In this document: one piece after another, positions 1 through 47,132 of the stretch | Layout of the letters: the number at the start of each line of letters is the position of its first letter | How positions within the stretch are numbered: position 1 is the first letter of the stretch | Source: Gracilimonas tropica DSM 19535 | GTDB lineage: Bacteria; Bacteroidota; Rhodothermia; Balneolales; Balneolaceae | Length of the DNA: 47,132 bases | Assembly: GCF_000375425.1 (NCBI RefSeq) | Contig: NZ_AQXG01000017.1 | Coordinates: 805 to 47,936, forward strand | Reading direction: 5' to 3' | Notes under the pieces: generated by a model | Seen by the model: the letters and a program-made list of their open reading frames with translations, nothing else | Told to the model about the DNA's origin: nothing | Databases searched by the model: none | Position numbers and translations under genes: made by a program

Positions 1-29
1 GTATGAAGATCTATTCCTAAATAGGTCAT

Positions 30-90
30 GACGTCCTCCTTGTGTTTAGATTATTGGGGAATAACTAATCTACGGGAGGACGTCCTTTTT
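30..90 (+). terminator. Long two-part hairpin followed by a T-run
   Basis: Perfect 10-base arms GACGTCCTCC (30-39) and GGAGGACGTC (75-84) enclose a second pair of perfect arms, TAGATTA (47-53) and TAATCTA (66-72). Five T residues follow at 86-90. The geometry fits a Rho-independent terminator for a rightward gene that ends left of the window. The end of a mobile element or a cruciform repeat is also possible, because the stem is much longer than an ordinary terminator needs. Confidence 0.55.
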
Positions 91-100
91 GGAAAGATCA

Positions 101-240
101 AGGCGTTTTAAATCGGACGCCCCGAATGCTCGGGGCAGGCTGGACGGGGTTCGATAGAAACTTGATTGCCAGGAATTAATTTCGCTACTTCAAATAAATC
201 ATAATCCCCGCGCCGTTTAAACGCCGGGTCGTTATAGGGC
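101..240. repeat. Cassette-like boundary repeat, copy A
   Basis: The block opens with GGCGTTTTAAATCG and closes with TTTAAACGCCGGGTCGTTAT, so its ends are near-inverted repeats (GGCGTTT versus AAACGCC). Inside is a CCCCGA/TCGGGG hairpin near 119-135 and a GGGGTTCGATAGAAC-like segment. The same opening and closing motifs recur at 1392-1736, on the other side of the next gene. It resembles an integron attC in layout, but I do not find the GTTRRRY core site, so the element type is unknown. The remainder up to 402 holds no gene I recognise. Confidence 0.4.
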
Positions 241-402
241 TAATACAAAAATTTAATGTTCACTAGAAAAGCAGATGTTTTTACATTGATATTGTCCACA
301 ACTCCTTCATTTTAACTTCACTATTTCAAGAATTACATGAACAAAACTAGTATAACCTGAACGGCGTTGGTGATATGCCAATGTTGACTACCATTACTTT
401 AT

Positions 403-1356
403 ATGAGTATAATTCTACGAAGACAGTTTGTGAACTTCGAGCCAGATGAGTATGAATTACTTGGTTCGAAGGAAATTGAAGAGATTAAATCTATTTTCGA
501 GCAATACCCATGGGAAGAACAAGTAAAAAAGCATCTTGAAGTTGTGGAATCTCATGCTTTCCCTTCGATAAACTTGGAGCATGGAAGCCGCCAATTAGTA
601 ATAACTGGATATGAATCAAATCGATTCTCAATTCAATTTTTTTATAAAAGAGTAATTAACAAATCAAAATTAGGGTACGATTTAACTCATGATGATGTGT
701 TAGCCTTAATTGAAATATTCCCAAATGAGTCTACAACCGAATTTCTAAAAACTCTTAATAAGTTTAAACTCATTGAAACCACTTTACCTCAGAAGATTAT
801 CGGGGCATTCGGAAAAGGTAAAAAGAAAATGTATTCCAAAAATACAAGTAATACTGGATATCAATATGAATTTACTACGAAGCGTTTGATATACATGTTT
901 GGATGGAGCACCCTTTATCTTCTAATGCCACTTGGAATACATATACTGGTTGGTAATGAATTTGATTTAACGGACTTCTTAATTTTTCAGGGATTTTGTA
1001 CTCTGATAACACTTCCTGGGATTATAATTTCAGTTAACCATTTCAAAAAGAATGGTCAACTTAGGCTTCATTTCAACAAAAGAGAAAATCGTTTCATAGT
1101 ATTTAACAAGAACGACAAATACATATTTGATAAGAAAGAAATCTCTAAGGTTTTTCGGTTCGTTTCAAGTTGGACCAACTCACCTTGGGGCGGCTATGAA
1201 TACACTGTACTAAAGTTTAAAAATGAATCGGAGCTTTGGTTATCTAATATTTTAATTAAATCAGAAGACTTAGATAAACATATTAGCTTCGTAGATATGG
1301 AGTATAAAAAGCAATGGATTCCGCTTTTAAAGAAAACGACAGATAACAAACGCTAA
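403..1356 (+). CDS. Hypothetical protein with two membrane segments
   Basis: The 317-residue product is not recognised. Residues 1-160 are soluble and mixed charged, residues about 162-184 and 192-214 are two hydrophobic segments separated by a short acidic loop, and the C-terminal ~100 residues look like a PH-like or soluble domain rich in Lys and aromatic residues. It has no signal peptide, so the N- and C-terminal parts probably share the cytoplasmic side. The gene is A+T-richer than the genes to its right. It stands alone between two related repeats (101-240 and 1392-1736), which suggests recent acquisition as a unit. The start at 403 is the first ATG of the open frame. No function is proposed. 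Confidence 0.7.
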   Translation: MSIILRRQFVNFEPDEYELLGSKEIEEIKSIFEQYPWEEQVKKHLEVVESHAFPSINLEHGSRQLVITGYESNRFSIQFFYKRVINKSKLGYDLTHDDVLALIEIFPNESTTEFLKTLNKFKLIETTLPQKIIGAFGKGKKKMYSKNTSNTGYQYEFTTKRLIYMFGWSTLYLLMPLGIHILVGNEFDLTDFLIFQGFCTLITLPGIIISVNHFKKNGQLRLHFNKRENRFIVFNKNDKYIFDKKEISKVFRFVSSWTNSPWGGYEYTVLKFKNESELWLSNILIKSEDLDKHISFVDMEYKKQWIPLLKKTTDNKR

Positions 1357-1391
1357 AATAATTTCTGAAAACTTACTTCAAAGCACCCTAT

Positions 1392-1736
1392 AAAGGCGTT
1401 TTAAATCGAACACGGAAGGGGTTCAATGGAACTTCTACTCGTTACGGTGCTCTGCTCCGTAATGCCAACCGGAGGCTCTGCCTCAAACTACTTGCTCAAC
1501 CTGAACTTAAAGCTGTTAATTAGCTCTTAATTCCCGAGGCTTTTAAAACCTCACCAACCATAAACCGGCAACGGTAACAAAGAAGCCATCCGTTCAAAGT
1601 CTTTATCATGGTGCAGTAGCTCCACTTCATGTTCGATGCACCAGCTTCCAATTAGCATATTACTTGTGTGCAATAAAACTATTCAGTTACTTCAATTTAA
1701 AACGAAGATACTTACTGCTTAAACGCCAGGTCATTA
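1392..1736. repeat. Cassette-like boundary repeat, copy B
   Basis: AAGGCGTTTTAAATCGAAC at 1393-1411 and GGGGTTCAATGGAAC just after match copy A, and CTTAAACGCCAGGTCATTAT at the far end matches the end of copy A. Here the two halves are separated by about 300 bases that contain a degenerate GCTCTGCTCCGTAATGCC element (reverse orientation of the repeat seen in the his operon) and a VapC remnant. The region carries no intact gene. Confidence 0.35.
1551..1679 (-). pseudogene. VapC-like PIN-domain toxin, C-terminal remnant
   Basis: On the minus strand an open stretch of about 42 codons ends at a TGA (1551-1553). It contains the segments CIEHEVELLHHDKDFERMA and LPLPVYGW, the typical C-terminal part of VapC-type PIN toxins, with the conserved Asp residues of the DxDF region. 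An in-frame stop lies immediately upstream and the N-terminal half with the first catalytic Asp residues is absent, so this is a decayed toxin fragment. No VapB-like antitoxin is seen next to it. Confidence 0.65.
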
Positions 1737-1755
1737 TTACGAAAAGTCTAATTCT

Positions 1756-2331
1756 ATGCCGGAACCTGATCCAACAAAAATATTGCCCTTCACATCACCG
1801 AAAGAGCTCGGGCGATGGCTCGAACTGAATCACGACTCTGAGGAAGAACTGTGGGTGAAGATATTCAAGAAGAAGACCGGGATTCCCAGCGTGACCTGGA
1901 ATGATGTGGTCATCGAAGTGCTTTGCTGGGGCTGGATCGACGGTATCAGGAAGTCATTGGATGAGCAGGCTTATCTTCTACGGATCACTCCCCGGAGAGC
2001 CGGAAGCAATTGGTCAAAAAGGAACAGAGAACATGCTGAGCGCTTGATCAAAGAGGGCAGAATGATGGAATCCGGACTCGAACAGGTTCGTGCTGCCCAA
2101 TCAGATGGCCGGTGGGAAAAGGCCTATGTAGCTAGTGAACTGGAAGTGCCGGCAGATTTCCTGGATGCACTCCAAAGCAAACCGAAGGCAAAGCAGTTCT
2201 TTGAAACGCTCAACAAGTCGAGTCGTTATCAGATCGCCCTCGGATTGACATCCGCAAAAAGGCCCGAAACCAGACAAAGGCGATTTACAAAGTTCATGGA
2301 TCTGCTGGCCCGCGAAGAAAATCCGATTTGA
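1756..2331 (+). CDS. YdeI/OmpD-associated family protein
   Basis: The 191-residue protein matches the YdeI-like (OmdA) family: an N-terminal DUF1801-like half with the W-x-GWIDGIRKSLD region (about residues 58-69), the LLRITPRR-x-GSNWSKRN segment near 74-90, and a C-terminal helical tail ending in RQRRFTKFMDLLAREE. Some members have been linked to stress or bacteriocin protection, but the biochemical role is not established. It is cytoplasmic with no signal peptide. It converges with the thioredoxin gene, 34 bases away, and no strong terminator is visible between them. Confidence 0.8.
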   Translation: MPEPDPTKILPFTSPKELGRWLELNHDSEEELWVKIFKKKTGIPSVTWNDVVIEVLCWGWIDGIRKSLDEQAYLLRITPRRAGSNWSKRNREHAERLIKEGRMMESGLEQVRAAQSDGRWEKAYVASELEVPADFLDALQSKPKAKQFFETLNKSSRYQIALGLTSAKRPETRQRRFTKFMDLLAREENPI

Positions 2332-2365
2332 CCCTTGCTCCGATACTCTGCCCCGGGACATTATC

Positions 2366-2911
2366 TCAAATGTCTCTCGCCCTCTCCGAGGCCACATAAT
2401 TCAAGATCTCCTCAAGCTTGTCGGCTTCCGTAAACCCCGAAATATGAAACAGGTACTCCCCTTCCGGTGAAAGCAGTACCACCGCCGGAACGTTCTGTAC
2501 ATTGAACTTCTGGGCTAACCGAAGCGGAGTTAGAGAAAACTGTCGGTATTGTTTTCTGCTCTCGTTATCATCCCGGTTCAGGCGGGTGAGTATGAAGTCT
2601 TCATGCAATGTTTCTGAAAGCTCGGGATAAACTTCCTTTTCCATTTTTTTGCACCAGCCGCACCACGGAGCCCATACATCCACTAAGATCGGTTTACCTT
2701 GTTCTTCCGCCCGTTTCATGGTTTCTTCAAAAGATGTCCAGTTTAGTTCATTTTCCTGGGCTGATAATGGAGTTGAAAATAAAACTCCAATGAGTGTAAA
2801 AATACTCGCGAAGATGAGGTGTTTGCTAAAGAAATTTGACCTTTTTGACCGAACGCAGCGAAGACCGTTGGACGCTCGCAGGTTTTCCAGTTTTTTGTTT
2901 CTGACTTTCAT
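2366..2911 (-). CDS. Exported thioredoxin-family protein (thioredoxin_7 type)
   Basis: This 181-residue protein has a hydrophobic export segment at about residues 31-50 ending in SAQ, then a thioredoxin fold with the WCGWC active site (Cys84 and Cys87) and a cis-Pro region (NVQNVPAVVLL). It likely acts as a periplasmic thiol-disulfide protein. It starts 2 bases after the TonB receptor stop with a GAGG ribosome site (CTGAGGTAATTATG), so the two are co-transcribed and probably co-function. Residues 1-30 form an unusually long basic stretch before the signal core. Part of it (ENLRASNGLRCVRSKR) looks like a translated intergenic repeat inserted just after the start codon. Confidence 0.82.
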   Translation of the reverse strand: MKVRNKKLENLRASNGLRCVRSKRSNFFSKHLIFASIFTLIGVLFSTPLSAQENELNWTSFEETMKRAEEQGKPILVDVWAPWCGWCKKMEKEVYPELSETLHEDFILTRLNRDDNESRKQYRQFSLTPLRLAQKFNVQNVPAVVLLSPEGEYLFHISGFTEADKLEEILNYVASERARDI

Positions 2912-2913
2912 AA

Positions 2914-5145
2914 TTACCTCAGGTTTAAGCGTGCACCAATGGAGAACGTCCGGCCGATGATGGGACCCCAGGTGTAAATGGTATCGAAATTGGGTCCGAA
3001 TGGATTCCCGGCATCCACCAGCGGACTTCCCTGCGTGTAATTGAAGATGTTTTCCGCAGACAAATAGGCTTCAAATCCAACCCCATTTTCGCTGTTCACA
3101 TTGGTGAATTCTTTGGTGATCTTGAGATCGTGTGTGGAATACGCCGGCGATATCGATGAGCGGCCAAAATCTTCAGTGTAATTATCCGGCATGCGCTTTG
3201 GTCCCACCAGGTTGCCATTATATCCGAGGGAAATATCCACCGAGTTGATATCATAGGTGGCTCCAAAAACGCCGGTAAATTCCGGGGCATAAGCTAGCGC
3301 CTGTCGCTGTCCGTTCTCTTCAGTGTACACATCCATGATCGTCACACTGGCATTATAGGTAATGGGAAGTGCGGTGAAATTCTGTTCCAGTCCCACCGAA
3401 AAGCCACGCGTTACCGAAAATCCATCCAGGTTTTCATAGATGATTAGGTTCGGATCCTGTTCATAATCCGGGATGATCTTATTGGAGAAATGCGTGTAAA
3501 ATCCATCTAAACTCACTGTCATTGGATTCGTGCCAAAGGCAATGATCTGCTCCAGACTCGCCGTGATGCTTCTGGATTCCTCGGCTTCCAGGTCTTCGTT
3601 GAAAACGACGTCACGCGAACCGGTCAGAGCCGCATGATCTTCCGTAAATACATTCACCACCCGAAATCCGGTTCCCGCACTTACCCGAAAGGTGGTTATA
3701 TCCGAAGGACTGAATTTGGCGGACAATCTCGGAGCAGTTACATAGCCATGTTCGGAGTGATGATCGACCCGAAGTCCGCCCAGAAAGGTGAAATCTCCGG
3801 TCTTTAGTTCTCCCTGTGAAAAGATGCCAGGAATCCATCTCCGGTCGGTTCCGTCTGAAGTAGCCGGGGTGTTGTCGTTATAGGTTTCATATCGAATGGA
3901 GGTTCCTGCCAGGAGTTGGAAGTTTTCGCCGATGGGCTGATCCCAAGTCGCCTGACCAAATGCGACGCCCTGCTGTGCATCGTACCAATCGGTTCCGTAA
4001 TAACTATCCTGGTCGTGATAAGTGATGGCGCTATTTATCCGCAGCTTTTGATTGAATCCGGCGGGGCGGTATTCGGTAAGGAATTCAAATCGGTTCGTGT
4101 AAATAGATTCCCCATAGATTTGGTCGGAGCCGCGAAGGTTATCCGAGAATTGCCGAAGTCCGCCCGTACGATTCTCGGAATAGAATTTGGTGGCTACATT
4201 TAATCTTGGTTCAAGATTTTTGCCCATCAAGGTTCCCTTTCCAAATAAAGAAACCCGCGACTGCTTTACCAGGTCGTTGAAGTTATCACCGTTTTCATCA
4301 AAATAGTTTTCGAGTCTCAGTATGTTTCCACTTACAAATCCCTCAAACCGTCCGAACTTCGGAGAGTATGCGATATTGATGCTTCCCTCCTCTGTGCTCT
4401 TGGCGTACACATCCGCAGAGAGAGTGGGCGTCAGCGCCGGGTTTTTGGTGATGATGTTTACCACTCCGCCCAGCGCCTGTGTACCATACAATGTAGATTG
4501 AGGTCCTTTGATCACTTCCACCTGATCGATGATAGACGGACTGATCCCGTTCAATCCATACACCGAAGCCAATGCTCCCATGATGGGCATTCCATCAATT
4601 AAGACCGCTGTGTTAGGACCTTCCACTCCGTTGATCCTAATAGCATTGGTTCCACAGACGCCACAATTTAGTTGGGTTGAAAGTCCGTTTACGCTGCTGA
4701 TCAGATCCATGATGTTGGAGCTCGTTCTTCCCTGCTGCAGCTGTTCGGACTTCACCACCTGTACTTTTACAGGCGACTCTTTCACATAAGTCTGACGCAT
4801 GGTTCCGGTCACTACTATTTGGTCCAGCTCCAACACAGAACCTTTTAAAGTGAATTCCAAGTACGTAGTCTCCCCTGCTTTTACCGTAACTTTTTTGACC
4901 ACCTTCTTAAATCCAACGGCGCTTATTTGAAGTTCATAAGATCCAGCAGGAATGTGCTCTATGATGAATGTTCCACTTTCATCAGTCGGGGCTCCCTTAT
5001 TCAAGCTTATGATCCCAGCATTCGCCCCAATAACCGGTTCGCTCTCAGAAAAAACGGTCCCTGAAATTTTCCCCAACCGTTCCTGAGCCTGTACGTTCCC
5101 ACTGAAACAGAGGAACAATGCGAAAATGACTGCTATTATTTTCAT
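2914..5145 (-). CDS. TonB-dependent outer-membrane receptor
   Basis: The 743-residue precursor has a signal peptide (cleavage near QA-Q at 20), a carboxypeptidase-regulatory-like beta-sandwich (about 24-100), a TonB box-like VVTGT (111-115), a plug domain (about 118-235, with IDGMPIMG and VEVIKGPQSTLYG motifs) and a 22-strand-type barrel to the C-terminal Arg. The plug carries NCGVCGTN (Cys161 and Cys164), a pair of close cysteines that is unusual for siderophore receptors and may touch a metal or be a disulfide. The ligand is unknown. The downstream gene is an exported thioredoxin, possibly serving this Cys pair. Two operator-like repeats lie upstream. Confidence 0.9.
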   Translation of the reverse strand: MKIIAVIFALFLCFSGNVQAQERLGKISGTVFSESEPVIGANAGIISLNKGAPTDESGTFIIEHIPAGSYELQISAVGFKKVVKKVTVKAGETTYLEFTLKGSVLELDQIVVTGTMRQTYVKESPVKVQVVKSEQLQQGRTSSNIMDLISSVNGLSTQLNCGVCGTNAIRINGVEGPNTAVLIDGMPIMGALASVYGLNGISPSIIDQVEVIKGPQSTLYGTQALGGVVNIITKNPALTPTLSADVYAKSTEEGSINIAYSPKFGRFEGFVSGNILRLENYFDENGDNFNDLVKQSRVSLFGKGTLMGKNLEPRLNVATKFYSENRTGGLRQFSDNLRGSDQIYGESIYTNRFEFLTEYRPAGFNQKLRINSAITYHDQDSYYGTDWYDAQQGVAFGQATWDQPIGENFQLLAGTSIRYETYNDNTPATSDGTDRRWIPGIFSQGELKTGDFTFLGGLRVDHHSEHGYVTAPRLSAKFSPSDITTFRVSAGTGFRVVNVFTEDHAALTGSRDVVFNEDLEAEESRSITASLEQIIAFGTNPMTVSLDGFYTHFSNKIIPDYEQDPNLIIYENLDGFSVTRGFSVGLEQNFTALPITYNASVTIMDVYTEENGQRQALAYAPEFTGVFGATYDINSVDISLGYNGNLVGPKRMPDNYTEDFGRSSISPAYSTHDLKITKEFTNVNSENGVGFEAYLSAENIFNYTQGSPLVDAGNPFGPNFDTIYTWGPIIGRTFSIGARLNLR

Positions 5146-5158
5146 GACTATACTTATT

Positions 5159-5233
5159 TTTAGCTTTGACTAAATTTAAGAATAGACAGAACAATAATTC
5201 AACAGATATAACAAAATATTTAGCCTTGACTAA
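5159..5233 (-). promoter_or_regulatory. Tandem TTTAG-N6-CTAAA operator-like sites
   Basis: TTTAGCTTTGACTAAA (5159-5174) and TTAGCCTTGACTAA (5220-5233) are two near-identical imperfect palindromes, 61 bases apart, directly upstream of the TonB receptor start. Their TTAG...CTAA architecture recalls sites of DtxR/IdeR/MntR-type metal regulators. No such regulator is in the window, so metal control is an inference. Confidence 0.45.
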
Positions 5234-5449
5234 TAATTGATCGGTATTAAAGACAAAAATAGTTTAAATATGAGGTAAAATAAGTTCGGCCTTAGAGAAA
5301 AGAGCGTTAAGAAGCTGACGAAATGAAGCGTTTAGAAAGAAATCATACCGCATGACTATAGGCTTTCCGGCAAACTGTTTAAGGAGCATTGATTTCTTTT
5401 AGTGCAATGAAGACAGCTTTAGCTCTTTTCTCGCAGCCGAGAGTTTTTG

Positions 5450-5473
5450 GTTCTTTTGTCGGTACAAAAGAAC
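5450..5473. repeat. Perfect inverted repeat in a gene-free stretch
   Basis: GTTCTTTTGT and ACAAAAGAAC are perfect 10-base arms around a CGGT loop. Similar palindromes are common between genes in Bacteroidota. The stretch 5234-5543 otherwise contains no gene that I can support. Confidence 0.6.
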
Positions 5474-5543
5474 ATAAGCTTGGTTCTCGAATTACCAAAC
5501 ATGCACAAGCGATAAGCTTCAATAAATTCTTTATCAACCTTGC

Positions 5544-6926
5544 TCAGTAGGAATATTTTAGGCGGAAGAAGAAGAGATTCGGAGTTTCGGTTAGATCAGA
5601 AAAAACCGAGCCTTTTAGGAGTTGAGCGAGTATCAGGAAGTCGATGTTTTCGGTAAGGGAGCGAGTGAATTGAGGAATTATAATGAGCATCTTACGATCA
5701 AAACTGCCCATCAACCCACCCGACAAACTGGTCAATGGGTTCAATTGAAAAGAGGTATTCACAAAATATCCGGTTTCTGCAATAAACAGATCCGATGCGC
5801 TGGGTGGACGTGTTAACTGCCCCAATGGATTTGCCGACTCATTCCAACCGCCGTTGTATAATAATTCTGAAGAAACATACACTCCATTGGAGAACATGTA
5901 ATCGCCTCCCAAGCTTGCCGTGAGATGCCCGGATTCATCCAAAAAATTTTCTCTGGGGTGAAAATACGACACTTCCCCTTTGAATCCGGCAGTGCTTAGG
6001 TATCCACTCCATCCGGCTCCGATAGCTAGCTCTTGAAGGTAGTTTCCGGCAATAAGCTGAATATCGTATTCGCCCAAATTACCCCTAAACATGCCTGCGA
6101 TCACAGACTCGTCCAGCGATTTTCCCAAGCGATAGCCTGCTTCTATGCTGGAAGCATAGCTCCACGAATAGGAAGCATACAAGGCATCCGTGCCGGGACG
6201 TTCCTCATAATCAAAATCCAGATAGGCGTAGGCGTTGAACAGATCATTGGGATTCCACACCATCGTCTTCCCCCAATTTATGCGCTGCCGACCCAGGTGC
6301 ACTTCCCACGGCCCTTTGAAATACGAGACATGCAGCCGGTCGATGGCCGAATTTAAGACCGTATGGTCGCCATCGATCCAGGTATGACTCAGATCAAAAT
6401 AGCCGGGATCGTTTTCAAGAAAGTCACCATAACCGGGTGTATTGTTGACGGTCCATCCGTTGAAAAGGCGTGTCCGGACATCGGCCCGAAATTCAAAGTG
6501 TTCTCCAAAATCAAACTCAGATTCTATGCGATGATGAAGGATGTTGTCGTAGCGAATAGTTTTGAGATCGTTGCTCAGGCTGATGCTTCCCAGTTCTTTG
6601 ACGTATCCGCTTAAATCTGCGTCAAGGTTTTGAGCTTCGATGGTTGATGGGAAGAGTAGAATTAGAAGTAGAAATAATAGGCTGAATCCACCCCTGCCCT
6701 CTCTCTTCCCGATCCTCGGGACAGTGGAACTGAATCCGGTCTCTCTCCGAAGAGAGATAGGTTCTAGCCGGTTCACCCAATTTTGTCCAACAAGAAAATC
6801 ATCACCAAAGTTAAGAACCTGTGTCCCGCCGGAGGGACCGAAAGAACGGCTCGCCGTTACTTTCAGGGAGGAGCGTGAGTCGGCACAATCCAAAACTTCG
6901 CTATTCAAAATTCCTTGATTCATCAT
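5544..6926 (-). CDS. Outer-membrane beta-barrel protein (porin-like)
   Basis: After a hydrophobic core (about residues 81-97, FSLLFLLLILLFPSTIEAQ) the mature ~360 residues consist of alternating amphipathic strands rich in Gly, Tyr and Trp, ending in FFFRLKYSY, a typical C-terminal barrel strand. A VHLGRQRINWGKTMVWNPND segment resembles DUF1302-type barrels that accompany LolA-like and FtsX-like genes. It is last in the TetR-led unit and may be its outer-membrane component. The start is doubtful: the first ~76 residues are encoded by a dispersed repeat that recurs at 7773-8030. The only in-frame ATG codons are at the very beginning, and a GTG at 6774-6776 is an alternative. Confidence 0.75.
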   Translation of the reverse strand: MMNQGILNSEVLDCADSRSSLKVTASRSFGPSGGTQVLNFGDDFLVGQNWVNRLEPISLRRETGFSSTVPRIGKREGRGGFSLLFLLLILLFPSTIEAQNLDADLSGYVKELGSISLSNDLKTIRYDNILHHRIESEFDFGEHFEFRADVRTRLFNGWTVNNTPGYGDFLENDPGYFDLSHTWIDGDHTVLNSAIDRLHVSYFKGPWEVHLGRQRINWGKTMVWNPNDLFNAYAYLDFDYEERPGTDALYASYSWSYASSIEAGYRLGKSLDESVIAGMFRGNLGEYDIQLIAGNYLQELAIGAGWSGYLSTAGFKGEVSYFHPRENFLDESGHLTASLGGDYMFSNGVYVSSELLYNGGWNESANPLGQLTRPPSASDLFIAETGYFVNTSFQLNPLTSLSGGLMGSFDRKMLIIIPQFTRSLTENIDFLILAQLLKGSVFSDLTETPNLFFFRLKYSY

Positions 6927-6936
6927 TCAATATTCA
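6698..6936. repeat. ~240 bp composite repeat, copy 1
   Basis: It shares with 7773-8030 the blocks CCTCTCTCTTCCCGAT, GGGACAGTGGAACTGAATCC, GAAGAGAGATAGGTTCT, CCTGTGTCCCGCCGGAGGGA and CAAAACTTCGCTATTCAA in the same order and orientation. It contains several small hairpins (TCCCGA/TCGGGA; CTCTC/GAGAG). It ends in the AT-rich ATTCAATATTC family repeat. It overlaps the 5' end of the barrel gene and keeps an open reading frame through it. Confidence 0.8.
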
Positions 6937-6966
6937 AACAACGGCTCAGCGAGCCGAGGTACGTTC

Positions 6967-7680
6967 TTAATTCGATGTTCCTTGCTCGATGTTGGATGTT
7001 CTCTGCTCATCCGAATCCACTTTTCCATCTACCAGGGTAACCACGCGCCGGGCTCGTTCTACCACGCGTTGATCGTGTGTGGAGAAAATGAAGGTGATGC
7101 TTTCTTCTTCATTCAATCGCAGCATCATATCCAGCAAGTTGGCCGTTGAGGCGGAATCTAAATTGGCGGTGGGTTCATCTGCGAGGACAAAATCCGGTTT
7201 GGAAGCGAGTGCTCTTGCTACCGCCACGCGTTGTTGTTGTCCGCCCGAAAGTTCAGCGGGACGTTTATCCACTTTGTCCTCCAGTCCCACCATTTTCAGC
7301 AATTCCATGCTTCGCTGATTGCATTCTTTTTGAGGTCGCCCCTGCATTTGTAGAATGAAAGCAATGTTCTCTTTAGCAGTCAAAACCGGGATCAAATTGT
7401 ACGCCTGAAATACAAACCCGATGTGATGCAGCCGGAAGTCGATCAACTCTCGTTCCTTCAGTGAAAACATATCGGTCCCGTGAATTTTGACTTTTCCTTC
7501 GGTCGGCTCATCCAGTCCGCCGATGATGTTGAGCAAGGTCGTCTTCCCAGATCCTGACGGCCCCACGATTGCCGTAAACTCCCCTTCATTGATGTCCAGA
7601 TCCACTCCATTCAACGCATGAACCGGAACCTGATCCTTGTTGTACACTTTCTTGATATCACGAACCTGTATAATGGACAT
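6967..7680 (-). CDS. ABC transporter ATP-binding protein (LolD/MacB-like)
   Basis: The 237-residue ATPase has a Walker A GPSGSGKTT (residues 40-48), Q-loop (FVFQAYNL), signature LSGGQQQRVAVARAL, Walker B FVLADEPTANLD and H-loop STHDQ. It belongs to the LolD/MacB/FtsE class that pairs with FtsX-type permeases, and the two permeases are the next genes upstream. It would drive extraction or transport of lipids or lipoproteins from the inner membrane. The last ~14 residues (EQRTSNIEQGTSN) are a translation of the AT-rich dispersed repeat at 6967-7010, so the native C terminus has probably been altered by it. Confidence 0.88.
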   Translation of the reverse strand: MSIIQVRDIKKVYNKDQVPVHALNGVDLDINEGEFTAIVGPSGSGKTTLLNIIGGLDEPTEGKVKIHGTDMFSLKERELIDFRLHHIGFVFQAYNLIPVLTAKENIAFILQMQGRPQKECNQRSMELLKMVGLEDKVDKRPAELSGGQQQRVAVARALASKPDFVLADEPTANLDSASTANLLDMMLRLNEEESITFIFSTHDQRVVERARRVVTLVDGKVDSDEQRTSNIEQGTSN

Positions 7681-7772
7681 GAGATTTATAATTTATAATG
7701 AATGATTTTTGATTGAGGGATTCATGGCTGGATGGTTTCTTATTTCAACTTCCCTGCCTTTTCCAACACTGT

Positions 7773-8030
7773 CCTCTCTCTTCCCGATTCTCGGGACAGT
7801 GGAACTGAATCCGGTCTCTCTTACCTCTTCGGCAAGCAGGCTCCGAAGAGAGATAGGTTCTGGCCAATGCTTAGAATTTCGTCCTAATAAAAAATAGTCA
7901 TCATCAGCAAGAACCTGTGTCCCGCCGGAGGGACCGAAAGAATGGCCCGCCATTGCTTTCGGGGAGGAGCGTGAGGCGGTCCAATTCAAAACTTCGCTAT
8001 TCAATATTCCTTGCTCGATATTCACTATTC
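7773..8030. repeat. ~250 bp composite repeat, copy 2
   Basis: This second copy of the 6698-6936 repeat differs by ~20 extra bases (CTCTTCGGCAAGCAGG region) and point changes. It separates the ATPase gene from the permease gene in what is otherwise a compact operon. Like copy 1 it is open through most of its length on the minus strand, but I do not call a gene here. Confidence 0.8.
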
Positions 8031-9253
8031 TACACTTTTCTTATGGCTTGAACCGGATTTAATCTAAGGGCTTTAATAGAGGGATAGATCGCCGCAAATA
8101 GAGTAGCAACCAGCATCAGCAATCCAATATTCACAAAATATCCTTCGGGCAATTCCGGGTAGATCATCGTGCTCATTCCGTAATCCTCCAGCCCTTCGGC
8201 AAAAGCACTCAAGTCGATACCTACTTCGCTTACCCACTCAATAGTGATCCAGCTCAAAAGCATGCCAAACGGAACTCCCACCATCGTCAAAAACAGGGTC
8301 TCCAGCATGATCATCGAAAACGTTCGTAATCGGTTCACCCCAATGGCCATGAGCATGCCAAGCTCCTGAGTCCGCTCTAATACGGCCATCAGCATAGTAT
8401 TTACGATCCCAAATGAAAGCGCAATAGCAATGATCACCATAAAAATATAGAGGGCAAGGTCGAGGCTGGAATCGGTATATCGCAGCGATGGTGACACATC
8501 TCCCCAACTCTGAAATTGCAGGGTTGAAGTTTGAGCGAGCGAATCTCTATAGATATCTGCGTTCTTGAAGTTATCTACCATGATCGCAATTTCGTGAACT
8601 GTTTGGTCACGCCCTAACAATCGATTCAGGTCTTCCCGGTTCACAAACACCTGGGTTTCATCGAAGGAAGAATTGGGCGTATCAAAAATGCCGGCCACCC
8701 GAAACGCGCCACCGGTCAGGTTCCCCTCCACATCCTGAAAATTAACGACCAATCGAGAACGCAGCTCCAATTTCAACCGCTTCGCCAGGTCATCACCGAT
8801 AAGTATCGGGTTTCGTGCATCCAGACTCAGATTTTCACCTTCCTGAATGTAAGAATACAATTCAGAAACCAGGGTATCTTGCTCCAGAACGACTCCTTTG
8901 GCGGTCACACCGTAGGTATTCGTAGCGCTTGCGGCTAATCCCTGCACTACACTTCTCGCGGATGCCGAGCTTACAAAATCATACCGCTGAATTTCATTTA
9001 AAACAGAATCTGCATTAGGAATGAAATAGCGGGGAAGGTTCTCTTCATTGTATTTGGGATGGTGAACCTGTAAATGTGATACCGATATGTTCAACTGATT
9101 GGTGATGTATTGGGAACTGAGTCCGTTCATCAATCCCGTGGAGAAAATACCGGCCCAGGTGCCCAATACAACAGCTATAATGACAACTCCGCTGCGGTGT
9201 TTATTCCGCCATACGTTCTTCCAACTCAGTTTTATGATCGACCAAAATTTCAT
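8030..9253 (-). CDS. FtsX/LolE-type ABC permease
   Basis: At 407 residues, this has an N-terminal membrane helix (about 20-42), a large periplasmic MacB-PCD-like domain (about 45-255) and three C-terminal helices (around 270-300, 318-345 and 372-400), ending in the family motif RLNPVQAIRKV. It is the inner-membrane partner of the ATPase at 6967-7680. It begins 1 base after the stop of the first permease, so the two are translationally close and probably form a heterodimer, as LolC/LolE do. Confidence 0.87.
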   Translation of the reverse strand: MKFWSIIKLSWKNVWRNKHRSGVVIIAVVLGTWAGIFSTGLMNGLSSQYITNQLNISVSHLQVHHPKYNEENLPRYFIPNADSVLNEIQRYDFVSSASARSVVQGLAASATNTYGVTAKGVVLEQDTLVSELYSYIQEGENLSLDARNPILIGDDLAKRLKLELRSRLVVNFQDVEGNLTGGAFRVAGIFDTPNSSFDETQVFVNREDLNRLLGRDQTVHEIAIMVDNFKNADIYRDSLAQTSTLQFQSWGDVSPSLRYTDSSLDLALYIFMVIIAIALSFGIVNTMLMAVLERTQELGMLMAIGVNRLRTFSMIMLETLFLTMVGVPFGMLLSWITIEWVSEVGIDLSAFAEGLEDYGMSTMIYPELPEGYFVNIGLLMLVATLFAAIYPSIKALRLNPVQAIRKV

Positions 9254-9254
9254 A

Positions 9255-10475
9255 TCAATGTCGCATGGCCTCCACCGGTTTTAGTTTACGCATGTGCAAA
9301 AGCGGATATAATGTAATCACAAGTGCGATGATCAAAACGATCAAACCTTGTTGTATCAAAATAGACGGATCGGTGGAAAACCGGATGAACGGTTCCATTC
9401 CATATTCCTCAATTGCCATTGCTGTTTCACCGGAAAACTCCAGTGGGTTGAAATGAAAATAGTACATGATCGGTAAGCTAAAAAGCATTCCAAATCCGGT
9501 ACCCAAAAACGTGATAAACAACATTTCCAGGATCAGCATAATGGCCATTTTCATCCGGGCCGTTCCGATTGCGATCATCACACCCAACTCAAATTTTCGT
9601 TCAGCGGTCATCATCAAAATGGTTCCAAAAATGCCAAAACCTACGATCATGTATAGTATAAGCAATAAGATCATCCCGCTGCCCCGGTCAGCTTCAATGG
9701 CTTGAACCAATTCCGGCATGATCGTCTGCCAGCCTAACACTGCATATTCATCACCCAGATCTGATCTTAACTCGCTTACCACTTTGGATACTTGTTTGGG
9801 ATTTTTTAAAAGGACCACCATGGAAGTCACACGATCCTCTGCAGCATAGAAACTTCGTGCCGTCTGCAAGGGTAAATACACCATGGCATCATTCATTTCA
9901 GGTAATCCAAACTTCATGATTCCCGTTATCGGATAGGCGCCGGCTGCACTCATGCCCCGAAATCCCTGACCTAACAAAACCAGGGTATCTCTCACGGTGA
10001 CATCCAAAAACTCAGCCAGACCTTCTGACACTAATACCCCATTTTCAGAATCAGAGTTGAAATAAGTTCCTTCTATGATCTTTTGATCAGGAGCGCTAAG
10101 CGTCTTTTCTTTATCCGGGTCGATGCCGATCACCATTGCGGCTTTACTTCGATCTTCTCCTGCTGCCAGGGCATAAGAATCAATCCGTGGTATAACGCTT
10201 TCAATTTCGGGGTGAGCCTGAAGCTGATCTGAAAGAGACTGTTTGACTTCGAGGCTGTTATCCAGGGTCGATTCATCGAAATAACCCGGTTTTTGAACTT
10301 GCAGATGCCCCGTGAAGGAACCCACCGTATTATCGATCATTTGGTCGTATTGCCCCTGTTGCATAGCACTCATCACCGAAGAAAGCAGTACTGCCATCAC
10401 GATCGAGGCCATGGTAATCAGCGTCCGCCGCTTATTCCGCCAAATATTTCGCCAAGCAAGCTTTAAATACAGCAT
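9255..10475 (-). CDS. FtsX/LolC-type ABC permease
   Basis: This 406-residue homologue of the following permease begins with the cytoplasmic WRNIWRNKRRTLIT motif, followed by one N-terminal helix, a periplasmic domain (about 45-250), and three C-terminal helices (GFGIFGTILMM, MLFITFLGTGFGML and LIVLIIALVITLYPLL), ending KLKPVEAMRH. Its start codon lies directly against the TCAGTTA tandem repeat, so the original upstream sequence and any native ribosome site appear displaced. Expression may depend on read-through from the LolA-like gene across the inserted cassette. Confidence 0.87.
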   Translation of the reverse strand: MLYLKLAWRNIWRNKRRTLITMASIVMAVLLSSVMSAMQQGQYDQMIDNTVGSFTGHLQVQKPGYFDESTLDNSLEVKQSLSDQLQAHPEIESVIPRIDSYALAAGEDRSKAAMVIGIDPDKEKTLSAPDQKIIEGTYFNSDSENGVLVSEGLAEFLDVTVRDTLVLLGQGFRGMSAAGAYPITGIMKFGLPEMNDAMVYLPLQTARSFYAAEDRVTSMVVLLKNPKQVSKVVSELRSDLGDEYAVLGWQTIMPELVQAIEADRGSGMILLLILYMIVGFGIFGTILMMTAERKFELGVMIAIGTARMKMAIMLILEMLFITFLGTGFGMLFSLPIMYYFHFNPLEFSGETAMAIEEYGMEPFIRFSTDPSILIQQGLIVLIIALVITLYPLLHMRKLKPVEAMRH

Positions 10476-10476
10476 T

Positions 10477-10507
10477 TCAGTTATCAGTTATCAGTTATCA
10501 GTTATCA
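10477..10507. repeat. Heptamer tandem repeat (TCAGTTA)x4
   Basis: Four exact TCAGTTA units followed by TCA form the left border of the inserted four-helix-bundle cassette and touch the permease start codon. The right border carries related 7-mers in the opposite orientation. Confidence 0.9.
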
Positions 10508-10598
10508 ATAAACAGTTTCTTTGCACTTCAAAAAATTTTGTAAGGAGTTTGGTTTTTATTGCTCTTACTAAATGAACTATCATAAATTCTATTAAAAC

Positions 10599-10952
10599 AT
10601 GCATAAAAATAATCTCTACGATAAAGCTTATGCTTTTGCAATCCGGATTGTTAAAGGATATCAATTCTTAAGTAAAGAAAAACGAGAATTTATTCTTTCA
10701 AAACAGTTACTTCGTAGTGGAACAAGTATTGGTGCAAACATTGCTGAAGCCAATGGAGGTATTTCAAAAGCCGATTTTTCGTCTAAAATTTCTATCGCGT
10801 ATAAAGAATCTTTAGAAACAAAATATTGGCTAAACCTATTACACGATACTGACTTCATAAACTCAAAGACGTTTACCAGTATGAATGATGATGCAGATGA
10901 ACTAAGCAGAATTATATTTTCCATATTAAAAACAACCAGAATTGGCAGTTAG
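10599..10952 (+). CDS. Four helix bundle protein (23S rRNA intervening-sequence/S23 family)
   Basis: The 117-residue protein has the family features: an AYAFAIRIVKGYQFL first helix, SKQLLRSGTSIGANIAEANGG in the middle, and KESLETKYWLNLLHDTDF afterwards. Members form pentameric four-helix bundles and are found in rRNA intervening sequences, with Avd of diversity-generating retroelements as a relative. Their function alone is unknown. No reverse transcriptase or template/variable repeat is nearby, so this is not a DGR. It is read against the flanking operon and sits between opposed heptamer repeats, which suggests an inserted unit. Confidence 0.88.
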   Translation: MHKNNLYDKAYAFAIRIVKGYQFLSKEKREFILSKQLLRSGTSIGANIAEANGGISKADFSSKISIAYKESLETKYWLNLLHDTDFINSKTFTSMNDDADELSRIIFSILKTTRIGS

Positions 10953-11000
10953 CAGTACGTTTACGAATCCTGGAACTACTTTCAAATTTAACATCCAAAT

Positions 11001-11045
11001 TGGTCACTGTTTACTGTTCACTGTTTACTGATCACTGATCACTGC
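11001..11045. repeat. Degenerate heptamer tandem repeat, opposite orientation
   Basis: Read on the minus strand this is about six units of the form CAGTRAN (CAGTGAT, CAGTGAT, CAGTAAA, CAGTGAA, CAGTAAA, CAGTGAC). It overlaps the stop codon of the LolA-like gene and forms the right border of the 10476-11045 insertion. Confidence 0.85.
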
Positions 11046-11791
11046 ACACGTCTCATATTCTGGACGGAGAAAAAGCTTTCCGGAATGCCTTCATTGAATT
11101 CCATCGATTCGTATTCGATGATCGTCTTGTGACCTTCTTTATCCTGGGGGATCATCTCCATTCTGGAGGGGATCTTTCTTCCGTCAAATTCCTTCACGTT
11201 CATTCCATTCATTATGTTGATCAGGTCTCCGAATTCATCGTAAAACTCGATCTTTAGTTCCAGATACTCTTCTTTTGAGACCCACACATCCACCCGGTCC
11301 CATACTACGGGAGCATCCGGTTTTGGGGTCATTTCGATCTTGTAGCATTCATAACCAGACACCGTTTCTTCTCCTGCAAGCTTATGATCATAGTCTGTAA
11401 CCACAGACGATTCCCGCACCAGATCATCATTAGTAAAATCAGATCCCATCCACGATTGCATCATCATAGAAGGCGGCATTTTAATAGTCCGGCCCACGCT
11501 GGGAACCCAGTTCCATATTTCATTTCCCCTTTTCAGGAAAGCCGTGCCTTCGTCCCGTGCCGGGGCGGTGATTAAGATCAGCGAATATTCGTTGCCACGA
11601 CTCCAGCTTTTCATAGAAACCGTTCGTTGCCAATTTGGACGGACGATGGTCATGCTCATTTCAGCCTCCAGCGATTCTCCCCGCATTTTTTCATCCATTT
11701 TTCGGATGATCTCGGTGGCATTCTGTGCAAAAGTTGGCATATAAAAAGCCATAAGCAATATAATCAGTATTCCTTTTCTAAGATGGCACAT
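11039..11791 (-). CDS. LolA-like outer membrane lipoprotein-sorting protein
   Basis: The 250-residue precursor has a signal peptide (residues 1-22, ending FAQ) and a periplasmic LolA/LppX-like fold: MDEKMRGESLEAEMSMTIVRP opens the sheet, with GNEIWNWVPSVGRTIKMPP and MGSDFTNDDLVRESSVVTDY motifs typical of the LolA_like family often annotated as outer membrane lipoprotein-sorting protein. It would carry a lipid or lipoprotein across the periplasm between the permeases and the outer-membrane barrel. It overlaps the TetR gene by 14 bases, so it is translated from the TetR mRNA. Its stop codon lies inside the heptamer repeat. Confidence 0.85.
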   Translation of the reverse strand: MCHLRKGILIILLMAFYMPTFAQNATEIIRKMDEKMRGESLEAEMSMTIVRPNWQRTVSMKSWSRGNEYSLILITAPARDEGTAFLKRGNEIWNWVPSVGRTIKMPPSMMMQSWMGSDFTNDDLVRESSVVTDYDHKLAGEETVSGYECYKIEMTPKPDAPVVWDRVDVWVSKEEYLELKIEFYDEFGDLINIMNGMNVKEFDGRKIPSRMEMIPQDKEGHKTIIEYESMEFNEGIPESFFSVQNMRRVQ

Positions 11792-12356
11792 ACTCCTCCA
11801 TTATTTTAGTTTTCATTTCTTGCAACGGGTACTCGTCTCCCATACTGGCATAACCCAGCAAAATCCCATCCATCATTGCTCCTAATTTATAGGCTTCTAT
11901 TTCAGGTTTTTCGTAATGCAACTCTTCCAGTAAATGAATGTACAACTGCATCTGTGATTTATTGACCTCATCCAATTTAGGCTGCAAGGTTTTCATGGTA
12001 TCTGTTTGTAAGGCAAGTCCGATCATTAATTTACCAAGTCCTGTCTGGTTCTCGATAAACCCGAATGTTTGCTCCAAAATCTGACGGATCTTATCGGTGG
12101 GAGTAAAACCCTCCGGAAAGTTTAAGATCTCTTCTCCGATCTGTACAAGCTGATCAAAAATACCTTCCAGAATAGCTTCTTTACTGTCAAAGTAATGATA
12201 AATGAGTCCTTTGGAGACCCCTGCTTTTTTAGCCACTGCTGATATACTGGTCTTTGAATAACCTACATTGGCAAATAACTCGAAAGCGGCATCAAGAATT
12301 TGTTGTCTTGTTTGCTGCCGGATCTCTTCATTTTGTGCTTTTGTTCTCGGACTCAT
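11778..12356 (-). CDS. TetR/AcrR family repressor
   Basis: The 192-residue protein has an N-terminal HTH (residues about 12-58, with ILDAAFELFANVGYSKTSISAVAKKAGVSKGLIYHYFDSKEAIL) and a helical ligand-binding domain with a C-terminal TetR_C-like bundle. It is first in the leftward unit with the LolA-like, permease, ATPase and barrel genes, and a perfect 20-base palindrome lies 5 bases upstream of its start. It therefore probably represses itself and the whole transport unit, responding to an unknown lipophilic signal. Confidence 0.93.
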   Translation of the reverse strand: MSPRTKAQNEEIRQQTRQQILDAAFELFANVGYSKTSISAVAKKAGVSKGLIYHYFDSKEAILEGIFDQLVQIGEEILNFPEGFTPTDKIRQILEQTFGFIENQTGLGKLMIGLALQTDTMKTLQPKLDEVNKSQMQLYIHLLEELHYEKPEIEAYKLGAMMDGILLGYASMGDEYPLQEMKTKIMEEYVPS

Positions 12357-12361
12357 TTTAA

Positions 12362-12381
12362 TTGACTGAACGTTCAGTCAA
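12362..12381. promoter_or_regulatory. TetR operator palindrome
   Basis: TTGACTGAACGTTCAGTCAA is a perfect 20-base palindrome immediately upstream of the tetR-type start. It matches the common TGACTGAACGTTCAGTCA-like sites of AcrR/TetR proteins, so autoregulation is the simplest reading. Confidence 0.88.
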
Positions 12382-12465
12382 AAATTAAATGATAAAAAGA
12401 TATAAAGCAAATATAGAAAGTGTGGCCTTAGGTTGTTTTAATGATGAGTTTTATAAGATAAGCAA

Positions 12466-13080
12466 TCAGGCTTCAGTCCTTTTCTCCGCATACACCATAT
12501 CCAGGAAATTCTGCAGTACCATAGAGCCCACATTACCGGATTTTTCGGGGTGAAATTGAACGCCCACAAAATTGTCTTTAGCTACAATGGCTGTAAAATC
12601 CTGAATGTAATCACAGGATGCGAGGGTATTTTTACTGATTGGAGCATAATAGCTATGCACAAAATACAGATAATGTTTGGGACTGAAATTTTTTAAGATA
12701 GGATGTTCATGTCCATTCGTCTGTATTCGATTCCAACCCATGTGCGGAACTTTAGCCTCTTTCTCATCGAATTTTTTAAGTGAACCGGGGATGATCCCCA
12801 AACCAACCGTATCTCCTTCAGTCGAAGATTCAAACATGAGCTGCATACCTACACAAATTCCCAAAACAGGTTTCTTCGTCTTTTTCAGCCAATCGGCCAC
12901 GCCCTGATCCTGAAGTGAACGCATGGCAGAGGCTGCATGCCCTACCCCGGGAAATATGATTCCATCTGCTTTTTCGAGCTCCTCGGGAGTATCAGCCAAA
13001 TAATAATCGGCACCCAATCTCTCCAGTGCATTTGCAACTGATGCCGTGTTTCCTGCTTTATACTTGATGATAGCGATCAT
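12466..13080 (-). CDS. hisH: Imidazole glycerol phosphate synthase, glutaminase subunit HisH
   Basis: The 204-residue class I glutamine amidotransferase has the nucleophile Cys in GICVGMQLMFE and the catalytic His/Glu in VQFHPEKSGN. It supplies ammonia to HisF in histidine synthesis (PRFAR to IGP plus AICAR). HisF is not in the window, so its partner must be encoded elsewhere. It is the last gene of the leftward his unit, 6 bases after hisB. Confidence 0.95.
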   Translation of the reverse strand: MIAIIKYKAGNTASVANALERLGADYYLADTPEELEKADGIIFPGVGHAASAMRSLQDQGVADWLKKTKKPVLGICVGMQLMFESSTEGDTVGLGIIPGSLKKFDEKEAKVPHMGWNRIQTNGHEHPILKNFSPKHYLYFVHSYYAPISKNTLASCDYIQDFTAIVAKDNFVGVQFHPEKSGNVGSMVLQNFLDMVYAEKRTEA

Positions 13081-13086
13081 AAATGT

Positions 13087-13971
13087 TTACAAAGTTCCTT
13101 TCGAACTTGGAATTTGGTCAATTATGCGCCCGTTCTGTTCTATAGCCATCTTTAAAGACCGGGCGAGACCTTTAAAGCAGGCTTCTATTTTATGGTGGTC
13201 ATTTTCGCCTGCAAAGCTAACATGTAAAGTTGCCTTCAAGTTCATTGCCAGGCTATAAAAAAAGTGTTTCACCATTTCGGTTGGTAAATCACCAACGTAT
13301 TCTCTCTGAAAGTCCCCATTGAACACCAAATAGGGACGTCCTGACAAATCTATAGCCACCGTAGCTTGCGTTTCGTCCATGGGCAACACAAATCCATAGC
13401 GCTCAATTCCTTTTTTATTTCCAAGTGCTTTGGTGATTACTTCCCCCAATGCAATGGCCACATCTTCGATGGTATGATGCTCGTCTACTTCCAGATCTCC
13501 ATCACACTTCAGCTTCAGATCAATCAGGCCATGACGGGCGATCTGATCCAGCATGTGGTCAAAGAAATTCAGTCCCGTAGATATCTCTGCCTCACCGGTT
13601 CCATCCAGATTTACTTCTATGCTGATATTCGTCTCATTGGTTTTTCGTGCAATGGATGCTTTTCTAGCTTCAGTAGCGATGAACTTTACCAGTGCATTCC
13701 ATTCTTCTGAAGCTATCAGCTTTTCCTTCCCTTTCAGAAGCACCAGTCCACGATCTTCTTCGGTGATCTCCAGGTCTGCTTCTCCTTCTTCGAAAAAAGA
13801 AATCCCTTCTTGCTGCAGCACTGTTTTTTGTTGGGGTGATAAAGATTCGGGTTTGATGAAAAGATCTCGTCCTCCATCCACGATCTGTTTCAGGGATGAA
13901 ATGGTTTTTGCCCGAAATAGAAATTTCCCGGACGGATCATTCAATGCTTTTTTGGTGATGGAAATCAACAT
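13087..13971 (-). CDS. hisB: Imidazoleglycerol-phosphate dehydratase HisB with atypical N-terminal region
   Basis: Residues about 106-294 are a complete IGPD domain: metal-binding motifs DEHHTIEDVAIALGE and NDHHKIEACFKG, FFDHMLDQIARHG, and the terminal PSSKGTL. It dehydrates imidazole-glycerol phosphate to imidazole-acetol phosphate. In many Bacteroidota HisB is bifunctional with an N-terminal HAD histidinol phosphatase of about 165 residues. Here residues 1-105 are shorter and lack the DxDGT nucleophile motif, so this part is either an unrelated domain or a decayed phosphatase. Histidinol phosphatase activity must then come from elsewhere. The start is the only ATG giving the full frame. Confidence 0.92.
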   Translation of the reverse strand: MLISITKKALNDPSGKFLFRAKTISSLKQIVDGGRDLFIKPESLSPQQKTVLQQEGISFFEEGEADLEITEEDRGLVLLKGKEKLIASEEWNALVKFIATEARKASIARKTNETNISIEVNLDGTGEAEISTGLNFFDHMLDQIARHGLIDLKLKCDGDLEVDEHHTIEDVAIALGEVITKALGNKKGIERYGFVLPMDETQATVAIDLSGRPYLVFNGDFQREYVGDLPTEMVKHFFYSLAMNLKATLHVSFAGENDHHKIEACFKGLARSLKMAIEQNGRIIDQIPSSKGTL

Positions 13972-14010
13972 AGCTTGTATTTATTAGTTTTGAAGCTGAG
14001 CTTCAGTCAT

Positions 14011-14039
14011 GCATTCCGCAGCAGAGTAGCGGAACGAGT
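14011..14039. repeat. REP-like element, his operon copy 1 (hisC-hisB gap)
   Basis: GCATTCCGCAGCAGAGTAGC followed by GGAACGAG matches copies at 15305-15332 and 16718-16745. The inner part is GC-rich and partly self-complementary (TTCCGC/GCGGAA). Confidence 0.85.
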
Positions 14040-14070
14040 TGGAAAATTGGTGTTAAACAACGATCAAATT

Positions 14071-14160
14071 GAACACAGATGTCACGGATGGAACGAATTA
14101 CCACTGATTTGATCTTTTAAATCTGCGAACATCCATACAATCCGCCTCATCCGTGTTCCA
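14071..14160. repeat. Imperfect inverted repeat in hisC-hisB gap
   Basis: GAACACAGATGTCACGGAT (14071-14089) and ATCCGCCTCATCCGTGTTCC (14140-14159) can pair as imperfect arms. The text is like a dispersed repeat common between genes in this group, distinct from the GCATTCCGCAG family. Confidence 0.6.
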
Positions 14161-14172
14161 TTCAGATAGCCA

Positions 14173-15225
14173 CTATTCAATATTCTCAAGCGCCGCAAAG
14201 AACCGGTCGTTTTCAGCAGCGGTTCCAATGGTTAAACGAAGGCAGTTTTCGCAATGCGGTTCGTTGCCGCGATAACGAATGATCACGCCTTCATCTGCCA
14301 GTTTGCGATAGACATCCTCTGCATCCGGAATTCGGAACATCACGAAATTGGCATCCGTTGGGAATACTTTTTCCACTCGTGCATTGGAAACCAATTTCCC
14401 GATCACGCGTTCCCGTTCTTCCATTATAGATTCTATATTTTTCTTAACGTGATCTAAATTCGCAAAGCCTTCCAGCGCTTTTTGTGATGTCAGTTTATTC
14501 ACGTTATAGGGCGCTTTCACTTTCATCATGTACGAGATCACTTCCGCATTTGCTAAAGCAATCCCTAACCGAATGCCGGCCAGCCCAAACGATTTTGACA
14601 ACGTTTGCAGCACCACCAGATTTGGAAACTCTGCAATGTTATTAGCCAAACTTCCCTGCCGGCTAAAGTCGATATAAGCTTCATCTACCACCACGATTCC
14701 ATCAAACTCTTCCAGCACTTTAGCGATATCAGTCACACTCATACTGTTGGCTGTAGGATTATTCGGCGAGCAAATAAAGATCATTTTGGTTTCGGGTTGA
14801 ACCGCCGCCAGGATCTTCTCGGGCTGAAGTTGAAAGCTTTCGGTGAGCAGTACTTCGTCTACCGGCACATCGTTGATGTTTGCCGATACTTTGTACATGC
14901 CATACGTCGGAGGATTAATGATGATCCGATCCTTGCCCGGCCGACAAAAGATGCGAAACAGCAGATCGATCGCTTCATCACTTCCCACGCCCACAAAAAT
15001 GTTCTCCCGGTTCACCCCGCGAAAAGCCGCGATCTGATCACGCAGCTGCTCCTGATAAGGCATGGGATATCGGTTAAGTTCGAGCTCATCCGAAAAGGGA
15101 GCGCCGAAGCTGTTTTCATTGGCATCCAATAAAATGCCGGAATCAAAATCATCCCGCGCACTACGATAGGGTTTCAGGTCTCGAATATTTTCCCTCACCA
15201 GGGAGTTGATGTTTGTTTTCTTCAT
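14173..15225 (-). CDS. hisC: Histidinol-phosphate aminotransferase HisC
   Basis: The 350-residue PLP enzyme converts imidazole-acetol phosphate and glutamate into histidinol phosphate. It is a class I/II aminotransferase with the PLP lysine in TLSKSFGLAGIRLG, ICSPNNPTANSM and VVVDEAYIDF. The C terminus, LENIE, reads into the start of the ATTCAATATTC dispersed repeat. It lies between hisD and hisB in the same orientation, with gaps filled by repeats. Confidence 0.96.
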   Translation of the reverse strand: MKKTNINSLVRENIRDLKPYRSARDDFDSGILLDANENSFGAPFSDELELNRYPMPYQEQLRDQIAAFRGVNRENIFVGVGSDEAIDLLFRIFCRPGKDRIIINPPTYGMYKVSANINDVPVDEVLLTESFQLQPEKILAAVQPETKMIFICSPNNPTANSMSVTDIAKVLEEFDGIVVVDEAYIDFSRQGSLANNIAEFPNLVVLQTLSKSFGLAGIRLGIALANAEVISYMMKVKAPYNVNKLTSQKALEGFANLDHVKKNIESIMEERERVIGKLVSNARVEKVFPTDANFVMFRIPDAEDVYRKLADEGVIIRYRGNEPHCENCLRLTIGTAAENDRFFAALENIE

Positions 15226-15263
15226 TTATACCGGTTTTGGTGTACTGCTTTCTTTATTTGTTT

Positions 15264-15332
15264 GAGGCAGAGCCTGCCTTTGTCGGCAGACAGGCCTCAT
15301 GTTAGCATTCCGCAGCAGAGCAGCGGAACGAG
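15264..15332. repeat. REP-like composite, his operon copy 2 (hisD-hisC gap)
   Basis: GAGGCAGAGCCTGCC...GGCAGACAGGCCTC (15264-15298, able to fold) plus GCATTCCGCAGCAGAGCAGC-GGAACGAG (15305-15332). The same composite recurs at 16677-16745. Confidence 0.9.
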
Positions 15333-15338
15333 CTGGCA

Positions 15339-15383
15339 TATCAAAATTCAATGTTCCTTGTTGGATGTTGAATGTTCGATGTT
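15339..15383. repeat. AT-rich dispersed repeat over the hisD 3' end
   Basis: ATTCAATGTTCCTTGTTGG-type sequence belongs to a family also seen at 6898-6940, 6968-7008, 7988-8030, 16862-16902 and, reversed, 24884-24918. Here it encodes the last ~11 residues of HisD. Confidence 0.8.
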
Positions 15384-16661
15384 CTTCAGCCGCAAGCTGA
15401 CGGCGTTTTTGTGTGCCTGAAGTTCTTCTAATTCTGCCAGTTTTTCCACTGCCGGACCTATATTCTTCAAACCTTCTTCCGTTAATGATTGCATGGTCAC
15501 CGATTTTTGGTAAGCTGCCAAGTTCACCCCGCTATACATTCTTGCATAGCCGTAGGTTGGTAGTGTGTGATTGGTTCCGGAGGCATAATCACCTACACTT
15601 TCGGGCGTCAACTGCCCCAGAAATACCGAGCCTGCATTGATGATCTTTTCGGTGTGAAACTCGGCATCTTTCACATTCACAATTAAATGCTCCGGGGCAT
15701 ATTGATTGGAAAACGAAAACGCCTCTTCCACCGAATCAACCACAATGGAATAACTGTGGCTAAGTGATTGCTTTGCGATCTCTTTTCGGGGAAGTTGATT
15801 CAGTTGATCTTCAAGTTCTTTATTTAATGCATCCAGATCAAAATCCGATGTAGCGACCAGCACCACCTGACTGTCTTTGCCATGTTCCGCCTGAGAAAGC
15901 AGGTCGGCTGCAACATATGCCGGATTTGCCTGAGCATCGGCAACCACCAACACTTCCGAAGGTCCCGCCGGCATATCGATCGAAATTTGTGCTTCGGAAT
16001 TCTGTAGGATCATCTTAGCGGCCGTCACATACTGGTTACCGGGGCCAAAGATCTTATCCACTTTGGAAACGGTTTGAGTTCCGAACGCCATTGCTGCAAC
16101 GGCCTGAGCTCCACCGGCCAGCAAGACCTGATCAACTTCCGCCTTCTTGGCAATGTAGATGATTTCGGGAGCCACAGTTCCGTCTTTTTGTGGTGGTGTA
16201 GCTAATACTTTGGTGGTACATCCCGCAATCAACGCCGGAATGGAAAGCATCATAGCTGAAGATGGCAGAATAGCCGTTCCGCCCGGCACATACAATCCCA
16301 CTCGTTCTATAGGTCGGGCCACTTTCATACAACGTACGCCCGGCATGGTTTCCACCTCAATAGGCTCCTGAAATTGTGCTTTGTGGAAGCGAAAAATATT
16401 ATCAAAAGCGAGGTCGATGGCCTTTTTCGTTTCTTCATCCAAAGAGACTTCCACCTCTTTTGGATTGATAACCACCGAATCCAGATTCACTCCATCAAAT
16501 TTTTGGGTGAATTTCTTCACAGCTTCATCGCCATCTGTTTCAACCGCATCCAAAATGGGCTGAACCGTTCCAAAGATGGAAGTAAAATCGATCTTTGGGC
16601 GCTTGAGCAATTCCCTGTTTTCTTCGGGTGATAAAGCTGAGTAATTGTATGTTTTCATCAC
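15348..16661 (-). CDS. hisD: Histidinol dehydrogenase HisD
   Basis: The 437-residue zinc enzyme oxidises histidinol to histidine in two NAD-dependent steps. It has [21 protein letters not shown], the QAEHGKDSQ catalytic His/Glu region, and the conserved EHLIV and SGTNHTLPT motifs. The natural end is around LRLK. The final [11 protein letters not shown] is the translated AT-rich repeat and is probably not required. The start has an ATG-ATG pair, and the second (three bases in) is equally possible. Confidence 0.96.
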
Positions 16662-16676
16662 ATTGCCTTATTGTGT

Positions 16677-16745
16677 GAGACAGAACCTGCCTTTGTTGGC
16701 AGACAGGCCTCAATTATGCATTCCGCAGCGGAGCAGCGGAATGAG
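16677..16745. repeat. REP-like composite, his operon copy 3 (hisG-hisD gap)
   Basis: GAGACAGAACCTGCC...GGCAGACAGGCCTC plus GCATTCCGCAGCGGAGCAGC-GGAATGAG matches 15264-15332 in order and orientation. The rest of the gap carries a GGGGAAATTCCTT/CCCTCCCC-type short repeat near 16800. Confidence 0.9.
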
Positions 16746-16861
16746 TTTAAGTTCTTTAAATAATATATTTTAAAATATGCTGATCCTTGGCAACATTTAC
16801 CCTCCCCTTAATCCCTTCCCTGGAGGGGAAATTCCTTGGATAAATCTTTCTATATAGAATA

Positions 16862-16902
16862 CTTCGATATTCAATATTCCTTGTTCAATGTTGGATGTTC
16901 TA
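16862..16902. repeat. AT-rich dispersed repeat over the hisG stop codon
   Basis: ATATTCAATATTCC-TTGTTCAATG-TTGGATGTTC ends with the CTA that is the hisG stop codon on the minus strand. It is the same family as 15339-15383. Confidence 0.8.
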
Positions 16903-17781
16903 CAAGATCATGCTTTCAATCGGCAGCATCACGATATCGGAGGCTCCGGCTTCTTTGAGTTCTTCCATCACGGTCCAGAATTTTTCCAGGGGAATGACCG
17001 TATGAATTGCTACCATATCCTTTTCAGCAAGGGGCATCACCGTCGGACTTTTCATCGATGGAATGATGTCTTTGATCTCTTCCACAGCTGATTCCGGGGC
17101 ATTCATCATAATGTATCGGCTTTTGGCTGCTTGTTGATACCCATCCATCCGCACCAAAAACTTCTCAATCAGCTGTTGTTTTCCCGGAGAAAGCTCTTTG
17201 TTGGTCCGAATAAGTTGTGTTTGAGAATGAAGGATGGTATCCAATTCCACCAATCCATTTGCCCGCAAAGTACCCCCTGATGAAACCAAATCTACAATAG
17301 CATCTGCAACTTCAAGTTGTGGGGCAATTTCTACCGCTCCGGAAATCTCGATCACCTGAATGTCAATTCCCCGCTCCTCAAAGAAACTACGCGTCAAGTT
17401 GGGATAACTGGTAGCTACTTTCTTCCCAGCGAAATCTTCCGGCTTTTTTATATCTCCATTTTTTGGAGCTGCCAGTGAAAGGCGGCATTTTCCATATCCC
17501 AGATCACGAATAGGCGTAACATCAGCGCCGGTTTCCTGGGTTTCATTGGCGCCCACAAATCCAAGATCACAGACCCCATCTTGCACATATTCGGGAATGT
17601 CATCGTCGCGAAGCAGCAAAAGCTCCACATCAAAATTCCGGGTTTTTACAATGAGATTGCGTTTATAGTTATCGAATTCAATGCCAATGCCTTCAAGTAA
17701 ATCGATGGTTTTATCCGTTAAACGGCCACTTTTCTGAATGGCAATACGCAGTGAAGTTGAAGAATCCTTCGTTCGGTTCAT
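16900..17781 (-). CDS. hisG: ATP phosphoribosyltransferase HisG (long form)
   Basis: The 293-residue enzyme catalyses the first step, ATP + PRPP to PR-ATP. Residues 1-210 form two periplasmic-binding-like lobes (RIAIQKSGRL, DLGFVGANE, ATSYPNLTRSFF and VDLVSSGGTLRANGL), and about 220-293 is the ACT-like regulatory domain typical of the HisZ-independent long form, so it is expected to be inhibited by histidine. It is the first structural gene of the unit, 71 bases after the histidine leader peptide ORF. Confidence 0.96.
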   Translation of the reverse strand: MNRTKDSSTSLRIAIQKSGRLTDKTIDLLEGIGIEFDNYKRNLIVKTRNFDVELLLLRDDDIPEYVQDGVCDLGFVGANETQETGADVTPIRDLGYGKCRLSLAAPKNGDIKKPEDFAGKKVATSYPNLTRSFFEERGIDIQVIEISGAVEIAPQLEVADAIVDLVSSGGTLRANGLVELDTILHSQTQLIRTNKELSPGKQQLIEKFLVRMDGYQQAAKSRYIMMNAPESAVEEIKDIIPSMKSPTVMPLAEKDMVAIHTVIPLEKFWTVMEELKEAGASDIVMLPIESMIL

Positions 17782-17852
17782 AATATTGATAAATAATAAG
17801 TTGGGTTAAAAATAAGAATAAAAGGATAGAAAAAAGAGTCGGGAAGGTGCCT

Positions 17853-17942
17853 TTAATGCACATGAATATGATGATGCCCTTGATGGGGATGATGGACATC
17901 ATGATGAGAATGGGAAGCGATATGTATGTTGACTTTTATCAC
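17853..17942 (-). CDS. Histidine operon leader peptide
   Basis: A 29-codon ORF with a GTG start (17940-17942) and TAA stop (17853-17855). The product begins MIKVNIHIASHSH and ends HHDVHHPHQGHHHIHVH, with 12 His codons of 29, all in the correct frame and ending 71 bases before hisG. An in-frame TGA sits two codons before the GTG, so no earlier start is possible. Such a His-rich uORF before hisG is the hallmark of ribosome-mediated attenuation: stalling at His codons when His-tRNA is low alters downstream RNA folding. A GTGC/GCAC hairpin and a CTCTTTTTTC run follow, but I cannot see a strong classic terminator by eye. Confidence 0.88.
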   Translation of the reverse strand: MIKVNIHIASHSHHDVHHPHQGHHHIHVH

Positions 17943-17946
17943 GGCT

Positions 17947-17979
17947 CAAAAATAGGGATTGTTTAAAAGCGGTACAACC
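17947..17979 (-). promoter_or_regulatory. Candidate his promoter (TATTTTTG -7 box)
   Basis: On the minus strand TATTTTTG (17947-17954) fits the Bacteroidota -7 consensus TAnnTTTG exactly, with GGTTG (17975-17979) about 20 bases upstream as a weak -33 box. Transcription from it would begin at or within a few bases of the leader GTG, giving a nearly leaderless leader peptide. Confidence 0.5.
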
Positions 17980-18096
17980 AATTAATGTTTTTTTAACGTA
18001 TGATCTTAACCATCATACAGGGAATGACGTTTCTAAAATTAAACTTTATTTCCGTTCTCCTTGTTTAACGCATGAATCTGAATATAAAGTTCTCTC

Positions 18097-18555
18097 ATGA
18101 AGTTTCTTTTTACAACCGCATTTCTTTCTGCAGTCTTATTAAGCTCAATATCGGTGAGTGTAAATGCCCAAGGTTTTAATCTGAATGATCATAAATGGAA
18201 AGACCGTGTATTGCTGATCTTTTCTCCGAATACATATACGCATCATTACAGAGATCAGGTTAGAGAACTCAAAAGTGCAAAAAATGGAATTCAAGAGCGC
18301 GACCTGAAAGTGTACCATATACTGCAAGAATCGAGTGCCTCTGTTAAAGGTGAGATCATTGAAGGTGAGGAAACCGATCCCCTTCTTTCTGAATTTGATG
18401 TTTCACCTTCTGAATATACCGTGATCCTGATCGGTAAAGATGGAACAGAAAAGCTCAGGACAAATGAAACACTCAGCGCCAGACGTCTATTTAAAGAAAT
18501 TGATGCGATGCCCATGCGGAAGTTGGAGATGAAAGAAAAAGGCGAGGAGAATTAA
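18097..18555 (+). CDS. DUF4174 domain exported protein
   Basis: The 152-residue precursor has a signal peptide (residues 1-24, VNAQ) and a compact domain with DRVLLIFSPN, LKVYHIL and YTVILIGKDGTEKLR that fits DUF4174, a thioredoxin-like fold without catalytic Cys. The role is unknown; periplasmic location is likely. It is transcribed away from the his operon, with about 154 bases between its ATG and the leader peptide. Only the intergenic repeat-like AATAAAGATTAAAAATTA string follows it. Confidence 0.8.
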   Translation: MKFLFTTAFLSAVLLSSISVSVNAQGFNLNDHKWKDRVLLIFSPNTYTHHYRDQVRELKSAKNGIQERDLKVYHILQESSASVKGEIIEGEETDPLLSEFDVSPSEYTVILIGKDGTEKLRTNETLSARRLFKEIDAMPMRKLEMKEKGEEN

Positions 18556-18772
18556 GGAATAAAGATTAAAAATTAAAGATTGGGTCCCTGAGCAGGTTTC
18601 CACCGTTTCAGACAAAATCCATTCATCTCCCCGTTTATAGTCAATAGAACATCAAAACCTATTCTCAGGAAATGGAAAATGGAGTTTTAAATTGCTGTTA
18701 CATCTTTAGGCTGGGTTTAGATAGGTTATCTGATTTTTCAGGTTAGAGCCGGGCCATGGGTCAGAAGCTTAT

Positions 18773-18805
18773 TTTGGTTCCTGCATACATAAATCCGTAC
18801 TTTTA
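18773..18805 (+). promoter_or_regulatory. Bacteroidota-type promoter for the OsmC gene
   Basis: TTTG (18773-18776), 21 bases, then TACTTTTA (18798-18805), close to TTTG-N19-21-TAnnTTTG. It is placed about 30 bases before the OsmC start. Confidence 0.55.
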
Positions 18806-18835
18806 ACGCTTAATTTAATAACAAAAATCTCTGTG

Positions 18836-19255
18836 ATGAAAATAGACGTAAACTGGTTGGGTAACGATTTTCATTTTGAAGCTGAAAATGAAACCAAAGG
18901 AAAGATCCGTATAGACGGCAATAATGAGATTGGAGGTTTGGAAGGCGGACTTTCACCTATGCAATTACTTTTGGCAGGAGCCGGGGGATGCAGCGCTATC
19001 GACGTACTTCACATTCTTGAAAAACAAAAACAGCAGGTCAAAAGCCTTAAAGTGGAAGTGGACGGAGATCGACAGAATGTGGAAGGTGAAAGTCACTCGG
19101 AATACAAAACCATTCACATGCATTATACTCTGGAAGGTGATCTTGACCCTAAAAAAGTGGAACGAGCCCTTGAGCTTTCTATCACCAAATACTGTTCGGT
19201 TTCCAAAGCACTGGAAAAAGGCTCAGAAATCAGTTATGACTACGAGATTAAATAA
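18836..19255 (+). CDS. OsmC family protein (YhfA-like)
   Basis: A 139-residue cytoplasmic protein with the OsmC fold: GGLEGGLSPMQLLLAGAGGCSAIDVLHIL carries the first conserved Cys (the CSAID region), and ITKYCSVSKALEK carries the second. OsmC/Ohr-type proteins reduce organic peroxides with a Cys pair, and the YhfA branch has no proven substrate. The ATG at 18836 follows a GTG at 18833; I take the ATG. A TTTG/TACTTTTA promoter precedes it. Confidence 0.9.
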   Translation: MKIDVNWLGNDFHFEAENETKGKIRIDGNNEIGGLEGGLSPMQLLLAGAGGCSAIDVLHILEKQKQQVKSLKVEVDGDRQNVEGESHSEYKTIHMHYTLEGDLDPKKVERALELSITKYCSVSKALEKGSEISYDYEIK

Positions 19256-19416
19256 TTGAAGACATAGGATTAAAGATTAAAAATTAGTGGTGAGTGGTAT
19301 TAATGCTTAATCTTCAATTTTGAATTTTTAATCCCAAAAAGCCTTCAAAATTGCTTCTGAGGGGCATTTTAGCTATTTTATAGGATAGTAAATTTCAATA
19401 AATCAGATACTTACCT

Positions 19417-19587
19417 ATGGCTAAATGTGAATTATACCAAGACGTTAAAGGCGAATGGAGATGGAGACGCGTTTCTAAAAGCGGAGATATTGAAGCCTTT
19501 TCCAGTCAGGGTTTTGAAAAAGAAGAAGATGCCCGAAAAGACGGGAAAGATTGCAACGAATGCACCAGCTATCTGAGAAAGTTTTAA
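19417..19587 (+). CDS. Small YegP/DUF1508-like protein
   Basis: The 56-residue protein starts MAKCELYQDVKGEWRWRR and ends with CNECTSYLRKF. It matches the single-repeat DUF1508 (YegP) family: a beta-hairpin with the W-R-W-R core and a FEKEEDARK helix. The function is unknown. It carries three cysteines (Cys4, Cys46 and Cys49). A strong terminator follows 24 bases after the stop. Confidence 0.8.
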   Translation: MAKCELYQDVKGEWRWRRVSKSGDIEAFSSQGFEKEEDARKDGKDCNECTSYLRKF

Positions 19588-19610
19588 CGAATTTCGATTG
19601 TAAACTTTTA

Positions 19611-19640
19611 AGCCTCTCTTTAAACGGAGAGGCTTTTTTT
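19611..19640 (+). terminator. Rho-independent terminator after the DUF1508 gene
   Basis: GCCTCTC (19612-19618) and GAGAGGC (19627-19633) form a perfect 7-bp stem, followed by seven T residues. Confidence 0.93.
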
Positions 19641-19729
19641 ATCGGTTAGGTGTTCTATTCTGGTGACATACGCTCTGCGTTGTCACCTATCCCCTACGAC
19701 GCAGTGCGTGCGTAGTGAGGTTAAAAATC

Positions 19730-20632
19730 CTACAACTCATCAAAAGCCAAAATGGCATTCAGGATCATCCGCACGGTTCCTTTGTAGAATTCCTGAGGGA
19801 TGGTTCCAAAATCATCCGTGTGTCGATGATAGTGCTCGTGATCTGCTACACCAAAATAGATGAATGGAACGCCCTGCTGATGAAAAGGGCCGTGGTCTGA
19901 GGCATAGGTCCAGTCGTCAAGTTCGCTATCAGGATCATCGTGCCCAAATAATAGATTAATCTGACCGGTATCAATACCATCCAGAACGGGCTTCAATTCC
20001 GGGTAATGATACGTTCCCACCGCATAGATCTCATTCGAATCATTTTGTGCGATCATATCCAGGTTGATGTTCATCTTCACTTTGTCCAGAAAAATGGAAT
20101 CCTGTACAAAAGCCCTCGCTCCCTGAAGCCCCATTTCTTCCGCATCAAAAGCTGCGAAGACCAAGGTATGATTAGGTTGATCCTGGCTGAAGTAATCAAT
20201 GTAAGCGATCAATGCAGCGGTTCCGGAGGCATCATCATCAGCCCCATTAAAGATCAGTGAATCTTGCATTCCAAGATGATCATAGTGCGCAGTAATCACG
20301 ATCACTGAATCCGTTTTTCCCGGAACCTGTCCTATTACATTTATACCGGTCATCTCTTCACCCTGCCGATTTCTAAAATTAAATTCATGCGTGTAAGTTC
20401 CTTGGAAAGGTTCAGCTCCCTCCTCTTTAAACCGCTCCACCAAATACTCCCGAGCAATTCGGTTACCCTCTGATCCAGCTCTTCGTCCTTCGGTAGTATC
20501 GGATGAAATAAACCGCAGGTCTTCTATAAGCCGATCGGTGTCAAGAGATGGAGTTGGAGTCTCCTGTTGAGATGTACAGGAGATGAATAGTGCGACAATG
20601 AATACAAGGAGTAATTTTAGTGATGATTTCAT
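19730..20632 (-). CDS. M28 family metallopeptidase lipoprotein
   Basis: The 300-residue precursor has a lipobox (FISC, Cys19) and a di-zinc aminopeptidase domain: VITAHYDHLG (first His/Asp), NGADDDASGTAALI (bridging Asp), AFDAEEMGLQGA (catalytic Glu pair), and a last His in a DHEHYHRHTDDF-like segment. It is probably a periplasmic, membrane-anchored exopeptidase that trims peptides. No PA domain is visible, so it is a short form. It is monocistronic and converges with the DUF1508 gene across the terminator. Confidence 0.92.
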   Translation of the reverse strand: MKSSLKLLLVFIVALFISCTSQQETPTPSLDTDRLIEDLRFISSDTTEGRRAGSEGNRIAREYLVERFKEEGAEPFQGTYTHEFNFRNRQGEEMTGINVIGQVPGKTDSVIVITAHYDHLGMQDSLIFNGADDDASGTAALIAYIDYFSQDQPNHTLVFAAFDAEEMGLQGARAFVQDSIFLDKVKMNINLDMIAQNDSNEIYAVGTYHYPELKPVLDGIDTGQINLLFGHDDPDSELDDWTYASDHGPFHQQGVPFIYFGVADHEHYHRHTDDFGTIPQEFYKGTVRMILNAILAFDEL

Positions 20633-20748
20633 TTTATTGGTTTGATGATATTTAGTTGAGGAATAACCCTCAGAGGTTATTCAGTTGATCACTCCTATCG
20701 GAGTTAGCCATTCGTTCCTGTGCTCAGCATTGGGACGTGAAGTAGGTA

Positions 20749-21750
20749 TCATTCTTTAAAAATATCCTTCGGCATGTGCATGGAAACAAGCATATGGGGA
20801 ACATCCACCACTTCTGCGATCTTCAGGTCGCCGGCCAAAGAACAAAGTGCATAGGCATCATTTCGGTTCATACCTTTTTCTTCTACCAAGTAATCCACCA
20901 TGTAGCGAGTGGCTTTTTTGGCAGCTTCATCCACGGTTTCAGCAAATCCGGTTACGGCGTAGTACTCTTCGGTTTCGTACTGAGGCTCACTGATCGTTCT
21001 ACCTCCTTTGATGACTTCCACTTCATAAATGATCTTCATCGGAGCTTCAATAGCCGTTCCACAAACTTCTCCATGACCCTGTGCAGCATGCGTATCGCCG
21101 ATTGAAAATAAAGCGCCTTCAACAAAAACCGGAAAATAGACTGTAGAACCTTCCGTCATATTTGGATCGTCCATATTACCTCCATTTGCGCGCGGAGGAA
21201 TGGTAGAAAGACTGTCTTCAGTATCCGGAGCTACGCCCATTACGCCGGGAAATGGTTTGAGTGGAATCTCAATGTTTTCAGAAAATTTAGCAGTTTTCTT
21301 GTCTTTGCCGAGTTCAAAGGTCTTCAACCAGGGCTCTTCAAATTCATCAGCTAAAAAACCAAACCCCGGAATGATGGCAGTCCACCCCCAATTTCCCATT
21401 TCTATTTTGTGGAGCGTCACTTTCAACACATCCCCCGGTTCGGCTCCTTCCACATAAACAGGGCCCGTTAAGGGGTGAATAGGATCAAAGCTTAGGTTTC
21501 CAAGATCTTCCAGTGTAGAATTCATATCTAACTGACTGGCAGATGCTTCCTGGGTCGCAACCTTAATGACTGACCCGGATGGTACTTTCAATACCGGCTC
21601 AATGGTGCTGCTCCAGCGAGCGTGCACATTCTTATCGGTGATCTCATAGTCGTATGCAATTTCTTGCTCTGACTTCATATTATTTTGTTGCACACATGCC
21701 GTGAACATCAGCCCGAAAAAAAATACTGATAGCAGAAATACCCTTTTCAT
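20749..21750 (-). CDS. Acetamidase/formamidase family lipoprotein
   Basis: The 333-residue precursor has a lipobox (FTAC, Cys19) and the FmdA/AmdA fold: GPVYVEGAEPGDVLKVTLHKIEMGNWGW, NGGNMDDPNMTEGSTVYFPVFVEGALFSIGDTHAAQGHGEVCGTAIE (the Asp-His-Gly active-site region) and a C-terminal SLAGDLKIAEVVD stretch. It would hydrolyse short amides to the acid and ammonia, here on the outside of the inner membrane. Family members are often cytoplasmic, so the lipoprotein signal is notable. Confidence 0.9.
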   Translation of the reverse strand: MKRVFLLSVFFFGLMFTACVQQNNMKSEQEIAYDYEITDKNVHARWSSTIEPVLKVPSGSVIKVATQEASASQLDMNSTLEDLGNLSFDPIHPLTGPVYVEGAEPGDVLKVTLHKIEMGNWGWTAIIPGFGFLADEFEEPWLKTFELGKDKKTAKFSENIEIPLKPFPGVMGVAPDTEDSLSTIPPRANGGNMDDPNMTEGSTVYFPVFVEGALFSIGDTHAAQGHGEVCGTAIEAPMKIIYEVEVIKGGRTISEPQYETEEYYAVTGFAETVDEAAKKATRYMVDYLVEEKGMNRNDAYALCSLAGDLKIAEVVDVPHMLVSMHMPKDIFKE

Positions 21751-21906
21751 TGTTTCCTCCGTTTTTTGGTGAATGGGAATGTGGTTAGATCCTCACAGTT
21801 TTACAAGTAAACAGATTTAAAATATATCTTACAGTGGACACAAACTGCCGGACATTTATGATATAATCAGATGGTAAGTTACCCTGAAACCTTGAAATTC
21901 AACCCA

Positions 21907-21942
21907 CAAAAAAACTCCTGTCTTCTTTCGAAAACAGGAGTT
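21907..21942 (-). terminator. Rho-independent terminator after gap
   Basis: AACTCCTGT (21913-21921) pairs with ACAGGAGTT (21934-21942). On the minus strand a T-run follows (seven A on plus at 21908-21914). Confidence 0.92.
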
Positions 21943-21979
21943 CAAGATCAATTATCGATCTTATGATCGAAGTGTCAAA

Positions 21980-22981
<1,002 letters not shown>

Positions 22982-23135
22982 TTAATCCTTATTTTGATTG
23001 AGTTGTGATGCTTTCAATTACACTAACTTCAATGTATCAAGCATCTATAAAGTTCATATGAATTTGCCCAAATCTACCATTATAACGCCCTATTTTCAAT
23101 GTTTTGCACAGCCAATCCATCTTATAGATACAACC

Positions 23136-23168
23136 TTTGAAATGGGAGCGCTTTTCTGCGTATCTTTA
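23136..23168 (+). promoter_or_regulatory. Bacteroidota-type promoter for pruA
   Basis: TTTG (23136-23139), 21 bases, TATCTTTA (23161-23168); 40 bases before the ATG. Same spacing as at 18773. Confidence 0.55.
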
Positions 23169-23208
23169 ACCCATCAAGAAAAAAATTTATCATTAAAAAC
23201 TAAGACCC

Positions 23209-24825
23209 ATGCCCGACCAGACCTTAGAAAAATACCGCAATGAGACCTATCTCGATTTTTCTGACCCTACCAACGACAAAGCCCAAAAGAAAGCACTTGA
23301 AGATGTTCGTTCCAATTTTGGCAAAGAATATGATCTTTACATCAATGGTGAATTTGTAAAGGGTGATGCCGGAACCTTTGAAAGCAAAAACCCGGGTAAC
23401 CTGAATGAGACCATTGGAACCTTCCAGATGGCCAGTAAAGAACAAGCGTTTGATGCCCTTGACAAGGCCTGGGATGCATTTGAAAGCTGGCAATATGTGT
23501 CTGCTGAAAAACGTGCTGAGTATCTTTTTAAAGCAGCCGATGTAGTACGCCGTCGCAGATTAGAGATCAACGCATGGATGATCAGCGAAGCCGGTAAGAA
23601 TTATCTGGAAGCGGATGCCGATACCTGCGAAGCCATCGACTTTATTGATTATTATGCCCACGAAGCCCTTCGAATGGATGACGGCATGGATGTACTTTCG
23701 GAAACCTGGGGTGATTATAACAAATCCATCTACATGCCCATCGGTGCAGGTGTTTCCATTTCTCCATGGAACTTCCCTTTTGCTATCTTTGTGGGAATGG
23801 CTATTGCACCTATTGCTGTAGGTAATACTGTAGTAGCCAAACCCGCTCCCGACACACCTAAAATGGGACAACTGTTAGCAGAGATCCTTGATGAAGTAGG
23901 TCTGCCGGCAGGTGTTTTCAATTACGTTACCGGTGGAGATATCGAAGTTGGGGAAAACCTGGCCAAGCATCCAAAAACACGATTCATTTCTTTCACGGGT
24001 TCTAAGAATGTAGGTCTTCACCTAAATAAAATTGCTGCTGATGTTGCTGAAGGACAGAAATTCCTGAAGCGCATGGTATGTGAATTGGGTGGTAAAAATG
24101 CTACTGTAGTCGATGAAGACGCAGATCTGGAACGAGCCGCTACAGAGATCGTGAAAGGAGCTTTTGGTTTCCAGGGACAAAAATGTTCAGCCAGTTCAAG
24201 AGTCGTGGCACATCAGGCCATTTATGATGAACTGCTGGAGAAAGTGACTGAAAAAACAAAAGCTTTAAGTGTTGGAAACCCGAAAGAAAATCATATTTCC
24301 GGTCCTGTGATCAACCAAAAAGCGGTTGATAAGATCATGGGTTACATTGAGATCGGGAAAAAGGAAGGCCGATTGGTAGCCGGCGGAAAACGTGCTGAAA
24401 CGACGGACGAAGGCTTCTACATCGAACCCACCGTTTTTGCAGATGTGGATGAAAATGCTCGTATTGCTCAGGAAGAGATCTTTGGCCCGGTTACGGCTTT
24501 CATCAAAGCTAAAGACACGGATGATGCCCTGCGCATTGCCAATGGCGTTGATTATGGATTGACGGGTGCCTACTTCTCTTCAGATCCTAAAAAGATCGAC
24601 AATGCATTACGCAAGTTCCGGGTAGGAAACCTTTACATCAACCGTAAATGTACCGGAGCCCTCGTTGGTGCTCAACCATTTGGCGGCTTCAAGCTCAGTG
24701 GTACGGATGCCAAAGCCGGTGGACGTGATTACCTCAAGTATTTCCTTGAGCCGAAATCTACCACACTCCGTCCGCAAGACGGCGTAGATTATGAACTGGA
24801 AGATTTCAAGTTCGCGAATAAATAA
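23209..24825 (+). CDS. pruA: L-glutamate gamma-semialdehyde (P5C) dehydrogenase
   Basis: The 538-residue aldehyde dehydrogenase belongs to the P5CDH subgroup: NNPGNL-like [23 protein letters not shown], the catalytic Glu in [12 protein letters not shown], catalytic Cys in [13 protein letters not shown], and [20 protein letters not shown]. It oxidises glutamate gamma-semialdehyde to glutamate in proline catabolism with NAD. No proline dehydrogenase domain is fused and none is nearby, so PutA activity must be a separate protein. Confidence 0.94.
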
Positions 24826-24847
24826 GCTTATTTAAGTTTTCAGATCA

Positions 24848-24883
24848 AAGCCCCGCAGAGTTTTTTCTGTGGGGCTTTTTTTT
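24848..24883 (+). terminator. Rho-independent terminator after pruA
   Basis: AAGCCCCGCAGA pairs with TCTGTGGGGCTT around a T-rich loop, followed by T residues. Confidence 0.93.
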
Positions 24884-25302
24884 GAATATCGAATATTGAG
24901 TAAGGAACATTGAATTTTGAAGTTTTTTTTGGGTCTCCTTCTTCATGCTTCTTGCTTCTTCCTGCATTTCCAGCTTCCCACCCACTGGCGGCAGGTATCT
25001 GTCTTCTCCTTCCCCACCGGTAGGTTTGTCGGGACGCAAGCGCAAGGAGAAGGACGCTTTGGAAAGAAAAATAGAAAATTCAACGACTCTTGCCTTTTAT
25101 GAACCAGTGTTTTGAACCAGCAAAAATAAGTCTCCCTTTGAAGGGAGTACGGCTTTAGCCGGGAGGGATGGGAGATGTCTTTAAGGACTTCATTGCTTAA
25201 ATCAACATAGGATTTTCAGGATTTATCCTAAAAACTATTCGAAGTTCAAAAGAGAGGTGTCTATATTAGCCGTCCAAATAATTCACACTAAAAACACAGG
25301 TC
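24884..25302. repeat. Repeat-rich gap without genes
   Basis: The stretch opens with a reversed copy of the AT-rich repeat (GAATATCGAATATTGAG-TAAGGAACATTG, 24884-24912) and continues with CTTCTTGCTTCTTCC simple-sequence text. A CTCCCTTTGAAGGGAG hairpin lies near 25132. I see no gene. The last 60 bases should contain the DUF3127 promoter, but no clear box is visible. Confidence 0.6.
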
Positions 25303-25662
25303 ATGGATCTACAAATTCAAGGGAAAGTCAGTAAGATATTGGAAGAACAATCAGGTCAGGGTAAGAATGGTCCGTGGAGAAAGCGGGATTTTATTCTGGA
25401 AACTAAAGGGAAATATCCCAAGCAAGTATGCATCACGCAATGGGGCGACAATATTGATCAAAACAAGGTAAATGAAGGTGATGAGATCACGGCATTTATT
25501 GATATCCAAAGCCGTGAATACAAAGGCAATTGGTACACCGATGTGAAGGCCTGGAAAATTGAACAAGGCGGTCAGGGCACGGTCGAAGCTCCGCCAAGCG
25601 CGCCGGGGTTAACGATGGATGGAAATCAGGAAATGGACCTGGATGATGATCTGCCTTTCTAA
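25303..25662 (+). CDS. DUF3127 OB-fold protein with SSB-like acidic tail
   Basis: The 119-residue protein has an OB-like domain (residues 1-90: MDLQIQGKVSKILEE, GKYPKQVCITQWG, GNWYTDVKAWKIE) typical of DUF3127, a Pro/Gly-rich linker, and the terminal MDLDDDLPF. That tail matches the acidic DDDxPF tip by which single-stranded DNA-binding proteins recruit repair and replication partners. A role in nucleic-acid metabolism is likely by analogy, not shown. Confidence 0.88.
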   Translation: MDLQIQGKVSKILEEQSGQGKNGPWRKRDFILETKGKYPKQVCITQWGDNIDQNKVNEGDEITAFIDIQSREYKGNWYTDVKAWKIEQGGQGTVEAPPSAPGLTMDGNQEMDLDDDLPF

Positions 25663-25678
25663 CCTGCTGTTCCAATAA

Positions 25679-25708
25679 AAAAAGCCACTGCATGTAAACA
25701 GTGGCTTT
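25679..25708. terminator. Bidirectional terminator
   Basis: AAAGCCACTG (25681-25690) and CAGTGGCTTT (25699-25708) form a perfect 10-bp stem preceded by an A-run and followed by short T-runs. It fits termination of the DUF3127 gene, and possibly of the convergent reductase gene. Confidence 0.88.
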
Positions 25709-25819
25709 GATAGATCAACTGACGAAAAAGCTACTTTTCTAAATGAACCCCATATTTCGATTCTCTATTAATAAACAGAAATCGAACCACAGAATCACTA
25801 CATGAATGTGTAGTATTGA

Positions 25820-26821
25820 TCAATTTCGGCGCCAGTCGGTGGGGGCACCGGGCTTGTTATCAAGAATCTCTTCGATCTTATCCATGACCTCCTCGTCAAC
25901 TTTGTCAACAAGCTCGATGGCTTTCATGTTTTGTTCTACCTGTTCAACATTGGAAGCACCGGTAATCACAGTACTTACATCAGGATTATTAAGGCACCAG
26001 ATCAAAGCAAGCTGCGGCATGGGTACTCCAATTTCCTCAGAAACAGATGCCAACTCTTTTACTTTTTGAAGTTTAGCGCGGCCTTCTTCCGTTTCAAGAA
26101 GACGTTTACGCAGCCAACTGTATTTTTCAAGATCAAGGCGTGAGCCTTCCGGAATTCCATCATTGTATTTTCCGGTTAGCAATCCACTTGCCAACGGACT
26201 CCAGATCGTTGTTCCAAGACCAATATCTTTATACAGTGCGGCAAATTCAGATTCCACTTTGTCCCGTCGAAACATATTGTATTCCGGTTGTTCCATAAGC
26301 GGTGGCCGCAGATGATTTTCCTTCGCAAAATCGTAGGCTTTGCGAATTTCATCGGCACTCCACTCACTGGTTCCCCAATACAGAGCCTTGCCTTCGTTGA
26401 TCATTTGATTCATAGCCCATACAGTTTCTTCGATAGGCGTGTTAATATCGGGCCGGTGACAAAAGATCAAATCCACATAATCAGTTTGGAGTCTTTTTAA
26501 AGCAGCCTCAGTTCCTTCTTTGATGTGTTTGAAGGACAGGCCCTGATCGTTTGGCCCCTCGCCTCCCCAAAATATTTTTGTAGAAAGAACGAGATCAGAG
26601 CGTTTCCATCCCGCCTTTTGGACAACCTTGCCCATGATGATCTCAGATTTTCCCATTTCATATGCTTCCGCATTATCAAAAAAGTTCACCCCTGCATCAT
26701 AGGCTGTTTTCATTTGATTGTATGCCAGATCCGTATCAACCTGTTCTCCGAAAGTAACCCACGACCCAAAAGATAAAGCAGAAACTTTCAATCCTGATCG
26801 TCCTAAAAATCTGTATTCCAT
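25820..26821 (-). CDS. Aldo/keto reductase (Kv-beta-like AKR)
   Basis: The 333-residue TIM-barrel NADPH oxidoreductase has the catalytic tetrad region NFFDNAEAY, LVLSTKIFWGGEG, LQTDYVDLIFCHRP and WGTSEWSADEI, with a C-terminal NADPH-binding stretch (VITGASNVEQVEQN). It is close to the voltage-gated potassium channel beta subunit-like group; the physiological carbonyl substrate is unknown. No cofactor-specific neighbour is present. Confidence 0.93.
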   Translation of the reverse strand: MEYRFLGRSGLKVSALSFGSWVTFGEQVDTDLAYNQMKTAYDAGVNFFDNAEAYEMGKSEIIMGKVVQKAGWKRSDLVLSTKIFWGGEGPNDQGLSFKHIKEGTEAALKRLQTDYVDLIFCHRPDINTPIEETVWAMNQMINEGKALYWGTSEWSADEIRKAYDFAKENHLRPPLMEQPEYNMFRRDKVESEFAALYKDIGLGTTIWSPLASGLLTGKYNDGIPEGSRLDLEKYSWLRKRLLETEEGRAKLQKVKELASVSEEIGVPMPQLALIWCLNNPDVSTVITGASNVEQVEQNMKAIELVDKVDEEVMDKIEEILDNKPGAPTDWRRN

Positions 26822-27122
26822 TGTGTTATGTATTTTTTATGAGAGATTTTCTTTTCTGTAATCTACCAACAAATCAAGAAAGTAATGCGTTCTGTTTTGC
26901 AAGCAGATCTTAGCCTGCTTTGTCAATTCCCGTTGCATAAACAATTTCGGTAGTTCCAATTCTTATGTATCAATCAATTACAATAGGCTTCCATATCAGC
27001 ACTCTCCTTCATATAACCTCTTTCCTCTGATTCTCCCGAAAAAAAAGCTTCTTTTCTATGATTTAGGTTCATAAAAAGGAACATTTAGAATCTATTTGTA
27101 ATGAATCACATTACAGGGCTTA
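26822..27122. other. Gene-free divergent promoter region
   Basis: About 300 bases between the divergent reductase and efflux genes. A T-rich stretch ends in ATGAATCACATTACAGGGC before the efflux start. I find no strong hairpin or recognised regulatory motif. Confidence 0.4.
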
Positions 27123-28448
27123 GTGATTCGTCCTTCTTTCAACAAGGGTTACATCTCCGCATTTTTAAAAACCATTAAAACAAAGATGCCCATGTTGAAA
27201 CAGGATCAGGAGATAGGATCAGACGAAGTCAAAGAATCTGATATTAAAGAGGAGATCAGAAAAACCGATATCAGTTCCAGTGAAATTGAAAAAACTTTGG
27301 GGATTGATCATTCAGTGTCTTCATCCAAAAAGAAAATCTTCCTCCTTGTTATCTCCGTAATATTTCTTCTTGCTGCAGCCGCATTGACGTGGTTTTGGTT
27401 AATGAAACCCGCTAAAACGCAATTCATAACCGAAGCCGTAAAAAGGACTGACCTAACGCTTACAGTATCAGCTACCGGCAAGTTGCAAGCCGTAAATACA
27501 GTGGATGTAGGAAGCGAGATCTCGGGATTGATCGACCAGGTTTTTGTGGATCACAATGACCGGGTTTCAGCAGGACAAATTTTAGCACGATTGGATACAG
27601 AACGCCTTGAAGCGGAAGTGACTCAGGCTCAAGCCCAGCTCGATGCAGCTCGTGCTTCGCTTCAACAGGCCGAAGCCGGACTTGAAGAACAACGTCTCAA
27701 AACACAACGAGCTGAACAACTTGCTGCCCGTGACCTGATCTCATCACAAGAACTTGAAACGGCCCAGGCAGCACTCATTCGAACAGAGGCTAATGTAGAA
27801 ACAGCACGATCTCAGATCGTTGTAAGTGAAGCCGGACTGGAAATGGCTCAAACGACGCTCCGGAAAGCCACCATTCGTTCTCCTGTTAATGGGGTAGTTC
27901 TGCTATCTAATATCAAATCAGGACAAGCAGTAGCTGCTTCATTTCAGACACCGGTACTTTTTACCCTTGCAGAAGACCTCACTCAAATGGAATTGCATGC
28001 CGATATTGACGAAGCGGATATCGGCCAGGTTCGTGAAGGGCAACCGGCCACTTTCACCGTCGATGCCTTCCCCGATTCCCTTTTTCCCGCAACCATCTCA
28101 AAAGTCTATTTCGCTCCCCAGATCACATCCGGTGTGGTAACCTACAAGGCCATTCTTACCGTTGAAAATCCCAGGCTGCTTCTGCGTCCCGGAATGACGG
28201 CTTCTACCGATATTACAACCAATCGGGTACAAAATACGCTTGTGATTCCCAACGCAGCTCTTCGTTTTACACCGCCAAGTGTACAGAGAGAAAACATTGA
28301 AAGTGAAACCGTTTGGACTCTTGAGAACAGTGAACCTACAGCGATCGCCGTTAAAACCGGACTCACGGATGGCCTTCATACTCAGCTTCTTTCCGGAAAC
28401 CTGGTTGAAGGACAACAACTTCTCATTAACATCCGGCAGGAGGAATGA
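27123..28448 (+). CDS. Efflux periplasmic adaptor subunit (HlyD/MacA-like)
   Basis: The 441-residue protein has a cytoplasmic N-terminal tail of ~68 residues, a membrane helix at about 69-93, a lipoyl-like domain (SATGKLQAVNTVDVGSEISGLIDQ), a long Gln/Ala-rich coiled-coil hairpin (about 170-250) and beta-barrel/membrane-proximal domains. It bridges the MacB-like permease to an outer-membrane channel. The tail is long for MacA; starts at 27186 (MPMLKQ) or 27192 would shorten it. It precedes the ATPase gene by 1 base. Confidence 0.9.
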   Translation: MIRPSFNKGYISAFLKTIKTKMPMLKQDQEIGSDEVKESDIKEEIRKTDISSSEIEKTLGIDHSVSSSKKKIFLLVISVIFLLAAAALTWFWLMKPAKTQFITEAVKRTDLTLTVSATGKLQAVNTVDVGSEISGLIDQVFVDHNDRVSAGQILARLDTERLEAEVTQAQAQLDAARASLQQAEAGLEEQRLKTQRAEQLAARDLISSQELETAQAALIRTEANVETARSQIVVSEAGLEMAQTTLRKATIRSPVNGVVLLSNIKSGQAVAASFQTPVLFTLAEDLTQMELHADIDEADIGQVREGQPATFTVDAFPDSLFPATISKVYFAPQITSGVVTYKAILTVENPRLLLRPGMTASTDITTNRVQNTLVIPNAALRFTPPSVQRENIESETVWTLENSEPTAIAVKTGLTDGLHTQLLSGNLVEGQQLLINIRQEE

Positions 28449-28449
28449 T

Positions 28450-29214
28450 ATGGTTGCTGTTCAAACCTCAGATCTTAGAACCGGTGGTTCTGCTCTACCA
28501 AATGGGAAAGCTAAAATTCCAATCGTTAAATTTAAAGCTGTCTCAAAAGTTTATGGAACCGGCTACACGGAAGTAAAGGCCTTATACAACGTAGATCTGA
28601 ATATCCATGAAGGTGAGTTTGCACCTATTATGGGACCCAGTGGTTCAGGAAAGTCAACTTGCCTGAACCTGATCGGATGCCTCGACAGTCCCACTTCCGG
28701 TTCCTATCAATTTCGGGGCGTTGAAGTAGGCAACCTGAATCGGAATCAGCGAGCTTTACTTCGCAGAAATTACCTGGGTTTTGTATTCCAGGGATATAAC
28801 CTGTTGAAGCGCACTTCGGCTTTCGAAAATGTGGTGATGCCTTTGGTTTACCGGGGATTTAACCGGTCGGAAAGAACCACGATGGCACTGAAAGCGCTAT
28901 CTGCTGTTGGTTTGAAAGGAAGAGAACATCACACTCCGGCCAAGCTTTCAGGCGGAGAGCAGCAACGGGTGGCCATCGCCAGGGCTATTGTAACGCATCC
29001 GAAACTGCTTCTTGCCGATGAACCGACCGGTAATCTCGATTCCAGAACCAGTGTTGAGATCATGGAATTGCTTTTGCGGCTCAACCGGCAAGATCAAATC
29101 ACCATTGTAATGGTTACCCACGAGCCCGACATGGCCGATTACGCTTCCCGAACTATCCACTTTTTAGATGGACAGATCACCAACGCCAACCTTTTTGAAA
29201 AGACTCTTTTATGA
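28450..29214 (+). CDS. ABC transporter ATP-binding protein (MacB-type)
   Basis: The 254-residue ATPase starts at ATG 28450, one base after the adaptor stop, with a GGAGGA ribosome site. It has Walker [10 protein letters not shown], signature [15 protein letters not shown], Walker [13 protein letters not shown] and H-loop VTHE. It energises the FtsX-type permease encoded next, with which it overlaps by 4 bases (ATGA). About 20 residues before the core are poorly conserved. Confidence 0.92.
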
Positions 29215-30419
29215 TCTGGAGTACCTTGAAACTGGCATTTTCTGAGATCGGACGTAACCTGATGCGGTCATCTCTTACCATCCTGGGCATCGTGATCGGA
29301 GTAGCCGCTGTTATCAGTATGGTCACGCTGGGTGGCGGAGCTACCACGCAAATCACCAACGAGATCACCAGCCTTGGAAGCAACCTTTTGGTGCTACAAC
29401 CCGGAACTATGGGCGGTCCCGGCGGTATTCGTGCCGATGCAAAGCTCTTTAAAATTGCGGATGCGGATGCCATCAAAAAAGAGGTGGCAGGCGCTTTTGC
29501 TGTTACCCCGGTAAGTACTTCAGCTACCGTAGCTATCTACGGAAACGAAAACTGGCAAACGGTGATCCGTGGCGTTGAGAATGATTATTTCATCATCCGG
29601 GAATGGGATGTGGTGGCCGGACGCGAATTCACGGCCGCAGAACTTTCCAGTGGCCGGCTTTCATGCATTTTGGGTGATCGTGTAGCAAAAGAACTCTTTG
29701 GGTTTCAGAATCCACTTGGTGCTAAAATACGGGTCGAAAACGTAAGCTGTTTGGTAATCGGAGTGATGGAAGAGAAAGGAGAATCCACCTTTGGCATGGA
29801 TCAGGATGATTTTATTTTGATGCCCATCAACACACTTCACCGCAGAATTTTGGGAAGCACTGATGTCGGTTCCATCTACATTTCCGCCAAAACCGCCGAA
29901 ATATCACCACAGGTGCAGCGGGATATTATCGAACTTATGCGACAGCGCCGCAACATCCGCACCGGAGATGAAGAAGACTTTGAACTCAGCGACATGGCAC
30001 AAGTTGCCAGCACCGTCGAAAGTACCAGTGGAATCCTGACTGCTTTCCTTGCCGCCATTGCCGCCATAAGTTTGTTGGTCGGAGGAATCGGGATCATGAA
30101 TATCATGCTGGTATCGGTAACTGAACGGACTCGTGAAATTGGCATCCGGCTGGCCATAGGAGCACTTGGGTGGGAAGTACTGCTTCAGTTTTTGATCGAA
30201 GCCATCATCCTTTCTCTGTTTGGAGGCCTTATTGGGATAGCCCTTGGATTAGCTTTGGCTGCATTTGTGGCACCCATCCTGGGAGTTCCCTTTCTGTTCG
30301 ATTTCAATATAATTGTGATTTCCTTCCTCTTTTCCGGAGCTGTAGGTGTGGTTTTTGGTTTCTTCCCCGCAAGACGAGCAGCACTCATGGATCCGATCAA
30401 TGCGTTGCGATATGAGTGA
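29211..30419 (+). CDS. MacB-type ABC permease
   Basis: The 402-residue protein has one N-terminal helix (SSLTILGIVIGVAAVISMV), a periplasmic MacB-PCD domain (about 55-250) and three C-terminal helices in the region 270-392, ending in ARRAALMDPINALRYE. The GGIGIMNIMLVSVTERTREIGIRLAIGA motif is characteristic of MacB/LolC-type exporters. With the adaptor and ATPase it makes a tripartite efflux pump; the substrate (macrolide, peptide or lipid) is unknown. Confidence 0.93.
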   Translation: MIWSTLKLAFSEIGRNLMRSSLTILGIVIGVAAVISMVTLGGGATTQITNEITSLGSNLLVLQPGTMGGPGGIRADAKLFKIADADAIKKEVAGAFAVTPVSTSATVAIYGNENWQTVIRGVENDYFIIREWDVVAGREFTAAELSSGRLSCILGDRVAKELFGFQNPLGAKIRVENVSCLVIGVMEEKGESTFGMDQDDFILMPINTLHRRILGSTDVGSIYISAKTAEISPQVQRDIIELMRQRRNIRTGDEEDFELSDMAQVASTVESTSGILTAFLAAIAAISLLVGGIGIMNIMLVSVTERTREIGIRLAIGALGWEVLLQFLIEAIILSLFGGLIGIALGLALAAFVAPILGVPFLFDFNIIVISFLFSGAVGVVFGFFPARRAALMDPINALRYE

Positions 30420-30518
30420 ACTTCTCACGAAGCGCAGTACACACTTAATCATTTATGTGTGATATATGTTTAATTCATATATTCAGGTTCTTTTACATCT
30501 CTCAAAATCAAGGACGTC

Positions 30519-31115
30519 ATGGGACTCATAAACAGATCGGGACAGTTCTCACTTTTCAATAAAGAAGAGGATGAAGCTTTGTGCCAATTCTTGATTCTGA
30601 TACCACTTCCGGATGCATTGAACCATGATATTTTGAGGATGAAGCAGCAATTTAGGGAAGAATTTGGCCCGTATCCGTCCCTATACTCTACACCTCATAT
30701 TACGGTATGCAGTTTTTTGCTTTTGCAGCGACGGTCTGAAGAAGTATTTGCTTTGCTTCAAAATTGTGTCGATCCCCTGCCCGCTTTCCATCTATACTTA
30801 AATGGTTTCGATACATTCCCAGGCCGGGTGATCTATTGCAAGGTACAAGAATCATCTGTCTTCAATGCTATCATTCAAGAATTTGATCAAGCCCGCAAGC
30901 AATTGATGATCCGTAAAAACTACACCGCAGGAATCGTCCCTCATGTTACCATTGCCCGGGGATTGCAGACCTCTGTTTTTCATTCAGCCAAAGAAGAGTG
31001 GCTAAAGAAATCATACAACGCATCCTTCAAAGTGGATAAGCTGAACGTATTGAATTATGATTTTGAACAAAAAAGATATCGAAAATATACGGAGTTGTAT
31101 TTAGGCAGGGGCTGA
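30519..31115 (+). CDS. 2'-5' RNA ligase-like 2H phosphoesterase
   Basis: The 198-residue protein has two HxT motifs 82 residues apart: PHITVCSF (His60-Thr62) and PHVTIARG (His142-Thr144), which define the 2H phosphoesterase fold. Relatives act on 2',5'-linked or cyclic nucleotides and RNA ends. Its own substrate is not predictable. Confidence 0.87.
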   Translation: MGLINRSGQFSLFNKEEDEALCQFLILIPLPDALNHDILRMKQQFREEFGPYPSLYSTPHITVCSFLLLQRRSEEVFALLQNCVDPLPAFHLYLNGFDTFPGRVIYCKVQESSVFNAIIQEFDQARKQLMIRKNYTAGIVPHVTIARGLQTSVFHSAKEEWLKKSYNASFKVDKLNVLNYDFEQKRYRKYTELYLGRG

Positions 31116-31264
31116 CTTGATGATCCTGAGTACAATTCACGTTTAACTTTTTGAAGCTTTTCCCACTCTGAAGTTTAGCAAAACTTTATACAAAAACGTC
31201 CGTATCTCTTCCGGAATTAGAGCCTAAAATTTATTGGTCTTCGGAACTTAAAACCCTTTTAAAA

Positions 31265-32029
31265 GTGATATACAGAGTGATCCCTCCCCGCAAAGAACTT
31301 AGAAATACGGTTAGTCATTTTTGGGAGGCCACCTGGGATGCAACTAAACACCCCCCTAACGCTACGCACTATATCATTGCAAACAGCCTTTCTGAGATCA
31401 CTTTTGCTTTTGACGGGAACCGGAAAGATTCGGAGCTGTTATTTTCAACTATCCAGGGACAGACCACTCAACCAAACCGTATTCCGGTAAAGGGCTTTTA
31501 TCATTTATTAGGTGTTTCATTGTATACCTATGCCCTTCCCCGGCTCTTCAAAATTTCAGCATCCGATCTTAATTGTGAATTTTTAAATCTGGACACTTTC
31601 CTGGGAAATGAAGCCACCCGGCTCACCGACAGGATCGCATCGGCTAATTCGACGGATGAACGTATTGAACTTCTTAGCTCTCATTTTATGTCATTGATGG
31701 ATAAACGAAAAGTAGAAGATCTACTGATCAACGATGCGATCGGACAGGTCAAAAGAAAAAGGGGAATTTTAAAGATCAGTGAACTTTCAAAAGAGTACAA
31801 TTTATCCCAGAAGCAATTCAAAAGACGATTTCAGTCTTTCTCGGGATTCAACCCAAAAACCTATGCCCGGATCATACGCTTTGAGTCGCTAATTAAAAAT
31901 ATTGATTCCAGGTCGAACTTAACCGAAGCTGCATATGCTAATGGTTATTACGATCAGGCGCACTTGAACCGTGAGTTCAAGGCATTTACCGGATTCAGTC
32001 CCAATGAGTTTTGGAAGCTGAGCGATTAA
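31265..32029 (+). CDS. AraC family transcriptional regulator
   Basis: The 254-residue regulator starts at a GTG (31265). The N-terminal ~145 residues are a DUF6597-like cupin-type domain (MIYRVIPPRKELRNTVSHFWEA), and the C-terminal ~100 carry two HTH motifs (ILKISELSKEYNLSQKQFKRRF and NLTEAAYANGYYDQAHLNREFKAFTGFSPNEFW). It may control the neighbouring enzymes, which run in the same direction from 32115, but no operator is visible. Confidence 0.9.
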   Translation: MIYRVIPPRKELRNTVSHFWEATWDATKHPPNATHYIIANSLSEITFAFDGNRKDSELLFSTIQGQTTQPNRIPVKGFYHLLGVSLYTYALPRLFKISASDLNCEFLNLDTFLGNEATRLTDRIASANSTDERIELLSSHFMSLMDKRKVEDLLINDAIGQVKRKRGILKISELSKEYNLSQKQFKRRFQSFSGFNPKTYARIIRFESLIKNIDSRSNLTEAAYANGYYDQAHLNREFKAFTGFSPNEFWKLSD

Positions 32030-32114
32030 CTTTCCAAATGTCCCTTTTTTACAATCTGAACTGAACCCCGACCACTAACTTACTTTCACCCATTAATCGG
32101 TATACCAAAAACCT

Positions 32115-33536
32115 ATGAACATCGGGAAAATATTTGTCATCGCATATGTAATTTTATTCAGCCTTTACATGCTTGCCGGGGTTGAAAAGGATATAACTTC
32201 TGCCCGAAATCTTACCAACAGCTTGGAGAGTTACCTGAAGTATAGCGACGAGATTTTGGCTTTTACCAATGCCATAATAATAGATGGAACCGGAGTATCT
32301 CAAAAAACCGGCCAAACACTGCTGATCCATAATGGCATTATTCAGGCAATGGGGAACCAAGGTGAAATAGAGATTCCGAAAAATGCAACGATCATTGATC
32401 TTAGTGGAAAAACGATCATTCCCGGTCTGATTGGCATGCACAACCATTTACATATTCCACGCTTTCCTTTTTTGGGTGATGTAGCGGCAAAACTGTACCT
32501 GGCATCAGGTGTAACCACCATTCAAACGGCCGGAGCTGCGGATGCTCAAAAGGAATTAGAGTTGTCAAAACAAATAGCGAAAGGAAATCATATTGGACCC
32601 GAAATTATACCAAGTGCGCCATTCATCACCGGTCCCGGAGGAAACCCAAATATGATCATCCCAAGGAATGAAGAGCACCTTCGTGATACTTTACAGTATT
32701 GGTTCAATCAGGGTATCAAGTGGGTGAAAGTATATCGGAACACAAAACCTGAGGATCTTGAGATCATTATTGATGAAGCGCACAAGAACAATGTCAAGGT
32801 TAGAGGACATTTATGTTCCATCACTTTTGAGGAAGCCACGTTAATGGGTATTGATGGCATCGAACATGGCTTAAACAGCACCGCTGATTTTCGTTCAAAT
32901 AAAGATTATGGCATTTGCAACGGCGGTAGAGAATACATGGATGAGCTTGACATCAGCAGCACTAAAGTGAAGGAACTGCAAAAATTGATGATCGAAAATG
33001 GAGTGACACTGACTTCAACTTTATCTATTTACGAAGCCAGTGTTCCAAACCGTGCCTATGCCTCAAGTAAAACACTTGAGTTGATGTCGCCCTACCTTTT
33101 AAATCAATATCAGGAACGTCGAAAGCGGTTGGATGCGATCAAGAATGACCTGACCAGAGAACAAAGATTGAAGCGCATCATGGAGTTTGAGTATCAGTTT
33201 TTCAAAATGGGCGGACTTCTATGCAGTGGTGTAGATGCAGGACGGCATGTGCTTCCAGGTTTTGGGGATCAAAGAAATTTTCAGCTCTTCGTGGAGGCCG
33301 GATTTACTACCGAAGAAGCCATTCAGGTCATGACCGGCAATGGTGCAAAAGCTCTGGACCGCGACGATATTGGCATCCTCCAAGTCGGTAAAAAAGCCAA
33401 CTTTGTGATCCTCGAAGGAGATTTGAGCAAAGATGCTTCGACCATAGAAAAAATCGAAACGGTTTTTAAAGAAGGTATTGGATATGATCCTCAAAGCATC
33501 CTTAGAGATCTCAAAGGGAAATTTGGACAACCATGA
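32115..33536 (+). CDS. Exported or membrane-anchored amidohydrolase
   Basis: The 473-residue metal-dependent hydrolase has an N-terminal hydrophobic segment (residues 4-22), then an amidohydrolase barrel: IIDLSGKTIIPGLIGMHNHLHIP (first metal His pair), KVRGHLCS, GIDGIEHGL and SGVDAGRH, and the terminal imidazolonepropionase-like beta-sandwich return (ALDRDDIGILQVGKKANFVILEGD). The substrate is unknown; a cyclic amide or dipeptide is typical. A 24-codon ORF overlapping its stop (33533-33607) is not called. Confidence 0.9.
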   Translation: MNIGKIFVIAYVILFSLYMLAGVEKDITSARNLTNSLESYLKYSDEILAFTNAIIIDGTGVSQKTGQTLLIHNGIIQAMGNQGEIEIPKNATIIDLSGKTIIPGLIGMHNHLHIPRFPFLGDVAAKLYLASGVTTIQTAGAADAQKELELSKQIAKGNHIGPEIIPSAPFITGPGGNPNMIIPRNEEHLRDTLQYWFNQGIKWVKVYRNTKPEDLEIIIDEAHKNNVKVRGHLCSITFEEATLMGIDGIEHGLNSTADFRSNKDYGICNGGREYMDELDISSTKVKELQKLMIENGVTLTSTLSIYEASVPNRAYASSKTLELMSPYLLNQYQERRKRLDAIKNDLTREQRLKRIMEFEYQFFKMGGLLCSGVDAGRHVLPGFGDQRNFQLFVEAGFTTEEAIQVMTGNGAKALDRDDIGILQVGKKANFVILEGDLSKDASTIEKIETVFKEGIGYDPQSILRDLKGKFGQP

Positions 33537-33616
33537 TCTTCAACAATAAAGACATCCAAAAGGTGGATACACGCATTTTGAATCAATACAAGCAACCTCG
33601 ATTATAACATACTTCT

Positions 33617-34549
33617 ATGAAATACATTTTCACTCTTCTTCTACTCATCCTGACTATCCAGATCCCAAGGGCTCAGGAAAAGACCATGTGTATTACCGTG
33701 GATGACCTGCCGGTTGTTCCCTATGGTATTGATGATCATGACTTTCACCTTGAGATCACCAAAAGCCTGATCAACACTTTTGATCAATTTGAAATCCCTG
33801 CCATAGGTTATGTGAATGAAAGCAAACTATACAATAATGATGAGGTAGATTCAGCTAAAGTAAAGCTGCTTGAAATGTGGCTGCAAAACGGCTATGAACT
33901 TGGCAACCACACCTTCTCACATAAAAACTATCATCAGATCCCTTTTGAGGAATTCACGGATGATGTCTTAAAGGGAGAAAAGGTCTCCAAAAAACTATCC
34001 AAAGAATATGGGAGATCTTATCAATTTTTTAGACACCCCTATTTAAGGATTGGAAATTCACAAGCCCATGCCGATTCATTGGTCGATTTTCTACAGACAC
34101 ATGGATACCGGGTAGCACCGGTCACCATAGATAATGAAGATTACATCTTTGCCAAAGCCTATCACAATGCATTTAAGCAAGATGACGGGGAGCTGATGAA
34201 AAAGATCGGGGAAGCTTACATTGAGTACATGACTCAAAAAATGAAGTTCTACGAGGCCTCATCAGAAAAACTATTTGACCGGAATATTGCCCAAACCCTT
34301 CTCATCCATGCAAACCTGCTAAATGCTCATTACCTGGATGATTTAGCCGGAGTTTACAAACAGCATGGGTATCGGTTTATATCCCAAAGCGAAGTACTTG
34401 AAGATCCGGCCTACCGGACTCCTGTTACCCGATATGGCAACTGGGGCATTTCCTGGATCGACCGATGGGCCATCTCCCGGAAAGTGGGGAGGGAGTTTTT
34501 TGAAGGCGATCCGGCCACTCCGGATTTTATCAGAAACATCGCTAATTAA
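33617..34549 (+). CDS. Polysaccharide deacetylase family protein
   Basis: The 310-residue precursor has a signal peptide (residues 1-19, RAQ) and a NodB homology domain: metal Asp in CITVDDLPV, HTFSHKNY (the HxxxH metal pair), and FFRHPYLRIG. It should remove acetyl groups from an N-acetylated glycan in the periplasm. The substrate, peptidoglycan or exopolysaccharide, is not indicated by neighbours. Confidence 0.9.
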   Translation: MKYIFTLLLLILTIQIPRAQEKTMCITVDDLPVVPYGIDDHDFHLEITKSLINTFDQFEIPAIGYVNESKLYNNDEVDSAKVKLLEMWLQNGYELGNHTFSHKNYHQIPFEEFTDDVLKGEKVSKKLSKEYGRSYQFFRHPYLRIGNSQAHADSLVDFLQTHGYRVAPVTIDNEDYIFAKAYHNAFKQDDGELMKKIGEAYIEYMTQKMKFYEASSEKLFDRNIAQTLLIHANLLNAHYLDDLAGVYKQHGYRFISQSEVLEDPAYRTPVTRYGNWGISWIDRWAISRKVGREFFEGDPATPDFIRNIAN

Positions 34550-34582
34550 GCTTTTCCAAATAATCAAACTTAGAACGTTCAG

Positions 34583-35296
34583 ATGAAAACAACCGACAAA
34601 AGTATCAGCAAGACAAAAACGATCCTGATCTTCATAGGCACCATTATCACTGGATTTGTGCTTTTTGCCCTACCTAATATCTTCTTTGGCGTGTCGAAAC
34701 TGAATGGTGGGCTGGTTGGAATAAATCTGCTTTTTATCGCTCTCTTTCAGTTGACCACAGTAAGTGCATTGGTTTACTTTTCCCTGAAACTGCAGGGCAA
34801 GGATTTCAGCTACATAGGTTGGAACTGGAAAAACTGGAGCAAAGATGGCTTGCTTGGGTTGATCATTGGCATGGCGTGGACTGCCCTTCAATTTGGGCTG
34901 ATTATTCCCAATACCGGAGGAGCAGAAAGAGCCGATATTTCACAGATGCTGGGCATGTATGACGGCACCTCTATTGGCTTGATCTCTTTCGTGGCTTTAG
35001 GCGTGATTGGCGGAGGAATTACCGAAGAGATCTTCAACAGGGGATATTTCATCAATGTATTAAAAGACACTTTTAGCAATCCCAAGATCGGACTTTATGC
35101 TGCTTCCTTACTTTCGATCCTTTTCTTTGCTGCCGGACATTTACCCTCAGATGCCCTTGGCTGGTTTGATATCCTGGTTCCTACCATCGCCTACACCCTG
35201 CTTTTCATTTATACCGAAAGATTAACCGCCCCCATCATTGCACATGGCGTTTACAATGCGACGGCCATACTGCTTACTTACTGGATGTATTTTTGA
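34583..35296 (+). CDS. CPBP family intramembrane metalloprotease
   Basis: The 237-residue polytopic protein has about 8 hydrophobic segments and the Abi/CPBP motifs EEIFNRGYF, FAAGHLPSD and HGVYNATA, which supply the Glu and His ligands. Such proteins process prenylated or membrane-bound substrates, and bacterial roles include bacteriocin immunity. The next gene starts 12 bases later. Confidence 0.9.
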   Translation: MKTTDKSISKTKTILIFIGTIITGFVLFALPNIFFGVSKLNGGLVGINLLFIALFQLTTVSALVYFSLKLQGKDFSYIGWNWKNWSKDGLLGLIIGMAWTALQFGLIIPNTGGAERADISQMLGMYDGTSIGLISFVALGVIGGGITEEIFNRGYFINVLKDTFSNPKIGLYAASLLSILFFAAGHLPSDALGWFDILVPTIAYTLLFIYTERLTAPIIAHGVYNATAILLTYWMYF

Positions 35297-35308
35297 AACA
35301 TTAAACCA

Positions 35309-36418
35309 ATGAATGTGATTTATAAAACAGGAACCCAAATACTTCTGCTTTTCTTAATTCTTTCTGCAGCTTCATGTTCAAAAGTGAATTATCCCTATCA
35401 GTATGAAAACCCGGATTCTCTTGATGACGGATGGGAAACGATACATTTGGACTCATTAGATGTAGATACCTCTGGTATTTACCAATTATTCAACCAGTTG
35501 AATGAAGGAGGTCATAAAGTCCATAGTATTTTATTAGTTAAAGATGGTAAGCTTATCATTGAAGAATACTATGGGAAATACAATGTTTATAAAAACCACG
35601 ACCTCCGTTCTGTCACTAAAAGTGTGAGGTCTATCCTTATGGGCATTGCCATAGATGAAGGTTTTATTGACAGTATTGATGATCCAATAACAAAATATAT
35701 ACAATACCCTGTTCCGCAAAAAAACCTGGACCCAAGGAAAGAGAAGATAACTATTCGCCATCTTATGACGATGTCATCAGGGTTGGATTGCAATGATTGG
35801 GATCCTGATTCAAGAGGTCAGGAAGACCGTATTTATCGACAAAAAGATTGGCTTCAGTATTTTTTGAACCTGCCAATGATTAATGACCCGGGTACCATAT
35901 CAAATTACTGTTCAGTAGGTACCATTCTGGCGGCAGAAGTTATTTCACATGCATCGGGAATGGCATTCGATGACTTCGCTGATCAATATCTGTTCAATCT
36001 GTTGGGCATCGAAAATGTAAGCTGGGGACACACTTCAAATAGAGAAGTTAGTGCCTCAGCCAAACGGCTTTATATGACCCCTCGCGATATGGCCAAGATC
36101 GGTCAGTTAATTCTGAATAAAGGGATGTGGAATGGTCAACAAGTTGTTTCTGAGGATTGGGTGGAAGAGTCCACTTCAAGAATAACAAAAATCACCGGAA
36201 TGGATTACGGGTATCTGTGGTGGAGTGTCCCTCTTCAGGTAGATGGTGATTTATATATGCTAACAGCGGCTACAGGTAATGGAGGCCAATATATTTTCGT
36301 GCTCCCCGAACTGCAAATGGTTGCAGCTTTTACAGGTGGGGCATACAACTCACAAGACGATAAACTGCCGTTTGCTATAATGAGCAAAGTATTTATAAAA
36401 GCATTCAAGAATCAATGA
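35309..36418 (+). CDS. Serine hydrolase, class C beta-lactamase family lipoprotein
   Basis: The 369-residue precursor has a lipobox (SAASC, Cys23) and an active-site SVTK (Ser101-Lys104), an SNYCSVG motif corresponding to the Tyr-x-Asn element and a C-terminal GNGGQYIFVLPE strand in place of KTG. It resembles penicillin-binding or esterase-type members rather than a true beta-lactamase. It is probably anchored to a membrane and faces the periplasm. Confidence 0.91.
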   Translation: MNVIYKTGTQILLLFLILSAASCSKVNYPYQYENPDSLDDGWETIHLDSLDVDTSGIYQLFNQLNEGGHKVHSILLVKDGKLIIEEYYGKYNVYKNHDLRSVTKSVRSILMGIAIDEGFIDSIDDPITKYIQYPVPQKNLDPRKEKITIRHLMTMSSGLDCNDWDPDSRGQEDRIYRQKDWLQYFLNLPMINDPGTISNYCSVGTILAAEVISHASGMAFDDFADQYLFNLLGIENVSWGHTSNREVSASAKRLYMTPRDMAKIGQLILNKGMWNGQQVVSEDWVEESTSRITKITGMDYGYLWWSVPLQVDGDLYMLTAATGNGGQYIFVLPELQMVAAFTGGAYNSQDDKLPFAIMSKVFIKAFKNQ

Positions 36419-36613
36419 TTTCAGTATCTAAATTTTTATATAATATTCATTCCAATATCTAAGAGAATATTGACCCTGATCCGGTATAATATTAGGAGAC
36501 AGCGGGGTTCAAAGTCAACAAGTCCATTTTCTACAATTATCTGTTAAATCCATTGGATAATTTTAGATGATCTATGAATGTACAAGATCAAAATAAAATC
36601 TAATCAATAAATA

Positions 36614-37339
36614 ATGACAACACTCGTCGTAGGTGCAAATGGATCAACTGGCACATGGTTGATAAAAGAGCTTTTGAGTATAGGGCACGATGTAAAAGCC
36701 ATCGTACGCCCATCATCTTCCATTCCTGAAGGTTGGGAAAAGAATTCCGGCTTAGAGATAATAAGAGCTGATATTTCTAATATAAGTGTGAATGAAATGG
36801 CGAACTGTATCAAAGACTGTCAAGCTGTTCTATCGTGCCTTGGGCATAACCCATCGATGAAAGGAATGTTTGGATATCCCAGAAAGCTTGTAACAGAAAC
36901 TGTGAAACTCATTTGCTCTGCAATTCAATTAAATGCACCAGGGTTCCCTTTTAAGTTTGTATTGATGAATACTGCAGGAAATAGTAATAGAGATCTACAA
37001 GAATCCATTTCATCCGCGCAAAAATTCGTAGTAGGGTTGATTCGCTTAATATTGCCTCCGCATGCAGACAATGAAGACGCCGCTGATTTTTTGCGCTTAA
37101 ATGTAGGTCAAAATAATTCCCGGATGGAATGGGTAGTTGTAAGGCCGGATACATTAATTAATGATGAGAATGTAACAGAATATGAGGTGCATCCATCCCC
37201 TATTCGAAGTGCAATATTTAACCCGGGTAAAACCAGCCGAATAAACGTTGGTAATTTTATGGCCAAATTAATCACAGAAAATAGCTTGTGGAATCAATGG
37301 AAGGGACAAATGCCTGTTATTTATAATAAGATGGATTAA
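36614..37339 (+). CDS. NAD(P)-binding Rossmann-fold protein
   Basis: The 241-residue protein begins with VGANGSTGTWLIKELL, a GxxGxxG dinucleotide site, followed by the Rossmann alternation and VLMNTAGNSNR and WVVVRPDTL segments of the NAD(P)H-binding/NmrA-like extended SDR group. No catalytic YxxxK pair is seen, so it may be a redox sensor or epimerase-like enzyme. Confidence 0.85.
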   Translation: MTTLVVGANGSTGTWLIKELLSIGHDVKAIVRPSSSIPEGWEKNSGLEIIRADISNISVNEMANCIKDCQAVLSCLGHNPSMKGMFGYPRKLVTETVKLICSAIQLNAPGFPFKFVLMNTAGNSNRDLQESISSAQKFVVGLIRLILPPHADNEDAADFLRLNVGQNNSRMEWVVVRPDTLINDENVTEYEVHPSPIRSAIFNPGKTSRINVGNFMAKLITENSLWNQWKGQMPVIYNKMD

Positions 37340-37517
37340 TCCTGGTCTATAAATTTTCGCCAAACCAAGAGCCACAAAGCTTTTTTACACCTGTAAGAAA
37401 TGGATTTAAAGAATGTCCATTTTTTACAATCCCTTTAAGTCTTAGTTAGAGAAATTCAGGTCATTCTTTAAAAGAATAATAGCCACCCGGATTAACTGAT
37501 CAAACTATCTTCTGACT

Positions 37518-38039
37518 ATGAAAAGATTAAAACAACTGGTCTTTACCTGCTTTTTAGTGTTCTTATGGGCATTGAATACACATGCCCAGATAAATGAAAA
37601 TTCCTCCCTATTCCATTCCCTGAAGCAGCAAGACCATCTTTTCTTTGAAAAAGGATTCAACCAATGTGATTTAGAATATTTGGAAGATCACATTACCGAA
37701 GATCTAAAATTCTATCACGATCAAAGTGGGTTCCAGGATAGGTCAGCTTTTTTCGAGAATACAGAAAAATACATCTGCTCAAACCTTGATAAAAAGCCTA
37801 TTCGGAAGCTTGTGGAAAACAGCTTACAGGTTTTTCCACTGTATGATAATGGAAAACTGTATGGAGCTATTCAAAAGGGAAAGCATAACTTTTACATCAG
37901 AGAAAGCGGGAAAGAAGATGTATGGACTAGTTCTGCGGAGTTTACGCATGTATGGGTTTTGAAAAGAGAAGAATGGTTGCTAAGCGAAGTTTTGAGCTAT
38001 AACCATCAGGATCCTTCCCCTGAAAAGAATGAAAAGTGA
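37518..38039 (+). CDS. Exported NTF2-like (DUF4440) protein
   Basis: The 173-residue precursor has a signal peptide (residues 1-23, THAQ) and an NTF2-like cone: QQDHLFFEKGFNQCDLEYLEDHITEDLKFYHDQSG is the DUF4440 opening, and FTHVWVLKREEWLLSEVLSYNHQ closes it. The function is unknown; such folds often bind small molecules. It runs into the next gene. Confidence 0.85.
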   Translation: MKRLKQLVFTCFLVFLWALNTHAQINENSSLFHSLKQQDHLFFEKGFNQCDLEYLEDHITEDLKFYHDQSGFQDRSAFFENTEKYICSNLDKKPIRKLVENSLQVFPLYDNGKLYGAIQKGKHNFYIRESGKEDVWTSSAEFTHVWVLKREEWLLSEVLSYNHQDPSPEKNEK

Positions 38040-38043
38040 GGGT

Positions 38044-38745
38044 ATGGAATCAGCAAAAAGATATACTAAATGGGCCGGACTTTTTATCATCCTCAGCATG
38101 ATAGCTGGAATTTTAAGCGTAGCCCCTTCCATCGACTCGCCTGAATATTTAAGCTTGGCTGCTGAAAACCCAGGGCAGGTGATAACAGCAGCCATTTTTC
38201 AGTTCATCATGGCTTTGCTGTATTTGGGATTTGCATTAGTACTGTATCCCATTCTAAAACAATTCAGCCGCAGGTTATCTCTTGGATTTTTAGGCTTCAG
38301 AATTGTTGCAAGTACATTGGTTATTGTCGGAACCATTCTTCTCATCTCTATTCTATCATTAAGCAGTGAATTTGTTGAACAAACTCCTGACTTTGGTCAG
38401 ACATTTGAAGCTTTTGGAAAGCTACTGAAAATAACCCGCGACTCGGTCAACCATGGTTTTATGGTATTTGCCCTGAGCACTGCAAACATCTTGTTCTACC
38501 TGATTCTCATCAAAGCGAAATTAGTCCCCCGATGGCTTTCAGTTTGGGGCATTTTAGGAGCAATTTTATCCGTATTGGCAAGCGTGTTGCTATTGTATCA
38601 GGTGTTAGACGTGATCACCACGGAGTATATCCTGCTTAATATGCCTACGGCAATTACGGAATTAGTATTGGGTCTTTGGCTAATTATAAAGGGATTTGAG
38701 GATATCAACTTTGATGAAGATCGATCGGATTTCTTGTTGGCATAA
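38044..38745 (+). CDS. DUF4386 membrane protein
   Basis: A ~233-residue protein with six hydrophobic segments, beginning ESAKRYTKWAGLFIILSMIAGILS and containing YPILKQFSRRLSLGFLGFRI, typical of DUF4386. The function is unknown. The ATG at 38044 follows a GAGGG and avoids the overlap with the preceding gene; a start at 38029 is possible and would overlap by 11 bases. Confidence 0.83.
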   Translation: MESAKRYTKWAGLFIILSMIAGILSVAPSIDSPEYLSLAAENPGQVITAAIFQFIMALLYLGFALVLYPILKQFSRRLSLGFLGFRIVASTLVIVGTILLISILSLSSEFVEQTPDFGQTFEAFGKLLKITRDSVNHGFMVFALSTANILFYLILIKAKLVPRWLSVWGILGAILSVLASVLLLYQVLDVITTEYILLNMPTAITELVLGLWLIIKGFEDINFDEDRSDFLLA

Positions 38746-38874
38746 AATTATCTGTGGTCATTGTGCCGACAATACTAAAATAAAATTGAGTATTCTTTAA
38801 CCTCTCTGAAACCTTTCAAAGCACTTACCGTAATACCTTAAATTCATATAAATACTAAATTTATTCGAAATAAT

Positions 38875-39471
38875 ATGAAAAATATATCAACACTCTTATT
38901 GGTTCTTTTATTGATTTCAACATTCCCCTTGTTAGCCCAGGAAAATGGTATTCAAGTACAAGAAGATCCTGTTATTGAGAGAATAATAGATGTTGGCAGC
39001 TTTGATAAAATCGTAATGGTTGGCGGTGGCAATGTATTTATATCCCAATCCTCGGATTTAAAGTTAAAAGTAATCAGTCAGGATGGTTGTATAGAGTCTG
39101 TAAATACGACCGTTACATCCAATACTTTGAAGATCAATAACAGCAGTTCCTCAAACTGTAAGGTGGATATTTACATCGATATGCCGGTTCTGAAAGAGAT
39201 ACAGCAAGATGGAGGTGGTGTTATTAAAGTAAGTGAAGGTTTTAACACCATAGATACCTTTCATTCTGTCCTAAACGGAGGGGGATTAATAGACATGCCA
39301 ACCTTAGAAGTGGATTCATTTATTGCAACCATAAATGGGGGCGGCACCTTATCCATTCAAGCCAAAAAATATCTGAAAGCAGACATCAAAGGTGGAGGTT
39401 CAATTCTTTACCAAGGCAATCCAAAAGTAGAATCCAATATTTTGGGTGGTGGATCTGTACAACGACATTAA
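38875..39471 (+). CDS. Exported DUF2807 (GIN domain) protein
   Basis: The 198-residue precursor has a signal peptide (residues 1-21) and a Gly-rich beta-helix of the head-GIN/DUF2807 type: FDKIVMVGGGNVFISQSSDLKLKV, then repeated GGG-containing turns (QDGGGVIKV, LNGGGLIDM, INGGGTLSI and KGGGSILYQ). Its role is unknown; a surface or periplasmic structural protein is likely. Confidence 0.88.
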   Translation: MKNISTLLLVLLLISTFPLLAQENGIQVQEDPVIERIIDVGSFDKIVMVGGGNVFISQSSDLKLKVISQDGCIESVNTTVTSNTLKINNSSSSNCKVDIYIDMPVLKEIQQDGGGVIKVSEGFNTIDTFHSVLNGGGLIDMPTLEVDSFIATINGGGTLSIQAKKYLKADIKGGGSILYQGNPKVESNILGGGSVQRH

Positions 39472-39489
39472 CACTTAAATTTATATTTC

Positions 39490-40155
39490 ATGAAAATCAT
39501 ATTTACACTTTCTTTACTACTAATACCCCTTTCAGGTTATTCTTTTCAGCAACAAGAACAAAACCCGGATATTAAATATGGTGAGTTTACGGATCAAAGA
39601 GACAACCGTGCCTATAAAACAGTAAAAATAGGTGATCAAGTTTGGATGGCTGAAAACTTTGCATATATACCCTATGTCTGTCAACCGGACTCTTTTAACT
39701 GTGGAGTTTGGGTTTATAATTATGACGGTAACGAGGCATCTGCTGCCAAGGAAACTCCAGAGTATAAAAAATACGGTGCGCTTTACAGCTGGAGTGCTGC
39801 AAAGGAATTAGCCCCGGAAGGCTGGCATTTGCCCAGTGACCAGGAATGGAAAGAGCTAGAAGAATATCTTGGGATTGATTCTTTAGATATTGAACATAAA
39901 GAATGGAGAGGAGATAATGATGAGGCCAACAAGCTTAAGATTCATGGTGAAACCGGCCTGAATATCATTTTTGGTGGATGGATGACGGATTACGGCAAAT
40001 TCAATTTCATAAATGAACATGCTAATTTTTGGTGTGCAACTGAGTTCGATAAAGAACGAGGTTATGAACGCTTGATTGGCGTCAATAACGGAAAAATTGG
40101 AAGAGCTGCCGGAAATAAAGGCTGTGGTTTTAGTGTTCGCTATATAAAAGATTAA
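39490..40155 (+). CDS. FISUMP domain exported protein
   Basis: The 221-residue precursor has a signal peptide and the Fibrobacter succinogenes major paralogue domain: YKTVKIGDQVWMAENF, YGALYSWSAAKELAPEGWHLPSDQEWKELEEYL, FWCATEFDKERGY and CGFSVRYIKD. FISUMP proteins are surface or secreted proteins of unknown activity. It is the last host gene before the mobile element, with a bidirectional terminator downstream. Confidence 0.9.
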   Translation: MKIIFTLSLLLIPLSGYSFQQQEQNPDIKYGEFTDQRDNRAYKTVKIGDQVWMAENFAYIPYVCQPDSFNCGVWVYNYDGNEASAAKETPEYKKYGALYSWSAAKELAPEGWHLPSDQEWKELEEYLGIDSLDIEHKEWRGDNDEANKLKIHGETGLNIIFGGWMTDYGKFNFINEHANFWCATEFDKERGYERLIGVNNGKIGRAAGNKGCGFSVRYIKD

Positions 40156-40255
40156 AAAGGTTTTAAGTGATCTTTAGTCGTAACCCTTTCACATTTTTGG
40201 CAGCACTTCTTCATTCTCTTCAAAAATATATTTTCAAATAATTATCATCTTTATA

Positions 40256-40296
40256 CCAAAAAAAAGACCCTTTAATATGCTTAAAGGGTCTTTTTT
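40256..40296. terminator. Bidirectional terminator
   Basis: GACCCTTTAA (40266-40275) and TTAAAGGGTC (40281-40290) make a perfect 10-bp stem with flanking A- and T-runs. It can end both the FISUMP gene and the tRNA transcript. Confidence 0.93.
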
Positions 40297-40317
40297 AATG
40301 TACAATGGAAGTTAAAG

Positions 40318-40391
40318 TGGGCCCGGCAGGACTTGAACCTGCGACCAATCGATTATGAGTCGACTGCTCTAACCAACTGAGCTACAGATCC
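40318..40391 (-). tRNA. tRNA with CAU anticodon (Met or Ile2), mispaired acceptor stem
   Basis: A 74-base cloverleaf on the minus strand: D-stem GCTC/GAGC, anticodon stem GTCGA/TCGAT with loop CTCATAA (anticodon CAT), T-stem GCAGG/CCTGC and discriminator A. CCA is not encoded. The acceptor halves GGATCTG and CGGGCCC fit poorly: one A-C mismatch and two G-U pairs, whereas CGGGCCC would pair perfectly with GGGCCCG. The T-arm resembles Ile2 (CAU) more than initiator Met. The gene lies at the edge of a mobile element, so the 5' part may be element-derived. Confidence 0.85.
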
Positions 40392-40444
40392 ATTGATACC
40401 GCAAACGGCGATTTTCAACCTTATAAGCCAAAACTGAATCAAAA

Positions 40445-40494
40445 TTGTACATAGTTTTGTACATAGCTCTACTTTCTTTACCAATTGTACATAG
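40445..40494. repeat. Triplicate TTGTACATAG direct repeats
   Basis: Exact TTGTACATAG at 40445-40454, 40457-40466 and 40485-40494, with a related GTACAA in reverse at 40534. They lie beside the tRNA and suggest recombinase or excisionase arm sites of the integrated element. Confidence 0.75.
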
Positions 40495-40558
40495 TACATG
40501 GTCATTAGAATGAGGTTTTATGTTATCAGCTGTGTACAATTCTGTTCCTTTTTGTTCG

Positions 40559-40573
40559 CTTACATTGTGTAAG
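40559..40573. promoter_or_regulatory. CI-type operator, site 2
   Basis: CTTACA-TTG-TGTAAG. It shares 16 of 17 bases with the divergent-promoter operator at 41065. It lies downstream of the repressor gene on the tRNA side. Confidence 0.6.
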
Positions 40574-40601
40574 TAAATATAGAAATAAAAAGCGCCTCAA
40601 T

Positions 40602-41021
40602 TCAATCTAATTTGGAGTGTTTTTTGAGAAGCCTTACCAGTGCCTCGGCAACTTTTATTTCAAGTTCTCTTGCTCCTGATTTTTCTTTCTGGCTTTCACT
40701 AAAATCAAAATTCAAAAGAAGCGTGAGAGCATTTTCCATCTTTTCTTTATCAGAAAATGTTAAATCAGAACTTGGAGATTTGCTTCCATACATTTCTCCC
40801 TTTCCGGTAAGTAGCCACGTTCCATCACATCCAGTCCCAAGTACAATTTGAGCCAGTACTTCTGATCCTGGTTTTTTAATTCTCCCATATTTCAAATCAG
40901 TAATTAACGAATAATTGTTAATTCCACATTCCATAAGAAATTCTTTAGCCGAACCGAATCTATTACTAATTAAAATAATTCTTTCGGCAATACTGTTTTT
41001 TTTGATTGTGCTTGATTGCAT
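40602..41021 (-). CDS. CI-like phage repressor (HTH only)
   Basis: The 139-residue protein has the Bacteriophage CI repressor HTH: AKEFLMECGINNYSLITDLKYGRIKKPGSEVLAQIVLGTGCDGTWLLTGKGEMYG (residues ~25-78), typical of Bacteroidota temperate elements. No S24 peptidase domain follows; the tail is a short helical segment probably for oligomerisation, so SOS-type self-cleavage is not expected. It is divergent from the small gene at 41097. Confidence 0.88.
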   Translation of the reverse strand: MQSSTIKKNSIAERIILISNRFGSAKEFLMECGINNYSLITDLKYGRIKKPGSEVLAQIVLGTGCDGTWLLTGKGEMYGSKSPSSDLTFSDKEKMENALTLLLNFDFSESQKEKSGARELEIKVAEALVRLLKKHSKLD

Positions 41022-41064
41022 TTAATCTGTAATTTCGTCATTCGTTAATTAACTATAATTCATC

Positions 41065-41083
41065 TACTTACAATGTGTAAGTA
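41065..41083. promoter_or_regulatory. CI-type operator, site 1
   Basis: TACTTACA-ATG-TGTAAGTA: perfect 8-base arms in the divergent region between the repressor and the rightward genes, 14 bases before the ATG at 41097. Confidence 0.78.
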
Positions 41084-41096
41084 ACTAAATATAATT

Positions 41097-41375
41097 ATGT
41101 CTAATCAAATACCTAATACACATTCACAGTTAAAATTTGCGTTGGGTATCAGTCAAAGAAGTTTAAAAGGTTTTGCTAACACTCTAACTAAGCCAGATGG
41201 TTCCATTGGGATTTCACATGCAGCTTTAATTCGGGTAGCGCAAGACACTGACAAAACCCCTTGGATACGTGAAGTAATTAATAGAACTATTAAACAAAGC
41301 AAAAGAAAACACCCAAGCATTTGGGAAGAATTTTTGAAAGAAAATGACTCAGACAAAACAAAAACAGATTATTAA
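41097..41375 (+). CDS. Small phage-type DNA-binding protein (Cro-like position)
   Basis: The 92-residue protein has a KFALGISQRSLKGFANTLTKPDGSIGISHAALIRVAQ segment, compatible with a helix-turn-helix, and a basic tail. It is the first rightward gene, divergent from the CI-like repressor with one operator between them, as expected for a lysis-lysogeny-type switch. It may be an antirepressor or Cro equivalent; family not recognised with certainty. Confidence 0.7.
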   Translation: MSNQIPNTHSQLKFALGISQRSLKGFANTLTKPDGSIGISHAALIRVAQDTDKTPWIREVINRTIKQSKRKHPSIWEEFLKENDSDKTKTDY

Positions 41376-41607
41376 TGCAATTGATGGGCTTTCCAATCAA
41401 TTGGAGCTGATACGCTCACTGGTAAACGATACCCTCCTCCAAAACAAAGAATGGCTGAATTCAAAAGAATTTGCTCTATTAGCTAACATAAATTCTAAAT
41501 CAGTTTCAAATTACGCCGGAAAAGGTAGGTATAAGAAGATTAAGAGAGATTGTAACGGTAAACACTTGATACATGTATCTGAGCTAAAGAGGCACCTGAA
41601 TGAATAG
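41344..41607 (+). CDS. MerR/excisionase-like helix-turn-helix protein
   Basis: The 87-residue protein has a short coiled N-terminal part and a winged HTH: NKEWLNSKEFALLANINSKSVSNYAGKGRYKKIKRDCNGKHLIHVSELKRHL, similar to HTH_17/excisionase domains. It overlaps the previous gene by 32 bases. It could direct excision of the element or regulate its early genes. Confidence 0.75.
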   Translation: MTQTKQKQIINAIDGLSNQLELIRSLVNDTLLQNKEWLNSKEFALLANINSKSVSNYAGKGRYKKIKRDCNGKHLIHVSELKRHLNE

Positions 41608-41788
41608 GAAGCCACGTACAAAAATTTCGAGGACTACCATTTGGGGACTTGCCGCATTCATTGAAAACGAAGTGAATCTACATGATTTTTCATTACTGAT
41701 TCGGGATAAGAAGAACGCAGATATCAAACAAGTCGCAGTTATTCTGATTGAGGCTAAACAAAAACTTAACCGAGTGATCTTGCAATAG
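41600..41788 (+). CDS. Hypothetical small basic protein
   Basis: A 62-residue product overlapping the HTH gene by 8 bases. It is basic at its N terminus (MNRKPRTKISRTT) and has a helical C-terminal part. No domain recognised. Translational coupling and orientation argue it is real. Confidence 0.5.
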   Translation: MNRKPRTKISRTTIWGLAAFIENEVNLHDFSLLIRDKKNADIKQVAVILIEAKQKLNRVILQ

Positions 41789-41799
41789 ATCATACCTGA

Positions 41800-42567
41800 T
41801 TGACATTCTACGAAGCGATACCTCACGTTAGAGAAGCATCCAGAAATGATATCATTGAAATCATTTCTGAACGCATTCCTTTAAAAAAATCTGGCAGTTA
41901 CTACAAAGCGTGTTGTCCATTTCATTCTGAAAAGTCTCCATCTTTTTATGTGCATGAAATCAAAGGCACGTATAAATGCTATGGTTGTGATGCATGGGGT
42001 GATGCGATTAGTTTTGTGGAATTTTTTGATGGGCTGACCTTCAATGAAGTCATCTATTTATTGGCCGACCGGTATCACCTAACCATTTCATATAAAAGTA
42101 GGAAGAAAACCCAACAGGCTATAAAAAAAGAAGACGATATACTTTCAGGGTACTCCTCAGTTAAGTCTGAAATCCTCAAGACAAAGAAAGTTTACGTAGC
42201 ATTTAAAAAAGGCAACACGTCATTCATCCCTATTATTTTCATAGATGACAAGCTAAGCCTTGATGCTGCAAAACTTTTAAAAAAACGAGCTCAAAAAATC
42301 ATTTTTGTGGCTCAGGACACCTCTTGGGAAATGCTTAAACCTTCCTTTGAAGCCGCTTTAAAGGTAGAACTTGAGGTATTCGCTATTCCAGATTATTCCT
42401 ACGAATTCCCAGAAATGGACTGGGTGGACTATTGCTCTACTCAAACTACACAAATAATTACGAAGAAAGATGTGATACACCTTATTGCGGGGATACCTGA
42501 CAATATTACCCGGTCTGTATACATCACCTATGCAACAGATAATTTCAAAGAAAATAACAGAAAATGA
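41800..42567 (+). CDS. CHC2 zinc-finger primase-like protein
   Basis: The 255-residue product starts at a TTG. Residues 31-70 form a DnaG-type zinc ribbon: CPFHSEKSPSFYV and YKCYGCDAWGDAISFVEFF, with ligands Cys39, His42, Cys60 and Cys63. Residues ~115-255 do not show clear Toprim EGxxD/DxD motifs, so catalytic priming may depend on the next protein. It overlaps the helicase-like gene by 4 bases. It belongs to the element's replication module. Confidence 0.83.
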   Translation: MTFYEAIPHVREASRNDIIEIISERIPLKKSGSYYKACCPFHSEKSPSFYVHEIKGTYKCYGCDAWGDAISFVEFFDGLTFNEVIYLLADRYHLTISYKSRKKTQQAIKKEDDILSGYSSVKSEILKTKKVYVAFKKGNTSFIPIIFIDDKLSLDAAKLLKKRAQKIIFVAQDTSWEMLKPSFEAALKVELEVFAIPDYSYEFPEMDWVDYCSTQTTQIITKKDVIHLIAGIPDNITRSVYITYATDNFKENNRK

Positions 42568-44879
42568 CAAACTACATGTTCAATGCCGAGTTTTGGCGTT
42601 GGTATCTTCGAAATGAGTTCAAAGAATTTTCCCAGCTTTCAGATACAACTACCCTTATTGAAAAAGTTCCCAATGTATTCAGTGAAAACACTAACGACTC
42701 TTTTCTCAATTTAAACCTTGATACGGAAATTTGTACCGATTCAGAGGGCAATGAATTCAGTATAGTTGAGTTCATTGCCATTAAAGAAGACTGCGAACGA
42801 CAGTATGTTGAAATGGCCATGGCCGTTGACTATGAACGGTGGCTGGCCCAAAAATTTCAGGAAAACGCGGCCAAAGAATACGAACGAGACTTCGATAACT
42901 ACCAATGGGTACGTAAACGAGGCGGAGAAAAAGTACCTGTAACCGATTTCGATCTCATCCTGGAGTCCATCATCGAAAAATGGAATCCGGAAAAGAAAGA
43001 ATGGGAACGCACCTATGTTGGCCAGCTCCGCTATCTACGGGGAGGCATTCCCATGTATAAACCTTTCAATTTTGAACCTGGCCAAACTCACAGCGTGGAG
43101 GAATTTTCCAAAAGCGTGTGGAATAAAGATGTGCTCCAGGTGAAAAACATGAAAAACGAAGATATGCGAAGCTTTTGGCTGCATGTAAACCTCGAATATA
43201 AACCACGCATTGTCCGAGAGTTTGATCACTTTGGGATCATTTCTTTTGAGAAAACTCGGTACTTGTTGGCTGGTAACGTACTGGTAAGTTTCCCAAAGAA
43301 AGCATCAGGTCACATTAAACTGATTGCCCAACGAGACGGGGCTTTTCCCGTAGGCGACAATAAGTTTTTAAAGCCTCCTGAGGACGCTATTCATCTCCCC
43401 CATTACGAGCTGGGATTTGCCAATTCCGATGGTTATTTCCAAAGTGCAGAGGAAAGCTTGTACGACGACCAAGAATTTTTTAAGAAACTGTTGCAAATTG
43501 AACATCATTTTTGTGGTATGGTCGGTGGGGACACGGATTTCAGGAACTGGGGCAAGATTATCGTAGCCTACGTGTTTTCTTTTGTCTTTTTCGATGAAAT
43601 ATATGCCCTTCATAAGCACATCATTTTCCTCTACCTGTATGGTGAGGGAAATGTGGGTAAAGGTGAAATGGCTAAGCTTATCCAGGATTTTTTTGGAATT
43701 AATCACCTGGATAGTTTAAACACCCCACCGGCTCGTTCCGTCGATGAGGCGCTGGAGCAAAAATCCCATATTCCCCAATGGATTGATGAACATGTACCTC
43801 AAGTTCCTGGTAAAAAAGCCAAGATTGAAGACCAGATCTGGAACTCTTGGTTTGAACTAAAGCCACGGCCCACCAACATCAAGAAAGGCAACAAATGGGG
43901 CAAGGAGCATAAAGTGGTGCGAACCATGCCGCTTTTTTGCAGCAACTTTCTCCCAGCCACCGATCACCTACTTAGCCGTTCGCTGATCATTCATTACAGC
44001 AAAAAGACGCGTGGGCCAGAAGATCACGTAAAAGAGCTACTCAATGATCGGGTAACCCTTCAGCGACTTATGCTTTCTTTTCTAAAAAACTACCATCTGA
44101 TTAATCGAAAAGACTTTATCAATGACATGGAGCGTATTAGGCTTAAGCTGAAAGATGCTGTCAAAACCGAATTGGGTGATAAAATGAAAGATGTGGTGCT
44201 TCAAGATCGGCAAATTAACCAGTTTGCATCCCTTGTAACGGTTTCCTATTGGCTCAATCCCCACTATAGATACATAATTTCCGGTGTCCTAAAAGAACTC
44301 GAAGTGATTAAAGACACAGCCGTCTATGATGATCACTACCGAAACTTCACAAAGGAACGTAATGATGAACGGCTCCTCTCGGTTACCGGGCAGGAGCTTT
44401 TCCTTTTTGCTCGCGATGAAGTCGTTAAAACCGCCATCCGTTACTCCTCCCAAGATCCACTTACCGAATTTATTGAAACCATTGGTACGCTTATCCAATC
44501 TTTGAAGGTTACCGTGCATCATTTTAACTGGACGAAGGACGGGACGCTCAAAATTTGGGCCAAGGCGATCTGGGACATCTACGAATACGAAAAAAGAGGC
44601 ACCGATGGCATGGTTCGTCGGGATATTGTGGACGAGAAGCTGCGAGATTTAAGCGATTTGACTCCGGAAGGTGAACTTAAGGTGGTTAACTGGACGATTA
44701 TCGACAGTTACAGCAACCTAAAGAACGATACTATTCGCCAGCGAGGGTATTACATTCCGAATGCGGTAGAAAACGAGCTGTTTCGCAACGCCTTTAACTG
44801 GGACAAATTTAAACCTGCCGGAAGCCAGCCCTGGACGGAAAACACCGAACTGTTTAATGAAGAAATAGCTTCCGCGTAA
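42564..44879 (+). CDS. D5/SF3-like replicative helicase with atypical P-loop
   Basis: A 771-residue protein of the phage/plasmid D5-like (DUF5906) group. Residues 1-300 are a poorly recognised N-terminal part; the ATPase core has a P-loop GEGNVGKG (360-367) followed by Glu rather than Ser/Thr, and an IDE Walker B (Asp408-Glu409). RTMPLFCSNFLPATDHLLSRSLIIHYSKK corresponds to the sensor/arginine-finger region and fits SF3 helicases. It probably unwinds the element's origin, located in the array immediately downstream. Confidence 0.78.
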   Translation: MTNYMFNAEFWRWYLRNEFKEFSQLSDTTTLIEKVPNVFSENTNDSFLNLNLDTEICTDSEGNEFSIVEFIAIKEDCERQYVEMAMAVDYERWLAQKFQENAAKEYERDFDNYQWVRKRGGEKVPVTDFDLILESIIEKWNPEKKEWERTYVGQLRYLRGGIPMYKPFNFEPGQTHSVEEFSKSVWNKDVLQVKNMKNEDMRSFWLHVNLEYKPRIVREFDHFGIISFEKTRYLLAGNVLVSFPKKASGHIKLIAQRDGAFPVGDNKFLKPPEDAIHLPHYELGFANSDGYFQSAEESLYDDQEFFKKLLQIEHHFCGMVGGDTDFRNWGKIIVAYVFSFVFFDEIYALHKHIIFLYLYGEGNVGKGEMAKLIQDFFGINHLDSLNTPPARSVDEALEQKSHIPQWIDEHVPQVPGKKAKIEDQIWNSWFELKPRPTNIKKGNKWGKEHKVVRTMPLFCSNFLPATDHLLSRSLIIHYSKKTRGPEDHVKELLNDRVTLQRLMLSFLKNYHLINRKDFINDMERIRLKLKDAVKTELGDKMKDVVLQDRQINQFASLVTVSYWLNPHYRYIISGVLKELEVIKDTAVYDDHYRNFTKERNDERLLSVTGQELFLFARDEVVKTAIRYSSQDPLTEFIETIGTLIQSLKVTVHHFNWTKDGTLKIWAKAIWDIYEYEKRGTDGMVRRDIVDEKLRDLSDLTPEGELKVVNWTIIDSYSNLKNDTIRQRGYYIPNAVENELFRNAFNWDKFKPAGSQPWTENTELFNEEIASA

Positions 44880-44929
44880 GCTATTTTTTTACCAGTAGAA
44901 TAGAAATGCCCGAAAAAGAAGAAAATCTA

Positions 44930-45212
44930 TGTTTCAATGTTTCAAAATACTAAAAACATACTTTATGATACTTTTAATGCACTTTTTTATGAAACTTTTT
45001 CTGAAACATTTATGAAACACTATGAAACATTGGGTCTTTTTTCTGAAACTGGAATGTTTCATCTGTGTTTCACGAGCATTTTATCTAAATCATTGAAATT
45101 ATTTACCCAGAAATAAACTACAAATCGGTGTGAAACAGTACTGTTTCAGCAAATGTTTCATAATAATAAGCCTCTAATCGTATGTAAGCGCAATTATTAG
45201 GTATTTGAAACA
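44930..45212. repeat. TGAAACA/TGTTTCA heptamer array (candidate iteron origin)
   Basis: Eleven exact copies of TGAAACA or its complement TGTTTCA at 44930, 44938, 45002, 45013, 45023, 45055, 45066, 45131, 45142, 45154 and 45206, plus TGAAACT at 44990 and 45044. One pair forms the perfect palindrome TGAAACAGTACTGTTTCA (45131-45148). The gap 44880-45265 has no gene. Its place right after the primase and helicase genes suggests the replication origin; clustered operators of a regulator are the alternative. Confidence 0.7.
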
Positions 45213-45265
45213 TTTTTTTGGAATAAAATGAGTTTTACCGGAAAATCAGTACAAAACCATCACCA

Positions 45266-45520
45266 ATGAAAAATCCCATGCAAACCAATCCATCCATGCA
45301 AGAAGTTATTGACCGTGAAGTAATGACTATCAAAGAAGCCCAGGTTTATGTTGAAGAAAAAACCGGCATGAAAAGCAGCCTCTTTTACGATTGCGTCCGC
45401 CCGCTATTATCCCCCCGTCCTATGGCTATTAATCAACGCACCCGAAAACCTGCTCACTTTGTAGTGGCCAAAGAACAAGTCGAGCAGGTTATATTCAGCA
45501 TGAAAAAACAAATTGAGTAA
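45266..45520 (+). CDS. Hypothetical small DNA-binding-like protein
   Basis: The 84-residue protein has MTIKEAQVYVEEKTGMKSSLFYDCVRPLLSPRPMAINQRTRKPAHFVVAKEQVEQVI, a layout of helix-turn-helix then basic strand consistent with an HTH_17/MerR-like DNA-binding protein. It is the first gene after the heptamer array and might recognise it. Homology is not certain. Confidence 0.6.
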   Translation: MKNPMQTNPSMQEVIDREVMTIKEAQVYVEEKTGMKSSLFYDCVRPLLSPRPMAINQRTRKPAHFVVAKEQVEQVIFSMKKQIE

Positions 45521-45646
45521 AAAGATCCATTCCAGTATACTCAATAAATTTTTCTCAATTTTTTGTGCTTACAGTAAATTTTTTCTTGCTCACATTCTCT
45601 TCTATCCCTCCAAGGCCTATTTAAAGCCATTGGTTTCCTGCCTATT

Positions 45647-45672
45647 CTGTGTTCGAACCAAACAGAACACAG
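45647..45672. repeat. Inverted repeat before the coiled-coil gene
   Basis: CTGTGTTC (45647-45654) and GAACACAG (45665-45672) are perfect 8-base arms ending directly at the ATG 45673. Such a hairpin could cover the translation start or be an operator. The rest of 45521-45672 shows no gene I can support. Confidence 0.6.
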
Positions 45673-46401
45673 ATGGCAGATCATTCAGAACTTATACGTG
45701 AGGCCCTTCCCGATGAAAAAGTGGGGGGAGCTATTAAAGCCACTCCTGGTCGACCCCCGGCTGAGTTTTACTCCAGCTCTATACACTCTAATCCAAATTA
45801 TTCAGTAACTGGTAATTATTACCATGAGCGCTGTCTTCAACTCGAAGGCCAATTGAACGATGCAAATCGGAAAAATCAGCAAATCACCGATGAACTTTTT
45901 CAAGCACGGAAAGACCTTTCACAGGATAAAACAGAGCTTCTTTTGGCCCATCAAAATGAAATTGCCCGGTTGAAAGAAGAATTCCGGGATAAAATGGATG
46001 GACTTAAAGAAGCCCATACTTCAAAAGTAAGTGAACTGGAGAAAACTATTGATCAGTTAGATCGGGAGCAGTTCAGAAAAGATTTGGAATACAAAGCCTC
46101 CCAACAATCTCCTGGCAACCAGATCACCGAGCATTTATTAAAGAAATCCCCTGACCTTGTTGACGCTATTGGGGGTATTATCAGCATTATTGCAGGACAA
46201 CGTCATGGAATGGGGCCTGTTCCAATGACGCCTAGCTCAGGTCCTTTTACTTCTAATGTCGGAGGTGAATATGCCTCAGGGGCTGCCGAGTTCGGTTCTA
46301 CCGAGCCGGATATACCCAATGATCACTCATCAGCCACCGATGAACCGGCTGCGAAAAACGAACAAACAGAGAATCAGGAAACCGAAAAATCTGAGCAATG
46401 A
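45673..46401 (+). CDS. Coiled-coil protein of the mobile element
   Basis: A ~242-residue protein (GTG at 45649 is an alternative start giving 250). Residues ~70-150 are a strong coiled coil (CLQLEGQLNDANRKNQQITDELFQARKDL...). A short hydrophobic IGGIISIIAG follows, then a Pro/Gly and Glu/Asn-rich disordered C terminus. No catalytic motif is visible. It is co-transcribed with the following genes (4-base ATGA overlap), so it may have a structural or assembly role. Confidence 0.72.
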   Translation: MADHSELIREALPDEKVGGAIKATPGRPPAEFYSSSIHSNPNYSVTGNYYHERCLQLEGQLNDANRKNQQITDELFQARKDLSQDKTELLLAHQNEIARLKEEFRDKMDGLKEAHTSKVSELEKTIDQLDREQFRKDLEYKASQQSPGNQITEHLLKKSPDLVDAIGGIISIIAGQRHGMGPVPMTPSSGPFTSNVGGEYASGAAEFGSTEPDIPNDHSSATDEPAAKNEQTENQETEKSEQ

Positions 46402-46826
46402 CTACTCACCAACCATACATGAATCTAATACGGTCTGCTTTAGACTTTATGAACGTGGATGCGCCCTCTACCTCCCGATACATCTCCTATGTACGTACGG
46501 TTCAGAATCAAATTCAGATCATCGAAAAGATGGAAAAAAGGGCATTAACGGTCGCCGACTGGATTAAAATAGCTATTGAATTAGGTAGACAAGCACTGGA
46601 AAGAGATATTGGCCCAAAACGAATTGCAGAAAGCATATATCCCCTTATGGATGGATCAGGGCAATTCTCAAGCTACGCCAAACTCTCTGCCGGTGCTGCT
46701 ACCCATCTTTTGTTAATCTGGACAGGAACCTTCCGATCTATTAGACCCGAAGAGCGGATGTTGCTGGTTGATGTGATTGCCGAGCTCCAAAAACTATATC
46801 TCAACCGAAACGAAGTGAGACTATGA
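46398..46826 (+). CDS. Hypothetical helical protein
   Basis: The 142-residue protein is largely alpha-helical (NLIRSALDFM, QNQIQIIEKMEKRALTVADWIKIAIELGRQAL), with a hydrophobic AGAATHLLLIWTGTF stretch near residues 95-111. No domain recognised. It overlaps the flanking genes by 4 bases on each side, indicating one transcription and translation unit. Confidence 0.68.
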   Translation: MTTHQPYMNLIRSALDFMNVDAPSTSRYISYVRTVQNQIQIIEKMEKRALTVADWIKIAIELGRQALERDIGPKRIAESIYPLMDGSGQFSSYAKLSAGAATHLLLIWTGTFRSIRPEERMLLVDVIAELQKLYLNRNEVRL

Positions 46827-47044
46827 GCAAGGTAAAGACAAAAACCATTTCACAAGTTCGAAATACTCTTTTTTCTTTGGCCGATACCAAAGGTATCACA
46901 GCCATTACCCGCAACGGTGTATTTATAGGTGTTTTAATAACATGTGGTGAATCTACCTCAGAATGGGCTGCCCTTCGTCAAAGACGAGTATTAGATAACC
47001 CAGTACACAATATAACAGAACTTACTAAGGGAGTTCTTGGGTAA
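46823..47044 (+). CDS. Phd/YefM-like small protein
   Basis: The 73-residue protein has ISQVRNTLFSLADTKGITAITRNGVFIGVLI, which follows the pattern of Phd/YefM antitoxin N-terminal domains (helix, then ITRNGxxxAVLI strand). The rest is Arg-rich. No Doc/RelE-like toxin is seen in the remaining bases, so it may be a regulator rather than an antitoxin. It overlaps the previous gene by 4 bases and the next by 1. Confidence 0.62.
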   Translation: MSKVKTKTISQVRNTLFSLADTKGITAITRNGVFIGVLITCGESTSEWAALRQRRVLDNPVHNITELTKGVLG

Positions 47045-47132
47045 TGCAGAGCTCCTACGTCAACATATTACCAGATACCCAGCAGCAACATGCCAGAGCA
47101 CGGGCTGTGGATGCTTCTTTGGGAGCATCCAC
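47044..47132 (+). CDS. Start of a further element gene (truncated by window)
   Basis: ATG at 47044 overlaps the preceding stop by 1 base (TAATG). 29 codons are visible (MQSSYVNILPDTQQQHARAR...). GTGGATGCT (47107-47115) and AGCATCCAC (47124-47132) form a perfect hairpin inside it. Nothing can be said on function. Confidence 0.55.
   Translation, partial: MQSSYVNILPDTQQQHARARAVDASLGAS

Follow-up and report, generated by a model that had tools for sequence, protein, structure and literature searches.

Attenuation of the his operon is textbook knowledge in enterobacteria, where the control is ribosome-mediated and exerted via the hisL leader. The locus analyzed here raises the question of how such a control would operate if the leader began at the first base of its message and no usual transcription stop signal lay between it and hisG. 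In the window, that is, the whole analyzed stretch of 47,132 nucleotides, the genes hisG, hisD, hisC, hisB, and hisH are all found in the same direction, on the minus strand, and a short histidine-rich reading frame precedes them (Table 1). Taken jointly, a histidine-sensing leader, leaderless and devoid of an intrinsic terminator, is the probable reading of this region. A his leader peptide is a known kind of element, and leader peptides that are leaderless or lack a terminator have been described in other bacteria; the predicted leaderless start, the hairpin at the stop codon, and the missing terminator are what set this variant apart.

Table 1. Features of the his leader region and of the downstream his genes in the window.
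Feature	Position	Strand	Remarks
TTG, -33-type promoter element	17977-17975	minus	20 nt 5' of the box; at -33 if the GTG is +1
-7 box TATTTTTG (TAnnTTTG)	17954-17947	minus	ends 4 nt before the leader GTG
Leader peptide ORF, hisL-like	17942-17853	minus	GTG start, 29 codons, 12 His, TAA stop
P1, hairpin within the His-codon run (ATGATGTCC / GGGCATCAT)	17902-17871	minus	folding
P2, stop-codon hairpin, GTGC - loop ATTAAAG (holds TAA) - GCAC	17861-17847	minus	4 bp in the window
G-poor, pyrimidine-rich spacer preceding hisG	17846-17782	minus	base composition
hisG, ATP phosphoribosyltransferase, long form	17781-16900	minus	TIGR00070, 206.4 bits; TIGR03455 C-terminal domain, 104.9 bits
hisD	16661-15348	minus	TIGR00069, 510.4 bits
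hisC	15225-14173	minus	TIGR01141, 373.3 bits
hisB	13971-13087	minus	NF002111 covers residues 101-294
hisH	13080-12466	minus	TIGR01855, 224.2 bits

The histidine-rich leader and its conservation

The leader ORF runs on the minus strand from a GTG (17942-17940) to a TAA (17855-17853) and encodes the peptide MIKVNIHIASHSHHDVHHPHQGHHHIHVH. Between its stop codon and the ATG of hisG (17781), a gap of 71 nt is observed (17852-17782, minus strand). Because an in-frame TGA is present two codons 5' of the GTG (17948-17946), with GCC alone in between, this GTG is the sole possible upstream start of the frame. The sequence-only reading had described a 29-codon ORF with 12 His codons and a fixed GTG at 71 nt from hisG, and this description is exact on the minus strand. 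When the stop-to-stop frames of up to 60 residues in the window are considered, the His density peaks at 12 per 25 residues, with a count of 9 for one stretch; in 60 mononucleotide shuffles of the window, the maxima range from 4 to 7 His and never exceed 7.

For the comparison with related genomes, 165 regions upstream of hisG were reduced to 116 unique ones, 113 of which have at least 250 nt (98 from Balneolales and 15 from elsewhere); L065, where hisG is cut, and L081, which is the window itself, were left out of this set. By a mechanical rule (a short ORF with at least four His codons that ends before hisG), a leader is found in 86 of the 98 Balneolales regions, a few of the 86 being doubtful. 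The presence of the leader in these loci and the shuffled maximum of 7 His argue that the His-rich ORF is not a product of chance. The 12 Balneolales loci that lack it include the family members L162, L163, and L165, whose HisG is just 42-45% identical. A match to hisG is present in 88 of 93 family genomes, and the closest named hisG genes correspond to Gracilimonas and Balneola records, with 94-95% identity.

Histidine accounts for 710 of the 2071 codons of the 86 leaders. When 20 leaders from a single clade are aligned, His prevails in 10 columns, of which 8 contain CAT as well as CAC. Moreover, the majority identity in this alignment is 0.81, 0.80, and 0.74 at codon positions 1, 2, and 3, respectively, the third being the most variable. 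Conserved His codons upstream of orthologous hisG genes were what the sequence-only reading had proposed to look for, and their recurrence in Balneolales, together with the exchange of CAT and CAC, bears out the signature of his attenuation that was claimed there. Judged from these comparisons, the leader ORF is real, conserved, and functional-looking, and very probably it corresponds to a His leader peptide that would sense histidine shortage during its own translation.

At 30 hisA loci, taken as a control (fetched out of 38 genomes with a match), the upstream ORFs never exceed 3 His in 9 residues, three of the loci being cut by a contig end, with the scanned stretch perhaps misplaced; in the own genome, hisA lies on a different contig from hisG. 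Also, no clear leader is observed in front of leuA-type genes (30 loci) or of pheA-type genes (30 loci), the latter being a weak negative because the stretch scanned preceded the matched domain, which may be inside the gene. A genome-wide pattern search for His-codon runs returns 68 forward and 102 reverse matches. At the Rfam gathering threshold, the single match in the whole window is a tRNA and no leader element is recovered (the Rfam His leader is RF00514). The minimum free energy obtained by folding the whole leader is ordinary, with a z value of -0.46.

A functional His-rich small protein, for example a metal-binding one that precedes hisG by chance, would also have a high His content, and the GHHH stretch common to many leaders of one clade could be taken in this sense. 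However, the length and the sequence of the peptide differ between genera, the ORF is present before hisG and absent before hisA, and trpE and ilvD are preceded by leaders of matching composition, which makes this explanation highly improbable.

A predicted promoter at the leader start codon

The promoter region was compared over 91 leaders, that is, the 86 from Balneolales and five from outgroups, L073 being dropped as spurious. The start codon is GTG in 51 of them, ATG in 38, and TTG in 2. TAnnTTT is found before 64 of the 91 leaders and the complete TAnnTTTG before 34; at a spacing of 3 to 6 nt, the complete box precedes 31 of the 91 leaders and only 2 of 308 control gene starts, a mechanically called set that contains some wrong starts. 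The box ends 4 nt before the start codon in 40 of the 91 leaders and 5 nt before it in 36, and one or the other of these values is observed in 75 of the 86 from Balneolales, although these counts lean to 4-5 nt because the starts were picked with a mild preference for that spacing among in-frame candidates. Without the preference, 34 of the 86 leaders with a good box have a spacing of 4 nt and 24 have one of 5 nt.

In Flavobacterium psychrophilum, according to the part of the source drawn on here, the housekeeping box occupies positions -12 to -5 relative to the transcript start (PMC9723704). Given this position and the 4 nt that separate TATTTTTG from the GTG, the predicted +1 is the G of the leader GTG (17942). 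The earlier proposal that the -7 box places the transcript start at or near the GTG, with translation from a leaderless RNA, agrees with both the F. psychrophilum interval and the narrow spacing in Balneolales. Since this spacing is kept in most of the leaders, leaderless translation looks conserved, and for the leader as such we consider it very likely on sequence grounds. Of the 86 Balneolales leaders, 41 have a TTG ending 19-21 nt upstream of the box, so that this -33-type element is common but not general; a TTTG near -33 is given for Bacteroides fragilis in the relevant section of PMC7366714.

The GTG start codon calls for a mild caution on the leaderless reading, because leaderless GUG is reported, in the passages used here, to be far less efficient than AUG in Escherichia coli and more efficient in some other species (PMC9031893). 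If the reading is true, the locus would allow regulated leaderless translation to be tested in the branch of the Bacteroidota, for which few leaderless messages are reported: in the portions of the sources consulted, they amount to 5.5% in F. psychrophilum (PMC9723704), and about 3.7% of the messages of Bacteroides thetaiotaomicron have a 5' UTR shorter than 10 nt.

Hairpins, terminators, and the spacer before hisG

The 5' arm of P2 is made of the last two leader codons (GTG CAY), and its GCAC partner is located just 3' of the stop codon; for the window, an automated stem listing chose a different, A/T-richer stem rather than P2. Among 37 leaders that end in GTGC plus one base and the stop codon, 31 contain a GCAC no more than 45 nt away from the stop, with 2.0 expected from shuffles, and six control tetramers give 0, 8, 0, 0, 0, and 2 matches, the 8 corresponding to CACG. 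In the 49 leaders with other endings, GCAC is found in 8, with 4.4 expected. The stems at the P2 position vary in sequence yet they pair, as seen for GTGC/GCAC, ATGCGC/GCGCAT, ACGC/GCGT, and CGTGC/GCACG. In Fodinibius, other hairpins are found in place of P2, one inside the leader end (GGCGGT/ACCGTC) and a second one after the stop (GTAGC/GCTAC, GGCAGC/GCTGCC).

Folding, stems, and spacers were analyzed in 78 of the 91 leaders; the 13 omitted are six of one small-genome type, L057, L122, for which the assigned start codon is probably wrong, and the five outgroups. In this set, the best-stem score is 9.29 compared with 6.71 in shuffled sequences, a stop-spanning stem over the threshold is present in 52 of the 78 leaders, and it beats its own shuffles in 27 at the 5% level and in 37 at the 10% level, these counts not being independent events because the leader sequences are related. 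With respect to P1, different stems are found in its region in other genera (GGCGGT/ACCGTC, CTGCC/GGCAG), and peptide conservation may explain part of P1, since it lies in coding sequence. A pairing between the 3' arm of P1 and the 5' arm of P2, seen by eye in a few sequences, was rejected because stem listing and folding did not reveal it as general.

To model a stalled ribosome, the 5' region of the leader was kept from pairing in constrained folding; under this condition, the final 12 nt of the ORF favor downstream over upstream partners in 66 of the 78 leaders. In the stalled state, the P2 5' arm pairs little with upstream bases, with a mean of 0.09, and the mean downstream pairing of P2 is 0.37 over the 78 leaders, compared with 0.35 without a ribosome. 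P2 can then refold once the ribosome is gone, as its pairing is the same in both situations. The mutually exclusive structures that had been proposed as a check did not emerge: by eye and by constrained folding, a search that was not exhaustive, no conserved OFF structure and no conserved competitor of P2 were found. P2 occupies the position of the antiterminator arm in the trp leader, and that it acts as a switch read by the ribosome is moderately probable.

A scan with the terminator consensus between 17600 and 18150 finds none. A detector of a hairpin plus a T tract gives a match in 6 of the 86 Balneolales his leaders, three of which are P2 itself (L012, L087, and L089), two are inside the ORF (L030 and L038), and one is at the leader end (L052). 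Applied to the 29 trp leaders of the family, this detector recovers 20, all 29 being found by a direct pattern (CCC[AG]CTG with the arm that matches it and six or more T), which corresponds to a sensitivity of about 70%. The sequence-only reading had seen no strong terminator and had thought of a different switch; the scarcity of matches in the family is in line with this, and where a terminator would be expected, a hairpin at the stop codon and a spacer poor in G are observed.

The trp and ilv leaders of the Balneolaceae resemble the his leader in their cognate codons and in a pairing arm near the leader end, and differ from it in having a strong terminator with a long T tract. Leaders with WWW, once WCW, followed by a terminator, precede trpE in 29 of the 30 loci fetched (L167-L196). 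In all 29, an arm [CT]AG[TC]GG can compete with the terminator by pairing with its first arm, as a classical antiterminator does; by eye, a TATATTC-type box is seen about 7 nt before the ATG of many trp leaders. For ilvD (L360-L378), Ile/Val-rich leaders are found in many of the 19 loci scanned (24 fetched), and in the 10 loci checked for terminators, seven were identified by the detector and the other three by eye.

Outside the Balneolales, a terminator between the His leader and hisG is present in 11 of 28 loci from Bacteroidota outside the class and in 3 of 12 loci within the class but outside the order, the outgroup Bacteroidota loci being a chosen sample and the survey partial. In 20 loci from other families of the order, no terminator lies between leader and hisG, the one match, at L277, being in a locus without a leader. 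Within the limits of this survey, the his terminator looks lost in Balneolales, because it is rare in the 86 leaders and present in part of the other Bacteroidota. Also, in outgroup Bacteroidota the spacing from box to leader goes from 5 to 34 nt, where a box is seen.

Leaders of a further type were observed before thrA-type aspartokinase genes. They are Thr/Ile-rich, end in TTP or TP, have the stop codon in a CCCCTTAGGGG hairpin, and occur in 3 of 30 aspartokinase loci (L388, L397, and L396, the last in the own genome, on contig C3 near 249345), where the terminator detector gives no match. The one of the own genome ends in TIITTP, with ACCCC-TTAG-GGGGT around the stop. Its putative box, TAGACTAA, is located 5 nt before the ATG and is a poor match to TAnnTTTG.

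The his leader could also follow classical attenuation if P2 were a weak intrinsic terminator with a U-rich stretch and an antiterminator had been overlooked. For example, L012, L087, and L089 have CTGTTTTT or CTTTTTTG after P2, and of 52 leaders, 12 have five consecutive T in the first 10 nt after P2, compared with 5 that have them at 20-30 nt. However, the T content shows no peak after P2, being 0.44 at the first three positions and 0.34-0.56 over the next 39, the stems are mostly of 4-6 bp, and the logic would be reversed, with P2 formed on an early stall and blocked by a ribosome at the stop codon. The weak upstream pairing of the P2 5' arm is a further point against this explanation, which we consider unlikely. 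As a general case, P2 as an intrinsic terminator was rejected on the base profile after the hairpin, the three leaders mentioned being those that resemble one.

The spacer of the his leaders departs from other gene starts in base composition. Between -60 and -12 before hisG, G makes up 5.2% of the bases in the 78 leaders, compared with 17.0% for a control set of 310 gene starts from which hisG was removed, with starts called mechanically and some loci from outgroups; 148 gene starts that still include hisG copies give 12.3%. At most one G is found in 25.6% of the hisG spacers and in no control, and a C/G ratio of at least 5 in 51.3% of the spacers vs 1.3% of the controls. The median of the best 78-nt C/G ratio is 3.67 in leaders and 1.57 in controls; in the window this ratio is 4.11, a value reached by 2.9% of the controls. 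Moreover, pairing is low in the spacer, being 0.20-0.25 at +30 to +55 after the stop. In composition and low pairing, the spacer has what is expected of a Rho-dependent attenuator, namely, a C-rich, G-poor, and little-structured segment. The own genome has two strong matches to Rho (L257/L258), of 592 bits in a 525-aa frame and of 415 bits in 401 aa, below the family cut-off, and three further weak ones under 45 bits. Rho as the terminator of his leader transcription is put forward tentatively, with somewhat less than even confidence.

The G depletion could instead serve an unstructured hisG start. Alternatively, the leader would control the translation of hisG, either because the position of the ribosome alters access to the hisG start or because terminating ribosomes scan on and re-initiate. 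The G-poor and little-paired spacer fits with this, and in Mycobacterium smegmatis leaderless polycysteine sORFs regulate downstream translation via attenuation, as stated in the part of PMC9031893 used here. Nonetheless, folding reveals no structure over the hisG start that could be opened, re-initiation would lower hisG under histidine shortage, which is the wrong sign, and the 71 nt were judged far for translational coupling. Control of hisG translation by the leader is rather unlikely.

Proposed mechanism, known systems, and the his cluster

A His-sensing leader-peptide attenuator is highly probable from the comparisons above. It would act as a ribosome-mediated attenuator of the hisGDCBH cluster, with charged histidyl-tRNA as the signal. 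Transcription would begin at the G of the leader GTG, and ribosomes would load at the 5' end of the leaderless RNA. If histidine is short, the ribosome would stall in the run of His codons and cover the 5' half, and the leader end would be free for P2 to fold. If histidine is plentiful, the ribosome would reach the stop codon in the P2 loop, hold P2 open, and then leave. After its exit, the RNA from leader to spacer would be C-rich, G-poor, and unguarded, and transcription would stop short of hisG or within its first part, with Rho, inferred as the simplest effector, as the most likely agent. By analogy with the trp leaders, P2 would be the ON state, and in place of the missing terminator that would oppose it stands the C-rich, G-poor, and little-paired spacer. 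Since P2 can form again once the ribosome has left, the Rho step must depend on timing or on masking of the leader by the ribosome. The off-switch is then probably unlike the textbook one, because of the leaderless start and the lack of the usual transcription stop signal.

The location of P2 at the leader end would also suit a pausing of the RNA polymerase that synchronizes it with the ribosome, termination taking place elsewhere in the operon, and P2 is about as large as a pause hairpin; we regard this arrangement as distinctly unlikely. The preferred reading, of a His-sensing leaderless attenuator without intrinsic terminator, differs from pausing, from translational control, and from a weak intrinsic terminator mainly in the last step.

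If the preferred reading is true, one family has two designs of leader peptide, with intrinsic terminators in trp and ilv and without them in his, and perhaps in thr in a few cases. This would provide a natural comparison for how the position of the ribosome is read without a terminator hairpin, and it lets one ask whether leaderless initiation was selected for tying the first ribosome to the emerging RNA. A broader proposal is that the Balneolales have, next to the classical attenuator, a second, terminator-less one, in which translation from the first base and the state of the stop-codon hairpin would gate Rho in the G-poor spacer; the thrA-type leader would maybe be a second example, and loss of the intrinsic terminator kept in other Bacteroidota would be the origin of the his system. 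In this extended form, the proposal is doubtful.

As in the hisL of Salmonella and E. coli, a run of His codons is found in a short leader before hisG, for which control by the ribosome is the natural interpretation. Unlike it, the leader of the window has no intrinsic terminator, is predicted to be leaderless, has the stop codon in a hairpin loop, and lacks an Rfam match at the gathering threshold. The Balneolaceae belong to the Bacteroidota in the wide sense, and so do F. psychrophilum and the sampled loci of which some, unlike the his leaders described here, keep a terminator between the His leader and hisG, with the wider spacing already given. In F. psychrophilum and other Flavobacteriaceae, the same gene is preceded by a conserved structured 5' element with no Rfam hits, and for F. 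psychrophilum clues for leader-peptide attenuation 5' of amino-acid operons are described, both in the sections of PMC9723704 drawn on here.

Leaderless short ORFs rich in one amino acid are also known from Actinobacteria. In M. smegmatis, leaderless polycysteine sORF attenuators tune downstream genes (parts of PMC9031893 and PMC9094748), and for the cys leaders of Mycobacterium, which have polyY motifs and no terminators, Rho was suggested, in a prediction that the authors themselves call weak (part of PMC1262725). The phylum and the amino acid are different from those of the his leader, and a stop-codon hairpin or a family-wide G-depleted spacer is not described in the portions of these papers considered here. 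Leaderless leader peptides are also reported for Streptomyces lividans, for example LeuL1, some of them with no typical Rho-independent terminator according to the excerpt of PMC8079986 used. LeuL1 resembles the his leader in these two features and differs from it in the amino acid (leucine), in the lineage, and in the pseudoknot of the LEU element that leuA leaders carry (part of PMC1262725). In a survey of his genes across the superphylum (PMC8305728), the word 'leader' is absent and attenuation appears once, on E. coli and Salmonella. Among the matches listed from open-licence papers, none names the Balneolaceae, which is weak evidence that the his leader of this family has no print record.

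Other features of the cluster were observed. In HisB, about 100 aa at the N-terminus are outside the dehydratase models; an orphan terminal domain is reported for HisB of Balneolota in the part of PMC8305728 used here. The palindrome TTCCGCTnCTCnGCTGCGGAA is found in near-identical copies at 14014-14034, 15308-15328, and 16721-16741 (minus strand), one for each of the large gaps hisG-hisD, hisD-hisC, and hisC-hisB, and a search of the window that allows 2 mismatches gives no further copy. Of the 413 loci fetched, L081 alone, which overlaps this region, has an exact match, and the palindrome looks like a REP-type repeat within the his operon. Finally, a four-helix-bundle protein (TIGR02436, 105 bits) is encoded at 10599-10952 on the plus strand, isolated between genes of the opposite strand.
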